DNA from: Balneola sp.
GTDB taxonomy: Bacteria > Bacteroidota > Rhodothermia > Balneolales > Balneolaceae
DNA: 64,000 nucleotides
Assembly (NCBI GenBank): GCA_028284195.1
Contig: JANQSE010000006.1
Location: 62,001 to 126,000 of the forward strand
Reading direction: 5' to 3'
A program made the position numbers and the translations under genes. A model generated the notes under the pieces. That model saw only the letters and a program-made list of their open reading frames with translations. It was not told the origin of the DNA and searched no databases. Of the stretch, positions 1-64,000 are shown piece after piece (position 1 is the stretch's first letter; each line of letters starts with the position of its first letter).

Positions 1-1049
1 TGGTTTTTGATGGTGATTCCCTCGCGCTGGATCAATCCGGAAAAATCATCAGCAGGGCTAAACGTTTTGCTGAGACTTATATCGATATCCAGTACGAAAT
101 AGATTCACAATCGGTCGTTCAAACCGGAAGCACAAGCTCAAGCTTGGATGCCCCAAACCCTATTGAAAGTATGTTTAACGGTTTGGTAAAGGGTTTGCAG
201 GATTATATCATAAAATCAAAAGCAGCAGCTAAGGTAGTTCTTGGTTTAAGCGGCGGGGTTGATTCGGCCTTAGTTGCTGTGATAGCCAAAGAAGCTCTCG
301 GGCCGAAAAATGTGCTGGCGGTTACCATGCCATCAGAGTTTTCATCCGAAGGGAGTGTGACAGATTCCAAAAAGCTAGCCACTAATCTTGGAATAGAACT
401 ACAAGAAATCTCAATTAAGCCAATTTTTGACTCCTACCTGGCGCAACTGAATCCGATTTTTGAAGGAATGGATTTTAATGTAGCAGAAGAGAACCTTCAG
501 AGTAGAAGCCGTGGGGATTTGCTCATGGCCATTGCAAATAAGTTCGGTTTTATGCTTTTGAATACTGGCAACAAATCAGAAACAGCCGTTGGTTATTGCA
601 CATTATATGGAGATATGGCCGGCGGGCTTGGGCTGATTTCTGATTTGTACAAAACCGAAGTGTATGCCATGTGCTGCTGGCTGAATGAGCAGTACTATCA
701 AAAAGAAATAATTCCACAAGCGATTATAGATAAAGAACCAAGTGCAGAATTGCGCCCTGATCAAAAAGATTCAGATTCTTTGCCTGATTATGGAACATTA
801 GATACCGTTTTGGAATATTACCTGGAGCACCAGCTTTCAAGAGAGGAAATAATCCGGAAAGGATTTGATGAGGAATTGATCGACCGGATTTTACGATTGG
901 TTGATATTAACGAACACAAAAGATACCAGGCGGCACCCGGCTTAAAAATGTCGGCAAAAGCATTTGGAGCTGGCAGAAGATGGCCTATTGTTCAAGGTTG
1001 GACAGGCCAGGAGAGAAAATCACAAAAACCTGTTGCCAGAAAACAATAA
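1..1049 (+). CDS. nadE: Glutamine-dependent NAD+ synthase, C-terminal part (5' end outside window)
   Basis: The reading frame is open from base 3, so the gene starts upstream of the window; the TTG at 144 is internal. The first ~45 visible residues match the end of a carbon-nitrogen hydrolase (glutaminase) domain (FDGDSL, RAKRFAE). The rest is the synthetase domain: PP-loop SGGVDS at 249-266 for ATP binding, then the NTGNKSE and GDMAGGLGLISDLYKTEVY family signatures. The enzyme amidates deamido-NAD+ to NAD+ using ammonia channelled from glutamine, in the cytoplasm, as the last step of NAD synthesis. It is followed after 105 bases by mltD on the same strand. Identity is secure; only the N-terminal glutaminase half is not visible. 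Confidence 0.95.
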   Translation, partial: VFDGDSLALDQSGKIISRAKRFAETYIDIQYEIDSQSVVQTGSTSSSLDAPNPIESMFNGLVKGLQDYIIKSKAAAKVVLGLSGGVDSALVAVIAKEALGPKNVLAVTMPSEFSSEGSVTDSKKLATNLGIELQEISIKPIFDSYLAQLNPIFEGMDFNVAEENLQSRSRGDLLMAIANKFGFMLLNTGNKSETAVGYCTLYGDMAGGLGLISDLYKTEVYAMCCWLNEQYYQKEIIPQAIIDKEPSAELRPDQKDSDSLPDYGTLDTVLEYYLEHQLSREEIIRKGFDEELIDRILRLVDINEHKRYQAAPGLKMSAKAFGAGRRWPIVQGWTGQERKSQKPVARKQ

Positions 1050-1154
1050 CCTTTCATTTCGAAGGTTGAAATTCAGGGATCAGAGAAATGCCTTTTTACG
1101 ATATATATGGCATTAATTTACTACTTTAAGCAAGTTTTAAATCTACAGACAGAC

Positions 1155-3146
1155 ATGCAGAATCTTACTAAAATCATTTTAAGTTTTTCGCTTTTGCTAT
1201 GCCTAGGCTCAGTACAAGCTCAGGATAGTACCATCATCAAGAAAGAAGACATGCCCTTGCGGCTGCTGCCCGTAACTAACCCGTTGTTGAATAAAAAAAC
1301 TATCGAGAAAGAGAGCGAATTTGAACCGGTTACGGTTGAACTTGATGCTTTCCAAAAAGATATCCTTCGCAGAATCACTGATATTTATCAACTGCATGTG
1401 TTGAGTCTGGAATCTCAACTTAATAATGACGCTTTAGAGGCAGAGACATACATAAATGATGCATTAAATGCTTCACAAGCATTGCTGGATGATTTCCCGG
1501 AGATCCGTTCTGATCGGCGCTTTGCTGAGCTATCAAGAGCTGTGGTAAGCGAGTATCGGCAATTTTATGGGATAAGCGAGGACGCAGATCGTGCTCAGGG
1601 AGAAATTTTTGCAATACAAGAAGAGCTTTTCGCTGCCGATGAGGCTTTCTTTGATGAGGATTTTGATTTCCCCCGAGATGTCCTTTTACCCAAAACAACA
1701 GTTCCGCTTATACAGAACAGATATGTAACTAACAGCCTGGTGTATTATACCATAAAGCGTCCGGAAGTAATGGAACTGTGGTTAAAACGTGCCGAAGTAT
1801 ATATGCCGATGATCCAAAAAATCTTTAAAGAAGAAAGATTACCTTCTGAACTAGCTTATTTAGCGTTTATTGAAAGCGGATTAAACCCCAAAGCACGAAG
1901 CTGGGCGGCTGCGGTAGGTATGTGGCAGTTTATTGCAGCAACCGGAAGAGTTTACGGGTTAGAAATAAACTGGTGGGTAGATGAGCGGCGGGATCCTGAA
2001 AAAGCAACAAGAGCTGCTGCGCGTCATTTAAAAGATTTGTACGGAATCTGGAATGACTGGCACCTAGCCATGGCCAATTATAACATCAGCCCCAGAGGTT
2101 TAAACCGTGCAATTCGCCGGGCCGGAGGAAAAAAGGATTATTGGGAAGCGTATCCATATTTACCAAGAGAAACCAGAGGATATGTTCCAGGTTTTATTGC
2201 TACTGCAATGATCGGGTTAAATCCGGAGGAGTTTGGGTTTCAAAAAAATTATGAAGCAGAGCCATACAATTACGATGTAGTAGAAGTAGAAGGTTTAATG
2301 CCGCTTAATGAATTGGCAAAAGCAACGGGTATTAGTGTAAACGAACTGAAGGATTATAATCCTGAACTTTTGAGATGGGCAACGCCTCCGGGAAATAAAT
2401 ACCCTTTGAAGATACCTTCCGGTAAAAAAGAAGAATTCTTAGCTGCATATAAAGACATTCCCAAAGATAAACGTGCTCAGGATATGACTGTTCATACCGT
2501 TCGCAGAGGCGAATCCATCGGGTTAATTGCCCAGAAATATGGTACAACCGTACGTGGAATTTATGCCAGTAACGAAAATCTTTCAAAAATTATACACCCT
2601 GGGCAAAAACTGGTAATTCCATTACCAGCTGGCAGTGCCGGAAAGATTTCAGCAAATCGCCCGACAAATATTTCTAATACAAGTCGCTCGCGATCTACAT
2701 CATCCAGATCAGGGGCTCCTTCTAATTCAACAAGATTGAGGTATAAAGTAAAAACAGGAGACACTATAGGCCATATCGCAGAATGGTATGATGTACGTGC
2801 TTTTGAAATCAGGGCTTGGAATGGGATTGGAAATACCATAAGGGTTGGGCAAACTCTCACAATATATGTTCCAAAGCAAAACGATGAGCATTACAAGAAA
2901 ATTAATTCTTTAAGCTATCGCCAAAAGCAGGATTTGGAACGCAAGCAGCACCGGGGAGAAAATATTTTGTTGGCCTCAGCTACAGGTAGCACCAATGGCT
3001 TTAAAACTTATACCGTAAGAAGAAATGATACGCTTGGGGAGATTGCTCAAAGTTTTGGTGTAAGTGTTTCTTCACTTCGTGAGTTAAACGGGATAAGAGG
3101 TTCAAAAATAGTAGTTGGGCAGGTATTGAAAATCAGTAAGCAGTAG
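1155..3146 (+). CDS. mltD: Membrane/periplasmic lytic murein transglycosylase D with LysM repeats
   Basis: I start it at the ATG at 1155, because this begins directly with a signal peptide (MQNLTKIILSFSLLLCLGS, cleavage near VQAQ); an ATG at 1107 would add 16 residues before it. The SLT catalytic domain lies around residues 225-350, with the catalytic Glu (residue 240, codon 1872-1874) in AFIESGLNPKA followed by GMWQF. Three LysM peptidoglycan-binding repeats follow at about 444-490, 528-575 and 616-662, and a degenerate one precedes them near 380-425. The enzyme cleaves glycan strands to 1,6-anhydro-muropeptides. It lies four bases upstream of the S41 protease gene, so the two are probably co-transcribed. 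Confidence 0.93.
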   Translation: MQNLTKIILSFSLLLCLGSVQAQDSTIIKKEDMPLRLLPVTNPLLNKKTIEKESEFEPVTVELDAFQKDILRRITDIYQLHVLSLESQLNNDALEAETYINDALNASQALLDDFPEIRSDRRFAELSRAVVSEYRQFYGISEDADRAQGEIFAIQEELFAADEAFFDEDFDFPRDVLLPKTTVPLIQNRYVTNSLVYYTIKRPEVMELWLKRAEVYMPMIQKIFKEERLPSELAYLAFIESGLNPKARSWAAAVGMWQFIAATGRVYGLEINWWVDERRDPEKATRAAARHLKDLYGIWNDWHLAMANYNISPRGLNRAIRRAGGKKDYWEAYPYLPRETRGYVPGFIATAMIGLNPEEFGFQKNYEAEPYNYDVVEVEGLMPLNELAKATGISVNELKDYNPELLRWATPPGNKYPLKIPSGKKEEFLAAYKDIPKDKRAQDMTVHTVRRGESIGLIAQKYGTTVRGIYASNENLSKIIHPGQKLVIPLPAGSAGKISANRPTNISNTSRSRSTSSRSGAPSNSTRLRYKVKTGDTIGHIAEWYDVRAFEIRAWNGIGNTIRVGQTLTIYVPKQNDEHYKKINSLSYRQKQDLERKQHRGENILLASATGSTNGFKTYTVRRNDTLGEIAQSFGVSVSSLRELNGIRGSKIVVGQVLKISKQ

Positions 3147-3149
3147 CTC

Positions 3150-4790
3150 ATGGCTAAATACAAATCCATATTGGTTTTAGTTTTCTGCTTTTTATGTACC
3201 GGTATAGTAAAAGCACAGCAACAGGATATCTATTTCCTCATCAAGAAAAACTTTTCCATTTTTAGCCAAACATATGAGAATGTGGCCCTTGAATATGTGG
3301 ATGTTATTGATCCTGAAAAATTGATGCGAATTGGTATTGATGCCATGCTGGAAACGCTGGATCCATATACCGTGCTTTACAATGAATCTCAGAATGAGCA
3401 GGCTGAGATTTTATCAAGAGGGAACTACGCCGGCATTGGAATAGAAGCCGGTTACAGAGATGGAAATGTGGTGATTGTAGCTCCTGTGGAAGGTGGCACT
3501 GCTGAACGGGTTGGGCTAAAAGCCGGCGATGTAATTGTAGCAATAGATGGCATTTCTACTGAAAATCTACAGCCCGAAGAAGTACAAACGTTAACAGCGG
3601 GGGAAGTTGGTTCGGAAGTAACCCTGACCATTCAGCGGTTTGGTGTAGATCAAATGCTTGATTTTACCTTAAAACGAGAACGCATAGAAGTGAAAAATGT
3701 ATCTCATACTGCTTTAATTGGTGATAATGAAGATATTGGTTATATAAAACTGGCACAGTTTGGGCAACAATCGGCAGATGAGATCAGAACCTCGATGATC
3801 GAATTAGGAGAGCAAAAAGATTTGAAAGGTTTGGTATTGGATTTGAGAGACAATCCGGGAGGGATCTTGCAGGAAGCCGTATCTATTATAGATAAATTTG
3901 TGGAGCCTGGATTAATGGTTGTGGAAAACCGGGGAAGAATTGCCGAATACAACCAAACTTTTTCAACTAATGAACCTGTTATGTTTGATAAGCCGGTAGT
4001 GGTTTTGATAAACGGGGGAAGTGCCAGTGCTTCAGAAGTAGTTTCCGGAGCGTTACAGGACCTGGACCGGGCAGTTGTAGTAGGTGAGCAAAGTTTTGGT
4101 AAAGGGTTGGTTCAAATCGTTAAACCAATGCCGTACAATACTTCAATGAAGGTTACAATTGCACGGTATTATATCCCAAGCGGCAGAAGTATTCAGTCTG
4201 TTGATTATACTCATGAAGGAAGAAATTCCGGAGTTATTAAAAGAGAGCAATCAAGCAATGTTTTTAAAACAAAAAATGGTCGTGAGGTAAAAGAGGGTAG
4301 AGGCATTGAGCCTGATATTGTAGTAGAAACAGGAGCACCGAGCCTGCTTGAGATCTCTTTACTTCAAAAAGGGATAATCTTTGATTTTGCTACCCAGTAC
4401 TTTGCCGGTAACCCTGACAAAGATTTAAAAACAATTCCGCAAGGAATATTCGAAGGGTTTAAAAACTATTTGGAAAAAGTAAACTTTGATACTTCAGATG
4501 AGCTCGAAGGCTATATAGATATTCTTGAAAAAGAACTTAAAGGAGTTGCAGGTTCCGAATCCCGGATCAATGAACTGAGAACTCTTTTGGATCAACAAAA
4601 AGATCAAGAACTGCAAAATAGCAGGAAGTTTATTGAGCAGACTATTTGGTTAGAATTACAAACCAGAAAAGGCGGGCTTTCGGCTCGTACAAATGCTTCG
4701 TTGTCTATTGATGAACAACTAAAAACTGCTATTGACCTTATTAAAAAACCAGCCGCTATCGAAGATATACTTGACGGTGAAAATAATTAA
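3150..4790 (+). CDS. C-terminal processing peptidase, S41 family, with PDZ domain
   Basis: Exported: signal peptide ends near IVKAQQ (residue ~23). A PDZ domain covers about residues 90-165 (APVEGGTAERVGLKAGDVI). The S41 core carries the GGSASASE motif near residues 290-296, which holds the nucleophilic Ser, and the general-base Lys at 318 in SFGKGLVQ, the usual Ser/Lys dyad of Ctp/Prc proteases. The ~130-residue C-terminal tail after the core is helical and not assigned. Family members trim C-termini of periplasmic proteins, including murein hydrolases, which fits the neighbouring transglycosylase gene. Its stop codon shares one base with the ATG of the next gene, indicating translational coupling. 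Confidence 0.93.
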   Translation: MAKYKSILVLVFCFLCTGIVKAQQQDIYFLIKKNFSIFSQTYENVALEYVDVIDPEKLMRIGIDAMLETLDPYTVLYNESQNEQAEILSRGNYAGIGIEAGYRDGNVVIVAPVEGGTAERVGLKAGDVIVAIDGISTENLQPEEVQTLTAGEVGSEVTLTIQRFGVDQMLDFTLKRERIEVKNVSHTALIGDNEDIGYIKLAQFGQQSADEIRTSMIELGEQKDLKGLVLDLRDNPGGILQEAVSIIDKFVEPGLMVVENRGRIAEYNQTFSTNEPVMFDKPVVVLINGGSASASEVVSGALQDLDRAVVVGEQSFGKGLVQIVKPMPYNTSMKVTIARYYIPSGRSIQSVDYTHEGRNSGVIKREQSSNVFKTKNGREVKEGRGIEPDIVVETGAPSLLEISLLQKGIIFDFATQYFAGNPDKDLKTIPQGIFEGFKNYLEKVNFDTSDELEGYIDILEKELKGVAGSESRINELRTLLDQQKDQELQNSRKFIEQTIWLELQTRKGGLSARTNASLSIDEQLKTAIDLIKKPAAIEDILDGENN

Positions 4791-5641
4791 TGTCCGATAA
4801 AGCAGATTTACATATTCATACTACGTATTCGGATGGGCAATTAAGTCCGGTAGAGGTTATAAAACTGGCTGCCGAAAAGAAGCTTACATCAGTAGCAATT
4901 ACCGATCATGATACTTTTGAAGCATATGCCGTTGCAAAACCCTTCGCAGATGAGGCCGGGCTGGAGTTAATCCCCGGGGTAGAGATAACCACTATGTTTA
5001 ATGGGAGGGAATCTCACATTCTTGCATACTATTTTGAAACAGATACAAATTACTTTACGGAGTTTTTAGCAAATCAAAAACGCTCAAGAACAGATCGGAT
5101 TAAAGTGATTGTAGAAATATTGCAGAATCAAAAGATCGAAATCGAATACTCGGAAGTATGGGCGCAAGGAAATGGTGCAAACCTTGGCAGGCCACACATT
5201 GCAAAAGTTTTGATAGATAAAGGATACGTTTCCAGCATTACTGAAGCATTTAATCTGTATTTAAGCAACGAAAAACTTGGGGAGGTAAATAATTCTTACT
5301 CAAATTCGGAAGAAGTGATTCAAATGATCAAGAATGTAGGCGGAGCAGCTATATTAGCTCATCCCGGCAGATTTTACTCTAACGAAGAAGTCGAAGAATT
5401 TATAGAATTGGGAATAGATGGCATTGAATGTATTCATCCAAGCCATAACTGGAAAAAGCAGTTAAAATTTGTTGAGTTTTGCGAAAAGCATAACCTTTTG
5501 AAAACAGGCGGGAGTGATTATCATGGAAGTTATGATAATGCAAATGCCCATGTGGGCATTGTAACCATAGCTCAAAAGCATGTATCGGCAATGAAACGAA
5601 TGACTAACCAAAGAAAACAAACCATATTAGTAAAAGAATAA
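4790..5641 (+). CDS. PHP-domain metal-dependent phosphoesterase (TrpH/RNase AM-like)
   Basis: A single-domain PHP protein of 283 residues. Metal ligands are visible: DLHIHTTYSDG at 6-16, TDHDTF at about 39-44, a Glu in GVEI, HPGRF, and GSDYHG near the C-terminus. Closest in form to YciV/TrpH proteins, which hydrolyse nucleoside 3',5'-bisphosphates and trim RNA 5' ends; the substrate cannot be fixed from sequence. It overlaps the S41 protease stop by one base and ends three bases before ribH, so it belongs to the same operon. Confidence 0.87.
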   Translation: MSDKADLHIHTTYSDGQLSPVEVIKLAAEKKLTSVAITDHDTFEAYAVAKPFADEAGLELIPGVEITTMFNGRESHILAYYFETDTNYFTEFLANQKRSRTDRIKVIVEILQNQKIEIEYSEVWAQGNGANLGRPHIAKVLIDKGYVSSITEAFNLYLSNEKLGEVNNSYSNSEEVIQMIKNVGGAAILAHPGRFYSNEEVEEFIELGIDGIECIHPSHNWKKQLKFVEFCEKHNLLKTGGSDYHGSYDNANAHVGIVTIAQKHVSAMKRMTNQRKQTILVKE

Positions 5642-5644
5642 TAT

Positions 5645-6115
5645 ATGGCCATCAACTATATAGAAACGAATACCAGACCGGAAAATCCAAAAATAGGCAT
5701 TGTTGTATCCCGTTGGAATTCTTCAATAACTGATAAAATGCTTGATGGAGCCTTAAAGGCTTTAAAAGCTAATGGAGTTAAAGAACAGGAAATAACTGTG
5801 GTTCGGTGCCCGGGGTCTTTCGAATTACCCCTGGCGGTACAAAGCCTTATACAAAGTAATAGCTATGATGGGATAATCGCGCTTGGTGTAATAATTCGCG
5901 GAGGTACTCCACATTTTGAATATGTTTGTGATGCGGTAACTCAGGGAATACTTGAGATTAATCTAAAGTTGGGAAAGCCCGTGGCATTTGGCGTGTTGAC
6001 TACTGATAACGTAAAACAAGCTTTAGAAAGAGTTGAAGATGAAGGGAACAAAGGTGCAGAAGCGGCATTAGCTTTGCTGGAAATGATATCACTACAGCAA
6101 AATCTTAATAGTTGA
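5645..6115 (+). CDS. ribH: 6,7-dimethyl-8-ribityllumazine synthase
   Basis: 156 residues, the usual length. Family motifs: SRWNSSITDKML near the N-terminus, the VRCPGSFELP substrate loop, ALGVIIRGGTPHFEYVC with the catalytic His, and FGVLTTDN. It condenses the ribitylamino-uracil intermediate with dihydroxybutanone phosphate in riboflavin synthesis and normally forms icosahedral or pentameric assemblies in the cytoplasm. No other rib gene is nearby, so the pathway is scattered in this genome. An imperfect hairpin with a T-run follows at 6122-6161. Confidence 0.96.
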   Translation: MAINYIETNTRPENPKIGIVVSRWNSSITDKMLDGALKALKANGVKEQEITVVRCPGSFELPLAVQSLIQSNSYDGIIALGVIIRGGTPHFEYVCDAVTQGILEINLKLGKPVAFGVLTTDNVKQALERVEDEGNKGAEAALALLEMISLQQNLNS

Positions 6116-6121
6116 AACTCT

Positions 6122-6161
6122 AATCATACCTTGATATAAGGTGATTAATACTCTATTTTTT
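6122..6161 (+). terminator. Weak hairpin with T-run after ribH
   Basis: Arms 6122-6132 and 6138-6146 pair with a two-base bulge and a short loop; a T-rich run (CTATTTTTT) follows. It could attenuate transcription between ribH and uppS. The stem is imperfect, so this is tentative. Confidence 0.35.
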
Positions 6162-6166
6162 AAAGC

Positions 6167-6997
6167 TTGAAAATCAGCCGACAATTTGTGAAAAAACTCA
6201 CGCTCACCAATACAGAACAGACAAAAGAAGATCAGAAAAAGCAACTGGAATTGAAAAAATCTGGTGAGGTACCTGAACATATAGCCATTATTATGGATGG
6301 AAATGGGAGATGGGCTCGAAGCAAAGGCAGTATTCGTCTTCATGGTCACAAAGTTGGTGTTGATTCTGTTCGTGATATCACTGAGTCTTGCGCACAGTTG
6401 GGTGTAAAGTATTTGACGTTGTATGCCTTTTCTACTGAAAATTGGGGAAGGCCATCGGCAGAGGTGAGAGGATTAATGAGATTGCTGGTTTCTTCGCTTC
6501 GTAAAGAGGCTGAGAATCTTCATAAAAATAATATCAAATTGGTTACCATCGGTCAAATTGATCGTTTTCCTGAAGATTGCAAAAAGCAGCTGAATGAGGC
6601 AATAGAGCTTACAAAAAATAACGATCGTCTTCAGTTATGTCTCGCTTTAAGTTATTCAGGCAGGTGGGATATAACCGAAGCGGTAAAGAAAATTGGAAAC
6701 CATGTTAAGGAGGGGCGTTTAGATCCATCATTAATAAATGATCAAATGATTGCAGATCATCTTTCAACCGCGGAAGTGCCCGATCCCGATTTAATTATCA
6801 GAACAAGTGGTGAATATCGTATCAGTAACTTTTTATTGTGGCAATTGGCTTATTCAGAATTATATATGACGGAACAGTTTTGGCCGGATTTTAGAAGAGA
6901 TGAACTCTACAAAGCAATCGAATCATACCAGAGCAGGGATCGCAGATTTGGAAAAATTAATTCCTCAAAAGACGAAAACGGCTTGGCTGTTCGTTGA
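6167..6997 (+). CDS. uppS: Isoprenyl (undecaprenyl) diphosphate synthase
   Basis: Cis-prenyltransferase. Motifs in order: IIMDGNGRWA (substrate-binding Asp and the NGRWA loop), HGHKVGVDSVRDI, YAFSTENW, SYSGRWDI and DPDLIIRTSGEYRISNF. It builds the C55 lipid carrier for peptidoglycan and O-antigen at the inner membrane. No ATG precedes the conserved core; the frame opens with TTG at 6167, and GTG at 6188 is an equally plausible start, both giving a charged N-terminal extension of 30-40 residues. It sits 15 bases upstream of bamA, the common Bacteroidota arrangement. Confidence 0.94.
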   Translation: MKISRQFVKKLTLTNTEQTKEDQKKQLELKKSGEVPEHIAIIMDGNGRWARSKGSIRLHGHKVGVDSVRDITESCAQLGVKYLTLYAFSTENWGRPSAEVRGLMRLLVSSLRKEAENLHKNNIKLVTIGQIDRFPEDCKKQLNEAIELTKNNDRLQLCLALSYSGRWDITEAVKKIGNHVKEGRLDPSLINDQMIADHLSTAEVPDPDLIIRTSGEYRISNFLLWQLAYSELYMTEQFWPDFRRDELYKAIESYQSRDRRFGKINSSKDENGLAVR

Positions 6998-7012
6998 TTT
7001 GGAGAAAATTAA

Positions 7013-9508
7013 GTGAACAGAAAAAAAGAAGTACCAAGTTTGTTGAAGAAATTATTATTAGCAGTATTATTTATAGTAGGGATTGATTTTTTTATTGACG
7101 GGTTGTACGCTCAGGATGTTTTTGAAATTACTGATCCAACGTTAGAAACTCCTCAGGAATACACTATTAAATCGGTTGTTGTTGAAGGTAATGAAAGCAC
7201 TCGCGAACAATTCATTATAAATATCAGCTCTCTTACTATTGGCAGAACAATTACATATCCTGGGGAGGATGTAGCAGATGCATTAAGGCGTCTATTCAAC
7301 TCAGGCTTATTTGCAGATGTGGAGATTTTGATTGCTGAAAAAGTTTTGTCGGAAATAAGCCTGATCATTAAAGTAACAGAAAAGCCGCGCCTGTTAAAAT
7401 ATAAGATTGAAGGTGTAAAAAGATCCCAGCGCCGTGATCTGAATGACATGATTCGTTTGTTACCTGGAACTGCTATTACAGAGTCTAATACTTCTCAAGC
7501 AATTAATATCATTAAAAGGTTTTACAAAGAGAAAGGATATTGGTACACAAAAGTTTCAACAAGAGTTATCCCATATGAAGAAGGGGATAATCAGGCTACA
7601 TTAATTTTTGAGATAGATCCCGGAGAGCGGTTAGAAATTAAAGATATCAGGTTTGAAGGAAACGAAGAGTTTTCTGACAGAAAGCTTACCAAAACTATGA
7701 AGCCATTGAAAGAAGATAAGTGGTGGAAGTTTTTGTCTAAAAAGGTATACAAGCAAGATGATTTTGAAGAAGGTATTGGAAAAGTATTGGCACTATATCG
7801 AAAAAACGGCTACACAGATGTGCGAATACTCGATGACTCTATTTTTGTTTATAATTATGTAAAAGATCTGGATGGCGTTGGAGTATCAATAAAAGTAGAA
7901 GAAGGGCCGCAGTATAAAGTTCGAAATATTACTTGGGAAGGCAACACGGTATATACTGATGAACAGTTAGGCAGAGCTCTTAGCTTTCAAAAAGGAGATG
8001 TATTCGATGAAGAAAGATTCGATGCTAACCTCACATTCAGTCAAAATGGAACCGATGTTACATCGCTATACCAGAACATTGGATATCTATTTTTTGGTGC
8101 GGTACCTACTGTACAAAAAGTTGCTGAAGATTCTTTGGACATCAAGATTGAGATTTATGAAGATGAAATAGCAACTATCTCAGAAGTGTCTTTTTCTGGA
8201 AATACTAAAACCCACGATGATGTTGTGCGCAGAAGCTTGCGTACAATTCCAGGTGCTACCTATAGCAGAGATGCTATTATAAGAACTATAAGAGAGTTGG
8301 GAACATTGGGGTATTTTGATGCCCAGAATTTGCAACCAGATATATTACCAGACAGAGATAATAAAACCGTGAATATTTCGTACCGGCTAGACGAATCAGT
8401 ATCTACTGATAACTTTGAATTTTCCGGTGGATATGGGGGGGCACAAATTGGAGCGATAATTTCTGCCAGGGTTAATTTTAACAATTTCTCAATTAAGCGA
8501 GCATTCGAAAAGGGAGGGTGGAGGCCAATACCATCCGGAGATGGACAACAACTTTCTTTAGGAGTTCAGGTTACAGGGCAAGGTTATCAGAGCTATAGTA
8601 TAGGGTTTGTTGAGCCTTGGCTTGGCGGCAAGCCAACTTCTTTAGGGGTAAATTTTTCTTATAACCTTATTAATAATTCTAATAGGAACTCTCGTTCTTT
8701 TGGTAGAAGCGAGTTATTTTCAGGAAGTATATCTATAGGAAAAAGATTAAAATGGCCCGATGACTATTTCTCTACAAGAACAGTTTTGGGCTATCAACTC
8801 TATGATGTAGAACAATCGTCTACATTTCAAAGAGCCGGAATTTCTAACTCCATTACTATTGAGCAAACTCTTGAAAGAAATTCCTTAGATAATCCTATAT
8901 CCCCAAGCTTGGGTTCTAAGATTACTCTTTCTGGTGAAGTTGCGTTGCCAATTCCTGGCCTTGCTGATTACTATAAAATTAAAACAGGGTATCAGAATCA
9001 TTTTCCACTTACCAGAAAACTGGTTATGACCAGTACTGCTGATTTTGGATATATCGGATATTTCACAGTATCCGAACGCAGCGAATTTCAAAGGTTTCTG
9101 GTTGGAGGAACTCAACTTCAACAGCAACAAAGTTTTTTATTTGATAATATAGATATGAGAGGTTACCCTGGCGGAATAGGACAAAGCATTGGGCCTGTAT
9201 TAAATGGAGAGCAAATTGGAGGACAATTATTTAATAAATTCTCACTCGAAATGAGATATCCGGCAGTTCAAAGTCAGCAGCTGCAATTAATTCCATATGT
9301 TTTTGCGGATGCAGGGAACTCGTATCTTAATTTCTCAAGATATGATCCATTTAATCTAAAAAGATCGGCTGGTTTTGGTGCCCGATTGTTCCTTCCAATT
9401 TTAGGATTGGTTGACCTTAGTTATGGATACCGTTTCGATGGGATAGAAGGAACTTCTGTACAGCCTAATAACTGGGAATTCTTATTTAATATTGGTGCTC
9501 CTTTTTAA
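7013..9508 (+). CDS. bamA: Outer membrane protein assembly factor BamA
   Basis: Starts with GTG; signal peptide ends near residue 33 (LYAQD). Five POTRA repeats are visible, each opening with the beta-strand plus xxGN/xxGV pattern: about residues 50 (VVVEGNE), 127 (KIEGVKR), 207 (IRFEGNE), 302 (ITWEGNT) and 387 (VSFSGNT). The C-terminal half (~470-831) is the 16-strand Omp85 barrel, ending in Phe as outer-membrane proteins do. It inserts beta-barrel proteins into the outer membrane. The following three Skp-like genes supply periplasmic chaperones for the same process, and the stop codon shares one base with the first of them. Confidence 0.96.
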   Translation: MNRKKEVPSLLKKLLLAVLFIVGIDFFIDGLYAQDVFEITDPTLETPQEYTIKSVVVEGNESTREQFIINISSLTIGRTITYPGEDVADALRRLFNSGLFADVEILIAEKVLSEISLIIKVTEKPRLLKYKIEGVKRSQRRDLNDMIRLLPGTAITESNTSQAINIIKRFYKEKGYWYTKVSTRVIPYEEGDNQATLIFEIDPGERLEIKDIRFEGNEEFSDRKLTKTMKPLKEDKWWKFLSKKVYKQDDFEEGIGKVLALYRKNGYTDVRILDDSIFVYNYVKDLDGVGVSIKVEEGPQYKVRNITWEGNTVYTDEQLGRALSFQKGDVFDEERFDANLTFSQNGTDVTSLYQNIGYLFFGAVPTVQKVAEDSLDIKIEIYEDEIATISEVSFSGNTKTHDDVVRRSLRTIPGATYSRDAIIRTIRELGTLGYFDAQNLQPDILPDRDNKTVNISYRLDESVSTDNFEFSGGYGGAQIGAIISARVNFNNFSIKRAFEKGGWRPIPSGDGQQLSLGVQVTGQGYQSYSIGFVEPWLGGKPTSLGVNFSYNLINNSNRNSRSFGRSELFSGSISIGKRLKWPDDYFSTRTVLGYQLYDVEQSSTFQRAGISNSITIEQTLERNSLDNPISPSLGSKITLSGEVALPIPGLADYYKIKTGYQNHFPLTRKLVMTSTADFGYIGYFTVSERSEFQRFLVGGTQLQQQQSFLFDNIDMRGYPGGIGQSIGPVLNGEQIGGQLFNKFSLEMRYPAVQSQQLQLIPYVFADAGNSYLNFSRYDPFNLKRSAGFGARLFLPILGLVDLSYGYRFDGIEGTSVQPNNWEFLFNIGAPF

Positions 9509-10044
9509 TGAAGAAAATATTATTACATAGTGGTTTTCTGCTTCTGCTTTTTTTTATAGTTCCAAAAAATTTGGTAGCTCAGGATCAAAAAATTGGTTTT
9601 TTTGAGTCAGATTTCATTTTATCCAAAATTCCTGAATACTCAGGTATAGAGCAAAGACTCCAGATTTTGAGCGATGGTTGGAAAGATCAAATAAACCAAC
9701 TTCAAGTAGAGATTGATAATCTACAAGAAGATTTTAACGCAAAAGAGATTTTATACACTGATGAGCTTAAAAAAGAAAAACAGGAAGAAATAAACCTGAA
9801 GAAACGGGAGAAAGAAAACTTTGTATCGCAAAAATTTGGCCCTCAAGGTGAGTATTTCCAAACCCAAAAAGAATTGTTGGAGCCAATTCAACGGCAGGTT
9901 TTTGCAGCTGTAAGAACTGTTGCTCAAAGGCAGGGTTTTGATTATGTATTTGATCGTTCAGGAGATATTTATATGGTATATGCCAGGGGAGAATGGAATC
10001 TTAATGAGGCTATACTATTGGAATTAGGAATAGAAATTGAATAA
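9508..10044 (+). CDS. OmpH/Skp-family periplasmic chaperone, copy 1
   Basis: 178 residues: signal peptide ending near LVAQDQ, a short beta strand (KIGFFESDFIL), a long charged coiled coil (~residues 55-115, rich in K, E, Q) and a C-terminal strand segment. This is the jellyfish-like Skp fold, a trimer that holds unfolded outer-membrane proteins in the periplasm. Translation is coupled to bamA (TAATG). It is the most diverged of the three copies: it ends with an acidic EIE and has a longer coil-flanking insert. Confidence 0.88.
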   Translation: MKKILLHSGFLLLLFFIVPKNLVAQDQKIGFFESDFILSKIPEYSGIEQRLQILSDGWKDQINQLQVEIDNLQEDFNAKEILYTDELKKEKQEEINLKKREKENFVSQKFGPQGEYFQTQKELLEPIQRQVFAAVRTVAQRQGFDYVFDRSGDIYMVYARGEWNLNEAILLELGIEIE

Positions 10045-10070
10045 TAACGGTTAACAAAGAAGTTATCGAA

Positions 10071-10592
10071 ATGAAAAAAAGATTAGCTATAGGATTACTT
10101 TTTGTGCTTAGTACACTGCAAGTATCTGCACAAGTAAAAATAGGTTACACAAATCCGGAAGAGATTCTGGCACAATTACCGGAGGTACAGCAGATAGATA
10201 GAGAAATTAGTGAACTTTTAGCAACTAAAGACTCTTTACTGGCTATTAAAGCAAATGCACTGCAAAAAGAGTTAGACGACTATGAAGCAGTTGAAGCACA
10301 GCTTTCTCAGGAGCAGAAGCAGCAAAGGGAGCAAGATCTTCTCGCTAAAAATGATCAATTCGAAAAAGACAGGCAACAAAGTTTGAATGAGGTTCAGCAG
10401 CGGCAACTTGCGTTGATAACTCCCGTTCGAACACGGGTTTTTTCAGCAATTTCGGAAGTGGCAAGATCATTAGAGCTTGACTTGGTTATCAATAAAAGAT
10501 CGGCAAATGGAGAAGGGATCCTTTTTTATATGTCTAAAGATCAAACAGACATCACAGATTTAGTCATAGAAAAATTAAAACAATCAAAATAA
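10071..10592 (+). CDS. OmpH/Skp-family periplasmic chaperone, copy 2
   Basis: 173 residues with signal peptide (cleavage near VSAQ), the opening strand KIGYTNPEEIL, and a Q/E/K-rich coiled coil over about residues 40-110. Same architecture as its two neighbours. Eight bases separate it from copy 3, so it is part of the bamA transcription unit. Expected role: periplasmic holding of outer-membrane protein substrates; division of labour among the copies is unknown. Confidence 0.9.
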   Translation: MKKRLAIGLLFVLSTLQVSAQVKIGYTNPEEILAQLPEVQQIDREISELLATKDSLLAIKANALQKELDDYEAVEAQLSQEQKQQREQDLLAKNDQFEKDRQQSLNEVQQRQLALITPVRTRVFSAISEVARSLELDLVINKRSANGEGILFYMSKDQTDITDLVIEKLKQSK

Positions 10593-10599
10593 ATTCATC

Positions 10600-11136
10600 A
10601 TGTTAAAGAAGATTACAATTGGATTTGCACTAGTTCTTATTTCTTTCATCAGCATTAATGTTAGTGCACAAGAATTGAAAATTGGCTTTGTTAATCCTCA
10701 ATCGGTATTAGATAGGATGCCTGAAACTAAAGCTGTTCAACAAAAGTTGAAAAATTTTGCAGATAGAAAGGCACTGGAACTGCAACAAAAAGACCAAGAG
10801 TTCCAAAATGCGGTGGCAGCTTATGAGCAAAAGAAAGACGTAATTTCTGCACAGGCTAAGGAAGCCGAAGAACAAAAATTGCAACAAATGGGCCAGGAGC
10901 TTTCTAAGGCAGAGCAAACAGCACAGGTAGAACTCCAAGCAAAAAGAGCTGAGCTGTTGGGCCCACTTCAAACTCAAATAGCAGATGCTATTTCTGCAGT
11001 TGCTACGCGGGAAGGGTTGGCATTTGTGCTTAATACGGTGACGAGTACTGGTGATTTTATTATTCTATACGCTTCTGAAGAATATGCATCAAAGTATAAT
11101 ATCACTGATAAAGTAATGATAGAATTGGGGATTTAA
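10600..11136 (+). CDS. OmpH/Skp-family periplasmic chaperone, copy 3
   Basis: 178 residues: signal peptide ending at VSAQE, strand KIGFVNPQSVLDRMPE, a coiled coil over about 45-120, and a C-terminal region (AFVLNTVTSTGDFIILY) resembling copy 2. It is the last gene of the uppS-bamA-skp run and is followed directly by a strong hairpin terminator. The three tandem copies look like successive duplications with unequal divergence. Confidence 0.9.
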   Translation: MLKKITIGFALVLISFISINVSAQELKIGFVNPQSVLDRMPETKAVQQKLKNFADRKALELQQKDQEFQNAVAAYEQKKDVISAQAKEAEEQKLQQMGQELSKAEQTAQVELQAKRAELLGPLQTQIADAISAVATREGLAFVLNTVTSTGDFIILYASEEYASKYNITDKVMIELGI

Positions 11137-11162
11137 TCCTTAAAAATATAGTTTCGATATTT

Positions 11163-11197
11163 AAAACCGTTGAACAAGCCTCAACGGTTTTTTATTT
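11163..11197 (+). terminator. Bidirectional intrinsic terminator
   Basis: A perfect 11-bp stem (11163-11173 with 11181-11191), seven-base loop, and a T-run downstream on the + strand; on the other strand the arm ends in four Ts. It separates the bamA-skp unit from the convergent VWA gene, whose stop codon begins at the base after the stem. Confidence 0.9.
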
Positions 11198-12304
11198 TAT
11201 ATTTTTTCGCCTGTTCTGGATGTAATCTTCGAAAATATATCCACCAAGGTTATTCAACGAAGCAAAATAGGCCTTCCCTTTATTAGCTTCGGTCATTTCT
11301 CGAACAAACTTTTGCAAGTAAGGATCACTTGCTATCATAAAGGTGGTAATGGGGATTTTCTCTCTTCGGCATTTAACTGCTTCATCCAGAACCTTGTTTA
11401 CAATCTTTCTATCGAGCCCGAAGCTGTTTTTATACAACTTCCCATTCTCAATTATACATGAAGGCTTGCCGTCTGTAATCATGAAAATCTGCTTATTAGC
11501 AAATTTTTTTCTTTGGAGCAGATGCCGAGCTCTTTCCAATCCTTGTAATGTATTAGTATGGTATGGCCCCACCTTTAAATAAGGGAGGTCTTCTATGCTA
11601 ATTTCCCAGGCTTCGTTACCGAACACAATGATATCTAAAGAGTCTTTAGCATAATTCGACATGATTAATTCGGAAAGGGCCATAGCTACTTTTTTGGCTG
11701 GAGTGATTCGGTCTTCACCGTAAAGAATCATAGAATGGCTAATATCAATCAACAAAACGGTTGATACGGATGTATAATGATCCGTATCGTAAACAGAAAT
11801 GTCATCTTCATGAAGGTCAATGTTGTCGATAGAACTGTGATTGAGCATATTTAGCATTGTTCCAACTGTATCAATTTGGCCAATATCACTACCCGGATTC
11901 CATTTCTTTGTTTCGGACTGTCTTTCCAGTCCCTTGCCTGTATGTTGGGTTTTGTGAGAACCTAACCCTCCTTTTTCCAGATTCTTGAAAATTTCTTCTA
12001 AAGATTTTTGTCTAAGGCTACGTTCAGTTTTTCTGGTAATAACAACTACATTTTGCTTTTTATCATGTTCTATATAGCCGCGTTCTTTTAACTCGTCCAT
12101 AAAACTGCCTATTGAGTAGTCCTCATCAAACTGGTCGGTGATTTTATAATCTTTGTCTAGCTCAGTAAGCCAGTGTAGTGCCTGAGCTACATCCCCACTT
12201 GCAATAGTTAACAGCTCCTGGAAAAGATCCCAAAGTGTTTCAAAAGGCGGTTTTGTATAGCCTATTGCGTATTTGTCATTCCACTGTGAGTATTTAAAAT
12301 TCAT
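11192..12304 (-). CDS. VWA domain-containing protein
   Basis: 370 residues, no signal peptide or membrane segment. The C-terminal half (~175-355) is a von Willebrand A domain with a MIDAS metal site: LLIDISHSM (DxSxS), a Thr in the DRITPAKK region, and MITDGKPS. The N-terminal half is charged and unassigned. Similar stand-alone cytoplasmic VWA proteins often pair with MoxR-type AAA+ ATPases, but none is in this window. The gene stands alone between convergent and divergent neighbours, so its partner is unknown. Confidence 0.8.
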   Translation of the reverse strand: MNFKYSQWNDKYAIGYTKPPFETLWDLFQELLTIASGDVAQALHWLTELDKDYKITDQFDEDYSIGSFMDELKERGYIEHDKKQNVVVITRKTERSLRQKSLEEIFKNLEKGGLGSHKTQHTGKGLERQSETKKWNPGSDIGQIDTVGTMLNMLNHSSIDNIDLHEDDISVYDTDHYTSVSTVLLIDISHSMILYGEDRITPAKKVAMALSELIMSNYAKDSLDIIVFGNEAWEISIEDLPYLKVGPYHTNTLQGLERARHLLQRKKFANKQIFMITDGKPSCIIENGKLYKNSFGLDRKIVNKVLDEAVKCRREKIPITTFMIASDPYLQKFVREMTEANKGKAYFASLNNLGGYIFEDYIQNRRKNIK

Positions 12305-12375
12305 ATCTTATTTTTGTAACTAAATACTATTGAGCTGTAATCAGTTCCCGGAGTAGCTATTATTTTCCATTAAAT

Positions 12376-12993
12376 ATGATTGATCGATTAAAAATAGAAC
12401 GCAAATTATGGGCGGAAGGGTATGAAAGAGTTATGGGTTTAGACGAGGTAGGCAGGGGCTGCCTGGCAGGGCCTGTTGTTGCAGCTGGAGTAATTTTTAA
12501 GAGCGATATTAAGATTGCTGGTATTAAAGACAGTAAGAAGATTTCTGAAAGGGATCGGGCTGAGCTTGAATTAGAAATAAAAGAAAAAGCTTTGTTTTAT
12601 ATCATTCAGGAAGGTTCATTGAAGGAGATTTTTGATTTGAACATTCTTTGGGCATCAATAAAAACCATGCAAAAATGTGTAGAAACTGAGCAGGCAAATC
12701 CAGATTATTTACTTGTTGATGGTAATCGGTTTACTGCTTCATTGGTACCTCATACTTGTGTAATAAAAGGAGATGACAAGTCGATTTCAATTGGAGCAGC
12801 ATCTATTTTGGCAAAAAATTACAGGGATAGATATATGAAACGATTGGCGAATGACTTTCCTGAATTTAAATGGGAAAAGAATGTGGGTTACCCAACTCCT
12901 TATCATAAAAAAGCAATTAAAGAATTTGGGATTACTCCTCATCACCGAAAAGGATTTAATCTTGGTACTGAAAAAGCATATAAGAGAACTTAA
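12376..12993 (+). CDS. rnhB: Ribonuclease HII
   Basis: 205 residues. The type 2 RNase H active site is complete: GLDEVGRGCLAGP (Asp, Glu), LLVDGNRF (Asp) and IGAASILAKNYRD (Asp). It removes ribonucleotides and RNA primers from DNA-RNA hybrids. Its stop codon (12991-12993) overlaps the stop of the convergent rodA (12990-12992), leaving no intergenic terminator. Confidence 0.96.
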   Translation: MIDRLKIERKLWAEGYERVMGLDEVGRGCLAGPVVAAGVIFKSDIKIAGIKDSKKISERDRAELELEIKEKALFYIIQEGSLKEIFDLNILWASIKTMQKCVETEQANPDYLLVDGNRFTASLVPHTCVIKGDDKSISIGAASILAKNYRDRYMKRLANDFPEFKWEKNVGYPTPYHKKAIKEFGITPHHRKGFNLGTEKAYKRT

Positions 12994-14240
12994 CGGTAGA
13001 TACTGAAGTCTCTTTTATGAAAATCCATATTCAAGCAAATAGCCAGCATAAGTGAGTTAGTGAGGAATGCCGAACCGCCATAACTTACAAAAGGGAGAGG
13101 AATACCAATTACAGGGAGCAATGCTGTTGCACTACCAATATTAATTACAAAATGGATAAAGAAAACAGCAGTAATACTTACGGTTACCAGTTGGGCAAAA
13201 GGATGTTTGTGATTGCCTGCCAAATTCAAAAGGCGCATAAATAGGAATAAAAAAGTGATGATGAGAAACCCGAGGCCTACAAATCCAAACTCTTCGCCCA
13301 CTACACATGACACAAAATCTGTCCATTGTTCAGGAAGAAAACGTAATTGGGTTTGTGTGCCTTCTAAAAATCCCTTTCCCAGAATACCGCCTGATCCTAT
13401 TGCTGTTTTGGCCTGAATTACATTCCATCCGGCGCCTGTTGGGTCAAAAGCTGGATTTGTAAAGGCTGTAATCCTTGCAATTTGGTGGGGTTGAAGAATA
13501 TCCGTTAAAGCAATGTTTACACCTATTACTGTGATTATCCCGGTAATCAATGATGTTACTGTTAGCCATACTCTTTTTTGTATGAAAAAGATTAAAGCTG
13601 AAATAAAAATAGTGGCAATAGCTCCCAGCTTCCAGTCAAATACAGTGAGGTAAAGTGTTAAAGCAGGAGATACGATATAAATGGAAACTCCGTATGGTAA
13701 ACCCGACCAAAATAGCATTACCGGTATCAAAGCCAGAAAAACAATAGCAGTACCAAAATCATTTTGCAAAATTACTAATGCAGTAGGTATTAGTATCATT
13801 AATACAGCAATGAAAGCGTACCGGATATTTTCAGCGGAGATATCTCTTCGGCTGGTGAGGTAGTGAGCAGTTGCCAGGATAGTGGCAATTTTCATTAATT
13901 CACTTGTTTGAAAGTTAGCAGGCCCGATTCTCAGCCAGCTTTTTGCTCCGTTTATTTCAGCCCCAAAAAGCAATGTACATATCATAAGTATCAGCATGAT
14001 GCCATAAAACATATAAGAAAGTGGCATATAAGTTCTTGGAGTAAAGAATTGAAACCCAATTACCAAAAAGATGGACAAGCCAACCCAGGCAAGTTGTTTC
14101 GCAAAGTTATTTTTTATGAATGAGGGAAGAAATGCTGCTACCGGACCCTGGGTGGCACTATAAATAGCAAAAAGACCAATAGTGGCTAAAACTAACCAGG
14201 CAAAAATTATAGACCAGTTTAAATCCCGAAAGTTATTCAT
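12990..14240 (-). CDS. rodA: Rod shape-determining glycosyltransferase RodA (SEDS family)
   Basis: 416 residues with about ten hydrophobic membrane segments. SEDS signatures: SWLRIGPANFQTSELMKI, the GAGWNVIQAKTAIGSGGILGKG loop and the terminal LPFVSYGGSA. It polymerises glycan strands during cell elongation together with PBP2. It starts eight bases inside the mrdA end and is the last gene of the mre operon. Its stop overlaps that of rnhB on the other strand. Confidence 0.95.
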   Translation of the reverse strand: MNNFRDLNWSIIFAWLVLATIGLFAIYSATQGPVAAFLPSFIKNNFAKQLAWVGLSIFLVIGFQFFTPRTYMPLSYMFYGIMLILMICTLLFGAEINGAKSWLRIGPANFQTSELMKIATILATAHYLTSRRDISAENIRYAFIAVLMILIPTALVILQNDFGTAIVFLALIPVMLFWSGLPYGVSIYIVSPALTLYLTVFDWKLGAIATIFISALIFFIQKRVWLTVTSLITGIITVIGVNIALTDILQPHQIARITAFTNPAFDPTGAGWNVIQAKTAIGSGGILGKGFLEGTQTQLRFLPEQWTDFVSCVVGEEFGFVGLGFLIITFLFLFMRLLNLAGNHKHPFAQLVTVSITAVFFIHFVINIGSATALLPVIGIPLPFVSYGGSAFLTNSLMLAICLNMDFHKRDFSIYR

Positions 14241-16086
14241 TCTCGATAACTTCTAGTTCAGCTTCAGAGTTGTCTTCTCTGGGTTCAAAAGTAAGTACAT
14301 GGTTATATATCCAGTTTCTGGATATTTCACCTTTTAGATATTTCTCGATAATAAGAGAAGCAATTGGAACAGCTGAACGGGATGCCCATCCTGCATTTTC
14401 TAAAAATACAGTTACAACAACTTCAGGGTCGTTGAATGGAGCAAAAGAAGTGTACCAGCCATGCGAAAATCCCAATGGATTTTGTGCAGTACCGGTTTTC
14501 CCAGCTATTTCGATATCTTTAACAGAGCCATATACCTGTCCACTTCCCTCAAGAACATTTCTTCTCATGCCGTTTTTTACTGTTTCTAGGTAGTAGCTCT
14601 GAACCCAGTCAATCTTTTCTACAAAGTTATCGGTGTAATTAATAGTGCCATCCGCTTTTTCTATTGCATGAACCAGATGGGGTTTAATTTTATAGCCACC
14701 ATTTACAATTGAACTTGTCATTTGAGCAATTTGAAGGGGAGAAGCAGAAACAAGTCCCTGGCCAATTCCAAAATTAAGGATATCGCCCAGTCCCCACTTT
14801 CCTTTACCAAACCGTTGATTGAGATAAGTACTATCAGGTAAAATGCCTCGGTTAGCACTTGGAAGGTCAATTTTATTTGGAATACCTAATCCAAAATCTT
14901 TTGCCAGTTTGCTCCAGGTGTTCAATTTACCCGAGGTGGCAATTTTATCCATTACATGCAAGAAGTAAGTGTTGCTTGAATGCGCTATTGCATCTTCCAT
15001 GGTATAATTTCCGGGTTCAGCCAGATCTTTATAAGGCCTGCCCCGAATATAATAACCACTATTATAGATTTCGGTTTTTGGGGTAACGATTCCAAGATGC
15101 AGTCCTATTATACCCATTAAAGGTTTAAAAGTAGAGCCCGGCGGCTGTCTGCTTGAGATAGCTCTGTTGTAAAGCGGCCGAGTAGAATCCGAATTAATAA
15201 ATTGCCAATATTCTTTATCGATTCTTCCGGCTAGTTTTCTCACCTCATATTCAGGAGAGCTTACTAAGGCCAATATTGCTCCTGTTTTAGGATTCATAGC
15301 TACCACGCCACCGCTTTTTCCTTTCATTAATTGTTCGGCGAAAATTTGAAGCTCTGCATCAATAGTGGTATATATGTTATCACCTTGAACGGGAGGCTGT
15401 GAATTACGTTGGTCAGGAAAATCGCCCAATGATTGGCCAAGAGCATTCACTTTTAGGTAGTTAATACCCAGGTCTCCTTGTAGCGTATCCTGATAAATCA
15501 GTTCCAGCCCGCTCTTACCAATTTTATCTCCTAATCGAATAGATTCTGATTGTTGATAGTCCTGTTTGTCAGCTTCCCTTAAATAACCAAAAATATGAGA
15601 GCCTGTCATTTCTGTGGGATAGTTTCGCTTACTGTCTATTTGATGCCCTATACCCGGCAACCTCCAAAGATTTTCCTGAACAAGTGAAAACGTTTTAAAA
15701 TCTATATCTGTTAGCAGTTTTGAAGTTCTGAACCGGGAGTATCTTCGTGCTTCATTTACTAGTGCATTAATTAAACTATCCGGTTCTCCCAGTAAATCTG
15801 CCAACAAAGGGATGTTTTCGTTATCAAAATCGATAGGGGTTATCGTTACTGAGTAAATCGGTTGGTTATCAACCAACAAGGTCTTATTTCTATCATAAAT
15901 CAAACCACGTGCAGGTTCTATATACTCTTGCCGGATTGAATTTTTCTCTCCCAGCTCATCGTAAATATCGTATTGGATTATTTGTAAGTAGAATACCCTT
16001 CCTAGTATAATAAAGCATGCTAAACCCATAATTAATTGCAAAGCAATTATAGAAGTCCGGGTTCTATTTGATGAGTGAATGCTCAA
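14233..16086 (-). CDS. mrdA: Penicillin-binding protein 2 (elongation transpeptidase)
   Basis: 617 residues, class B PBP. One N-terminal membrane helix (~12-30), a PBP dimerisation domain with the RGLIYDRN motif, then the transpeptidase: SxxK at PGSTFKP (catalytic Ser), SSN (SxN) and AGKTGTAQ (KTG). It crosslinks peptidoglycan with RodA during elongation. The start is TTG at 16086, overlapping the mreD stop TGA; no ATG lies before the membrane helix, so translational re-initiation is likely. Confidence 0.95.
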   Translation of the reverse strand: MSIHSSNRTRTSIIALQLIMGLACFIILGRVFYLQIIQYDIYDELGEKNSIRQEYIEPARGLIYDRNKTLLVDNQPIYSVTITPIDFDNENIPLLADLLGEPDSLINALVNEARRYSRFRTSKLLTDIDFKTFSLVQENLWRLPGIGHQIDSKRNYPTEMTGSHIFGYLREADKQDYQQSESIRLGDKIGKSGLELIYQDTLQGDLGINYLKVNALGQSLGDFPDQRNSQPPVQGDNIYTTIDAELQIFAEQLMKGKSGGVVAMNPKTGAILALVSSPEYEVRKLAGRIDKEYWQFINSDSTRPLYNRAISSRQPPGSTFKPLMGIIGLHLGIVTPKTEIYNSGYYIRGRPYKDLAEPGNYTMEDAIAHSSNTYFLHVMDKIATSGKLNTWSKLAKDFGLGIPNKIDLPSANRGILPDSTYLNQRFGKGKWGLGDILNFGIGQGLVSASPLQIAQMTSSIVNGGYKIKPHLVHAIEKADGTINYTDNFVEKIDWVQSYYLETVKNGMRRNVLEGSGQVYGSVKDIEIAGKTGTAQNPLGFSHGWYTSFAPFNDPEVVVTVFLENAGWASRSAVPIASLIIEKYLKGEISRNWIYNHVLTFEPREDNSEAELEVIENE

Positions 16087-16559
16087 TTTGAATCGCCTTT
16101 AAGAATAAAAAGAATAGTACCGATTACTGCAGTATATGTACTACATCCTACTAATAAAATTATTGGTGAAAATCCATACGTATAGGTATCCAGGAAGTTT
16201 GAAAAAGCCATATAAAATACATTGTGTAAGATTGCAGCTCCCCAGACAAAACCAAATACTTGCCACGTTAACAGCCTAACATTAGAGTTCCGGGCAATTA
16301 TTTTGTACAGCAAGAATGTTGTTAATGTTTTAGCAAACATATTAATGCCCCAAATATCGAAAAGTGCATCCTGAAACAGCCCGAAGCCTGCCGCAAAGAA
16401 AAGAACTTCGGTTCTGTTATATCTCAATGCAGTCCATAAAACAAAAACAAGAACCGGATCAACAAAAGCTCCCAGTATGGTGAGGTATTGAAAAATAAGT
16501 ACATGTGACAGCACGAAAATAATTCCAACTATAATATGTTTAGTTACATTACTTCTCAT
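16083..16559 (-). CDS. mreD: Rod shape-determining protein MreD
   Basis: 158 residues and almost wholly hydrophobic, about five membrane helices; the sequence is weakly conserved, so the call rests on size, hydropathy, the motif FGLFQDALFDIWGINMFAKT, which is MreD-like, and position between mreC and mrdA. It is an inner-membrane component of the elongasome. It overlaps mreC by four bases (ATGA) and mrdA by four. Confidence 0.88.
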   Translation of the reverse strand: MRSNVTKHIIVGIIFVLSHVLIFQYLTILGAFVDPVLVFVLWTALRYNRTEVLFFAAGFGLFQDALFDIWGINMFAKTLTTFLLYKIIARNSNVRLLTWQVFGFVWGAAILHNVFYMAFSNFLDTYTYGFSPIILLVGCSTYTAVIGTILFILKGDSN

Positions 16560-17398
16560 TCAAAGATATCCTCAAACTGATTTTGCAAATCAGAAATGGT
16601 TGTATCAGCTACAAAGTGAATAACAAACCCTTGAGAGGCATCTGCTAACGATGCGGATGGTTTCAGAAATATACGCTGAGTTTCTTGTCCTTCCTCGAAT
16701 TCAAATCGGGTTACGGTACCTATTGGAATACCTTTAGGAAATTCGTTGCTGAAACCCGAAGTAACCACAGTATATCCTTCTTTAACAGGAATAGTTTGAG
16801 GGACAAAGTCGATAACCATCTCAGAAAGGCTTTCTCCATCCCAGGAAACAATTCCTGGTGCCTGATTCTCAAGTATAACCCCGCTGACTCTGAATAAGCT
16901 GTTGTTATAAGGCAAAACCAGAGAATATCTTCCGGAGGTTAAAATAACCTTTCCCAGCAATCCATCCGAAGTTACCAAAGGCATTCCTACAGTAACTCCA
17001 TCTTTTGTGCCCGAGTCAATGGTTAGCGAATTATTAATCCCCATGAGCTCTTTTCCAATAATTAGTGTTGGGGAAAGTTCAAATAAAGATGAATCCTGGA
17101 AAGCCAGTAAATTCCTTAGTTTTTCATTTTCAAGTTCAAGCGATCTTAATCTGCTAAGTTCATCCTGCAAAAGTATATTTTGTCGCTGAAGGTAGGTGTT
17201 TGTTTTTAAGGCTTGCCGGTAAATCCGGATATTTGCGAGAGGAGTTTGAAGAATGCTAACTGTGACTGCTGAAAGTTGGCGTAGGCTGTTTATACCGCCC
17301 TGATTTCTGTTAACCGCAATGCTGACAGAAAGTAAAACCAGAAAGGCAGCAATTATATAATCTTTAGCTTCTCCAACTTTAAGGATTTTAAATTGCAT
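16556..17398 (-). CDS. mreC: Rod shape-determining protein MreC
   Basis: 280 residues: a short cytoplasmic tail, one membrane helix (~13-28), a coiled coil with leucine pattern (~60-95, LQDELSRLRSLELENEKLRN) and a periplasmic beta-barrel domain (LTIDSGTKDGVTVGMPLV). It links cytoplasmic MreB filaments to the periplasmic synthases. Twelve bases after mreB; four-base overlap with mreD. Confidence 0.94.
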   Translation of the reverse strand: MQFKILKVGEAKDYIIAAFLVLLSVSIAVNRNQGGINSLRQLSAVTVSILQTPLANIRIYRQALKTNTYLQRQNILLQDELSRLRSLELENEKLRNLLAFQDSSLFELSPTLIIGKELMGINNSLTIDSGTKDGVTVGMPLVTSDGLLGKVILTSGRYSLVLPYNNSLFRVSGVILENQAPGIVSWDGESLSEMVIDFVPQTIPVKEGYTVVTSGFSNEFPKGIPIGTVTRFEFEEGQETQRIFLKPSASLADASQGFVIHFVADTTISDLQNQFEDIFE

Positions 17399-17410
17399 TC
17401 ATAGTCAGGA

Positions 17411-18475
17411 TTAAGAGATCACAGGTCGATAGTACTCCAGGTTCTCAAGGATAGCTCCGGTACCTCTAACAACCGCCGTAAGTGGGTCTTCAGCAATATG
17501 CACCGGAAGATCGGTGGTTTCCATAATGAGTTTATCTAAATTTTTTAACAAAGCTCCACCACCTGTAAGCATGATTCCCCGATCCAGAATATCAGCTGAA
17601 AGTTCAGGTGGTGTTTGCTCTAGTGATTTTGTGATAGACTCAACAATAGTATTAACCGATTCGGCAATAGCTTCGCGGGCATCTTTTGAAGTAATATGGC
17701 GTGTTCTTGGAACACCGTTAACTAAATCACGGCCTTTGGTAATCATTTCCAACTCTTCATCAAGAGGTGCAGCAGAGCCAATTTCGCATTTAATTTTTTC
17801 GGCAGTTCGTTCACCAATCAAAAGGTTATGGTTTCTTCGGAAGTAGTTAATAATGTCTTCGTTCAATTCATCACCACCCAGCCTTACTGATTGGGCATAC
17901 ACAATTCCGGACAGGGCAATAACAGCAATTTCTGTAGTACCGCCGCCAATATCAACGATCATACTACCAACTGGCTCATGAACATCTAATCCAATACCAA
18001 TTGCCGCCGCCATGGGTTCATCTACCAGATATACTTCTTTTGCACCCGCATGCTCAGCACTATCACGTACAGCCCGTCTTTCTACTTCAGTGATACCACT
18101 TGGCACACAAATAACCATTTGCCGTGTTGACGAATACCATTTCATTTTCACTTTTTTGATCATTCCTCTGATCATATGCTCGGCAACTTCAAAATCTGCA
18201 ATTACTCCATCTCTTAATGGACGAACAGTTCTGATGTTTCTATGGGTTTTTTCATGCATTAAACGAGCTTCGTGCCCTGTAGTAACAGGAATATTATTTT
18301 GATTTAACGCCACAATGCTGGGTTCGTCAAGTACAATTCCTTCTCCCCGCGAATAAATAAGTGTGTTTGCGGTTCCTAAATCGATTGCGATATCGGTGTA
18401 TAAAAAGTCGAAAAGTCCTTTTTTCTGTTTGCTTTTCGAAGAGGCTGATGACGGAATACCGTAGTTGTCTGACAT
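17411..18475 (-). CDS. mreB: Rod shape-determining actin-like protein MreB
   Basis: 354 residues of actin fold: phosphate 1 loop AIDLGTANTLIY, VCVPSGITEVERRAV, phosphate 2 loop DIGGGTTEIAV and adenosine motif LTGGGALL. The ~20-residue Ser/Lys-rich N-terminal extension before the core may carry a membrane-contact role. MreB filaments direct lateral wall synthesis. First gene of a five-gene operon mreB-mreC-mreD-mrdA-rodA, with purH 83 bases upstream on the same strand, an order shared with many Bacteroidota. Confidence 0.97.
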   Translation of the reverse strand: MSDNYGIPSSASSKSKQKKGLFDFLYTDIAIDLGTANTLIYSRGEGIVLDEPSIVALNQNNIPVTTGHEARLMHEKTHRNIRTVRPLRDGVIADFEVAEHMIRGMIKKVKMKWYSSTRQMVICVPSGITEVERRAVRDSAEHAGAKEVYLVDEPMAAAIGIGLDVHEPVGSMIVDIGGGTTEIAVIALSGIVYAQSVRLGGDELNEDIINYFRRNHNLLIGERTAEKIKCEIGSAAPLDEELEMITKGRDLVNGVPRTRHITSKDAREAIAESVNTIVESITKSLEQTPPELSADILDRGIMLTGGGALLKNLDKLIMETTDLPVHIAEDPLTAVVRGTGAILENLEYYRPVIS

Positions 18476-18558
18476 TACTACTAATAGATGATGTTAAAGG
18501 TGCTTGCTAGTAATTTTGGGAAAATAAGGGAATGCCACTGTATATGCGAAAATTAATT

Positions 18559-20133
18559 TTAATGTTTAAAATGTCGTTTTCCTGTAAAAATCATAGTCAT
18601 TCCAAATTCATTGGCTTTTGCGATAACTTCTTCGTCGCGGATGCTGCCTCCTGGCTGTATAATGGCTGTTGCTCCTGCTTTTGATGCTGCTTCAATTCCA
18701 TCTGAAAATGGGAAAAAAGCATCCGATGCAATTGCGGAACCTTTAAGGTCAAGCCTTTCTTTTTTTGCTTTGTCAACGGCAATTTCAGAAGAATCAACTC
18801 TGCTTGTTTGGCCGGAACCTATTCCAAGTGTTCTTCCATTTTTGGCGTATACAATCGCATTAGATTTTACATGGCGTACTACTTTCCATGCAAAAAGCAG
18901 GTCATCCAATTCGTCTTTAGTTGGCTCCCTTTCGGTAACTACTTTAAGTTCTGAGATATCAATTGAACCGAGATCAGCATCCTGAGTTAAAATGCCTCCA
19001 AAAATAGATCGAAATGAAGTACGGTTTTTCTTATCCAGAGGTTTTTTGATGCGGATCAATCGTCTGTTTTTTTTCTGAGTGAGCAGCTCAAGTGCATCTT
19101 TATCAAACTTGGGAGCGATAATTATTTCGGTAAAGATTTCATCAATGGCAGAGGCTGTTTTAAGATCCAGCGGTTTGTTCACAACAACGATTCCACCAAA
19201 AGGGGATACTGTATCGGTACTAAAGGCTTTTCTGTACGCATCTTCTAAATCTGGAGCAGTCCCTACTCCACAGGGGATGGTATGTTTGATGATTGCACAA
19301 GTGGCTTCATCTTTATTGAAAGATGAAATGATGTTTAAGGCAGCGTCAACATCAATAAAATTGTTATAGCTGAGCTGCTTTCCATGAAAGCAATCGATAA
19401 TAGAATCCTGTTGGCCATATACTGCTCCTTTTTGATGAGGGTTTTCTCCATACCGAAGCTCCTGCGAGAGAGGAAAAGTTAGATTGAATTGCTTAGCAGG
19501 TTCGTCATTGCTCAAATCATTGAAATAATTAGCAATTGCTGAGTCATAATCAGCAGTATGATTGAAAGCGTCTTTAGCAAGAGATTTTCTCATGCTAAAT
19601 GAGATTCCATTTCTGCCGTTAAGTTCCTCAATAAATTTTTTGTACTGGTTTGGACTGCTTAATATGGTTACATGTGCAAAATTTTTTGCAGCCGCTCGCA
19701 CCATTGTTGGCCCGCCTATATCAATAAACTCGGTAGCAGTGGCGGTGTTTACATTTCCTTCGTCAATTTTATTTTTGAATGGATAAAGGTTAACAACAAC
19801 CAGTTCAATAGGGGTAATGCCCAGCTTTTCAATTTCCTCCTTGTCACTTTTATGGCTGGTTCGTGCCAAAATACCTCCGTGAATAAATGGGTGAAGCGTT
19901 TTAACCCGGCCATCCAGGCATTCTTCAAAACCTGTAATTTCAGATACATCCTTTACAGGAATTCCTGCTTCACTGATTGTTTTGGATGTTCCTCCGGTTG
20001 AGATCAGCTCAACACCTTGTTGGTGTAATGCGTTAGCAAGCTGGGCAATTCCGGTTTTATCTGATACGGATAGCAAAGCTCTTTTAATTGTTAAAGGTAT
20101 TTCGGGGAGTGATGAAAGAGGTTTTAAGGCCAC
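18559..20133 (-). CDS. purH: Bifunctional AICAR transformylase/IMP cyclohydrolase
   Basis: 524 residues. The N-terminal IMP cyclohydrolase (MGS-like) domain, about 1-200, shows LLSVSDKTG, GGTSKTI and DGRVKTLHP; the C-terminal transformylase shows LRYGENPHQ, KHTIPCGVG, VSPFGG and SDAFFPFSDGIE. It performs the last two steps of purine synthesis to IMP using 10-formyl-THF. It begins six bases after purN and shares its promoter. Confidence 0.97.
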   Translation of the reverse strand: MALKPLSSLPEIPLTIKRALLSVSDKTGIAQLANALHQQGVELISTGGTSKTISEAGIPVKDVSEITGFEECLDGRVKTLHPFIHGGILARTSHKSDKEEIEKLGITPIELVVVNLYPFKNKIDEGNVNTATATEFIDIGGPTMVRAAAKNFAHVTILSSPNQYKKFIEELNGRNGISFSMRKSLAKDAFNHTADYDSAIANYFNDLSNDEPAKQFNLTFPLSQELRYGENPHQKGAVYGQQDSIIDCFHGKQLSYNNFIDVDAALNIISSFNKDEATCAIIKHTIPCGVGTAPDLEDAYRKAFSTDTVSPFGGIVVVNKPLDLKTASAIDEIFTEIIIAPKFDKDALELLTQKKNRRLIRIKKPLDKKNRTSFRSIFGGILTQDADLGSIDISELKVVTEREPTKDELDDLLFAWKVVRHVKSNAIVYAKNGRTLGIGSGQTSRVDSSEIAVDKAKKERLDLKGSAIASDAFFPFSDGIEAASKAGATAIIQPGGSIRDEEVIAKANEFGMTMIFTGKRHFKH

Positions 20134-20139
20134 TTTGAG

Positions 20140-20727
20140 TTATTTTAGAGTTTTTAAATATTGTTGTATTGCTTTTGGATAAAGCTTGTGTTCTTCTTTT
20201 AACACTTTTTTTGCTAAGCTTTCTGCAGTATCAGAAACGGAAACCCCAACTTTAGCCTGTGCTATAACAGGGCCTTCGTCATATTCTTCAGTAACGATAT
20301 GCACAGTACATCCTGATACTGTTTCTTTGTTTTCAATTACTGCTTTATGGACATTCATCCCATAAAATCCTTTTCCACCAAATTTGGGAAGAAGAGAAGG
20401 GTGGATGTTCAAAATACGGCCTTCAAAATATTGAATAATTTGTAAAGGGATCTTTTTTAAATAGCCGGCAAGAATTAACACATCTGCATTCCATTCTTTC
20501 AATTGAATTAAAAGCTCGCTTGCATATTCGTTTTCAGAATCGAAATTATTTTCATTTAAAATGCGCACATCAATATTAGCAATAGCTGCTTTGTTTACTG
20601 CAAAGGCATTTTCTTTATTGGATACCAGTCCTGTTATCCGAGCGTTTAAATCCCCATCAGAAATTGCGTCAATAATTGATTGAAAATTTGAGCCTGAACC
20701 TGAGGCAAATACAACAAGATTCTTCAA
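20140..20727 (-). CDS. purN: Phosphoribosylglycinamide formyltransferase
   Basis: 195 residues. Motifs: VFASGSGSNFQSI for phosphoribosyl binding, LAGYLKKIP, ILNIHPSLLPKFGGKG with the catalytic Asn and His, and the conserved Asp in YDEGPVIAQ. It formylates GAR with 10-formyl-THF in purine synthesis. A TAnnTTTG promoter element lies at 20763-20770, some 35 bases before the ATG. Operon with purH. Confidence 0.95.
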   Translation of the reverse strand: MKNLVVFASGSGSNFQSIIDAISDGDLNARITGLVSNKENAFAVNKAAIANIDVRILNENNFDSENEYASELLIQLKEWNADVLILAGYLKKIPLQIIQYFEGRILNIHPSLLPKFGGKGFYGMNVHKAVIENKETVSGCTVHIVTEEYDEGPVIAQAKVGVSVSDTAESLAKKVLKEEHKLYPKAIQQYLKTLK

Positions 20728-20762
20728 ATATGATACATTTGGCGTTGCCGAAAAGCGTTTGG

Positions 20763-20770
20763 CAAAGATA
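20763..20770 (-). promoter_or_regulatory. TAnnTTTG promoter element for purN-purH
   Basis: Reads TATCTTTG on the minus strand, 36 bases before the purN ATG. It matches the Bacteroidota -7 element; no clear -33 TTG at the usual distance. Confidence 0.5.
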
Positions 20771-20802
20771 CGTAAAGTTATGAAGCAATTCAGCGAAGAA
20801 AA

Positions 20803-21891
20803 TTATTCGGTGGTAGTTTTCCCGATATCTATCTCTTGCCTGAATACACGATAATTATTAAAGCTCCAGCTAATTTGGAGAATAGTTATCCTGACTATAG
20901 TGGCTAGTGGTATTGCGATCAACATTCCTAAAATACCTGCGGTTTCGGCACCAACTAAAATAATAAATAGAATGGCAACCGGGTGCATGTCGGCTGAACG
21001 GGAAAACAATAGGGGTTGAAACAAAACATTATCTAGTATCTGAACTACCAGAATTGCGAGCAGGCAGGCAATGACTAATGAAAAATCTCCGGTTTCTATA
21101 ATCGAAATAATGATGGATAAAATATAGCCTATAATCGGCCCAAAATAGGGGATAGTATTGGCTAAGCCGACAGCAATGCCTACCGATAATGAGTTTTCTA
21201 AACCTGCAACAGAAAGAGTAGTCCAGGAACTTACCGCAACCAAGAAACTCTGTAGTAATACGCTCCGAAAATAAAGCCCCAATCTTTTTTCAATTTTATC
21301 GATAAGCGTGAGTGAAGTCTCAAAATATTTATTTGGAATTAATTGTAAGAGATCACGTCGTATTTTCGATCCATCTTTCAGGAAAAAGAAAGCAGCAAAA
21401 GGAACTACTAAAACAGCCGAAAAAATATCGGTGAATACTGCCAGAACGTTGCCGAATACAGAAGAAAACTGATCAAAGTTAAAAAGGCTGTTTAGAATTT
21501 GAGAGAGATTATCACTTAGAAAAGCGGCTGGAATAAAATCGTAGCTTTCACTTAGCTGTGTTTCCACCCGGTTCGCTATCATTTCTATATTTTGAATATC
21601 CAGCTGTTGCGCTAATTGAACCATCTGTTCAGCTACCCGCGGAATAACCGTAGTGGAAGCATAAACAAAAATTAAAATAACAGCCGAGAGAGTAAGGGTT
21701 ATAGCTAGCGTGCGTGGAATTCGATTACGTTGTAGCCAATTTACAATTGGATCAAGAATATAGCTTAGAATAAGAGCAAGAATAAGGTAAAGAACCAGGT
21801 TGCCAAGCTTAACTAAAATCCACCCCAGAACAGCCAATGCGGCAATACCGATTGCAAATTTTACTATGCGTTCAAGGGTGATGTTTTTCAT
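20803..21891 (-). CDS. AI-2E family transporter (PerM/YhhT-like permease)
   Basis: 362 residues with seven to eight hydrophobic segments arranged as in the family: an N-terminal pair, a central amphipathic block, the FFLKDG motif, and the conserved C-terminal GxxIGYILSI and FxPLLFSRSADMHPVAILF regions. Some members export autoinducer-2, others act as Na+/H+ antiporters; the substrate here is unknown. Its start lies 20 bases inside the end of recX, so it is the third gene of the recA unit. Confidence 0.87.
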   Translation of the reverse strand: MKNITLERIVKFAIGIAALAVLGWILVKLGNLVLYLILALILSYILDPIVNWLQRNRIPRTLAITLTLSAVILIFVYASTTVIPRVAEQMVQLAQQLDIQNIEMIANRVETQLSESYDFIPAAFLSDNLSQILNSLFNFDQFSSVFGNVLAVFTDIFSAVLVVPFAAFFFLKDGSKIRRDLLQLIPNKYFETSLTLIDKIEKRLGLYFRSVLLQSFLVAVSSWTTLSVAGLENSLSVGIAVGLANTIPYFGPIIGYILSIIISIIETGDFSLVIACLLAILVVQILDNVLFQPLLFSRSADMHPVAILFIILVGAETAGILGMLIAIPLATIVRITILQISWSFNNYRVFRQEIDIGKTTTE

Positions 21892-22564
21892 TATCTTCTA
21901 TTAAATCAAGTATTGGATTAATCTCTTTCAATATAATACCAGAATCGTAGCCTTTTCTTGTCAAAAAATCGAATACTTTTTTTCGGCGTTTTGATTTTTC
22001 TGCCCGCAAAAATTTTTGCTTGTTTTTTTTGACAAGAGAAAAGATAGCTTGAGTTGAGTCCTTGGGAGTTATCTCTTGAAGTGATTGGTTAATAATTGTA
22101 CTGGAAACTCCTTTTTTGCGCAATTCTATCCTAACCTTATTTGTACCCCAATTATTGAAGCGGAACTTATCTCGTGTAAATTTCCTGGCAAATACCTTAT
22201 TATCTATATAACCTTTTTCTTCAAGCTCCGGGATCACTTTATCCAGTATGGTAGTATTATATCCTTTTTTAATTCCTTTTTGTTTTAGTTCATGACTCGT
22301 ATGATCTCTTCTTCCAAGTAAGCGTAAAAGATATCCTCTTACTTTCCATTTATCTTCACTAAAAAGTATTTTGTTATAAAGTCTTTCATCAACAACACTT
22401 CCTTTTTTGAGATTGAACTTGATTAGTGTGTTATCAGAAACTCCTAGCATAAAACCGTTTTTCGAGAACAAAGAGTATCGCAAAGTGCTTTTCTTTTGAA
22501 CTTCAATTCGTTCAACTTTTGCAGGAAGAGGAATATTAATGGAATGTTGTACTTGTTGATCCAT
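21872..22564 (-). CDS. recX: RecA regulator RecX
   Basis: About 230 residues of tandem three-helix repeats, basic and rich in Lys/Arg (GYLLRLLGRRDHTSHELKQK is the repeat signature). RecX binds along RecA filaments and blocks their growth. I place the start at 22564 (MDQQVQHS) rather than at 22597: the upstream ATG falls in the loop of the terminator hairpin that follows recA. The coding region is notably AT- and Lys-rich. Position behind recA supports the call. Confidence 0.87.
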   Translation of the reverse strand: MDQQVQHSINIPLPAKVERIEVQKKSTLRYSLFSKNGFMLGVSDNTLIKFNLKKGSVVDERLYNKILFSEDKWKVRGYLLRLLGRRDHTSHELKQKGIKKGYNTTILDKVIPELEEKGYIDNKVFARKFTRDKFRFNNWGTNKVRIELRKKGVSSTIINQSLQEITPKDSTQAIFSLVKKNKQKFLRAEKSKRRKKVFDFLTRKGYDSGIILKEINPILDLIEDNEKHHP

Positions 22565-22576
22565 TGCCGGATAGAG

Positions 22577-22604
22577 AAAAAGCCTTGTGGTAAGCAAGGC
22601 TTTT
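22577..22604 (-). terminator. Intrinsic terminator between recA and recX
   Basis: Ten-base perfect stem (22578-22587 with 22595-22604), seven-base loop, and five Ts after it on the minus strand. It lies 13 bases past the recA stop and just before the likely recX start, so recX would depend on read-through. Confidence 0.85.
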
Positions 22605-22616
22605 GAAAGATAAAAA

Positions 22617-23678
22617 TTAAGCTTCTACTTTTTCTGGTTCAGTTATTTCTTCTTTGGTTGCATCAGCTATAGGTTCATTCAGATCTTCGCCAGCAAGTTT
22701 TGCGCGGACAATTTTCTCAATTTTATCACACAATGCGGTGTCTTCTTCCAGAAATTGCATTGCGGAATCGGCTCCCTGCCCGATGGGTTCACCTTCGTGC
22801 CGGAACCAGCTTCCACGTTTTTCTATGACATCAAATTCCACAGCTAAATCTAAAATTTCAGCAATACGTGAAGTTCCTTTTCCATACATAATGTTGAATT
22901 CAACTACTTTGAAAGGAGGGGCTACTTTGTTCTTCGCCACTTTTACTTTGGTTCGGTTACCAATTACTTCATCTGCTTTTTTGATGGCTCCGATTCTGCG
23001 AATATCAAGGCGAACAGAAGAGTAGAATTTCAGGGCACGCCCACCGGTAGTGGTTTCAGGATTGCCGAACATAACCCCGATTTTTTCACGAACCTGATTA
23101 ATAAAAATACAAGCCGTGTGTGATTTGTTAACAATACCGGTAATTTTACGAAGTGCCTGAGACATTAACCGCGCCTGAAGCCCCATATGAGAATCACCCA
23201 TTTCGCCTTCCAGTTCGGCACGTGGGACTAGTGCGGCAACAGAATCAATCACAATTACATCCAAAGCTCCTGAGCGGATCAAAGTTTCTGTAATTTCAAG
23301 TGCCTGCTCGCCGCTATCGGGTTGAGAAACTAACAGCTCGTCAACTTTAATACCTAATGCTTTGGCATAACGGGGATCGAAGGCGTGTTCAGCATCAATG
23401 AATGCAGCATAGCCACCATTCTTTTGTGCCTGTGCAATGACCTGAAGTGCCATAGTTGTTTTACCGCTCGCCTCAGGGCCATATATTTCTGTAATTCGCC
23501 CCCGGGGCACACCTTGTACACCCAGTGCATAATCCACCATGATGGAACCTGTCGAAATTACTTCCACATTTTGAATGGCATCATCGCCAAGTTTCATGAT
23601 GGTTCCTTTTCCATGTTGTTTTTCGATCTGTCCAACGGCAATATCGAGTGCTTTCATTCTTTCTTTTGAATCTGACAT
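22617..23678 (-). CDS. recA: Recombinase A
   Basis: 353 residues. Walker [32 protein letters not shown] (Walker B), loop L1 and loop L2 ([27 protein letters not shown]), and an acidic C-terminal tail ([11 protein letters not shown]). It catalyses strand exchange and, in organisms with LexA, triggers the SOS response. Upstream lie a TAACTTTG promoter element and a candidate LexA-like box. recX follows after a terminator. Confidence 0.98.
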
Positions 23679-23709
23679 GATTTGAGTATTAATTTGAATT
23701 TATTTGCTG

Positions 23710-23717
23710 CAAAGTTA
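23710..23717 (-). promoter_or_regulatory. TAnnTTTG promoter element for recA
   Basis: Reads TAACTTTG on the minus strand, 31 bases before the recA ATG, the position expected for the Bacteroidota -7 element. Confidence 0.5.
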
Positions 23718-23757
23718 ACAAGGCACGGTGTCATATAATGTCATCCTGTAACAGGGA

Positions 23758-23771
23758 AGAATATATGTTCG
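23758..23771 (-). promoter_or_regulatory. Candidate LexA-type operator upstream of recA
   Basis: Minus strand reads CGAACATATATTCT, compared with the Gram-positive-type SOS box CGAACnnnnGTTCG: left half perfect, right half three of five. It lies about 40 bases upstream of the recA promoter element. Copies of TGTAACAG flank it on both sides (23747-23754 and 23777-23784). No lexA gene is in the window. Confidence 0.35.
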
Positions 23772-23859
23772 ATATATGTAACAGACAAGTCCCGTTTTAA
23801 ACTTTACAATATGTGTTATTTATGTAAGTAAGACAGGCTCAATCAAATTCCTTACAAAA

Positions 23860-24969
23860 TTATTTTTTTGTAGCAGGCATTGCATAATCCAAAGGCAGCA
23901 TATCAGATACTTTTTCAAAACCCCAATAACCGTCAAATAAAATAGCTGCGGGATCATAAATGTAGCCAGATTGATCCACAAGAACTGAATCAGCACCCAG
24001 CAAGACAGAAGATTTTTGAAAGTAGGGTAAAAGCCGTGGATTTTCATCGAGTAGATTTGCGATAGAGTATAAATAACTCATGTCCTCATATTCATTCTCA
24101 TATGTTACGTTGAGGAAATTTACATAGTGGAATTTATATGTGGAGCTATCCACTTTTTGGAAAAAATCCGGTATATCTACTTCATTTCTTGAAACATAAA
24201 CTCCTGTTGAATCCCTTCTTTCACCTTTAATAACAAATCTATTTTCTTTTATAGTGTTGTTGATTAGAGAATTTGTGAAATGTTGAAACGAACCTTTATA
24301 GGCGTTGATTCGATTTGTTTCCCATTTGTTTCTGGTTCGTTTCCGCTTAGATGTTTTAGGCACAAACAGGGTTTGCCCATAAAATGTAGAGATCCCGTTT
24401 TCGAAGTCAACCAGAAAATGATCCAGGTAAAAAAAGATGTTGTATCCCAGATCTTTATTTTCAATTTCTAACCGATCGTAAGCAAAAGCTATCAGAGTTT
24501 TTTCTTTAATGTTGTATTCAAAATTTATTTGCTCTTCGTTTTTGATTAGAGTGTTTTCGGAAAAAGGCCCAACACCTATAAACTTTTCTCTAAAGGTTTT
24601 CATGTTTTGCTTTCTGGCTATTGGATTGGGTTTTACCGTCAATTCCTCTAATTCATAAATTTTTTCTTTTAAAATGAATCGATATTCATCATTTAAGTTA
24701 TCGGTATTTATTTCTTTACTGGCACTTTCAAATCCAAGAAAACGAACTACTAATTCATGAATTCCGGCGGATATTTTGTCTAAGACAAACCTTCCATCTT
24801 CATCAGAGAGCGTGCCGATGGTACTTCCATTTATAAATATTTGAGCTCCTGTAATTGGCTCATTGGTTTCAGAAGATGTTACGGAACCCGAAATCGAAAA
24901 AGTTACCTGGGATACAGCAACGTGTGGAACAAGAGTAATTAATGTTGCTATCCAAAATCGTTGCTTCAT
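23860..24969 (-). CDS. Exported protein with carboxypeptidase-D-like regulatory domain
   Basis: Start chosen at 24969 (MKQRFW), two bases past the kynureninase-like stop; in-frame ATGs at 24981 and 24984 would overlap that gene. Signal peptide ends near AVSQ. Residues ~22-105 form a CarboxypepD_reg-like beta sandwich (ISGSVTSSETNEPITGAQIFINGSTIGTLSDEDGRF), the domain that also opens SusC-type receptors. The remaining ~270 residues, with tyrosine- and phenylalanine-rich strands, are unassigned; no TonB barrel follows. Probably periplasmic or outer-membrane attached. Co-transcribed with the tryptophan genes, for no evident reason. Confidence 0.72.
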   Translation of the reverse strand: MKQRFWIATLITLVPHVAVSQVTFSISGSVTSSETNEPITGAQIFINGSTIGTLSDEDGRFVLDKISAGIHELVVRFLGFESASKEINTDNLNDEYRFILKEKIYELEELTVKPNPIARKQNMKTFREKFIGVGPFSENTLIKNEEQINFEYNIKEKTLIAFAYDRLEIENKDLGYNIFFYLDHFLVDFENGISTFYGQTLFVPKTSKRKRTRNKWETNRINAYKGSFQHFTNSLINNTIKENRFVIKGERRDSTGVYVSRNEVDIPDFFQKVDSSTYKFHYVNFLNVTYENEYEDMSYLYSIANLLDENPRLLPYFQKSSVLLGADSVLVDQSGYIYDPAAILFDGYWGFEKVSDMLPLDYAMPATKK

Positions 24970-24970
24970 A

Positions 24971-26158
24971 TTAAAGTTCATCAACTGTTTCTTTTAATGA
25001 CTGTATAGCGTCTTCAATTTGAGCAGCAGTGGTATAGGGAGCAGGCCCAAACCGAAGGATCTGATCCCTGGCATCTGTGAATATATTTTTTTCAAGTAAA
25101 GCCGCCTGAATTTGCCGTGCTTTTGGCGAGGTTAGAGATAGGAAACCTCCGTTGTGTTTGGCAATATCTCGGTTGTGTGTAAGCCTTATTACAGAGGGAT
25201 CAAAATCTTTATCCAGGAAATGTTTTTTAAGCAGCTCTACTTTTTGAACATATTGATCTCTGAGGATTTCTTTGGTTAATCCCTGCTCTTTAAAAAACTG
25301 TACTACGTTGGCAGCCCGGTATTGCGAGGAAGGATCGTACGTACCGCTGGCAAATCGTTGATCGGAATGGTCGTAATGGGTAGGGGAATTGTCTCTGGGT
25401 TTTTCTAACGAACTGAAGGAAGCAAACCAACCTGTAATGGCCGGGCGGTACTCACAATCTTCAGGAAATCGAAGAAAGCAATTGGCCTCTCCCCATTGCA
25501 GATATTTATATCCTCCAGTCAGTATAAAACAATCTTCAAGGTTAGCCTTTCTGATTGATAACGGTGCAACATTAGTTCCATGGTAATCATCGATTAAAAC
25601 CGGAATGCCTTTATCCCGCGCAGCCTGAGCAATCTCCGTTAGATGATGATTGATTAAGCTCGATTCGAAATACACCCTGGAAAACATAACAGCAGAGGTT
25701 TTAGTATCCATTTCTGAAATAATGCGCTCGGCAAAATTTTTATCCGGAGTAACAGGTACATAAATAACCTCTAAACCCTCTTCCTCTAACCGGTGTAGCT
25801 GACGAAACAAAGAGTGAAATTCTCCATCTGTTGAAATGATCTTTGGCTTTTTTTTCAGATCAAGGCCGCTTATCCAGCTTACAAAAAGAACATGGGTATT
25901 TTCTTCCCGGCAGTAGAGCCCATCCGGGTCATCGTAATAATCACGAAGATAATCGCGCAAAATCTCAGTTTTTTCGGCGGCCTTTTCCCACTTTTTATCC
26001 ACCAACTCTGCTGAATCAAGGAAATATTCTTTTTGTCCTTCCAGTGCCACATCCGGCCAGGCCTGGTGAGAGTGCCCTGTAAAAAGCAGCCGCTCAGCAA
26101 CCTGAAAGTGAGAGTAATGAGGAATAAGTTGTTGAGCTAATTCGTCTATATTTACCAT
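24971..26158 (-). CDS. Kynureninase-like PLP enzyme (aminotransferase class V fold)
   Basis: 395 residues of fold-type I PLP enzyme. The Schiff-base Lys is in TGGYKYLQWGEAN; an Asp-x-x-His (LIDDYHGTN) precedes it; a Trp/Phe pair follows in ITGWFASF. The upstream gene on the same strand is tryptophan 2,3-dioxygenase, which makes hydrolysis of kynurenine to anthranilate and alanine the best guess. The C-terminal RFASGTYDPSS region looks more like general class V enzymes than classical KynU, so the exact reaction is uncertain. Confidence 0.65.
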   Translation of the reverse strand: MVNIDELAQQLIPHYSHFQVAERLLFTGHSHQAWPDVALEGQKEYFLDSAELVDKKWEKAAEKTEILRDYLRDYYDDPDGLYCREENTHVLFVSWISGLDLKKKPKIISTDGEFHSLFRQLHRLEEEGLEVIYVPVTPDKNFAERIISEMDTKTSAVMFSRVYFESSLINHHLTEIAQAARDKGIPVLIDDYHGTNVAPLSIRKANLEDCFILTGGYKYLQWGEANCFLRFPEDCEYRPAITGWFASFSSLEKPRDNSPTHYDHSDQRFASGTYDPSSQYRAANVVQFFKEQGLTKEILRDQYVQKVELLKKHFLDKDFDPSVIRLTHNRDIAKHNGGFLSLTSPKARQIQAALLEKNIFTDARDQILRFGPAPYTTAAQIEDAIQSLKETVDEL

Positions 26159-26262
26159 AGGAATTTATTTTGCCGCAAAAGCTCTAAGGAACAAAATTGT
26201 AGTATATAGTTTCCGTTCTAAAATACATGAATGTAGTGTTTCTGTGATTTTGTGGCATTCTA

Positions 26263-27042
26263 TTAAAAAGAGGATCGGATTTCCCAAAGATCAGGAAAAA
26301 TTGATTTATGCAATGTTAGTTGAAGATAAGCTACCCCCTCTGAACCTCCGGTGCCCGTTTTAGCCCCGATAGTTCGCTGCACCATTTTTACATGGCGATA
26401 CCGCCATTCCTGCAAACCTTCATCAAAATCCACCAATAGTTCGGCTACCAAAGCTGTTTCAGGATCTTCCTTCATCATTCTAATAAGTTCTTGTTGGTTT
26501 TGCTCGGAGGTATTGAACAGTAATCCTTGTTCATTTTTGCGTTCAGCGGAAACGGCATACCCTTTTTTTGTTAAGTAACTGCAAAAGCTCTCCCAAATTG
26601 TAGGTTCTTCCATACGTTGTTCAAGAATTTGAATATGTTTGGGAATATCTTTGTGTGCTTCTTTCATAAGCGGGAAGCGCATGCCGCACAGAATTTCTAC
26701 CTCCCTGAATTGCAATGATTGAAACCCACTGGACTGTCCCAGGAATTTTCTGAAGCTGTTGAATTCTAAGGGAGTCATTGTTTCCAGGATATCCACCTGG
26801 GCAACCAGCGTTTTCATAATGGTAAGAATACGGCGCATCGTTTTTATGGATGTCCAGGTATGGCCGGATTGCAATTCTTTGTTCAGTTTTCCAAACTCAT
26901 GGATAATTTGCTTGAACCACAGCTCATACGTTTGATGGATAATTATGAAAAGAGTTTCATCGTGTTCGGGTGGGTCTGATTGTAATTGCTGGAGCTTCAG
27001 GAGTTCGTTAATCTTTAGGTAACTGGTGTATGTAATGCTCAT
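26263..27042 (-). CDS. kynA: Tryptophan 2,3-dioxygenase
   Basis: 259 residues, near the ~280 of bacterial TDO. The hallmark FIIIHQTYELWFKQIIHE helix is at about 31-48, with the substrate-contacting His and aromatic residues; SGFQSLQFREVE and the late RYRHVKMVQRTIGAKTGTGGS (heme-ligating His and the TGGS loop) are all present. It oxidises L-tryptophan to N-formylkynurenine with heme iron. It heads an operon with the kynureninase-like gene. A formamidase and kynurenine monooxygenase are not visible here. Confidence 0.94.
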   Translation of the reverse strand: MSITYTSYLKINELLKLQQLQSDPPEHDETLFIIIHQTYELWFKQIIHEFGKLNKELQSGHTWTSIKTMRRILTIMKTLVAQVDILETMTPLEFNSFRKFLGQSSGFQSLQFREVEILCGMRFPLMKEAHKDIPKHIQILEQRMEEPTIWESFCSYLTKKGYAVSAERKNEQGLLFNTSEQNQQELIRMMKEDPETALVAELLVDFDEGLQEWRYRHVKMVQRTIGAKTGTGGSEGVAYLQLTLHKSIFPDLWEIRSSF

Positions 27043-27153
27043 AAAAAGTTAATTAATGAGCAGAGGATACGAAAAAAGAGGAATTAAAATGAATAAGTAA
27101 GGCGCATAATAAATGTACAGTAAACAATTGATGCCAGATTATTCAGGATTGTC

Positions 27154-27708
27154 TTATTCCATACCTGATAGATACTCTTTTCTTGTTAAAGAATATAAGC
27201 AGTGTCGTTTAAGAGGGCTTTCACTTTTTAAAGCAGGATGATCGAACTCATATACTTTTTTCATTCCTATTTTTTGCATTACCCTTTCAGATGGGTAATT
27301 ACCAAGTGTTGTGAAGGAGACCATTTTGTTTAAGGAAAGATCATTAAAAGCCAGGTTAAGGCAGCGTTTTGCTCCTTCAGTTGCCAATCCCTGATTCCAA
27401 TATTCTTTGTTTAATCGCCATCCTATCTCAATACAAGGAGTGAAATCTGCCTCAAAATTTGTATGCTTTAATCCGATAAAGCCGATCATTTTATCATCTT
27501 TAAGATGGTCAACTGCAAAAAAACCGAAGGTATGTTTTCTAATATGATCTTTGATCTTTTGTATCAGGTTTTCTGTTTCCTGCATTGTTAAAGTAGAGGG
27601 AAAATACTTCATGCTTTCCTTATCAGAATTGATGTTGTGCAGGGCATTCACATCATGTTCGTTAAAAGACCTGAACCCAAGACGGTCAGAAATGAAGTAA
27701 TAACTCAT
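27154..27708 (-). CDS. GNAT family N-acetyltransferase (RimJ/RimL-like)
   Basis: About 184 residues from the ATG at 27708, whose ATGA overlaps the xseA stop; an ATG at 27738 would extend it deeper into xseA. RimJ-type pattern: ISDRLGFRSFNEHDV opening, IGFIGLKH, EIGWRLNKEYWNQGLATEGAKRCLNLAF (acetyl-CoA pyrophosphate loop) and NYPSERVMQKIGMKKV. It transfers acetyl from acetyl-CoA to an amine, perhaps a protein N-terminus; the substrate cannot be assigned. Confidence 0.85.
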   Translation of the reverse strand: MSYYFISDRLGFRSFNEHDVNALHNINSDKESMKYFPSTLTMQETENLIQKIKDHIRKHTFGFFAVDHLKDDKMIGFIGLKHTNFEADFTPCIEIGWRLNKEYWNQGLATEGAKRCLNLAFNDLSLNKMVSFTTLGNYPSERVMQKIGMKKVYEFDHPALKSESPLKRHCLYSLTRKEYLSGME

Positions 27709-28901
27709 TGGTCCTTTTTTATTCTGTGATCTTTCCATTCCAGGTCGAAAGAATGTTCAGTACTAAATGAAGCTGCAGAACGTATCCATTTTCCATCCTG
27801 CCAAACCCGAACAAACCCTTTTTCTAAAGGTTCGTTGGGGCTTAGCTTGTCAAGCTTATGAGAAAGAGGCATGAGTATTTCTTTTTGGTACCTGATGTAG
27901 GATTGTGCCCGGTTCATTAGCTGTTCTTTGAGTGTGGATATAGTTGATTGTGCGTGATCCATTTTTTGCTGTACAGCAAGCAACGCATGCGATTTTGCAA
28001 GATGATGCACTTTATCTTTATAAAATTGAACAGCTCCCAGTGTATTAAGCTCTAACCTCCGGGATAGGTCTTCAACTCGCATTTGAACTTCATTTATATC
28101 GGGAACAGCCATTACGGCAGCTTGGGTTGGAGTGGCAGCTCGAGCATCAGCAACAAAATCAGAAATGGAAAAATCCACTTCGTGCCCAACGGCACTTATC
28201 ACAGGTATTTCGCAATGGAAAACAGCTCTTGCTACTGCTTCTTCGTTAAAAGGCCATAAATCCTCAAGTGAGCCGCCACCTCGCCCAATAATGACTACAT
28301 CCACATTTTTATGGTTCGTGAAGTAATTGATGCCTTCCACAATTTCTGTTGCAGCATTAATACCTTGTACGCTGGCATGATATAATTTTACCCGGGCAAC
28401 CGGCCATCTTTTTTCCAGAGTGGATTTAATATCCTGAAAGGCAGCAGTTGTTCTGGAGGTTACCACACCAATAGTTTTAGGATATATTGGGAGAGCAAGT
28501 TTGTGCATATCATCAAAAAGACCTTCTGCTTTAAGTTTGGCTTTTAATTGCTCAAAAGCCTGTTGAAGCTTTCCAATTCCTGCTTGCTGCACCAGGTTTA
28601 CGATCATTTGGTAGCGGCCATGAGGGGCATACACTTGAATATCGCCGCCAATAACTATTTGTTGGCCATCGGTAAGATCAATAGCCAGGCGTTGTGCCGT
28701 GTTTCGCCAGATAACACAAGGAAGTTGAGCACCGGAATCTTTTAAGGTGAAATAATAGTGCCCGTTGGCACTCTGTTTTACATTGCTGGCTTCGCCTTCC
28801 ACTAAAACATCCAGAAAATTTTGCTCCAGAAGGGTTTTAATTTTTCCCGTTAGTTCTGAAACTGAAGGAACATCAAATAAAAAAGGGGATTTTTCAGGCA
28901 T
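27705..28901 (-). CDS. xseA: Exodeoxyribonuclease VII large subunit
   Basis: 398 residues. N-terminal OB domain (LVEGEASNVKQSANGHYYFTLKD), then the catalytic core: GVVTSRTTAAFQDI, VVIIGRGGGSLEDLWPFNEE and ISAVGHEVDFSISDFVAD, followed by a coiled-coil region. Degrades single-stranded DNA from both ends with XseB. No xseB-sized gene is next to it; the small subunit must be elsewhere or missed. Overlaps the GNAT gene start by four bases. Confidence 0.95.
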   Translation of the reverse strand: MPEKSPFLFDVPSVSELTGKIKTLLEQNFLDVLVEGEASNVKQSANGHYYFTLKDSGAQLPCVIWRNTAQRLAIDLTDGQQIVIGGDIQVYAPHGRYQMIVNLVQQAGIGKLQQAFEQLKAKLKAEGLFDDMHKLALPIYPKTIGVVTSRTTAAFQDIKSTLEKRWPVARVKLYHASVQGINAATEIVEGINYFTNHKNVDVVIIGRGGGSLEDLWPFNEEAVARAVFHCEIPVISAVGHEVDFSISDFVADARAATPTQAAVMAVPDINEVQMRVEDLSRRLELNTLGAVQFYKDKVHHLAKSHALLAVQQKMDHAQSTISTLKEQLMNRAQSYIRYQKEILMPLSHKLDKLSPNEPLEKGFVRVWQDGKWIRSAASFSTEHSFDLEWKDHRIKKDQ

Positions 28902-28983
28902 TTAAGGCGGTTTAAAGTGCACAAAACATACGGGATTTATTGATCCTGATTTATTATAATATTTGTGTTGATAGCAAAAAATC

Positions 28984-29736
28984 ATGAAAGCAACACTCAC
29001 CTCTATATTGTTTCTTCTATTGTGCAGCCTGGCTATTAATGCACAAACCCGAAATCGCGGTATTATGGATATCGTGGAATATCATGAAGAGATGAATACA
29101 CTGGTGCAAAAAGTAATAGATGTACTAGGTGGAAAAGAAGCTAATTTAAAGGTACGTTCGTTTCGGTCGAACGGGGAAATATTTTATAGGAATGGAGAAC
29201 ATGGCCCTTTTGATTTTTATTTGTTGGGCGACAACTGGGCACGCGTTGACTATAACAAAGATAGTACAAGATATACATTTGCAATTCATGGCCGGCGCGG
29301 GTGGACAAGCAAACGAACAGGATCCGGAAAAGAAGAAAACAGGTTAAAGGGCGTTGCATTAGCAGAAGCGGAGCAATTCCATATATACGAGAATAATCTC
29401 TTCGATTATAAAGAAAAAGGATTGGATATATATTATGAAGGAGAGGCAATCACTGAATATGTAGAAGCCTATATCATTCGGCTAGATGGCCTTAGTTTTG
29501 GGGAAGAGATGTACTATATCTCAAAAAAAGATTACCGGCCATTTATGAAGCAGGTACATATTCTCAGGGGGAGAAATAAAAAAGTGATCCATTATAATAT
29601 AAGTGAATATATGCAGGTGGGCGAGGTAATGCTCCCCAGAACAATTGCCATTAAAAAAGATGACGTAACAAGGGTTATGCTTTTTTCTGCTTATGATCTT
29701 ACTGCCGAGCTCGACAAAGATTTTTTTGTTAACTGA
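28984..29736 (+). CDS. Exported protein of unknown function, LolA-like beta fold possible
   Basis: 250 residues; clear signal peptide (cleavage near INAQT). The body alternates short beta strands (RSFRSNGEIFY, FDFYLLGDNWARVDY, YIIRLDGLSFGEEMYYISKKDYRPFMK), the pattern seen in LolA/outer-membrane lipoprotein-sorting-like proteins that read out modified substrates. I do not recognise a defined family. Lone gene, convergent with and overlapping the YciI gene by eight bases at the ends. Probably periplasmic. Confidence 0.7.
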   Translation: MKATLTSILFLLLCSLAINAQTRNRGIMDIVEYHEEMNTLVQKVIDVLGGKEANLKVRSFRSNGEIFYRNGEHGPFDFYLLGDNWARVDYNKDSTRYTFAIHGRRGWTSKRTGSGKEENRLKGVALAEAEQFHIYENNLFDYKEKGLDIYYEGEAITEYVEAYIIRLDGLSFGEEMYYISKKDYRPFMKQVHILRGRNKKVIHYNISEYMQVGEVMLPRTIAIKKDDVTRVMLFSAYDLTAELDKDFFVN

Positions 29737-30052
29737 TTACCGGCCGGACTATAATTTCAAAGTAATTCAATAAAGGGCAGGTTTTTGCCAAAAAAACAGC
29801 TTCTTCCATGTTTTTGGCGGCGATAATTGTAAATCCTAGGACGATCTCTTTAGCCTCGATAAAAGGCCCGTCTGTAATTACATGGTCATGATTGATCAAA
29901 TGGGTACCTGTTTCCTCTAATCGCTGAGAATCGATATGCTGGTCGCCAAGCTTTTTTATCCAGTTTACATGAAGGTTGATCCGTTCCTTAAGTGCAGCTT
30001 CTGAAGTGTCAATTCCTTCTTGTCCGCGAAAAATTAGCATGTATTTATTCAT
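29729..30052 (-). CDS. YciI/YCII-related (DGPF) domain protein
   Basis: 107 residues, a single ferredoxin-like domain: MNKYMLIFRG opening, then DGPFIEAKEIVLGF, the hallmark of the DGPF/YCII family. The family includes a chloride-stabilised dehydrochlorinase and proteins paired with ECF sigma factors; no sigma gene is adjacent, so the role is open. Confidence 0.85.
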   Translation of the reverse strand: MNKYMLIFRGQEGIDTSEAALKERINLHVNWIKKLGDQHIDSQRLEETGTHLINHDHVITDGPFIEAKEIVLGFTIIAAKNMEEAVFLAKTCPLLNYFEIIVRPVIS

Positions 30053-30139
30053 TGTCTCGATATGTAAATAGCAGGCATATTGCCTTTTGCAGTCAATGAA
30101 TAAACAGATTAACGGGGAATAATGCTACCTGTGAAAATA

Positions 30140-30808
30140 TTATGAACTTTGCTTAAAAGCCCGATTTAAAAAAAAGTGAAGCGGCTGCACTGTTTTATAA
30201 TAGGTTATTAGGAAGGCTGCTTGATTATTGTTTTTGATAAACTCTGATGAGGGTGTTTTTGCCATTACATAAAACTGCTTGTTTGCGATGTAAGGCACTT
30301 TAGATTCTAGTTCACTGTACTGTTTATCTATTCTCTTATTTCGTTCACCCTGAAGTTCTCCGAATAGTTCTTTGAAATCCTTTTGTTCAAGAATAGACAA
30401 AAACTCATCCTGATTTTGAGCGATAAGATTCCGGATATTTGAAAGAGCTTCTTTAGAAACCTGGTACAATCCGCCTCCCACATGTACATAATCAGCCCCG
30501 ATACCAAGGTAAAATCCAGGCAGTTCAGATTTTTTGCCGCCGGGAGAGAGCCCGGCTTTCATGAGGGTATTGTAAGGCGTTTTATCTTTAGAAAACCGGA
30601 TATCTCTGTTAATCCTGAATAAGGCTTTTTTTGCATCCGGTAAAATGGAAGGCTCCATTTCCGTAAGAGCTGGAATTACTTGTTCTACCAATTCTATAAA
30701 AGGAGCTCTCACATTCTCTTCATAGTCTTTCCGGTGTTTATCAAACCATTCTTTGTGGTTATTCTTTTCCAGTTCTTTAAAAAATGCGATGTATTCTTTA
30801 CTGACCAC
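30140..30808 (-). CDS. DUF2461 family protein
   Basis: 222 residues. Family pattern: KEWFDKHRKDYEENVRAP near the N-terminus, LFRINRDIRFSKDKTPYNTLMKA, and YLGIGADYVHVGGGLYQ. A cytoplasmic conserved protein of unknown biochemical function. It follows the TfoX-N gene by two bases, so both are on one transcript. Confidence 0.85.
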   Translation of the reverse strand: MVSKEYIAFFKELEKNNHKEWFDKHRKDYEENVRAPFIELVEQVIPALTEMEPSILPDAKKALFRINRDIRFSKDKTPYNTLMKAGLSPGGKKSELPGFYLGIGADYVHVGGGLYQVSKEALSNIRNLIAQNQDEFLSILEQKDFKELFGELQGERNKRIDKQYSELESKVPYIANKQFYVMAKTPSSEFIKNNNQAAFLITYYKTVQPLHFFLNRAFKQSS

Positions 30809-30810
30809 AC

Positions 30811-31143
30811 CTACTTCTTTTTAGCTCTTTGAGATGCATCAAAAGCTTTTGATGCCCATTCCTTCAACAAGTTTTTATCCTCGATGATATGTACAGGTAC
30901 GGTCCAATATGGCATTCTTTTTCCCTTTTTAGGATAACCAAATGGTTTCATGCCTGCTTCTTCAAAATCTGGTTTATTGTGGTCATCTAATTTCAGGAAA
31001 AAAACGTTGTTGGAACTAATCATGGCAAACATTATAGTATTTTTGAAAAAGCCTACACCGCTAAACATCTTTTTTGGAGTGGCTCCTTCAAATTCAGAAA
31101 GCTGATCGGTGATATAGTTTATATACTCTTGTTTTATCGGCAT
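30811..31143 (-). CDS. TfoX/Sxy N-terminal domain protein
   Basis: 110 residues comprising only the TfoX N-terminal domain: ATPKKMFSGVGFFKNTIMFAMISSNNVFFLKLDD, then PYWTVP. Full-length Sxy/TfoX activates competence with CRP in gammaproteobacteria; single-domain forms like this are widespread and uncharacterised. A competence link (dprA is in the window) is speculative. Confidence 0.85.
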   Translation of the reverse strand: MPIKQEYINYITDQLSEFEGATPKKMFSGVGFFKNTIMFAMISSNNVFFLKLDDHNKPDFEEAGMKPFGYPKKGKRMPYWTVPVHIIEDKNLLKEWASKAFDASQRAKKK

Positions 31144-31262
31144 GGCGATTTATTTGATTTGTTCGTGTATATCAGCTGGTTTATTCAATAACATCTGGGA
31201 ATGTAAAAACGGGACAAGAAAATCAAAAAAAGATGCAAAGTTCTTTTTAAGGTTTAAGTAGT

Positions 31263-33251
31263 CTAAGAATTTGAAATATGAGTCAATAAATCGACAGTAT
31301 CTTTTGGAATCATAGGGTAGGATTTACAGATGATTTTGGTTAATTCTTCTTGAAGTTTTCCTTCACCCTTTTTTTTATAATTGCTTATAGATTTATATGT
31401 AATAGAAAATTTTTCTACTAATTCTTCATGCTTCATATGAAGGAACCAATATGGTAAGTTTATTTTCTTTCCATCAAAGTACTCTATCGCGATTAGTTCA
31501 TTATTTTTGAATAGATTAAATTGTTTCTCTATCGGTTTGAGTATATTGAGAGAAATTTCTTGTAAGACTTTTTCCTCCTTTTCAATCAAGGAGTATTCAT
31601 TCATCTCAGAATTAAAACCAGTTGTTTCATAAATGTTGTGACAGCCATCTCTTTTTAAAAAAAGTATTGCAACATATATAGGATCAAGCAAATAATTCTC
31701 GATAGTGTGTCTTTTTTCTTCTCCATGAACATATATAAATTCACTAGAAATATTGTTCTGATCCCAGTCGATAATGCCAAAGATTTTTTTATTGTCAGAT
31801 TTATGAAACTGGGTAACAATATTTTTTACTACATCTGAATTTCCTTTACCCATAGGATTATCAATAAAGTATAGAGGTGATTTTAACTCATGTTGATGCC
31901 TTTTAAGGGTTTCATATATTTTTCTAAAATAATTTCCATCTGTATTACTCTCTACAAAAACCTGTTTATGGTTTTTATAGTCAATATTCAGAGTGGGGAT
32001 TGGATCAGTAAGAAGCTCTAAAGCTTTATCTCTTCCAATTTTTCCAAGAGAACAATTACTTGTATTATTTATTTCAAATATACTCTCATCTGGCGAAAGA
32101 GCAACCGTAATAGGAGAGTGAGTAGTTATTATTACTCTAATTCCAAGTTTCCCTACAAATGTTTTATTTAATACATCTATAAGTATCTGAGTCATTTCTG
32201 GATGAAGATGAGCATCAGGTTCATCTAAGATGACTAAACTGGGGTAGGTTATTTTATTTCCATAGTAACTTGAGGTGAACAGCTTCATCACTAGTCCAAA
32301 AATGACTTTTTCACCTGCTGATAGTGATTCAACTTTAACTTCTTCTTTTAAAGACGTATTTATGAGTTTCAAACCAAAAGATAAATCAGGTTCAAAATGA
32401 TCACTAATGAGTTTAATTTGATAATTGAACTCAAAATCAGATGCAATGTCGTTAAAAAGGTCCCAAGGAGAGTCAAATAATTCTGAATAAGTTTCTTCAT
32501 TTACAGACATATTTTGTTCATTTCTTTTTTCTTTGGAAAAGAATCGTTCAGAATTTTTATATGCATTCGCTGCATGTATATAGCAAATATCAAGAAAGTT
32601 AGATCCAAAAAGATCTGTTTGGTCAATATAAATGGGTTTGATTGGCATTCGTAAAAAATGATGAGGTTCGATATCCTCTGCATTTAGATGGAAGTAAATC
32701 GACAATTCTTTAGCGAAATCAAATATTCTTTGGTATCGCTCAGAATAGTTTTGCTTTAGAATAAAATCACTAACTTCATCTAAGGTATTAAAATGACGAT
32801 TATCGCCGATCTCATTAGTCCAAGAAAATGTTCCTTTTGGATGGCTTTGAACGACTTTATTTTGCTCTAGTTTTTCATAAATATCTTTGATTCGATCTTT
32901 GTTATTCAAGTCTTCTAGTTCATATCCAAAATTAATAAGCGAGCAAAAATACAATTTGGTTTTTTGGTCTAGTTGCCGCCATGATTCACTCAATTTATTG
33001 GCATGGAAATTCCAAGTTCTTTGACCTATTGTATAAAAACCATTTGCTTCAATTCCTTCAAATTGGATTAAATTTTTTTGTTTAGGGATTAATTTAATTA
33101 AGTTTTGCTGTGGATTGTTTGCATCTTTTATAAGCTCTAATAGTTGTGTTTTACCACTTCCATTTTTTCCTGTAATCACAGTAAAGTCCGGTAGCTCTTC
33201 ACTTTCAAAATTTTTTAACGACTTATATTTATCTATTAATTTTATTTTCAT
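31263..33251 (-). CDS. ATPase-TOPRIM fusion, OLD/PARIS-like (candidate defence protein)
   Basis: 662 residues, no signal or membrane helix. N-terminal ABC-type ATPase split by a long insert: Walker A GKNGSGKT at 28-35, signature SLSAGEKVIFGL near 310, Walker B SLVILDEPDAHLHPE near 345-359, then a switch His in ITTHSPI. C-terminal TOPRIM-like region from ~425: VFVESNTDGNYF (Glu), IFGIIDWDQNN near 490 (DxD), and HTIENYLLDP, a pattern also found in DUF4435 proteins. OLD-type nucleases and the PARIS AriA/AriB pair combine such modules. The gene is visibly more AT-rich than its neighbours and stands alone, which suggests transfer. Function in defence is inferred. Confidence 0.75.
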   Translation of the reverse strand: MKIKLIDKYKSLKNFESEELPDFTVITGKNGSGKTQLLELIKDANNPQQNLIKLIPKQKNLIQFEGIEANGFYTIGQRTWNFHANKLSESWRQLDQKTKLYFCSLINFGYELEDLNNKDRIKDIYEKLEQNKVVQSHPKGTFSWTNEIGDNRHFNTLDEVSDFILKQNYSERYQRIFDFAKELSIYFHLNAEDIEPHHFLRMPIKPIYIDQTDLFGSNFLDICYIHAANAYKNSERFFSKEKRNEQNMSVNEETYSELFDSPWDLFNDIASDFEFNYQIKLISDHFEPDLSFGLKLINTSLKEEVKVESLSAGEKVIFGLVMKLFTSSYYGNKITYPSLVILDEPDAHLHPEMTQILIDVLNKTFVGKLGIRVIITTHSPITVALSPDESIFEINNTSNCSLGKIGRDKALELLTDPIPTLNIDYKNHKQVFVESNTDGNYFRKIYETLKRHQHELKSPLYFIDNPMGKGNSDVVKNIVTQFHKSDNKKIFGIIDWDQNNISSEFIYVHGEEKRHTIENYLLDPIYVAILFLKRDGCHNIYETTGFNSEMNEYSLIEKEEKVLQEISLNILKPIEKQFNLFKNNELIAIEYFDGKKINLPYWFLHMKHEELVEKFSITYKSISNYKKKGEGKLQEELTKIICKSYPMIPKDTVDLLTHISNS

Positions 33252-33260
33252 CTTCTCTAC

Positions 33261-33293
33261 TTTGTTCTTTGACCCTGAATAGGGGTATATTTG
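33261..33293 (+). promoter_or_regulatory. Promoter for pyrC: TTTG-N21-TAnnTTTG
   Basis: TTTG at 33261-33264 and TATATTTG at 33286-33293 are separated by 21 bases; the element ends 36 bases before the pyrC ATG. This is close to the Bacteroidota -33/-7 arrangement. Confidence 0.55.
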
Positions 33294-33329
33294 GCAAGCT
33301 AATGAATAATAAAGTTATCAATAAATAAT

Positions 33330-34610
33330 ATGCTCCTCAAAAATCTTAAGCCGGTAAGCAAAAATCATGACGGTAAAGAAACCATCGATATCAGGATTAA
33401 AGATGGGGTTATTGATGAAATTGGTAAGGATATAGAAGGCAGAAAAGGAGAAGAAAGTCACGATTTTGCAGGTGCGTATGTAAGTCCGGGCTGGATGGAC
33501 ATGCACGTTCATTTACGTGAGCCGGGCTTTGAGCACAAAGAAACCATAGAAACAGGTTGTGCCGCCGCCGCCTTCGGAGGGTTTACGGCTGTTGCCTGTA
33601 TGCCAAATACCAATCCGGCAACCCACACCCGTGATGTGGTTGAGTATATTATCAAAAAAGGGGACGAAACCCCTGTAGATGTACATCCCATTGGATGTGT
33701 TACTAAAGATCGTGCAGGTAAATCCATTGCCGAAATGGGCGACATGAAAGATGGCGGTGCCGTTGCATTCAGCGATGACGGCGATCCGGTGTATGATTCT
33801 CAGGTAATGCGTGTGGCTCTGGAATACTCCTCTATGCTGGGGATGCCGATCATCAATCACGAAGAAGACTTGGCACTTTCTCGCCCCGGCCATATGAATG
33901 AAGGGAAAGTTTCTACAAGGCTGGGGCTGGATGGAACCCCTGGCATTGCAGAGGAAACTATGATTGCCAGGGATATTTTGTTAGCTGAATATACCGGCGG
34001 GCATGTACATGTAGCCCACATCAGTACAAAGAATGGTGTTGATTTGGTTCGGCAAGGAAAGAAGAAAGGAATCAATGTAACCACTGAAGTCTGTACTCAT
34101 CATTTTGATTTGACTGATGAGGAAATCGATCGTCAAAAATTTAGTACGAACTTCAAAATGCACCCTCCATTAAGAACACAAGAAGATGTGGATGCCATGA
34201 TTGAGGGTTTGGTAGATGGAACCATTGATGTGATTTGTACTGATCATGCGCCGCATTCCATCGAAGAAAAGGAAGTTGAGTTTATTTATGCACCGAATGG
34301 GATAATCGGATTGGAAACGGCGTGGAGTATTTCGAATATGAGGCTGTTCAAAACCAAAAAGCTTAATCTTCAGCAATTGGTAGAGAAGCTTTGTTACAAT
34401 CCCCGCAAAATTCTGAATTTGGCAGAGCTGATGCTAGAGAAGGGAGCAAAAGCTAATCTTACTTTTTTCAATACCGATGAAGAGTGGGTATTCGATGCTG
34501 AAAATGTACGCTCCAAATCAAAAAATTCCCCATACCTTAATCAAAAACTGACAGGTCGTGCTTTGGGTATATTTAACAAAGGCGAGTTAGTTCTTAATGA
34601 GTTGAAATAA
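33330..34610 (+). CDS. pyrC: Dihydroorotase
   Basis: 426 residues, long (class I) dihydroorotase of the amidohydrolase fold. Metal ligands: MDMHVHLREPG, HxxEDL, HVAHIS (second His), and the catalytic Asp in CTDHAPHS. It cyclises carbamoyl-aspartate to dihydroorotate in pyrimidine synthesis. First gene of a + strand run; the following exported TPR-like gene begins 24 bases later. Confidence 0.95.
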   Translation: MLLKNLKPVSKNHDGKETIDIRIKDGVIDEIGKDIEGRKGEESHDFAGAYVSPGWMDMHVHLREPGFEHKETIETGCAAAAFGGFTAVACMPNTNPATHTRDVVEYIIKKGDETPVDVHPIGCVTKDRAGKSIAEMGDMKDGGAVAFSDDGDPVYDSQVMRVALEYSSMLGMPIINHEEDLALSRPGHMNEGKVSTRLGLDGTPGIAEETMIARDILLAEYTGGHVHVAHISTKNGVDLVRQGKKKGINVTTEVCTHHFDLTDEEIDRQKFSTNFKMHPPLRTQEDVDAMIEGLVDGTIDVICTDHAPHSIEEKEVEFIYAPNGIIGLETAWSISNMRLFKTKKLNLQQLVEKLCYNPRKILNLAELMLEKGAKANLTFFNTDEEWVFDAENVRSKSKNSPYLNQKLTGRALGIFNKGELVLNELK

Positions 34611-34634
34611 TCGATCAACCTAAAAGTTGAATAA

Positions 34635-35255
34635 ATGAGGGTGATATCTGCTCTTATTTTTGTTTGTATGTGTACACCAAGTTTGGCAGCACAAGATTCT
34701 GTACAAACTGGAAAGATAGGGTTCAAAGATCAGCTAAAGAGAGCAGCCAGAGCTTATTTTTTAGAACCAAGACCTCATCTTATTAAAAGTATCGAAAGAA
34801 TAGATAGTTTACTTAGACTGGATAGCACCAATCTTGGGGCTTTAGATGAAAGAATCACGGTTAATATGCGTTCAGGAAGGAGCGATCTAGCTTGGGAAGA
34901 TTTTCAACGACTCTCAGGTTTAGCTGAAAATATTCCTGAACTTTATTTTTACAGAGCTTCTAACCTGGAGTACTTTGGTCTTAATAAATCAGCCAGTACT
35001 TTATACGATAAACATTTGGAGTTTCTACAACATACATTTGATACATCAATCACTAGCAAAGAAAAAGCAAATGCCCTGCTTTCAACGTGGTATATCTACC
35101 AATACCTTGGGTATGAATCAAAAGCAGATAGTTTGGTTGATGTTTTGTATGAAAGATATGATGAATGGATTTCGGTTGGAGTGGGATCTGAGTTTTTCTC
35201 AAAACGATTTGGGAGTAGTGTGTTTGAGTTTTTAGAGAAAAAAGAAAAACAATGA
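34635..35255 (+). CDS. Exported TPR-like protein of unknown function
   Basis: 206 residues; signal peptide ends near SLAAQD. The body is all helical with spacing typical of degenerate tetratricopeptide repeats (LDSTNLGALDERITVNMRSG, then NIPELYFYRASNLEYFG, then ALLSTWYIYQYLGYESKADS). No catalytic motif. It overlaps the tsaB start by four bases, so it is translated with it, but nothing connects it to tRNA modification. Confidence 0.7.
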   Translation: MRVISALIFVCMCTPSLAAQDSVQTGKIGFKDQLKRAARAYFLEPRPHLIKSIERIDSLLRLDSTNLGALDERITVNMRSGRSDLAWEDFQRLSGLAENIPELYFYRASNLEYFGLNKSASTLYDKHLEFLQHTFDTSITSKEKANALLSTWYIYQYLGYESKADSLVDVLYERYDEWISVGVGSEFFSKRFGSSVFEFLEKKEKQ

Positions 35256-35917
35256 TTTTAGCCTTTGAGACATCTACTTCTATTTGCTCAGTAGCTTATC
35301 GGGATAAGAATGGAAAAATCTGGGAAAAACGGATTGAGGGACGAAGCGTTCATTCCGATCATGTATTTCTATTTACTCAGGAATTAATGCAGGAACATAA
35401 ATTTAAGATCTGGGATTTGAGTAGGGTTCTTGTTAGCAATGGGCCGGGTTCTTATACAGGTTTACGTATTGCAGCAAGTGCAATCAAAGGATTAGTGTTT
35501 GGTACTGATGTGGATGTGTATGCAATAAATACACTGGCTTCGTTTGTGATAGGCCTGGAACTGCCGGATCAAAAAACCATTCACTCTATAATGGATGCCC
35601 GAAGAACCCATGTGTACCATCAATCGTTTGAATCTGGAAAGGTATTAAAATCCACAGCCAGCACAAGCCTTATGGAAATCGAACACTTAGAAAATATACT
35701 TCAACCGGGTGATGCTATCGTGGGAACCGGTACTGCACGATTAAACGGGCATGCTCTTAAAGGAGTACAGCTTTTTGACAGCAAATATATTTCTGCTGTA
35801 TCACTAATCAAGTTATATGACCTTCCCGGTTGCGAAGAATTTTGCATTAAGACTACTTCTGAGCAGCTAAATCCAAACTATATCAGTAGTAATCAGGTAA
35901 ATAATTCAAACGTATAA
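35252..35917 (+). CDS. tsaB: tRNA threonylcarbamoyladenosine synthesis protein TsaB
   Basis: 221 residues, ASKHA fold: opening ILAFETSTSICSVAY, then VLVSNGPGSYTGLRIAASAIKGL, the TsaB signature. It partners TsaD and TsaE to make t6A37 in tRNAs reading ANN codons and is itself non-catalytic. The Met start overlaps the preceding stop (ATGA). Hairpin terminator follows. Confidence 0.93.
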   Translation: MILAFETSTSICSVAYRDKNGKIWEKRIEGRSVHSDHVFLFTQELMQEHKFKIWDLSRVLVSNGPGSYTGLRIAASAIKGLVFGTDVDVYAINTLASFVIGLELPDQKTIHSIMDARRTHVYHQSFESGKVLKSTASTSLMEIEHLENILQPGDAIVGTGTARLNGHALKGVQLFDSKYISAVSLIKLYDLPGCEEFCIKTTSEQLNPNYISSNQVNNSNV

Positions 35918-35918
35918 T

Positions 35919-35950
35919 CCATTCTTATTTAATAGCAAGAATGGTTATTT
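35919..35950 (+). terminator. Terminator between tsaB and accD
   Basis: Arms 35919-35926 and 35937-35944 pair perfectly over eight bases (CCATTCTT with AAGAATGG), with a ten-base loop and a TTATTTTA tract after. Located directly behind the tsaB stop. Confidence 0.6.
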
Positions 35951-35980
35951 TAGCACTCGAAAAATTCTAAAACGGACTTT

Positions 35981-36826
35981 ATGAGCTGGTTTAAACGCAA
36001 AGACGATAACATCCAAACGGATATTAAAAAAGAGATGCCGGAAGGTGTTTGGGTTAAAGTTCCTACTACTGGAGAAACCATTCACCGAAGAGAGCTGGAA
36101 GAAAATTTGTGGGTTGATCCACTGAGTGGATACCATTTCAGGATTGGCAGCAAGCAATACTTTTCTATTATTTTTGATGACGAGAAGTTTGAAGAGTTGG
36201 GCCAAAACATTATGCCAACAGATCCTCTAAAGTTTTCGGACCGGAAGAAATATACTGAGCGTTTGAAAGAGTCTCAGAAAAAATCCGGTTTAAGTGATGC
36301 AGCACGCGTTGGTGTTGGCAAAATGAATGGAATCGATTTAGTTGTTGGATGTATGGATTTTGGTTTCATAGGCGGAAGCATGGGTTCTGTGGTTGGGGAG
36401 CGGTTAGGAATTGCCATCGACCATGCCCGTGAAAACAAAATTCCGCTTATTATTATCTCACAAACAGGCGGTGCCCGAATGATGGAAAGTGTGTTAAGTT
36501 TGATGCAAATGGCAAAAACCTCTGCAAAACTTGCTCAATTAGATGAAGAAGGTGTTCCCTACATTTCGTACATGACAAACCCCACCACGGGGGGTGTAAC
36601 AGCAAGTTATGCTATGCTTGGAGATTTTAATGTATCGGAACCGGGGGCTTTAATCGCTTTTGCAGGCCCGCGCGTTGTTCGCCAAACTATTGGGCGAGAT
36701 CTTCCGGAAGGTTTCCAGACGGCAGAATATTTACTGGAGCATGGTTTTCTTGACTTCATTGTATCCCGGAACCAAATGAAAAGTAAGTTTACCAAATTAC
36801 TTAAGCTTGTATTACATAAAAAGTGA
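35981..36826 (+). CDS. accD: Acetyl-CoA carboxylase carboxyltransferase beta subunit, zinc ribbon cysteines lost
   Basis: 281 residues. The crotonase-like carboxyltransferase core is intact: [62 protein letters not shown]. It transfers carboxyl from carboxybiotin to acetyl-CoA with AccA. The N-terminal zinc ribbon keeps its shape ([20 protein letters not shown]) but all four Cys, at 27, 30, 46 and 49 in the E. coli protein, are Val, Thr, Asp and Ser here. The start MSWFKRK is the family start. accA is not in the window. Confidence 0.95.
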
Positions 36827-36914
36827 TTCATTTTTGGCTTACCTATAACTCTGCTCAAGAAAAGTGAATGGTTAATAGTTATTAGGGAGCCGGTACAAAT
36901 AACAATTAACTAAA

Positions 36915-37910
36915 ATGAGATTCGCCGATTACGCCAAAATATATTTAACAGCTGGCAAAGGAGGGGATGGTTCTGCTCATTTAAGACGAGAGAAATATGT
37001 TCCAAAAGGCGGCCCCGATGGTGGCGATGGTGGGAAAGGCGGCAGTATTATCCTGAAAGGGAACGCTCAGTTAAATACAATCCTGGATTTACGCTACAAG
37101 AAATACATCAAAGCCAAAGCAGGTGAACATGGAGGAAGCAGCCGCTCCACAGGGAAAGATGGGGAATCCATTATTTTAAATGTGCCGCTTGGCACCGTTG
37201 CTTTTGATGCAGATACGAGGGAACGGCTAGGTGAAATAACCGAAAGCGAAGAAGAACTTGTTGTTGCAAAAGGAGGAAAAGGAGGGCTGGGAAACTGGCA
37301 CTTTAAAAGTGCTGTAAATCAAACTCCGCAATATGCACAGCAAGGCCAGCCCGGAGAACAGAGAGTAGTTGAACTCGAACTTAAGCTAATTGCAGATGTA
37401 GGATTGGTTGGTTTCCCGAACTCAGGTAAGAGCACATTGCTTTCGGCACTTTCTCATGCCAAGCCTAAGATTGCCGATTACCCGTTTACTACGTTGGAAC
37501 CGAATTTGGGAGTTATAAAATTTTCGGATTATCGCAGTTTTGTAATGGCAGATATACCCGGTATCATCGAAGAAGCACATCAGGGTAAAGGGCTTGGAAT
37601 TCAATTTTTAAGACATATCGAACGCAACAGTGTGCTGCTTTTTATGGTGAGTTCTCAGTCCGATATCGAATACGAATATAAAGCATTGATTACAGAGCTG
37701 AAGGCATATCGAAAAGATCTGCTAGATAAACCCAGAGTTCTTGCAGTTACCAAGATGGATTTAAAACAAAGTTTTAAGTTGGATAAAAAAATTCATTTTG
37801 ATGATGAAATTCCCGTAATTCCAATTTCGTCAGCCACCGGTTATGGCATTGATGAACTAAAGGAAGTTCTTTGGGAAAAACTGCAGCATGCCAAACACTC
37901 AGATTCTTAG
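36915..37910 (+). CDS. obgE: Obg family GTPase
   Basis: 331 residues. N-terminal Obg fold with glycine-rich stretches (PKGGPDGGDGGKGG, GGKGGLGNWHF), then the G domain: G1 GFPNSGKST, G2 ADYPFTTLEPNLG, G3 DIPG, G4 TKMD and G5 SSATG. No long C-terminal extension. It acts in late 50S ribosome assembly and stringent signalling. Its last 23 bases overlap the dprA start. Confidence 0.96.
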   Translation: MRFADYAKIYLTAGKGGDGSAHLRREKYVPKGGPDGGDGGKGGSIILKGNAQLNTILDLRYKKYIKAKAGEHGGSSRSTGKDGESIILNVPLGTVAFDADTRERLGEITESEEELVVAKGGKGGLGNWHFKSAVNQTPQYAQQGQPGEQRVVELELKLIADVGLVGFPNSGKSTLLSALSHAKPKIADYPFTTLEPNLGVIKFSDYRSFVMADIPGIIEEAHQGKGLGIQFLRHIERNSVLLFMVSSQSDIEYEYKALITELKAYRKDLLDKPRVLAVTKMDLKQSFKLDKKIHFDDEIPVIPISSATGYGIDELKEVLWEKLQHAKHSDS

Positions 37911-39012
37911 AAATTTAATAGCACTTACATTAATACCCGGTTTAGGGAGTAGGCGGGTAAAACATCTTATTCAGGAATGTGAGGATTTAGAGCGGATTTT
38001 TTCGCTAAGTAAAACTCAACTTAGAAGCTATGAGGGAATTGGTGAAGCTTCGGCATTAGCAATGCTTTCTTTTAAAGACTGGCATTTGGTTAACGAAGTG
38101 ATTGAGCAAACAGAAAAGACAGGAGCAAGGATCATCACCATGGCAGATCCCGAATATCCTGAGCTGTTAAAACAGATTTATGATCCACCCATTCTTTTTT
38201 GGATAAAAGGAAATGCCGAGGCATTATCGAAACCGGGCGTAGCTGTTGTAGGAACTCGAAATGCTACTACTTATGGAAAAAAGCAGGCTGTCAAAATAAG
38301 TACTGCACTTGCGAGAGAAGGATTATGCATTTTTAGCGGTCTTGCCTATGGAATAGATACAATCGGGCACCAATCGGCATTAAAAGAAGGGGCCTCAACA
38401 GTAGCTGTTCTAGGTTCTGGTATTAATAATCTTTACCCTAAAAGTAACGCAGAAATTGCCAATGAAATAGTTGAATCGGGCGGAGCAGTGATTTCAGAAT
38501 TTCCTCCCGATACAGTGCCGGATGCCGGCAATTTTCCTGCACGCAACAGGATTGTAAGCGGTTTAAGTTTAGGGACAGTGGTTATAGAATCAGGAATAAA
38601 AGGCGGAAGTATGATTACGGCTGAGCTGGCTCTGGATCAAAACCGGGAAGTATTTGCGATACCTCACTCATTGGATAGTCCATCAGGAACCGGCTGCAAT
38701 TACCTGATTAAGAAAGGGGCAGCTAAACTGGTTCAGGTAGTGGATGATATTTTAGTTGAGCTTCCAATAAGCACTTATTCAAAGATGGCAGAAATTACGG
38801 CTACAGAAGAGAGGATAAAATCCTGGCACGATTTTGAGTTAGATGATCTTAGTAAGAAGATCTGTGAAGAACTTGAAAAAGAAGCAGTTCAGATTGATAA
38901 TCTTGCTGAAAAGCTAAACTTAAATACCAGCCAGTTACTGGTTGTACTTCTTCAATTAGAGATGCAGGATATTGTTATTCAAAAGGCTGGGAAAATATTC
39001 GAAATAAGATAG
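37888..39012 (+). CDS. dprA: DNA processing protein DprA
   Basis: 374 residues: N-terminal helix-hairpin-helix/SAM-like part (ALTLIPGLGSRRVKHLI), the Rossmann core (VGTRNATTYGKKQ, FSGLAYGIDTIGHQSAL, VLGSGINNLYPKSN, FPARNRIVSGLS) and a C-terminal winged helix (~300-374). It loads RecA on incoming single-stranded DNA in transformation. The only competence-type gene here apart from a TfoX-N protein. The start overlaps obgE by 23 bases; no later start keeps the first helix. Confidence 0.95.
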   Translation: MPNTQILRNLIALTLIPGLGSRRVKHLIQECEDLERIFSLSKTQLRSYEGIGEASALAMLSFKDWHLVNEVIEQTEKTGARIITMADPEYPELLKQIYDPPILFWIKGNAEALSKPGVAVVGTRNATTYGKKQAVKISTALAREGLCIFSGLAYGIDTIGHQSALKEGASTVAVLGSGINNLYPKSNAEIANEIVESGGAVISEFPPDTVPDAGNFPARNRIVSGLSLGTVVIESGIKGGSMITAELALDQNREVFAIPHSLDSPSGTGCNYLIKKGAAKLVQVVDDILVELPISTYSKMAEITATEERIKSWHDFELDDLSKKICEELEKEAVQIDNLAEKLNLNTSQLLVVLLQLEMQDIVIQKAGKIFEIR

Positions 39013-39086
39013 CGCCATTATTTTTTATTGATATATATCATAAATATCATTATATGCTTTAATCAAACATAAATTTAATATTTATT

Positions 39087-40022
39087 ATGAAAAAATGGGA
39101 TGAAGTGGTTGGAGAGTTTCCGAAAGAAGTACAAGATGATATTGATAGTATTAGAATTAATCACGGAAAGTTAGAAGCAGAAAGTGTGGCTAAAGTTTTA
39201 GAACGCTTAGATGCAGAAATAGGAAGTTTAATGATAAAGCTTTTGCCGGCAGCAGCAGCTTACGCAATTGTTCCAATTTCAGGTTATCAGGTTGGTGCAG
39301 TTTCTCAAGGTATGCCCATTCCGGGTACTGGTTGGTCTAGTTTGTATTTGGGTGCGAATGTTGAATTTAAGAATGAGGCGCTCAGCTTTTGTGTGCATGG
39401 AGAGCAATCAGCAACTTCAAATGCTTGGTTACATGGAGAAACAGGTCTTCAATCTTTAGCAATTTCGGCAGCACCTTGTGGCTATTGCAGACAGTTTTTA
39501 TATGAGCTTGGTACCGAGAAACAGTTTAATGTTTTATTAGCCACTGGTACTGGAGATGGATATACCTCAAATCCTTTAGACTATTATCTTCCTGATGCAT
39601 TTGGGCCACACGATTTGGGAGTAAATGGTGGTTTGATGGACCCGAAAGATTGTACTCATGATTTATCGTTAAATAAAAGTAGTTCTGATACACTGGTACT
39701 GGATGCTCTTTCTGCTGCTTCAAAATGTTATGCCCCTTACACTAAAAACTATGCAGGTTGTGCGATACAGCTTTCTGATGGAAATATTTATACAGGCAGA
39801 TACGCTGAGAATGCCGCTTATAATCCAAGTATGTCACCATTAGAATCTGCAATTACTGTTATGAATATGAATCAACCAACGGGAGATACAAGAACAGTTT
39901 CAAGAGCAGTTTTAGTAGAAGTACCTACAGATGCTAGCCAATTTGATGCTACAACTTCTGTATTATCAGTGTTTGCACCGGGTATAGGCTTAGAGTATTA
40001 CACAGCAAAGAATGATGGATAG
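39087..40022 (+). CDS. cdd: Cytidine deaminase, two-domain (E. coli type)
   Basis: 311 residues, the double-domain dimeric form. The N-terminal domain carries the zinc site: SFCVHGEQSATSNAW (His and catalytic Glu; Gly replaces the usual Ala between them) and APCGYCRQF (two Cys). The C-terminal domain (~185-311) is the catalytically silent copy (SKCYAPYTKNYAGCAIQ). It deaminates cytidine and deoxycytidine in pyrimidine salvage. A 12-base palindrome lies upstream at 39029-39040. Confidence 0.93.
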   Translation: MKKWDEVVGEFPKEVQDDIDSIRINHGKLEAESVAKVLERLDAEIGSLMIKLLPAAAAYAIVPISGYQVGAVSQGMPIPGTGWSSLYLGANVEFKNEALSFCVHGEQSATSNAWLHGETGLQSLAISAAPCGYCRQFLYELGTEKQFNVLLATGTGDGYTSNPLDYYLPDAFGPHDLGVNGGLMDPKDCTHDLSLNKSSSDTLVLDALSAASKCYAPYTKNYAGCAIQLSDGNIYTGRYAENAAYNPSMSPLESAITVMNMNQPTGDTRTVSRAVLVEVPTDASQFDATTSVLSVFAPGIGLEYYTAKNDG

Positions 40023-40027
40023 CTCTA

Positions 40028-40582
40028 TCATCTTCTGGACGCATTAGCAATTTCTTCGAAATCCACACTTTTGTATGTGAAGGTAACTTCTTTGAACAAC
40101 GCTTTGCTATGATTATCTCTCCAGTCTTTGTGCAAAGCCAGTTCTGATCCCTTTGGTGGTGTAACAGTAAAAATTACGGTGTATCTGTCATCTCTGTTAC
40201 CGGGTAACTTGATATTTCGAGCGTAGTGGAAATTATCAATCAAATTGATGTGCGGTACGATATTTATACCAGCTGATTTTTCGCCGGTTCGTTCATTTGT
40301 TACTTCTGCCGTAATCGTGAGGTAGGCAACAAATCCACCCCTTGGAGCTCCTTTTGGAACCATAATTGATTCATCTGATGCCCAGTTTACACGAGCTTCA
40401 AGATGTACATCCGTTTTTGATTCTTCCAAGTGAAGGTTTGAAGGGGTAACATCATCCTTGATGGCACCTTCAAATATTACCCGGATTCCCGGCTTTACCA
40501 GTTCGCTGCCAATGATAAGCTCTTGGGCTTTTACAGGTAATAGCATTGAGAGAAGAAAAAGAAAAGCGAGGAAAAATTTCAT
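40028..40582 (-). CDS. P19/Tp34-like periplasmic iron-transport family protein
   Basis: About 184 residues from the ATG at 40582, which opens directly with a signal peptide (FFLAFLFLLSMLLPVKAQE); the in-frame upstream ATG at 40726 would put 48 unlikely residues before it, and a promoter element sits between them at 40609-40616. The mature part matches P19/Tp34: DVHLEARV (metal-binding His and Glu), VAYLTITAEV, FHYARNIKLP (His) and HKDWRDN (His). Relatives bind copper/iron and feed an FTR1-type permease, which is absent nearby. The Met ligand of P19 is not evident. Confidence 0.75.
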   Translation of the reverse strand: MKFFLAFLFLLSMLLPVKAQELIIGSELVKPGIRVIFEGAIKDDVTPSNLHLEESKTDVHLEARVNWASDESIMVPKGAPRGGFVAYLTITAEVTNERTGEKSAGINIVPHINLIDNFHYARNIKLPGNRDDRYTVIFTVTPPKGSELALHKDWRDNHSKALFKEVTFTYKSVDFEEIANASRR

Positions 40583-40608
40583 TGATAACTTGGGCTTATT
40601 TTTTAGCT

Positions 40609-40616
40609 CAAAGGTA
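40609..40616 (-). promoter_or_regulatory. TAnnTTTG promoter element for the P19-like gene
   Basis: Reads TACCTTTG on the minus strand, 26 bases before the ATG at 40582. It supports that start over the one at 40726. Confidence 0.5.
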
Positions 40617-40813
40617 TCACTATTAAGAATAAATCTAAATACACAGTTACTTAAATATTTGAAGCTCACTATTGTAGATGTTAACAAATCAACTAATTTC
40701 TGCAATTCTCGTTGTTTTTCAGCCAATCAAAGCAGAGAAATTTATCCATTATTTAATTTGAGATAAGAAAGGTGTTTTTTATCATCGGGCAAAATTAAAA
40801 AGATGAAAGTTCC

Positions 40814-41515
40814 ATGGATCAACCAGAAATTATTTTAGCTGTTAAATCTGGCAACGAAACGGAAGTAGTTAAGCTTCTTAAAAAAAAAGCGAATGTTAAT
40901 GAGGCAACATCAAGCGGGGCTACAGCACTAATTCTTGCTGCTGAAAAAAATCATTTCGCAATGGTTAGGCATTTGGTTGAAGCAGGTGCCGATTTAAATG
41001 CTGTAACCAGCATGGGGGGCACTGCTCTTAATAAAGCCGCCGAGAACGGTAATGTAGAAATGATGAATTACCTTTTTGATAAAGGAGTTTTGATTGGAGA
41101 TATGGCAGTTATTGTGGCAGCTCGTTCAGGAAATTTGGAAGCACTACAACTTTTGGTCGAGAAAGGAGCTGATGTAAATTATCAACAGCGTTGGGGGCAC
41201 ACAGCATTAATGCTGGCAGCTAAAAGTGGGCATTTTGAGATCGTTAAGTACCTGATAGGTGCCGGAGCAAATGTGAAGTTAAGAGACAAAAATGATGATA
41301 CAGCAATGATGATCGCCAAAGAAAACGATCAGGAAGATATTGTTATGCTGCTTCGCAGAGCAGGTGCCATGCCCGAAGAAAAGGTTGACAAAAAACAGCC
41401 GCAGCCAACAGAAGTAATTGATGAAGATGAAGGCGATCAGGTAGTGGATACACAGGATGTAGAAGATTTGGTATCAGATGATAGTGCTCCTGATGAAGTT
41501 GATCTGGATGACTAA
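40814..41515 (+). CDS. Ankyrin repeat protein with acidic tail
   Basis: 233 residues, no signal peptide. Five ankyrin repeats span about 3-190, each with the GxTALxxAxxxGH pattern (SGATALILAAEKNHF, MGGTALNKAAENGN, WGHTALMLAAKSGH and others). The last ~45 residues are strongly acidic and disordered (VIDEDEGDQVVDTQDVEDLV). A protein-binding scaffold; the partner is unknown. Single gene between convergent P19-like and gap. Confidence 0.85.
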   Translation: MDQPEIILAVKSGNETEVVKLLKKKANVNEATSSGATALILAAEKNHFAMVRHLVEAGADLNAVTSMGGTALNKAAENGNVEMMNYLFDKGVLIGDMAVIVAARSGNLEALQLLVEKGADVNYQQRWGHTALMLAAKSGHFEIVKYLIGAGANVKLRDKNDDTAMMIAKENDQEDIVMLLRRAGAMPEEKVDKKQPQPTEVIDEDEGDQVVDTQDVEDLVSDDSAPDEVDLDD

Positions 41516-41583
41516 GAGAATGCTCCTATAGATTTTTAAACTTCCTGATTTGATTTTATTGTAAATATCATTGTGCCAGGTAA

Positions 41584-41614
41584 TTGAAAGTGGGATTAAG
41601 TAGTGGTAATTTTG
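41584..41614 (+). promoter_or_regulatory. Promoter for gap: TTG-N20-TAnnTTTG
   Basis: TTG at 41584-41586, then 20 bases, then TAATTTTG at 41607-41614; a 69-base leader follows to the ATG. Best full-length match to the Bacteroidota consensus in the window. Confidence 0.6.
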
Positions 41615-41638
41615 GCATCTAAAAATTATCACTGTTGA

Positions 41639-42682
<1,044 letters not shown>

Positions 42683-42699
42683 TAATTAGCTATTTTAAC

Positions 42700-42734
42700 A
42701 AAACCCCCAATCTAAACATTGGGGGTTTTGTTTT
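42700..42734 (+). terminator. Strong terminator after gap
   Basis: Twelve-base perfect stem (42700-42711 with 42718-42729) containing CCCCC/GGGGG, six-base loop, T-rich tail. Confidence 0.93.
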
Positions 42735-42839
42735 ATGTGCATGAAGTAAAAGATGTAAGTCTTTCTTCGTGCAAAACAATGTTAGTTCAAAGCCAAAGTT
42801 CTATCACACTTATCTTATCTATTCATCTAAAATCTAACA

Positions 42840-44735
42840 ATGAAAAAACTTATTTATGGGGCAATGCTATTAAGTATTGCTTACGCATGTTCGCCAAAAA
42901 CAGGTGAAAATCTCACAAAAAAAGCTGAAGAAATAGCTTCGGATACACTCATTTCTTCTTCCTTTGATCTTACAAAGATTAACAATGACAGAGTTTGGGT
43001 AGAAGTAAACCCCGGCCTTTTTACGCAGAATACGATTACCTATAGATTGCCAAGAGTTGTACAAGGAACTTACGCAATTAGCGATTTTGGCAGCTTTGTA
43101 GATTCGTTGGTTGCATACGATTATACGGGTAATAAAATGCCGGTTGAAAAAACAGATGCAAACACATGGACAATTACCAACGCTGAGACATTTGACAAAC
43201 TCGGTTACTATGTAAATGATACGTTCGATATCGAAGGTACCGAAAAGGCTACTCCTTTCTCTCCGTCGGGAACAAATATCGAGGAAGATAACTTTGTGCT
43301 AAACCTGCATGGTTTTATCGGGTATTTCGAGGAGCTTAAAGATGCCAGCTATAAACTTTCTATAACAGCACCGGCTGAGATGCAAAAAACTTCCGCTTTA
43401 CCTGTGCAAAGCTCTACCATAAGTACAGATGGAAGCACTGCCACAGATACTTATTTTGCAGAGCGCTATTTTGATGTAACTGATAACCCCATGTTCTATG
43501 GAGATCTTGATGTGGAAGAATTCCAGGTTGGGGATATAAAAATAGTACTCAGTGTATATTCGCCAAATGGTGTTCATTCTGCTTCGAAGCTAAAAGACGT
43601 AATGTTTGAAATGATGCAGGCTCAAAAAGCATATCTGGGGGAAATGAACAGTACCGAACGCTACGATATATATGTTTATCTGGCACCACAATCTGCTACT
43701 GCACCACAAGGTTTTGGTGCGTTAGAGCATCACACTTCAACGGTAGTTGTGCTTCCTGAAGCAATGCCTGAGCCTAACCTCAATGAGACAATGATTGATG
43801 TAGTTTCTCATGAATTCTTCCATATTGTAACCCCATTAAGTGTGCACTCCGAGGATGTACATTACTTTGATTACAATACCCCTACTTTTTCAAAGCATCT
43901 ATGGATGTATGAAGGTGTAACAGAATATTTTGCCAGTCATTTTCAGGTGTATAAAGATCTGCAGACAAAAAAAGAATTTTACAGCAAAGTTCAGGGTAAG
44001 ATTACTACTTCGTTAACTATGGACGATTCAATGAGTTTTACAACGATGAGCGAAAATGTAATTGATGAGCCTTATGCCTCTAATTATTTCAACGTATATA
44101 TGAAAGGTGCACTTATTGGAATGTGTGTTGATATTTTAATGAGAGAAGAAAGTAACGGGGAAAGAAGCATGCTCTCGTTGATGAAAGAACTATCTGCAAA
44201 ATACGGAGAGACCCAGCCTTTTGAAGATGACGCGATAATTGAGGAGATTACATCAATGACGTACCCATCTGTTGGTGAATTTCTTAATACTCATGTAATT
44301 GGGACAACGCCTATCGATTATGCCCTATTTTTTGAGAAAGTTGGGCTTGAAATAGGAACCGAAGAAGTACAAACCAATCTTTTTCTGGTAGACCAACAAA
44401 CAGCATTTATAGGTGTAGATCAAAACACGCAGGCAATTTACTTTTTAGATATGGATCTCAATTCTTCTTTACAAGACTTGGGTGTTCAATCAGGTGATAC
44501 ACTTAAAATTATAAATGGTATGGAGGCTTCTTTGGCAAATATTCAGCAAGTTGTTTCTCAAAGCTTTCAATGGACACCTGATACTGATATTACCATGACC
44601 GTGTTAAGAGACGGGCAAGAGGTGGAGCTTTCCGGTAAGGTAGGAACTCCGCTTTTTCCAAAATCTAAACTTATGGAAGCAACAGATACTACAGAAGAAC
44701 AAATTCAGCTTCGAAATTGGTGGTTAGGAGAGTGA
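42840..44735 (+). CDS. M61 family metallopeptidase, predicted lipoprotein
   Basis: 631 residues. Signal peptide with a likely lipobox (SIAYAC), so lipid-anchored. N-terminal beta domain, then the gluzincin catalytic domain: zinc site VSHEFFHIVTPL (HExxH) and the third ligand Glu in WMYEGVTEYFAS. A C-terminal PDZ domain (~535-610, LQDLGVQSGDTLKIINGMEA) completes the M61 glycyl aminopeptidase layout. Expected to trim Gly/Ala peptides at the envelope. Terminators on both sides. Confidence 0.92.
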   Translation: MKKLIYGAMLLSIAYACSPKTGENLTKKAEEIASDTLISSSFDLTKINNDRVWVEVNPGLFTQNTITYRLPRVVQGTYAISDFGSFVDSLVAYDYTGNKMPVEKTDANTWTITNAETFDKLGYYVNDTFDIEGTEKATPFSPSGTNIEEDNFVLNLHGFIGYFEELKDASYKLSITAPAEMQKTSALPVQSSTISTDGSTATDTYFAERYFDVTDNPMFYGDLDVEEFQVGDIKIVLSVYSPNGVHSASKLKDVMFEMMQAQKAYLGEMNSTERYDIYVYLAPQSATAPQGFGALEHHTSTVVVLPEAMPEPNLNETMIDVVSHEFFHIVTPLSVHSEDVHYFDYNTPTFSKHLWMYEGVTEYFASHFQVYKDLQTKKEFYSKVQGKITTSLTMDDSMSFTTMSENVIDEPYASNYFNVYMKGALIGMCVDILMREESNGERSMLSLMKELSAKYGETQPFEDDAIIEEITSMTYPSVGEFLNTHVIGTTPIDYALFFEKVGLEIGTEEVQTNLFLVDQQTAFIGVDQNTQAIYFLDMDLNSSLQDLGVQSGDTLKIINGMEASLANIQQVVSQSFQWTPDTDITMTVLRDGQEVELSGKVGTPLFPKSKLMEATDTTEEQIQLRNWWLGE

Positions 44736-44755
44736 GTTTCATAAAATGATTTTCT

Positions 44756-44786
44756 AAAAAGCCTTCGGCTACCGGAGGCTTTTTTT
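44756..44786 (+). terminator. Terminator after M61 peptidase
   Basis: Eight-base GC-rich stem with one G-T pair (44761-44768 with 44772-44779), A-run before, seven Ts after. It overlaps the spurious GTG start at 44785 of the next frame. Confidence 0.9.
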
Positions 44787-44826
44787 GTGTTCAATACCCC
44801 GTACCTTCAAAGCTTATAAAACTGAT

Positions 44827-45918
44827 ATGGTAATACTAATATTTATAGTTGGATTAGCTGCACTGATTGGCGGAGCTGAATTATTTCTGAAAGGGGTAGA
44901 TCACTTCGGCATTAAGTGGAGGATTTCTCCATTAATAATGGGGTTAACCGTTGTTGCTTTTGCCACCGGGGCTCCTGAACTGGCCATTAGTATTCAAGCA
45001 GCCATTTCTGGTAGTGCCGATTTGGTACTTGGTAATATTATTGGCAGTAATATTGCGAACATTCTTTTAATACTGGGAATTAGTGCACTTATTCGTCCAC
45101 TGGCAGTTAAGCTCAGGGTTGTTCGGGTAGATGTTCCCATTGTAATCACAGCAAGTATTTTGCTATATGTTATTGCCATGGATGGACAATTAACCACCTT
45201 AGACGGCATATGGCTTTTACTTGGGCTTCTTGCATATTCGATATTCACTTTTTTTCAAATCAAAACAGAAAGGGCCAATCAATCTAAAGAAACAGGTTTT
45301 GAGGCCGAGGCAGGAAAGTTAACAACAGGCTGGTTCTTCTATGTAAAAAATATTGGGTATTTGATTATTGGACTAGGGTTAATTATTCAGGGTTCAGGCT
45401 GGATGGTGGACAGTGCCGTAGAAATTGCCACTATTTTAGGCCTTTCCGAATTAGTAATAGGGTTAACTATTGTATCAATTGGCACATCGCTGCCCGAGAT
45501 TGCTACAAGTATTGCCACTATAAGAAAAGGAAATACAGACATGGCAGTAGCCAATGTAATGGGCAGTAACCTGTATAACATACTTCTTACATTAGGGCTT
45601 ACAGTAGTAATAGCACCAAAGGTATTGGATGTATCAGCAGCAGCGATTGCCCTCGACCTGCCATTTATGGTTGCGGTAAGTATAGCCTGTATTCCTATTT
45701 TTATTGCTGGATTTGACATTACCAAAATAGATGGTACTATTTTGCTTCTCTATTATGGTTCTTATTTAAGCTATTTGGTATTAGACGCAACTGGAAACTC
45801 ATTTACGACTACTTTCGAATTAGCCATGTTATGGGTAGTGGTACCAGGAACTATTGTATATATGGTGTGGCGAATCTTTGCTCATAAAAAAAGTATCAGG
45901 AAAATTATTAAGGAATGA
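44827..45918 (+). CDS. Calcium/sodium antiporter (CaCA family, YrbG-like)
   Basis: About 363 residues from the ATG at 44827; the frame opens 14 codons earlier with GTG inside a terminator, so that start is rejected. Ten membrane helices in two homologous halves, each with the alpha-repeat: ATGAPELAISIQAA...GNIIGSNIANI and GTSLPEIATSIATIRKGN...ANVMGSNLYNI. The Glu residues in these repeats bind cation. Exports Ca2+ in exchange for Na+ (K+ dependence not decidable). Confidence 0.92.
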   Translation: MVILIFIVGLAALIGGAELFLKGVDHFGIKWRISPLIMGLTVVAFATGAPELAISIQAAISGSADLVLGNIIGSNIANILLILGISALIRPLAVKLRVVRVDVPIVITASILLYVIAMDGQLTTLDGIWLLLGLLAYSIFTFFQIKTERANQSKETGFEAEAGKLTTGWFFYVKNIGYLIIGLGLIIQGSGWMVDSAVEIATILGLSELVIGLTIVSIGTSLPEIATSIATIRKGNTDMAVANVMGSNLYNILLTLGLTVVIAPKVLDVSAAAIALDLPFMVAVSIACIPIFIAGFDITKIDGTILLLYYGSYLSYLVLDATGNSFTTTFELAMLWVVVPGTIVYMVWRIFAHKKSIRKIIKE

Positions 45919-46017
45919 TTTTCGAATTTCCAGAGTTTTACAATCCGATTAGCAATCACTTTCTATCTTAAAGCTTTGATTTTTCAATCAGTAAATATCG
46001 TTAATAAGTTAAAGAAT

Positions 46018-46132
46018 GGCAGGTCTCAGAATTTTCTGTTCTGCCCAACCACGTTATTTTTCCCCGCTCAGGAATGCCCCCAACATCATTTTGAAGAACA
46101 GTAGTTAGGCATGGATGTGAATTTATCACATC
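46018..46132 (+). promoter_or_regulatory. Structured leader upstream of nhaA
   Basis: Two local inverted repeats. At 46018-46045 an outer stem GGCAG/CTGCC encloses an inner CAGAA/TTCTG hairpin. At 46114-46132, GATGTGA and TCACATC flank five bases, resembling a CRP/FNR-type dyad but with spacing 5 instead of 6. The rest of 45919-46179 shows nothing I can name. Function unknown; a cation-responsive leader is possible only by position. Confidence 0.35.
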
Positions 46133-46179
46133 TGATACCAACAACCTTATTTTACTAACTACAATCAAATTTTATAAAA

Positions 46180-47493
46180 ATGAATAAGAGTACATCAAAA
46201 AATCCTCTTGCGCCGATACAAGAGTTTATTAAGACAGAATCATTCTCAGGCATATTGCTTCTTTTTTCTGCGATACTAGCCTTAGTAGTAGCAAATTCTC
46301 CACTTGCTGATTCATATACACAATTGTTTCAGGCAAAACTCACCGTAGGTTTTGAAGGAGCGAACATATCGAAACCCCTTATTCTTTGGGTGAATGACGG
46401 TCTCATGGCTATTTTTTTCCTCTTAATAGGATTAGAAATTAAGCGGGAAGTTAAGTATGGAGAGCTATCAACATTGCAAACGGCACTTCTGCCTGTGATA
46501 GCTGCATTTGGAGGAGCATTAGTTCCCGGGTTAATCTTTTTTGGGTTTAATGCCGGAACAGAATTTCTTGATGGCTGGGCCATTGCCATTGCTACTGATA
46601 TTGCATTTGCGCTGGGGGTATTAGCGTTACTTGGCAGCCGAGTTCCTGTATGGGCAAAAGTTTTCTTAACCGCTGTAGCAGTGGTGGATGATTTGATTGC
46701 AGTACTGGTTATTGCAGTTTTTTATACCAGCAAAATATCGGTAATGGCTTTAGGTGTTGCCGGTGCAACTATAGTTGTTCTGTTAGTAATGAACCTGAGT
46801 AATATAAGGTCGATAGGTTTGTATTTAATAGTTGGACTGGTTCTTTGGGTGGCTGTTTTAAAATCGGGAGTGCATGCTACAATCGCTGGTGTTGTTCTGG
46901 GATTTTTGGTTCCGGCTACACCTCATAAAGACCGGGCAGGCTTGGTAGATCAGATCAGTAAAGGGGTGGATATGTTGAAGAATGCATTTAAAACCGAAGA
47001 CAAAGAAGATGAAGAAACTGCGCTGCATTATATCGAAGACAACGCAGAAAAGCTCGAAAGTCCCCTGCATAAATTGGAGCATAAACTCCATCCAATGGTT
47101 GCTTACTTTATTATGCCTGTATTTGCATTTGCTAATGCTGGGGTGGCTCTTTCAGCTGAGCAAGCCATAGCAGCATTTTCTTCCACATTAACATTGGGCA
47201 TACTTTTCGGGCTGTTTTTTGGGAAGCAGATCGGAATTATGTCATCCGTATGGATATCGTCTAAACTTGGAATTATCAAATTACCGGAATCTGAAAAGGT
47301 CTGGACTATCTTTTATGGAATAGCTTGTTTAACAGGTATTGGTTTCACAATGTCGTTATTTATCGGAGGGCTTGCATTTACAGACCCTCAACTTATAGAG
47401 TATTCAAAAGTTGGGATATTTGCTGCTTCACTCTTAAGTGGTTTAATGGGATATTTCTTTTTGAAAATGAAGCTGAAACCAACAGTAAAATAG
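46180..47493 (+). CDS. nhaA: Na+/H+ antiporter NhaA
   Basis: 437 residues, somewhat longer than E. coli NhaA because of a hydrophilic insert between halves (~265-310, KNAFKTEDKEDEETALHYI). Twelve helices; the transport pair is VVDDLIAVLVIAVFYTSK (two adjacent Asp). Exchanges 2 H+ for Na+ or Li+, protecting against sodium and alkali, as expected for a marine or saline organism. Single-gene unit with terminator. Confidence 0.96.
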   Translation: MNKSTSKNPLAPIQEFIKTESFSGILLLFSAILALVVANSPLADSYTQLFQAKLTVGFEGANISKPLILWVNDGLMAIFFLLIGLEIKREVKYGELSTLQTALLPVIAAFGGALVPGLIFFGFNAGTEFLDGWAIAIATDIAFALGVLALLGSRVPVWAKVFLTAVAVVDDLIAVLVIAVFYTSKISVMALGVAGATIVVLLVMNLSNIRSIGLYLIVGLVLWVAVLKSGVHATIAGVVLGFLVPATPHKDRAGLVDQISKGVDMLKNAFKTEDKEDEETALHYIEDNAEKLESPLHKLEHKLHPMVAYFIMPVFAFANAGVALSAEQAIAAFSSTLTLGILFGLFFGKQIGIMSSVWISSKLGIIKLPESEKVWTIFYGIACLTGIGFTMSLFIGGLAFTDPQLIEYSKVGIFAASLLSGLMGYFFLKMKLKPTVK

Positions 47494-47501
47494 TTTTTAA
47501 A

Positions 47502-47529
47502 AGTCTCTGAGTAATCAGGGGCTTTTTTG
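47502..47529 (+). terminator. Terminator after nhaA
   Basis: Nine-base stem with two G-T pairs (47502-47510 with 47515-47523), GTAA loop, TTTTT tail. Confidence 0.8.
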
Positions 47530-47825
47530 AGCCGTATAAGTTGTTATGAATCATTAATAAAATCTAATTTACACATGAATTATAGAACAAGGATTCTATG
47601 TATTCAGCTTAAAAATGAATTTACCTACTTTGGCGTATTAAAATTGAGGCAACATACCTTTAAGGTTTTTAGCTTCGGTACTCATTAATATTTGAATAAA
47701 AGCTAATGGAGAAGCTGGTAAATTTGAGTAAAACTAAATAGTTCGCTAATTTTATAAAAAAGGTTTTCAGGACAAAGGATAAAATTGATGAGTAATTTAT
47801 TAAGAGAAGTGGCATAAGGTTGGGA
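47530..47825. other. Intergenic region before histidine kinase
   Basis: About 300 AT-rich bases between the nhaA terminator and the kinase start. I see no hairpin, repeat, consensus promoter or credible small gene in it. Confidence 0.5.
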
Positions 47826-49148
47826 ATGTCTTTAAAAAATGGAAGGTGGGCCGATGCCATTACAGAAAAACATTTATATCTGATAGTAATAGTATCGGTT
47901 GGAAGTTTAATATTTATAAACCAGTTCTTTACGCAACATATTCTTTATGAGATAGAGGAGACAGAGCTTGCCAGATATTTAACTGGACAACAATTATCCT
48001 TAAGCCAGCAGTTGGAGCTGCTTAGTTTTAGAGCGGCACTTGATTTCTCTTATTTCCCAGAGCTTCAAGAACAACTAAAGGCATGGGATGAGATGAATTC
48101 CAAGGTGCTCCGGGTTGATTCAGCACTGAGCCTTTCAAATAGTAACAGCGAAAGAATTAAAGCCTCTCTTGACACACTTAGTTCAATAAGTAATAAGTTT
48201 TATGAACAGATAGCCAACGTATCTGATAGTAACGAGCTAAAAGAGTCGTTGTCTTCAATTACTGCCATACAGGATGAGTACAATTTACTGGTAGAAGATA
48301 TTTTTATTTTTCTGGATGAGGAGAATTCCCGCGAAATCAGATTTTTACGAAAGCTGGAAATTGTTCTAGCACTGATTTCTCTTATTCTTTTAGGGATTGA
48401 GTATTATTTCATTATTAAGCCTATGATTAACAGGTTAAGGGAAAAAAAGGAAAAACTGGAAGGACTAAACAATAATATGAATCTTATATTGGAAACAGTT
48501 GCTCATGATATAAGAAATCCGGTAGCAGGCATTCAGGGAATATTGCAGATACTAAATGAAGAAATTAAAAATCTTACCTCAAGTTATGTTGAGTTGATAG
48601 ATTCTGCTTTTGAGTTGTGCGGTAAAGCCCAAGTTATGATTAAGGACTTATTGGATGTTTCCCATTACGAAGATGAGCTGTTTTCTTTGGACAAAGAAGT
48701 TGTCAGCCTTGACAGCTACTTTAGAGGGATTTTGCGGCAGTTCCAAAAAATGGCTGACGAAAAGAGTATACAATTAGGAACGGAAGTTATTCCAAAAAAT
48801 CTTTCTGTAAATATAGATAAAAATAGATTTTCGAGGGTGATCGAGAATCTTGTTTCGAACGCCATTAAATTTACAGATAAGGGAAAAGTACAAATTTATG
48901 CTGAAGAAGAAGAGGAAGAGATATTAATCGAAATACGTGATACCGGAATTGGGATCCCTGACAAGTTCAAAAACTATATTTTTGATAGATTTTCGAAAGC
49001 GAGAAGGCCGGGCACCAAAGGGGAAAAAACCACAGGATTGGGAATGTCGATTGCTAAAATATTAGTTGAAAAACATGGTGGTAGAATTTGGCTTCAAAGC
49101 CAGGAAGGGATGGGTACAACCATTTTTATCAGCTTGCCTAAAAAATAA
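47826..49148 (+). CDS. Orphan sensor histidine kinase
   Basis: 440 residues. Two membrane helices (~15-35 and ~178-200) enclose a mostly helical periplasmic sensor region of ~140 residues with no recognised domain. Then HisKA with the phospho-acceptor His in ETVAHDIRNPVAGIQG, and HATPase: N box VIENLVSNAIKFTDKG, G1 IRDTGIGIPDKF, G2 GEKTTGLGMSIAK. Start chosen at ATG 47826, six bases after an in-frame TTG. No response regulator neighbours it, so its partner is encoded elsewhere. Confidence 0.9.
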   Translation: MSLKNGRWADAITEKHLYLIVIVSVGSLIFINQFFTQHILYEIEETELARYLTGQQLSLSQQLELLSFRAALDFSYFPELQEQLKAWDEMNSKVLRVDSALSLSNSNSERIKASLDTLSSISNKFYEQIANVSDSNELKESLSSITAIQDEYNLLVEDIFIFLDEENSREIRFLRKLEIVLALISLILLGIEYYFIIKPMINRLREKKEKLEGLNNNMNLILETVAHDIRNPVAGIQGILQILNEEIKNLTSSYVELIDSAFELCGKAQVMIKDLLDVSHYEDELFSLDKEVVSLDSYFRGILRQFQKMADEKSIQLGTEVIPKNLSVNIDKNRFSRVIENLVSNAIKFTDKGKVQIYAEEEEEEILIEIRDTGIGIPDKFKNYIFDRFSKARRPGTKGEKTTGLGMSIAKILVEKHGGRIWLQSQEGMGTTIFISLPKK

Positions 49149-49184
49149 GCATTATTTGAGATCAGAAAAGCCTTAGGCAACCTA

Positions 49185-50132
49185 TTATTTTTTAGCCTTT
49201 TTCTCCTTCTCCCTAATTATCCAATTCACATACAAAAATTCAAGAGCAGCGGCTTCGTACCCTTTCCAGTTTTTTATCAATTCCTGAAATCTGTCTTCTG
49301 AAGTTTTATTTGGGTCTTCACCATAACTCCAGGTGATCCATCGGCGCAGCCCTTTTTCTTCCCCTTTTTGCATATTACTTGGAAATACGGCCTGCGTTTT
49401 GCCGCGCATCATCATTAAATCCTGCCCGGCTGTTGGGCCTATTCCTTTAATTCCGGTCAATAGATCATATGCTTCCTGTGGATTGCAATGTGCTATGTAT
49501 TCCATATCTATGATTTTACTTGCAATATCCGATGCCAGGCCGGTAAGGTACTCCCCCTTCCTTTTTGTGGGGCCAAGATTTCTTATACTCATTGGATCAG
49601 CTTTCATTAACTGATGGGGACGGGGCCAGGCCGGGATATTTTTTCCTTTATGAACGAGAGCAGTTCCATATGCTTCGCGAACAGCAAACATCATTTTCTT
49701 TGCGGTGGGTTTGTGATTCATCTGCATTTCTACAATGCGGTTCTGGATGTCTTCAAATAAATTAGCGCGGGTCATTCTCTTTAAGCCGTAAAGTGCGGTA
49801 AGTTTATCCCCTAACAGAGGATCTTTTGCTGCCTGATCATATAGCGGGCGGATGTCCATATCCAGCCCTAAAATCTTAGTCAGGCTTTTATTGGCACTTT
49901 CGATCTCTTCCTTGTTGAGCGATTCTGTTGTCTCAATGTGAAACTCAGGATTCTCAGGGTCGCCATTAAAAAATACAGTTGCTATAACATCTGTGTCGCC
50001 AATAGGAACAGGCCGGGTAAAGCCCTCTTCAAAAATTATTTCAGGATTGTGTTCGTGATCGAAATAAGACCCCACATCAAGGCAGAGGTACCAATCGTGG
50101 GGTGGAATGGATTTAAGTGTCCAGTTACTCAT
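49185..50132 (-). CDS. AlkA-like HhH-GPD DNA glycosylase with altered catalytic position
   Basis: About 315 residues from the ATG at 50132 (MSNWTLKSIPP); a start at 50219 adds 29 residues ill-suited to the fold. N-terminal AlkA_N-like beta domain, then the helix-hairpin-helix GIKGIGPTAGQDLMMMRG. The Asp that defines GPD, which AlkA has in FLPDD, aligns to Asn (codon 49374-49376) in AVFPSNMQ. Aromatic C-terminal WKGYEAAALEFLYVNWI matches AlkA. Expected to excise alkylated bases if active. Stands alone. Confidence 0.82.
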   Translation of the reverse strand: MSNWTLKSIPPHDWYLCLDVGSYFDHEHNPEIIFEEGFTRPVPIGDTDVIATVFFNGDPENPEFHIETTESLNKEEIESANKSLTKILGLDMDIRPLYDQAAKDPLLGDKLTALYGLKRMTRANLFEDIQNRIVEMQMNHKPTAKKMMFAVREAYGTALVHKGKNIPAWPRPHQLMKADPMSIRNLGPTKRKGEYLTGLASDIASKIIDMEYIAHCNPQEAYDLLTGIKGIGPTAGQDLMMMRGKTQAVFPSNMQKGEEKGLRRWITWSYGEDPNKTSEDRFQELIKNWKGYEAAALEFLYVNWIIREKEKKAKK

Positions 50133-50577
50133 CGTAAAAATTATAAATGTTTGAATTCTGAATAATAAATATAAATCAGCTTGTTGTCGTTCGTCATTTG
50201 TCCGTAATATTAAAAACAAAAGAAGGATTTTTTACTGCTGTTTTCTCTGATCGTTAATCTTTTTCTTGTACATCTGATCTACGTTTTTGAGACTACCCAC
50301 CGTACGAGCCTGCCTATATTCAATCCCGACCGCTACTGGGATCTGGATGACAAGGAAAGTCACTCAGAGTGGAATCAACAAAGTTGACGGAGCGAAGAGT
50401 CTGCATTATTATGATTGTTCAATTCCCAATTTAGCAGGAAATCCTTGCCTGCCTGCTTTGTAAGAAGGGAACGAAAAAGCATTACATATAGAAAGGTGCC
50501 TGCAGACAGAACTACCTTCGACAGACATAGGCAGATTCAGTATGACAAGTTGAGTAAGAGAGGTAAATTTAATTTGC
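50133..50577. other. Gene-free region with decayed repeat fragments
   Basis: No credible gene. 50323-50342 is an imperfect palindrome (ATCCC...GGGAT arms). Fragments resembling GTCATnCTGA / GGAGCGAAGA repeats occur at 50375-50400 and, inverted, at 50530-50550; the region is more mixed in composition than adjacent genes. It looks like debris of dispersed intergenic repeats. Confidence 0.45.
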
Positions 50578-50619
50578 GTAACTAACCGGTTACTTATATA
50601 TTCGTAACCAATCAGTTAC
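50578..50619 (+). promoter_or_regulatory. Tandem operators upstream of ArsR gene
   Basis: Two 16-base inverted repeats, GTAACTAACCGGTTAC at 50578-50593 and GTAACCAATCAGTTAC at 50604-50619, both GTAAC...GTTAC, offset by 26 bases. The second ends four bases before the ATG. This placement suits autorepression by the ArsR-family protein. Confidence 0.75.
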
Positions 50620-50623
50620 GTTT

Positions 50624-50959
50624 ATGCGAAGAGATGTATTTCAAGCCATAGCCGATCCGGTACGCCGGGAGATCATAGAACTGCTTTCTGAAGAGCCTAT
50701 GAACCTGAACGCCATTGCAGAGCAGTTCGATATTAGTCGTCCGGCTATTTCCCGCCATATCAAAATTCTGAATGAATGTGGTTTGGTGGTAATCGAGCAA
50801 AAAGGCCGGGAGCGGTTTTGTATCATTAAACCAGATACCTTGTCGGAAATAGCAAACTGGATCGATCCTTTTCGTGAATTATGGGAGCAACGCCTTGATG
50901 CGTTTGAAGCGTACCTGGAACAAATTCAACCTAAAACCAAATCCAAAGATAATGAGTAA
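50624..50959 (+). CDS. ArsR/SmtB-family winged-helix repressor (SRPBCC-linked type)
   Basis: 111 residues. Winged helix-turn-helix: FQAIADPVRREIIELLSEEPMNLNAIAEQFDISRPAISRHIKILNECGLV. It has no Cys-rich metal motif, so it is unlikely to sense arsenic; it belongs to the SdpR-like branch that is paired with an AHSA1 gene. Two operator-like palindromes precede it, and its stop overlaps the AHSA1 start by eight bases, so the two proteins are made together. Confidence 0.9.
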   Translation: MRRDVFQAIADPVRREIIELLSEEPMNLNAIAEQFDISRPAISRHIKILNECGLVVIEQKGRERFCIIKPDTLSEIANWIDPFRELWEQRLDAFEAYLEQIQPKTKSKDNE

Positions 50960-51407
50960 TCCTGAATCAACCGATCCACGTGTAGCCACCATGGTTCGCA
51001 CTTTTAACGCACCCCGACAGCTGGTTTGGGATGCCTGGACACAAGCCGAGCACCTTGTAAACTGGTGGGGGCCCAAAGGTATGCAAACCAAAGTGGAAGA
51101 GCTGGATTTCAGGGAAGGCGGTTCCTGGAAATACACGATGAAGATGCCCGATGGTAGTGATTTTGCTACTGAGGGAACTTTCATCGAAATCAACGAACCG
51201 GAAAAACTGGTAACAAGTGCTGATTTTAAACCCATGACCGTGGATGTGGTACTTACAGTGGTATTTGAAGATCTGGGAGAGCAAACCCGAATGGTGTTTT
51301 CAGTAACGCATAAAACGGAAGAATACAGACAGCAGCAGGAAGAAATGGGTTTCCGAAACGGCTGGGGTTCCACCTTTGATCGTTTGCAAGAGTACGTAGA
51401 GCAATAG
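50952..51407 (+). CDS. SRPBCC/AHSA1 family protein
   Basis: About 152 residues from the ATG at 50952, which overlaps the ArsR gene end; upstream in-frame starts lie inside arsR. AHSA1-like START fold: TMVRTFNAPRQLVWDAWTQAEHLVNWWGPKG opening and a helix at the end (GFRNGWGSTFDRLQEYVEQ). Such proteins bind a hydrophobic ligand in a deep pocket; some may act as ligand sensors for the adjacent repressor. Function not known. Confidence 0.88.
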   Translation: MSNPESTDPRVATMVRTFNAPRQLVWDAWTQAEHLVNWWGPKGMQTKVEELDFREGGSWKYTMKMPDGSDFATEGTFIEINEPEKLVTSADFKPMTVDVVLTVVFEDLGEQTRMVFSVTHKTEEYRQQQEEMGFRNGWGSTFDRLQEYVEQ

Positions 51408-51587
51408 ATGGAATTCTTTTCTAAAAAAGATTATCCCGGATTTCTGATCTCTCCTCTCGAAGGAGGGGAGACTCTTACCGGAACTTATAAAGTTGTATTG
51501 AAATAGGAGAGGTAGGAAGACTTAGCAACTTGCTCTAAGTTCAATAGGTTGCTTCGAAGAAAAACCTACAAGAGATTTCGATCTATA

Positions 51588-52520
51588 TTAATCTACCAAC
51601 AGCCCCTCTTTAGTGGTTTTAAGAGGCTCAGGAAGTGACTCTTTAATGGTTTCGACAAATGCGGTTACAATATTTTGTTTCAGAAACTCCCTGCTATATA
51701 CCAGTCGTATTTTTCTGGTGGGAACAGGCTCCATAAATTCTTTGATCACTCCGTTCGCACAACGCGTGTCGTGATCCTGCATCGCAAGGTATGGCATCAA
51801 CGTGATCCCAAAATCCTGTTCAACCAATCGCTTTAACGTTTCCAGGTTTCCGCTTTCGAAAGAGATGTTTGAGTTCTGAAGCTTCGAGTTTGTCTGCTTG
51901 CAAAGCTTGATAGTCTGATCCCGGAAGCAATGGCCCTCATTAAGTAACCACAAGTTCTGGGAATACAAGTCATCAATGCAAAGCTTATCTTTAGATGCGA
52001 ATTCGTGCCCTGGAGATAAGTAACCAAGAAAAGGTTCTGTGAATAGATCTTGTTCAAAGATATGCTCTTTTGTTGAAGTAGCAATGATACCGACATCAAA
52101 ATGATCTTCTTGTAACCCTTCAAGAACTTCACTGGTTAGTGCTTCTTCAAATATGAGTTTTACATTTGGATTGCTTTCAGAAAATGACTTAAGAAATAAG
52201 GGAACTAAGTATGGGGCTACAGTAGGGATGATTCCCACTCTGAATGTGCCTTTAAGTTCACCATCCTGAACAGAAACCATATCCTCAATATGCTTGGAAC
52301 CACTCAAAATTACTTTTGCTTGTTCAATGATCTTTTCACCCATTGCTGTAGGAACTACAGGGGATTTAGACCGGTCAAAAATTAAAACCCCAAGTTCATC
52401 TTCCAGCTTTTGAATTTGCATGCTCAGCGTAGGCTGAGTGATGTATATGTTTTGAGCAGCAGTTGCAAAGTGACGGTATTTATCGACTGCCACTATATAA
52501 GATAATTGGGTAAGGGTCAT
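51588..52520 (-). CDS. oxyR: Hydrogen-peroxide-inducible regulator OxyR
   Basis: 310 residues, LysR family. N-terminal helix-turn-helix (HFATAAQNIYITQPTLSMQIQKLEDELG) and a C-terminal sensor domain with the redox pair: GHCFRDQTIKLC, two Cys nine residues apart exactly as C199 and C208 of E. coli OxyR. Oxidation by H2O2 forms the disulfide and activates transcription of catalase/peroxidase genes. No such target is adjacent. Confidence 0.93.
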   Translation of the reverse strand: MTLTQLSYIVAVDKYRHFATAAQNIYITQPTLSMQIQKLEDELGVLIFDRSKSPVVPTAMGEKIIEQAKVILSGSKHIEDMVSVQDGELKGTFRVGIIPTVAPYLVPLFLKSFSESNPNVKLIFEEALTSEVLEGLQEDHFDVGIIATSTKEHIFEQDLFTEPFLGYLSPGHEFASKDKLCIDDLYSQNLWLLNEGHCFRDQTIKLCKQTNSKLQNSNISFESGNLETLKRLVEQDFGITLMPYLAMQDHDTRCANGVIKEFMEPVPTRKIRLVYSREFLKQNIVTAFVETIKESLPEPLKTTKEGLLVD

Positions 52521-52554
52521 ACGGATTATTTTTGGAGAATCTAATAACTATCAA

Positions 52555-52585
52555 CAAAAAAAGCTCTTGCGAAGGCAAGAGCTTT
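52555..52585 (-). terminator. Terminator for the exported unknown gene
   Basis: Perfect 11-base stem (52560-52570 with 52575-52585), GAAG loop, T-run on the minus strand. It ends the gene at 52604-53296. Confidence 0.9.
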
Positions 52586-52603
52586 AAAGAGAATAAACTT
52601 CTT

Positions 52604-53296
52604 TTACATAGATTCAGCATAATTGAGAATCTTTTTCAGATCACTTTTATTTTTAAAGCTTAATTTATTTTCCTTAGCAAATTTTTCAACATCTTTTTTG
52701 GTAGATTTATCATAAAACTTCAAAAGATCTTTACTGCGAAGCTTTTTTATTCTGTGATACTCGCCATCTTTAAAAGCATAGTAGCGTGTTGATTTACTAT
52801 ATACATCTTTACGTGTAGCACTACCATAGCTGGCCACTCCTTTTGAAAAATTGGCATAATCTCTTTTAAGCAGAATCATATCTCCTTCATATAAAACTTC
52901 AAACATAGTAGCTTTATCAATGTTTTCATCTTTATCGGCCATAAATCCATTCTTTAAGGTTATTTTTTTAGGAGATTGGATTTCTACTGCTTTTATAAGA
53001 TAAGTGTCAACAATAACTATTGAGCCTTTGTTTTCGACTTCAAAAGCATTTTCAGCTAGGTTAAACCTCATATTCAATAGCTCGGATTTTTGATTAGCCG
53101 TTACCAGCTGTCCTTTCATCCATTCATCGTCCATTAAATAAGGTGTACCTGTTGTTTCAACAGCTTGTTTAGTTCGTATTACATCGTTTGAAAAGTTGTC
53201 AGCCAACCCTGTTACAAAATCTTCAAACTTTACTTGTGCAAAACTCATTTGGCTTGTTAGCAGCACAAAAACTAACGTACATAGTGTTTTTTTCAT
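52604..53296 (-). CDS. Exported protein of unknown function
   Basis: 230 residues; signal peptide cleaved near SFAQV. The mature part has beta segments with many Lys and Asp (FEVENKGSIVIVDTYLIKAVEI, DMILLKRDYANFSKG) followed by a Lys-rich helical C-terminus (KNKSDLKKILNYAESM). I recognise no family. Own terminator; single-gene unit. Confidence 0.7.
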   Translation of the reverse strand: MKKTLCTLVFVLLTSQMSFAQVKFEDFVTGLADNFSNDVIRTKQAVETTGTPYLMDDEWMKGQLVTANQKSELLNMRFNLAENAFEVENKGSIVIVDTYLIKAVEIQSPKKITLKNGFMADKDENIDKATMFEVLYEGDMILLKRDYANFSKGVASYGSATRKDVYSKSTRYYAFKDGEYHRIKKLRSKDLLKFYDKSTKKDVEKFAKENKLSFKNKSDLKKILNYAESM

Positions 53297-53401
53297 GGTA
53301 TGATTATTGAATTACGTTCCCGCTTGTATTCTATACAAAATAAAAGGTAAGAACCCCTAATACAAGCTACTAACTATTTACTGATATCATTATTATCTGG
53401 T

Positions 53402-56400
53402 ATGTATTTAATCTTCGATACCGAAACTACCGGATTACCCAGAAATTTTGCTGCACCCATAACTGACCTCGATAACTGGCCCAGGCTCGTTCAGCTTGCG
53501 TGGCAGCTTCACGATCATACAGGTAAACTACTATCCAGTGGAAATTACATTGTAAAGCCGGAAGGGTTTACCATACCGTTCAATGCAGAAAAGATCCATG
53601 GTATCTCAACCAAACGTGCTCAGGAAGAAGGAGTAGAACTGGAATTCGTACTTCATGAGTTTAGAAAAGATATCGATAACGCTCATTTCCTGATTGGGCA
53701 TAATGTAAGTTTTGACGAAAAAATTATGGGTGCGGAATATCTTCGGAAGAAGATATCGTCTGCAATACTGGATAAACCCAAAATCGATACCAAGGACGAT
53801 GGCACCGATTTTTGTAAAATTGAAGGATCAAGAGGATATAAGTGGCCAACATTAACCGAACTGCATTGGAAACTTTTTGGTAAAGGTTTTGATGATGCCC
53901 ATGATGCAGCAGCAGATGTAGAAGCTACAGCTAGGGCTTTTCTGGAAATGGTTCGGCTTGGAGTAACAAAGGTCAAATTTCCTTTGGATACAAAATTATA
54001 TGATTCCTCTGCCAACTATATGGCTCAGGAAAATTATATCGATTTGGTTTCTCCATCCAGAATTAAAAAAAAAGATGAAGATTCAGAAAGCGATAGTTCA
54101 GGAGAAAATATTGAATTCAAGCCCGAAGTTGAGGTAGATCAAAATTTTCGGTTCACTCATCTTCATTGCCATTCTAAGTTTTCTGTTCTTCAGGCTACTT
54201 CCGGGATAAAAGATCTGGTGGCTAAAGCGAAAAAAGAAGGTATGCCTGCGGTGGCTCTTACCGATCTTGGAAATATGTACGGGGCTTTTTCATTTGTATC
54301 AGCTGCAAATAATGCAGGGATAAAACCGATAGTAGGTTGTGAGTTTTATGTGGTTGAAGATCGACATGCGAAAAAATTCACAAGAGATAATCGCGACAAG
54401 AGATACCAGATTCCTTTACTTGCAAAAAATCAAAATGGATATAAGAATCTTGCTAAACTAAGCTCTATTGGGTTTACAGAAGGATATTACTATAAATATG
54501 CCCGAATAGATAAAGAAGTTATTAAGCAATACTCGGAAGATATTATATGTTTGAGCGGGGGTATTCGCGGTGAACTTGCAGATTTGATTTTAAATCGTGG
54601 AGAAGAATACGCAGAAGAAGCTCTTCTTTGGTGGAAAGATGTTTTTGGAGATGATTTTTACCTGGAAGTAATAAACCATGGGCTTGATGAAGAAATAAAA
54701 GTCAATGAAGTATTTAAAGAATTTTCTGCAAAGTATGAGGTAAAGCTTGTAGCAACAAATAATACATTTTATTTAGAACAAGAAGATTCAGAAGCACACG
54801 ATGCTCTGATTTGCATTGACGACGGAAAGCTGAAAAGCACCCCAATTGGAAGAGGCAAAGATTTCAGGTATGGTTTTCCCAATAACGAGTTTTATTTCAA
54901 AACCACAGAAGAGATGACAGAGCTTTTTCCGGATATGCCGGAAGCTGTTTTAAACACTCAGGAAATTGTGGATAAAGTTGAGCCTTTTGAACTTTCCAGA
55001 GATGTAATTCTTCCAAAATTTGAAATCCCATCTGGTTTTGAAACAGAAGATGATTATCTGAAGCATTTGACGTTAACAGGAGCCGAAGAACGTTATAAAG
55101 ATTTAAACCAGGATGTTTTAGACCGAATTGAACTTGAATTAGGAATAATCAAAGACATGGGGTTCCCGGGCTACTTTTTGATTGTTCAGGATTTTATCGC
55201 TGCTGCAAGGGATATGGGCGTTTATGTTGGCCCTGGCAGAGGATCGGCTGCTGGGTCGGTTGTTGCTTATTGCACGGGCATTACTAATATAGATCCGCTT
55301 GAATATGACCTTCTCTTTGAACGTTTCCTTAATCCTGAGAGGGTTTCGATGCCGGATATTGATATCGATTTTGATGACGATGGCCGCCAGAAAGTTATAG
55401 AATATGTAGTAGGTAAATACGGCAAAGATCAGGTTGCACATATTATTACTTTTGGCTCCATGGCCGCACGTTCCTCAGTTCGCGATGTGGCTCGGGTACT
55501 TGACTTGCCTCTTTCTGATGCAGACCGTCTCGCTAAATTAGTGCCAGAACGCCCGGGAACTTCGCTTAATGATGCTTTTAGTGAGGTTAAAGAACTAAGA
55601 GACATAAAAGCCGGAGAAGGGCTGGAAGCTGAGACATTAAAAATGGCGCACGTGCTCGAAGGTTCTGTAAGAAATACAGGTATTCATGCTGCAGGAATCA
55701 TCATCGCTCCGGATAATCTCACTGAGTTTATTCCTGTAAGTACCGCCAAAGATGCAGATTTAATGGTTACCCAATTTGATGGGAGCGTGATTGAGTATGC
55801 CGGGATGCTTAAGATGGATTTTCTGGGGTTGAAAACTCTTTCCATTCTGAAAACCACCATTGGCTATGTGAAGGAAAATTTTGGAAAGGAATACAGCCTG
55901 GATGATATTCCGTTAGATGATCAGAAAACATATCAGTTATACCAAAAGGGTAGTACGCTGGGCACTTTTCAATTCGAAAGTGAGGGTATGAGAAAATACC
56001 TGAAAGACCTGAAGCCTACAGATATTAATGACCTGATTGCAATGAATGCCTTGTACCGCCCGGGGCCGATGCAATTCATTCCAAACTATATTGATCGGAA
56101 ACACGGCAGGGAGAATATCGAGTACGATCATGATGATCTGATTCCATTGTTGGAAACAACGTATGGTATTATGATTTATCAGGAGCAGATTATGAAAGTG
56201 GCTCAGCAGATGGGCGGCTATACATTGGGAGAAGCAGATGTACTTCGGCGTATTATGGGAAAAAAGAAGCCCGAACTGCTTCCGCCAGAAGAGGAAAAAT
56301 TTGTTAAACAAGCCAAGGAGCTTGGTTACAAGGAGAAAACGGCTAAAGAAGTGTTTGATAAAATGGCCATGTTTGCAGGATATGGTTTCAATAAATCCCA

Positions 56401-57610
56401 CTCGGCAGCCTATTCGGTGGTGGCTTATCATACCATGTATTTTAAAGCGAATTATCCTGCCGAGTATATGGCAGCAGTGATGAGCCACAACATGAACGAC
56501 ATCAAAAAAGTGGCATCGTTTATAGAAGAGTGTCAAAGATTGGGGATTGTTGTTGATCCCCCTAATATTAATACTTCGCGGGGTAAATTTGTTTCAAAAG
56601 ACGGTAGAATTCAGTTTGGAATGTCTGCCATAAAAGGAGTGGGGTCTTCCGCTATAAAACACATTGTGGAAGAGCGGGAAAAAAACGGAAAATTTACATC
56701 CATTTTTGATTTTTCGGCCCGGGTAGATTTAAGGGTTTGTAGCCGAAAAACGCTGGAAAGTTTGATCTCGGCAGGAGCTTTTGACGAAGTAAACGACAAC
56801 CGTGCAGAATTGATGATGAATATTGAAGACATCCTTCAATATGCTGTTCGTAAACAGGAAGAAGAAAGGCTTAACCAGGTAAATATGTTTGGAGATGGAG
56901 CAGGTGGGGCAATGTCTCAGGAGCCTAAACTGAAACCGGTGCCAAAGTGGAGCACCATTGAAAGACTGAATAATGAGCGTGAATTGATCGGGTTTTATTT
57001 AAGCGGACATCCTTTAAACAGATATAAAGAAGATATCCGTTTATTTAGTAAGCATAATTTAAGTGATGATTGTATAAGTAACCTTCAACATGATACTCCC
57101 ATCCGCTTTATAGCCATTATTACAAGTAAAAGACAGGCATTAGACAAAAAGGGACGGCCAATTGCATTTCTACAGGTAGAAGATCGCCATTCCTCTATGG
57201 AACTGGCAGTTTTCAGTTCACAGTTTGATACATACTCCACTTTGCTGGAAGTTGATAATGTGATCTATATTTCAGGGGTGTTTAGAAAACGGGACCGGGG
57301 AGATAGTGTAATTGTAAACAGTATTGAACGGGTAGAAAATCTGAGAGAAAAATATCAGGACAGTCTTCGGTTAAAATTAAAAGTACATACAGAAACTATT
57401 GCCCAGGGTGACCTGGAACAGGTAGAAACCTTATTCTCGTTAAACAAAGGGAATACCATGGTAAAGATGATGGTGCTTAGTAACGAAGCAAATGCTCCTA
57501 TTAAGATGAACGTGCGTAACTACGTAGTAGATCCTAATGAGGATTTATTAAAAGGTTTAAGAAATGTTCTGGGAGATGAAAGCGTAGAGCTGGTAATGGC
57601 GGCTTCATAA
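53402..57610 (+). CDS. dnaE: DNA polymerase III alpha subunit fused to N-terminal 3'-5' exonuclease
   Basis: 1402 residues. Residues 1-185 are a DnaQ-like exonuclease: LIFDTETTG (Asp6, Glu8), IGHNVSFDEKIM (Exo II) and HDAAADVEATARAF (Exo III). From ~250 comes the PHP domain, then the C-family polymerase core with catalytic MPDIDIDFDD (Asp652, 654, 656) and the third Asp806 in KMDFLGLK. Finger, beta-binding and OB regions follow to the end. The PHP domain has HxHSKFSVLQAT and LTDLGNMYG, where the usual Asp and His metal ligands are Gln and Leu, so it is probably inactive. Proofreading likely comes from the fused exonuclease. Confidence 0.95.
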   Translation: MYLIFDTETTGLPRNFAAPITDLDNWPRLVQLAWQLHDHTGKLLSSGNYIVKPEGFTIPFNAEKIHGISTKRAQEEGVELEFVLHEFRKDIDNAHFLIGHNVSFDEKIMGAEYLRKKISSAILDKPKIDTKDDGTDFCKIEGSRGYKWPTLTELHWKLFGKGFDDAHDAAADVEATARAFLEMVRLGVTKVKFPLDTKLYDSSANYMAQENYIDLVSPSRIKKKDEDSESDSSGENIEFKPEVEVDQNFRFTHLHCHSKFSVLQATSGIKDLVAKAKKEGMPAVALTDLGNMYGAFSFVSAANNAGIKPIVGCEFYVVEDRHAKKFTRDNRDKRYQIPLLAKNQNGYKNLAKLSSIGFTEGYYYKYARIDKEVIKQYSEDIICLSGGIRGELADLILNRGEEYAEEALLWWKDVFGDDFYLEVINHGLDEEIKVNEVFKEFSAKYEVKLVATNNTFYLEQEDSEAHDALICIDDGKLKSTPIGRGKDFRYGFPNNEFYFKTTEEMTELFPDMPEAVLNTQEIVDKVEPFELSRDVILPKFEIPSGFETEDDYLKHLTLTGAEERYKDLNQDVLDRIELELGIIKDMGFPGYFLIVQDFIAAARDMGVYVGPGRGSAAGSVVAYCTGITNIDPLEYDLLFERFLNPERVSMPDIDIDFDDDGRQKVIEYVVGKYGKDQVAHIITFGSMAARSSVRDVARVLDLPLSDADRLAKLVPERPGTSLNDAFSEVKELRDIKAGEGLEAETLKMAHVLEGSVRNTGIHAAGIIIAPDNLTEFIPVSTAKDADLMVTQFDGSVIEYAGMLKMDFLGLKTLSILKTTIGYVKENFGKEYSLDDIPLDDQKTYQLYQKGSTLGTFQFESEGMRKYLKDLKPTDINDLIAMNALYRPGPMQFIPNYIDRKHGRENIEYDHDDLIPLLETTYGIMIYQEQIMKVAQQMGGYTLGEADVLRRIMGKKKPELLPPEEEKFVKQAKELGYKEKTAKEVFDKMAMFAGYGFNKSHSAAYSVVAYHTMYFKANYPAEYMAAVMSHNMNDIKKVASFIEECQRLGIVVDPPNINTSRGKFVSKDGRIQFGMSAIKGVGSSAIKHIVEEREKNGKFTSIFDFSARVDLRVCSRKTLESLISAGAFDEVNDNRAELMMNIEDILQYAVRKQEEERLNQVNMFGDGAGGAMSQEPKLKPVPKWSTIERLNNERELIGFYLSGHPLNRYKEDIRLFSKHNLSDDCISNLQHDTPIRFIAIITSKRQALDKKGRPIAFLQVEDRHSSMELAVFSSQFDTYSTLLEVDNVIYISGVFRKRDRGDSVIVNSIERVENLREKYQDSLRLKLKVHTETIAQGDLEQVETLFSLNKGNTMVKMMVLSNEANAPIKMNVRNYVVDPNEDLLKGLRNVLGDESVELVMAAS

Positions 57611-57630
57611 AGGCATGCAATTGCAACGAT

Positions 57631-57649
57631 AATCACAAACAATGTGATT
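57631..57649 (+). promoter_or_regulatory. Inverted repeat between dnaE and trxA
   Basis: AATCACA and TGTGATT flank five bases at 57631-57649. It may be a weak terminator for dnaE or an operator for trxA; the TGTGA-like half-sites resemble those upstream of nhaA but in opposite order. Confidence 0.35.
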
Positions 57650-57714
57650 TGTTAGCAGAATTATTCTGATATTTGACGCAGTTAATTAAAGACATTAAAA
57701 CAATTTTTAGAACA

Positions 57715-58041
57715 ATGGGAAAAGCATTAGAATTTACCGACAGCAATTTTGAAGCTGAAGTACTTAACTCAGATAAACCAGTATTGGTTGATTTTTGGGC
57801 CGAATGGTGTGGCCCTTGCCGTATGATAGGGCCGGTTGTAGAAGAGATGGCTGGCGAATATGATGGTAAAGCCAAAATTGGAAAGGTTAATGTAGATAAC
57901 AACCCAAATATTTCCATCAAATACGGTATCAGAAGTATTCCTGCACTTTTGATATTTAAGAATGGGGAAGTTGTGGATCAGATTGTAGGTGCAGTACCAA
58001 AGCCTCACCTAACAAAACAATTAGATGCACAATTAGCCTGA
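57715..58041 (+). CDS. trxA: Thioredoxin
   Basis: About 108 residues from the ATG at 57715 (MGKALEFTD); the frame opens earlier with TTG but thioredoxin begins here. Active site WAEWCGPCRM, cis-Pro in SIPALLIF, and the end helix. General cytoplasmic dithiol reductant, serving ribonucleotide reductase and peroxiredoxins. Its terminator is shared with the convergent anti-sigma-like gene. Confidence 0.97.
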   Translation: MGKALEFTDSNFEAEVLNSDKPVLVDFWAEWCGPCRMIGPVVEEMAGEYDGKAKIGKVNVDNNPNISIKYGIRSIPALLIFKNGEVVDQIVGAVPKPHLTKQLDAQLA

Positions 58042-58065
58042 TATAAGTACATCATTATTTACTAC

Positions 58066-58098
58066 AAAAGCTGTCTGTTATCCGGGCAGCTTTTTTAT
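58066..58098 (+). terminator. Bidirectional terminator after trxA
   Basis: Twelve-base stem with G-T pairs (58066-58077 with 58083-58094), TTATC loop, flanked by A and T runs on each side. The converging gene's stop begins at 58095. Confidence 0.9.
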
Positions 58099-58502
58099 TT
58101 GGGCAGCTTAAAACACAAAACCAGCCGGCGTCCTTCATCCTCGTATTTAACCTCGTCAGCATATTCTTTCATTAAGAAAACTCCCCGGCCGCTTGTTTTA
58201 AGTAAATTCTCTTCTGCAAGAGGATTACTTACTTCATCCGGATTAAACCCAGGGCCTTCGTCCTGAGTTGTAACCATTAAACTTTTCCCATCACCTGTTG
58301 CAGAGAGAATGACTTTTTTTGAAGCATCAAGTTCATTTCCATGTACAATGCCATTAGTAGCCGCTTCACTCACAGTGAGCATTAGCCGGGCATAAAACTC
58401 GTCATCAAATCCTAAATTACTTTGAAGGTCATTAAGGAAGCCTTCAAGTTTGTCCAACTCTTCGTAGGTAGATTGTAAAACGAGTTTTTTTTTGTAGCTC
58501 AT
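58095..58502 (-). CDS. RsbW-like ATP-binding protein (serine kinase/anti-sigma type)
   Basis: 135 residues of HATPase_c_2: VSEAATNGIVHGNELDASKKV (N box), VTTQDEGPGFNPDE (G1) and TSGRGVFLMKEYADEV (G2). Such small kinases phosphorylate STAS anti-anti-sigma factors or bind sigma factors. No STAS or sigma gene is adjacent; it lies six bases behind gdhA on the same strand. Confidence 0.88.
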   Translation of the reverse strand: MSYKKKLVLQSTYEELDKLEGFLNDLQSNLGFDDEFYARLMLTVSEAATNGIVHGNELDASKKVILSATGDGKSLMVTTQDEGPGFNPDEVSNPLAEENLLKTSGRGVFLMKEYADEVKYEDEGRRLVLCFKLPK

Positions 58503-58508
58503 TGGTTA

Positions 58509-59816
58509 TCAGGCATAAATACCACGCAATTTTAGTGTAGTAGCTACCCGGTCAATTGCATATACATAAGCCGCCTGCCGGAGGGTAATACTATACTTTT
58601 CACTCACCATATATAAGTTATCAAAAGCTTCTCTCATCATTCGATTTAAACGGCGATTTACACGTTCCTCAGTCCAAAAATAGCCATGCCTGTCTTGTAC
58701 CCATTCAAAATACGAAACCGTTACACCTCCTGCATTTGCAAGGATGTCGGGCACCACCATAATTCCTTTTTCATCAAGAATAGCATCGGCGTTGGCTGTC
58801 ACCGGCCCATTGGCCCCCTCCGAAATAATTTTCGCTTTTATATAAGGTGCATTTTCATTGTTGATTTGATCTTCTTTTGCTGCAGGAATTAATACATCGC
58901 ATTCAAGTTCCAGCAGTTCTTTATTTGAAATGGGCTCTGCGCCTTCAAAGCCTTTCAGGGAATAGTTATTAGTTTGTGAGTAATGTATTGCAGCAGGAAT
59001 ATCGATTCCCTCTTTGTTGTAATAGCCGCCACTAACATCACTGATTGCGATCACTTTTGCGCCTTGCTCGTAGATTAATTGAGCAGATACTGAGCCTACA
59101 TTCCCAAAACCTTGTACAACAATGGTTGCGTCACTGGTTGAAATCCGCAGCTTATTCATTGCTGCCAGGGCGGTGGTAATTACGCCGCGGCCGGTTGCTT
59201 CTCTGCGGCCTTTTGATCCACCAAGAATAATAGGCTTGCCGGTTACAACGGCTGTTTCGTTTTTCTTACTCTTCATGCTGTATGTATCCATGATCCATGC
59301 CATGGTCTGCTCATTGGTATTCATATCAGGAGCCGGGATATCTCTGTCAGGGCCAAATACATCCGCCATATTCGAGGTGTATCTTCGAGTCAATCGTTCG
59401 AGTTCGCCTTGCGAAAGCTCTTTTGGATTTACCCGAACTCCTCCCTTTGCTCCGCCAAAAGGAACATTTACACAAGCACATTTCCAGGTCATCCAGGCGG
59501 CAAGTGCTTTCACTTCATCAAGATGCACATCTTCAGCATACCGGATGCCTCCTTTTGAAGGCCCGAGAATACTATTATGAATAACTCTGTATCCATCAAA
59601 AACTTCAATTCTTCCGTCATCCATTGTTACAGGGATGGCTACCATTACAACTTTTTCCGGAGTTGAAAGATATTTGAACATCCCTTCGTCTAAATCGAGT
59701 ATGTCTGATGCAAACCTGAAACGCTCCATCATAGAAGCAAAGGGAGAATCGTCTTGAGGGATGGGTGCTGGCTCTTTATAATATTCGTTTGAAAGAGCCT
59801 CTTTTAAGTTTGACAT
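58509..59816 (-). CDS. gdhA: Glutamate dehydrogenase (Glu/Leu/Phe/Val family)
   Basis: 435 residues. Substrate domain with GGIRYAEDVHLDEVKALAAWMTWKCACVNVPFGGAKGGVRV (both Lys of the active site), FGPDRDIPAPDMNT, then the NAD(P) Rossmann fold VVQGFGNVGSV and SEGANGPVT. Interconverts glutamate and 2-oxoglutarate with ammonia; coenzyme choice is not certain. Promoter element TATATTTG at 59855-59862. Confidence 0.94.
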   Translation of the reverse strand: MSNLKEALSNEYYKEPAPIPQDDSPFASMMERFRFASDILDLDEGMFKYLSTPEKVVMVAIPVTMDDGRIEVFDGYRVIHNSILGPSKGGIRYAEDVHLDEVKALAAWMTWKCACVNVPFGGAKGGVRVNPKELSQGELERLTRRYTSNMADVFGPDRDIPAPDMNTNEQTMAWIMDTYSMKSKKNETAVVTGKPIILGGSKGRREATGRGVITTALAAMNKLRISTSDATIVVQGFGNVGSVSAQLIYEQGAKVIAISDVSGGYYNKEGIDIPAAIHYSQTNNYSLKGFEGAEPISNKELLELECDVLIPAAKEDQINNENAPYIKAKIISEGANGPVTANADAILDEKGIMVVPDILANAGGVTVSYFEWVQDRHGYFWTEERVNRRLNRMMREAFDNLYMVSEKYSITLRQAAYVYAIDRVATTLKLRGIYA

Positions 59817-59854
59817 ATTTTGTAGTGTGATTGAGGTGTGTTGAAAAAAGCGAT

Positions 59855-59862
59855 CAAATATA
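59855..59862 (-). promoter_or_regulatory. TAnnTTTG promoter element for gdhA
   Basis: Minus strand reads TATATTTG, 38 bases before the ATG. No clear -33 match. Confidence 0.5.
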
Positions 59863-60043
59863 AAAATAGAATCTTTTAGTTGTCCAGTAAATTCATTGTA
59901 GATGATTAAAAAAGTAACACAACCTTATTTGTAATTATCGCATAAATATATCATACTTGGGCTTGTCATCGTTATGTTGACGATTGACGTTGTTCAGATC
60001 TGCATTCTCCATGAAATAACTATTACCTCAACCTAAAAAATGA

Positions 60044-60550
60044 ATGCAAATGAATGCCAGTGTATTGGTTCTTAATCAGGATTATCAACCGTTGAGTATT
60101 TGCTCGTTACAGCGGTCTATGAAACTTATTTTCCTTGAAAAAGCAGAGCTTCTACATGATGATCCTGGAAAGAAACTCAGAACTACGCGGGAGCAATACG
60201 ATTTCCCTTCGGTGATACGGTTGAGAAGTTATATTCGCCTTCCCTACACTAAGGTGGTTTTAACCCGCAGAAATATTATGCGGCGCGATGGATTCCGGTG
60301 CCAGTACTGTGGGCAAAAATCAAATCTTACCATAGACCATGTGCAGCCAAAAAGCAGAGGAGGGAAAGATAATTGGGAGAATCTTACTACAGCCTGTGAT
60401 AAATGTAATGTGAAGAAAGGGAACCGCACACCTAAAGAAGCGCAAATGCCGCTTCGCAGTGAACCTTATCGCCCTATTCCTATCACATTTTTCAGGGATA
60501 TTAATGGCGGTGTACAAGAGCCCTGGAAGCCGTATTTGTATATGACGTAG
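60044..60550 (+). CDS. HNH endonuclease family protein
   Basis: 168 residues. C-terminal HNH core: RRDGFRCQYCGQKSNLTIDHVQPKSRGG KDNWENLTTACDKCN contains two CxxC zinc pairs, IDHV and the Asn/His metal site. N-terminal ASVLVLNQDYQPLSICSLQRSMKLIF is the segment shared by a widespread chromosomal subgroup. Not linked to restriction or phage genes. Either of two close ATGs (60044, 60050) could start it. Function unknown. Confidence 0.87.
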   Translation: MQMNASVLVLNQDYQPLSICSLQRSMKLIFLEKAELLHDDPGKKLRTTREQYDFPSVIRLRSYIRLPYTKVVLTRRNIMRRDGFRCQYCGQKSNLTIDHVQPKSRGGKDNWENLTTACDKCNVKKGNRTPKEAQMPLRSEPYRPIPITFFRDINGGVQEPWKPYLYMT

Positions 60551-60748
60551 TTTTTGTATGAGTGTTAATTAAGCTTCGGAGCAATTTTAAATTGGTTACT
60601 AATTCCTTAATGGGGAAACTGTTTTTCTTCTCATCCTTTCTTAACCTCGTTTCGAACGTCTTGCCCGGAATGTACTATTGAGGCTCTGCCTACATCGTGC
60701 AGTAGAGTTAAGCGATAAGTGAAAGCTATATTCGAACTAAAAAAGCCT

Positions 60749-60756
60749 TACCTTTG
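60749..60756 (+). promoter_or_regulatory. TAnnTTTG promoter element for mnmA
   Basis: TACCTTTG lies 38 bases before the ATG at 60794 and inside the frame of an in-frame GTG (60719), favouring the ATG as the true start. Confidence 0.5.
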
Positions 60757-60793
60757 TGTTCGTGAGAAATCAAAAGAGAAGCCCACAGAAAAA

Positions 60794-61924
60794 ATGAGTA
60801 CCAAAGGCAGAGTGTTAGTGGCTATGAGCGGCGGTGTGGATTCATCTGTTGCGGCAGTAATGCTCAGAGAACAAGGCTATGAGGTGATCGGCATCACCAT
60901 GAAAACCTGGGACTATCATCGAAGCGGTGGTAGTAATGGAAAAGAAACGGGCTGCTGTACGGTAGAATCGATGAACGATGCCCGCCATATTGCGGTGAAT
61001 CATGGCTTTAAGCATTTCATTGTAGATATCAGAGAAGAGTTTGGTGATTGGGTAATTGATCGCTTTGTTGGGGACTACATGGATGGAAGAACTCCAAATC
61101 CATGTGTGCTTTGTAATACGCATATCAAATGGGCGGCGCTACTAAGGCGAGCCGACAATCTGGGTTGTGATTTTATTTCAACAGGGCACTATGCAAGGGT
61201 ACGAAAAGAAAATGGCCGCCATGTAATTTCACGTGGCCTTGACCCCAAAAAAGATCAATCGTACGCATTATGGGGAGTTGCTCAGGAACATCTTGAGCGA
61301 ACCATTTTTCCTCTTGGTGGATATTCAAAAACAGAGATCCGGCAAATTGCAGAAGACCATGGGTTGCTGAATGTAGCCAATAAGCCTGATTCGTATGAAA
61401 TTTGTTTTGTCCCTGATGATGATTACCGAAGATTTCTGAAAGACAAAGTGCCAAACCTTGAAGAGAAAATGAAGGGCGGTAAATTTGTTGATAAAGACGG
61501 AAACATATTGGGAGAACATGAAGGCTATCCATTCTATACTATTGGCCAGCGCAGGGGATTAAACCTGCCCATGGGTAAGCCGGTATATGTTACTAATATC
61601 GATGCTTCAACGAACACAATTACTATCGGCGAAAAAGGCGACTTAATCAGTTCAACGTTAACTGCTAAGGAAATTAACCTGATGAAGTACGATCGAATTC
61701 CTGAAGAAGAAATGGAGATCACTGGAGCTATTCGGTATAATGATGACGGCGCAGTCGGTTACTTAACTCAACTTGGTGATGATGAAATAAAAGTCCACTT
61801 TCCTGCGGGCAGGGAAGCTATTACCCCGGGCCAGGCAGTAGTTTGCTATGAAGACAATGATGTGGTTGCAGGTGGGTGGATCAAAAAAGTAAATGTTGGC
61901 ATGGAAGATTTAGTAACTGCGTAA
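60794..61924 (+). CDS. mnmA: tRNA-specific 2-thiouridylase MnmA
   Basis: About 376 residues from ATG 60794. PP-loop AMSGGVDSSVAAVML, the catalytic Cys in TPNPCVLCN, and the second Cys in SYEICFVPDDDYRRFL; C-terminal beta barrels to the end (DVVAGGWIKKV). Adds sulfur to U34 of Lys, Glu and Gln tRNAs. It is a single-gene unit; the sulfur relay genes are elsewhere. Confidence 0.96.
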   Translation: MSTKGRVLVAMSGGVDSSVAAVMLREQGYEVIGITMKTWDYHRSGGSNGKETGCCTVESMNDARHIAVNHGFKHFIVDIREEFGDWVIDRFVGDYMDGRTPNPCVLCNTHIKWAALLRRADNLGCDFISTGHYARVRKENGRHVISRGLDPKKDQSYALWGVAQEHLERTIFPLGGYSKTEIRQIAEDHGLLNVANKPDSYEICFVPDDDYRRFLKDKVPNLEEKMKGGKFVDKDGNILGEHEGYPFYTIGQRRGLNLPMGKPVYVTNIDASTNTITIGEKGDLISSTLTAKEINLMKYDRIPEEEMEITGAIRYNDDGAVGYLTQLGDDEIKVHFPAGREAITPGQAVVCYEDNDVVAGGWIKKVNVGMEDLVTA

Positions 61925-61978
61925 CATCTTAGCCAATCAATCGTTTACATTTTGTCTTAATTAAAAATTAAAAGCGTT

Positions 61979-62740
61979 ATGAAATTTCAGAAATTATTCA
62001 CCTCATGTTTATCTCTAAGCTTCATTACTCTGTCGATGCCTGTTCAGGCTCAGTTTGAGGGACAGATCAGTATAAATCTTTATAGCGACAATAACGGGGT
62101 AAAGGAAGTTAACCAAATGAGCATGTATGTAACTTCTGATCGCATTTTTCTGAAAGGAGAGGAAGAAATGAATTTTGGTGATTCATTCAATTCCGGTGGG
62201 CTTTTGATCAGAAACGACAAAAAAGATTTTGTTGTGTTGATGGAAGATAATGATGCACTGCAGGTAACCAAGTCAGAAATAGAAGGTCTGTTTAATATGT
62301 TGGGTTCATGGGGTAGTTCTTCTTCATCTAAAAACCCGGATGAAAAAATGAGCTATACATATACGGGGAAGAAAAGAACCATTAAGGGATATGAAACAAC
62401 TGAGCTTTTGATACAGGGAAGAGAGGACGGCGTGGATACATTTATTTCTGTTTGGTTAACACCGAATATTGATATTAACTGGGGAATGCTGGCCGAGCGT
62501 TGGAAAAACTTACCTGAGGATGCAGAAGTGGCCGTAAATGGTATTTCTCAGGATGCAGTTTTTAAGGGAAAAAATTTTCCGATGCTTGTAGAGATTACTG
62601 ATAAAGGTATTACCAAAACAGTAATGGAAGTGAATACTATCAATGAGTCCAGTATTGCAAAAGCCATGGTTCAGATCCCGACAGGAGTAAACCTTATTGG
62701 AGTTACAGAACTGATGTTTAAAATGATGTCAGGGAATTGA
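61979..62740 (+). CDS. Exported DUF4412-like protein
   Basis: 253 residues. Signal peptide ends near PVQAQFEG. Body of alternating strands with a Ser-rich loop (GSWGSSSSSKNPDEK) and the TYTGKKRTIKGYETTELLI segment typical of DUF4412 proteins, which sit in the periplasm or outer membrane. No known function. The start follows an AT-rich leader. Confidence 0.7.
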   Translation: MKFQKLFTSCLSLSFITLSMPVQAQFEGQISINLYSDNNGVKEVNQMSMYVTSDRIFLKGEEEMNFGDSFNSGGLLIRNDKKDFVVLMEDNDALQVTKSEIEGLFNMLGSWGSSSSSKNPDEKMSYTYTGKKRTIKGYETTELLIQGREDGVDTFISVWLTPNIDINWGMLAERWKNLPEDAEVAVNGISQDAVFKGKNFPMLVEITDKGITKTVMEVNTINESSIAKAMVQIPTGVNLIGVTELMFKMMSGN

Positions 62741-63350
62741 ACGGAGTGATTTTAAATAAAAGTGGGCACATTGGTATTTATTAAAGGAGGAGGTTTCATC
62801 CAAACCCAAAGGATGATGTTGGCTAAGTGAATAAGGTCAATCGGGTTCTACAAGCGTGATTAAAGTCCTTGGGATTTCTGCGGCAAATACAATTCTGCTA
62901 ATCCCGAAAATCAAAACACAATCCCAATAAAACGAGAGCAGGAAAAGGAATATGGAGAACGTACCCAATCAAGAAACAGTCTGGATCAGAATGGTGTGGA
63001 TCCATCAGTCGCTCCAGCTCCTTCTGGATGACATTGATTAAGCTACGAACGGGACTGAAGTCCCTGAGCTTGCTCACTTTCTTAGCTCTATTCCGGTCAT
63101 AAACAAGCAAGAGTTTTTTGCAGGACTAACAACCAGTCATTCTGAAGAAGATTAGTGAATGGTTAATGAGCTAATCGTACTGAAGAATCTACCCGGTGTA
63201 GAGGAGACTCTAAAGCGTTGAGTGCATTCTTCTCTCTCGACAGCGGTTGGGAAAGAATCAGGATGACTCTAGTTGAAGTTAAGCATTGCGTATTCTTTTA
63301 TTGAATGTTGTAATTCCTTTGTTGTTTGTGATTCCATCCGTTCGTACCTT
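62741..63350. other. Gene-free region with hairpins and repeat-like fragments
   Basis: About 600 bases with no convincing gene. A GGGACTGAAGTCCC hairpin lies at 63051-63064. Repeat-like fragments TCATTCTGAAGAAG (63138-63151) and the inverted GAATCAGGATGACT (63256-63269) flank 63152-63255; 63236-63253 is an imperfect match to the palindrome at 63467-63484. The minus frame at 62898-63110 (70 residues) resembles nothing I know. Confidence 0.4.
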
Positions 63351-63354
63351 CTCC

Positions 63355-63570
63355 TCAACGGTGTTGGTCTTAAAGCCGCTAAGCAGCTTTGAGTTAAAAG
63401 GGAATTCCGTGACTCCGAGAGCATTCGGAGAAATCGGAAGCTGTTCCCGCAACTGTAATCCTATCATCCCGACAGCTGTCGGGACTGAACCGCAGCCTCA
63501 CCTTTGCCACTGATCAAATGGATCGGGAAGGCGCTGCATAAGGAAAGCCAGGAGACCTGCCAGCACGTAA
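63355..63570 (+). ncRNA. Cobalamin (B12) riboswitch
   Basis: Conserved core visible at 63436-63458 (GGAAGCTGTTCCCGCAACTG and onward), GCCACTG at 63506-63512, GGGAAGG at 63525-63531, and the B12 box AAGCCAGGAGACCTGCC at 63545-63561, ending 55 bases before the receptor ATG. Adenosylcobalamin-type aptamer controlling translation or transcription of the TonB receptor. Between conserved blocks, 63467-63484 is a perfect 18-base palindrome that extends a peripheral stem. The 5' boundary is approximate. Confidence 0.92.
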
Positions 63571-63616
63571 TCATTCATAGTATTCTTCGGGAAAAAGGAT
63601 CTGTCGAATTAGGTTC

Positions 63617-64000
63617 ATGCGATTTTTGTCTCTTTTATTGGTTTTTATGACCGTTTTGTCCATAGGGTTGTCCGCACAAGTAGCAGATACTTTAGAGATG
63701 CAGGAAATTGAAGTTGTTTCAACCCGGTACCGCACACCGGTATTTAAGCAGCCAAGCTATACCGTTACCATCGATTCGTTAGTATTATCAAAGTTAAAAG
63801 GGCAATCTATCGGGAATGTGTTAGGCAGGTATTCTTCCATTTTTGTTCGTTCTAATGCGCCCGGGGCAATTTCCATTGCTTCTTTCCGGGGATTTGGAGG
63901 ACAACAAACTCGTGTGTTGTGGGAAGGGATGCCTATCAACCATTCTATGCTGGGAGTAGTGGACTTATCGCTCTTACAAGCAGGCTCATTCACATCAGTA
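63617..64000 (+). CDS. btuB: TonB-dependent cobalamin receptor, N-terminal part (cut by window end)
   Basis: Starts at ATG 63617; 128 residues visible before the end. Signal peptide ends near GLSAQVAD, then a short plug opening (TLEMQEIEVVSTRYRTPVF, TonB-box-like) and plug motifs IGNVLGRYSSIFVRSNAPGAISIASFRGFGGQQTRVLWEGMP. An outer-membrane active transporter driven by TonB-ExbBD. The upstream B12 riboswitch makes cobalamin or corrinoid the likely substrate. Symbol assigned by that context. Confidence 0.88.
   Translation, partial: MRFLSLLLVFMTVLSIGLSAQVADTLEMQEIEVVSTRYRTPVFKQPSYTVTIDSLVLSKLKGQSIGNVLGRYSSIFVRSNAPGAISIASFRGFGGQQTRVLWEGMPINHSMLGVVDLSLLQAGSFTSV

Follow-up and report, generated by a model that had tools for sequence, protein, structure and literature searches.

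Gene and Genomic Setting

The window, by which we mean the entire stretch of 64,000 nucleotides that was analyzed, contains an ATPase-TOPRIM fusion gene at positions 31263..33251 of the minus strand. It encodes 662 amino acids, starts with ATG and is delimited here with its stop codon included. The preliminary description had placed the open reading frame at exactly these coordinates, without naming the strand. The genome assembly from which it comes (2.68 Mb) contains no second copy. With 29.8%, its GC content is the lowest among the 53 ORFs of the window (mean 39.1%, sd 3.4), about 2.7 sd below the mean, so that the AT-richness noted earlier is borne out.

The gene lies isolated among ordinary genes, as had been proposed. 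A Pfam scan of the flanks identified YCII, DUF2461, TfoX_N and a dihydroorotase-like amidohydrolase near the fusion, and the genes that follow are presumably tsaB-like and accD-like, as named from their sequence. Among the flanking window genes scanned with Pfam no defense gene was found and consequently the fusion gene receives no support from a defense island. A mobilizing element is not visible in the window, while scans for promoters and terminators gave results at or near chance.

The ATPase Half

Residues 1–420 (31992..33251, minus strand) form an N-terminal ABC-type ATPase half with a fold of the PtuA/SMC/AriA kind, and the domain border indeed falls near residue 420, where it had been expected. 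Pfam places AAA_21 (4e-17, 63.6 bits, cut-off 27) and AAA_15 (1e-12, 48.8 bits, cut-off 32.1) on the fusion protein. Residue conservation was counted on an alignment of 35 members of the family. The Walker A motif GKNGSGK (residues 28–34, 33150..33170), the ABC signature LSAGE (310–314, 32310..32324), the Walker B/D-loop stretch LVILDEPDAHLHP (about 338–351, 32199..32240) and the H-loop TTHSP (376–380, 32112..32126), all on the minus strand, contribute K34, E314, D343 plus E344, and H378, respectively, each of them identical in 35/35 homologs. Specific to the family is a Pro-Trp pair, P262-W263 (32463..32468, minus strand), of which P262 is invariant and W263 is kept in at least 90%. A helical insertion spans about residues 75–245, and model confidence is lower there; the full-chain AlphaFold2 model reached a pLDDT of 81.

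The fold search with the whole chain returned a list dominated by ATPases (retron PtuA, SMC/cohesin, and AriA at Z 12.9), with AriA scoring no higher against the ATPase half than other ABC ATPases. Matches of the PDB sequence search were confined to the ATPase half and PtuA chains scored best. By hhalign, the likeness of this half descends from OLD (E 5e-18) through the AriAB fusions to AriA. The ATPase half is less decisive in this respect than the TOPRIM half.

The TOPRIM Half

The C-terminal half (residues 421–662, 31263..31991, minus strand) is an AriB/DUF4435-type TOPRIM nuclease half according to its structural model, its fold match to AriB and hhalign. On the same strand it carries the TOPRIM glutamate motif VFVES with E434 (31947..31961) and the DxD motif GIIDWD with D495 and D497 (31761..31778), both kept in 35/35 homologs and pairing with E37 and D92/D94, respectively, of AriB from the two-gene PARIS locus L104. 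The TIENYLLDP motif (31680..31706, minus strand) pairs with YSIEN of AriB; its E518 is kept in 31/35, N519 in 32/35 and P524 in 35/35 members, and D438 is kept in 34/35 aligned homologs. Since the catalytic residues are identical across all 35 homologs, the motifs of both halves are beyond chance, and the earlier reading of an ABC ATPase fused to a TOPRIM-like part with Glu, DxD and ENYLL was correct.

Pfam, NCBIfam and PADLOC alone were tried for naming the C-terminal half and left it undecided, as generic ABC ATPase models dominate. Neither the fusion protein nor its isolated C-terminal half matched Pfam TOPRIM/DUF4435 (PF14491) at E ≤ 1, the C-terminal 242 residues yielded no hit to any Pfam model at this threshold, and the family member L045 reached 19.3 bits with DUF4435, which is under the cut-off of 27. 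Because ATPases filled the whole-chain fold search, the C-terminal half was given a model and a fold search of its own. Modeled alone, it gave a pLDDT of 92.3 and a pTM of 0.90, and its best solved match was AriB (8ux9_A; Z 12.4, 192/242 residues, rmsd 3.4, VIA-align), while a second AriB structure (8v46_D) scored Z 11.9. Other solved folds gave lower scores (OLD TOPRIM Z 8.2–8.8, retron Eco8 about 6, GajA 5.7), and AriB was the sole Foldseek match at E < 0.001. A viral structure library returned mostly giant-virus and SMC-like ATPases; a clear full-length relative was not found in it.

Profile comparison led to the same assignment. The family C-terminus matched AriAB fusions best (P 94.5%, E 8e-8), AriB with P 90% (E 1.7e-6) and OLD TOPRIM with P 6%. 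These probabilities are relative and not absolute, because the reference profiles, all from the same phylum, were small: three for two-gene PARIS AriB (L104, L105, L107), three for fused AriAB (L106, L024, L027) and four for OLD (L108–L111). In a tree of the TOPRIM half with OLD sequences as outgroup, the family formed one clade (local support 0.91) that grouped with AriB and two AriAB fusions, apart from OLD. Thus the proposed DUF4435-like character of the C-terminus stands by profile (P 90–94%) and by fold, yet not as a Pfam DUF4435 match; the objection that this half, compared separately, might lack an AriB/DUF4435-type TOPRIM counterpart falls away.

Among the PADLOC models, only AriAB (3.7e-5) and HEC-01B (0.007) matched the C-terminal half. 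On the entire fusion protein, AriAB scored 77 bits across residues 256–538 only, compared to 466, 172, and 143 bits for the control fusions. Since this match is partial, the window protein is not a close PARIS relative and, given that it also lies outside Pfam DUF4435, we do not assign it to PARIS. Employed as a genome search, the AriAB model PDLC02981 matched 198/198 genomes as well as 14/14 control genomes; such raw matches are no evidence of PARIS, because the ATPase part of the model is generic.

These results bear on whether the protein might work as a class 1 OLD protein, i.e., as a DNA nuclease under ATP control whose targets are phage or damaged DNA, which we regard as unlikely. Class 1 OLD proteins combine ATPase and TOPRIM in one chain and are often encoded by single genes (PMC10568477). 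Both the domain order, found in P2 Old, TsOLD and GajA alike, and the single-gene habit agree with the fusion, its ATPase half is strongly OLD-like, and its TOPRIM fold does score against OLD C-termini. However, the TOPRIM half is much nearer to AriB than to OLD in the profile comparison (90% against 6%), in its fold (Z 12.4 against 8.8) and in the tree, and the OLD-type TOPRIM model PF20469 matched neither the fusion protein nor anything in its own genome.

Relatives on Phage and Plasmid DNA

We gathered 38 relatives, 32 of which reside in IMG/VR viral contigs, with viral contigs being over-represented owing to the collection that was searched. Full-length relatives in genome contigs stem from Pedobacter helvus and Flavobacterium terrae and are 38–39% identical to the window protein. 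A tblastn search of plasmids revealed one full-length relative, from Planktothrix, and partial matches from Rhizobium, Croceicoccus and Caballeronia that lie inside genes of 590–690 codons. The IMG/VR scan yielded more than 30 further relatives, nearly all of them a single polypeptide of 588–679 residues, while a two-gene AriB query against the viral contigs found nothing. Three viral-contig sequences (L073–L075), which are among the most divergent members, keep the glutamate and the DxD motif and are missing the glutamate of IENY; they may constitute a different TOPRIM subtype.

Some plasmid copies adjoin plasmid partition and replication genes. On the Croceicoccus plasmid L022, the relative (4146–6200) is located just downstream of a gene for a type I restriction subunit R (360–3572), a single case that would suit a PARIS-like anti-anti-restriction role. 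On the Caballeronia plasmid L023, the copy sits between two large TIR-domain proteins (1–4085 and 7398–11107) annotated as signal transduction, flanks that may mark a defense cluster.

In order to find a partner, 312 neighbor ORFs were clustered by BLAST. The most frequent neighbor protein occurred in at most 4/38 loci, in line with the one-gene unit proposed at the outset, and the neighbors that did recur, D12/Dam methylase and lysozyme among them, were phage genes. Similarly, 103 neighbors on viral contigs, annotated with PHROGs and Pfam, comprised endolysin, integrase, repressor, antitermination Q, spanin, tail and terminase genes. Only three ORFs near relatives showed an RT-like motif and the YADD signature was found in none of them. 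At the window locus itself, neither a reverse transcriptase nor a GajB-like helicase nor an HNH partner was found among the flanking ORFs. Because such genes and any recurring partner were all not found, the functional unit appears to be one gene.

The same search speaks to the possibility that the fusion is a retron type I-B ATPase-TOPRIM effector, or a component of Septu or Gabija, that was parted from its partners. The PADLOC models ATPase-Toprim_I-B and PtuA match the ATPase region in 7/7 family members, retron I-B and PtuA ATPases share a similar ABC ATPase with the fusion, PtuA gave the best PDB sequence match, and Eco8 was among the fold matches. Nevertheless, we consider this origin very improbable: the RT or HNH neighbor of retron I-B and Septu is missing, as is GajB, the UvrD-like helicase of Gabija, the adjoining genes being TfoX_N and the dihydroorotase-like gene. 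In addition, PtuA has no TOPRIM, whereas the fusion has a TOPRIM half, and the TOPRIM fold of Eco8 matched with a Z of only about 6.

A further alternative lies outside defense altogether. Carried by mobile elements, the protein could be a factor for DNA repair, plasmid or prophage maintenance, or competition, for example an addiction gene. Carriage on prophages and plasmids, including positions next to partition and replication genes, would fit such a role, and the ATPase fold is SMC/RecN-like. The SRAP (SOS-response peptidase) genes that recur near the fusion in some viral contigs point in the same direction; Pfam detected SRAP in 6/103 viral-contig neighbors, but in none of the scanned window flanks. 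However, the AriB-type catalytic site is fully conserved, immune cargo typically shows such a patchy, AT-rich, one-gene distribution, and the window copy is a single chromosomal one within a slot that shows turnover. Hence we hold a non-defense function to be improbable, a little more so than the OLD-like one. The SRAP genes that lie no farther than about 2 kb from the fusion are L045 4514–5209, L067 7445–8158, L073 4394–5137 and L074 3468–4109.

Horizontal Origin and the Chromosomal Slot

The distribution of the fusion gene is patchy. It was present in 0/7 congeners, in 1/92 genomes of the family and in 1/394 genomes of the phylum sample, and thus the locus is not conserved with this gene in relatives. 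Its GC content is below that of its flanks in 39/39 loci (window included), with a mean difference of −11.8 points; as a control, the longest other ORF per locus was below the flanks in 6/39 loci only. The copies of Pedobacter and Flavobacterium share 88% protein and 86% DNA identity, whereas identity is 54% when these two species are compared in a hemN-like core protein. The 86% DNA match stops no more than 3 bp from either end of the ORF, and no DNA similarity outside the gene was detectable in the flanks compared between both species. Nevertheless, we do not claim the ORF to be the exact mobile unit, as the non-coding DNA may simply have diverged. From these data, a horizontal acquisition that is single-gene in character is well supported. 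The mobile nature proposed in the preliminary description is therefore upheld by the distribution, but not by a mobilizing element at the window locus.

The fusion occupies a variable chromosomal slot (31144..33329) that extends from the TfoX_N gene to the dihydroorotase-like gene. Among the congeners, only G003 carries a cation-efflux gene there, five others tested carry a second TfoX-like gene, and G007 is missing the TfoX_N stretch. Since congeners harbor different genes at this position, the slot has turnover. The two TfoX-like-bearing congeners whose ORFs were listed both contain a Y1 (IS200-like) transposase gene in the slot (L014 9221–9634 and L017 6963–7376). Another Y1 (IS200-like) transposase gene (L002 5357–5902) lies upstream of the fusion gene in Pedobacter, at a distance of about 100 bp. 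The transposases at both sites possibly reflect a shared insertion habit or a coincidence.

Relation to PARIS and Probable Function

The closest functional model is PARIS. According to published accounts, AriA of the two-gene system forms a hexamer that keeps AriB inactive and senses anti-restriction proteins such as Ocr; once triggered, AriB is freed, dimerizes and cuts tRNA-Lys (PMC11455837, PMC9122126, PMC12409363). The active site of AriB is a two-metal, RNase M5-like site (PMC12409363). The fusion resembles PARIS (8ux9/8v46) in that both combine an ABC ATPase with an AriB-type TOPRIM and in that the E, DxD and SIEN motifs align. In contrast to the two genes of PARIS, the fusion is one chain, and its ATPase half resembles AriA only distantly.

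Single-gene PARIS fusions of an ATPase with DUF4435 have been reported before (Rousset 2022, PMC9122126), and consequently the one-gene architecture is not new. With such fused AriAB proteins (PADLOC PDLC02981/02982) the window protein shares this architecture and, as its best profile match, the C-terminus. It differs from them in its merely partial AriAB score (77 vs. 143–466 bits), in its position outside Pfam DUF4435 and in falling into a separate clade. The fusion family is a divergent lineage of this known ATPase-DUF4435 kind that most likely works like PARIS.

Built from the same two parts as PARIS and equipped with an AriB-type active site, the protein is best read as an ATPase-gated abortive-infection nuclease. 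We therefore consider it probable that its product acts in abortive infection, as a PARIS-like protein made of one chain. The ATPase, in an AriA-like role, would oligomerize with ATP and sense a trigger encoded by the phage, and until then the AriB-type TOPRIM nuclease would be kept inactive. A rearrangement of the ATPase might subsequently allow two tethered nuclease domains to pair into an active Mg-dependent dimer. This dimer would cut RNA, most likely tRNA, and translation would stop before the phage can replicate. We infer RNA as the substrate from the AriB-like fold together with the RNase M5-like two-metal site of AriB (PMC12409363).

The covalent linkage bears directly on this scheme. 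Since both halves are joined in one chain, a release in the style of AriB is impossible unless the chain is cut, and rearrangement with pairing of the tethered domains would thus be the likelier activation. Unless it is proteolyzed, the fusion must use a route other than the AriB release described for two-gene PARIS (PMC11455837). One might go further and envision a separate, widespread one-chain PARIS-like lineage, to which standard models give only weak scores, with a nuclease that is activated while tethered and with a phage trigger of its own, an idea we put forward tentatively, as a real possibility that falls somewhat short of an even chance.

Implications

Whether single-gene AriAB fusions form a separate class was left unclear in a review of the OLD family (PMC10568477). 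The fusion family provides a defined, recurring one-gene set, comprising 35 aligned members as well as plasmid copies with conserved catalytic residues, and it thereby renders this question directly testable. Surveys that demand full-length matches probably under-count such proteins, because Pfam DUF4435 misses the window protein and PADLOC AriAB matches it only in part. If true, activation of a tethered nuclease would be a mechanism unlike the release-and-dimerize step of two-gene PARIS.
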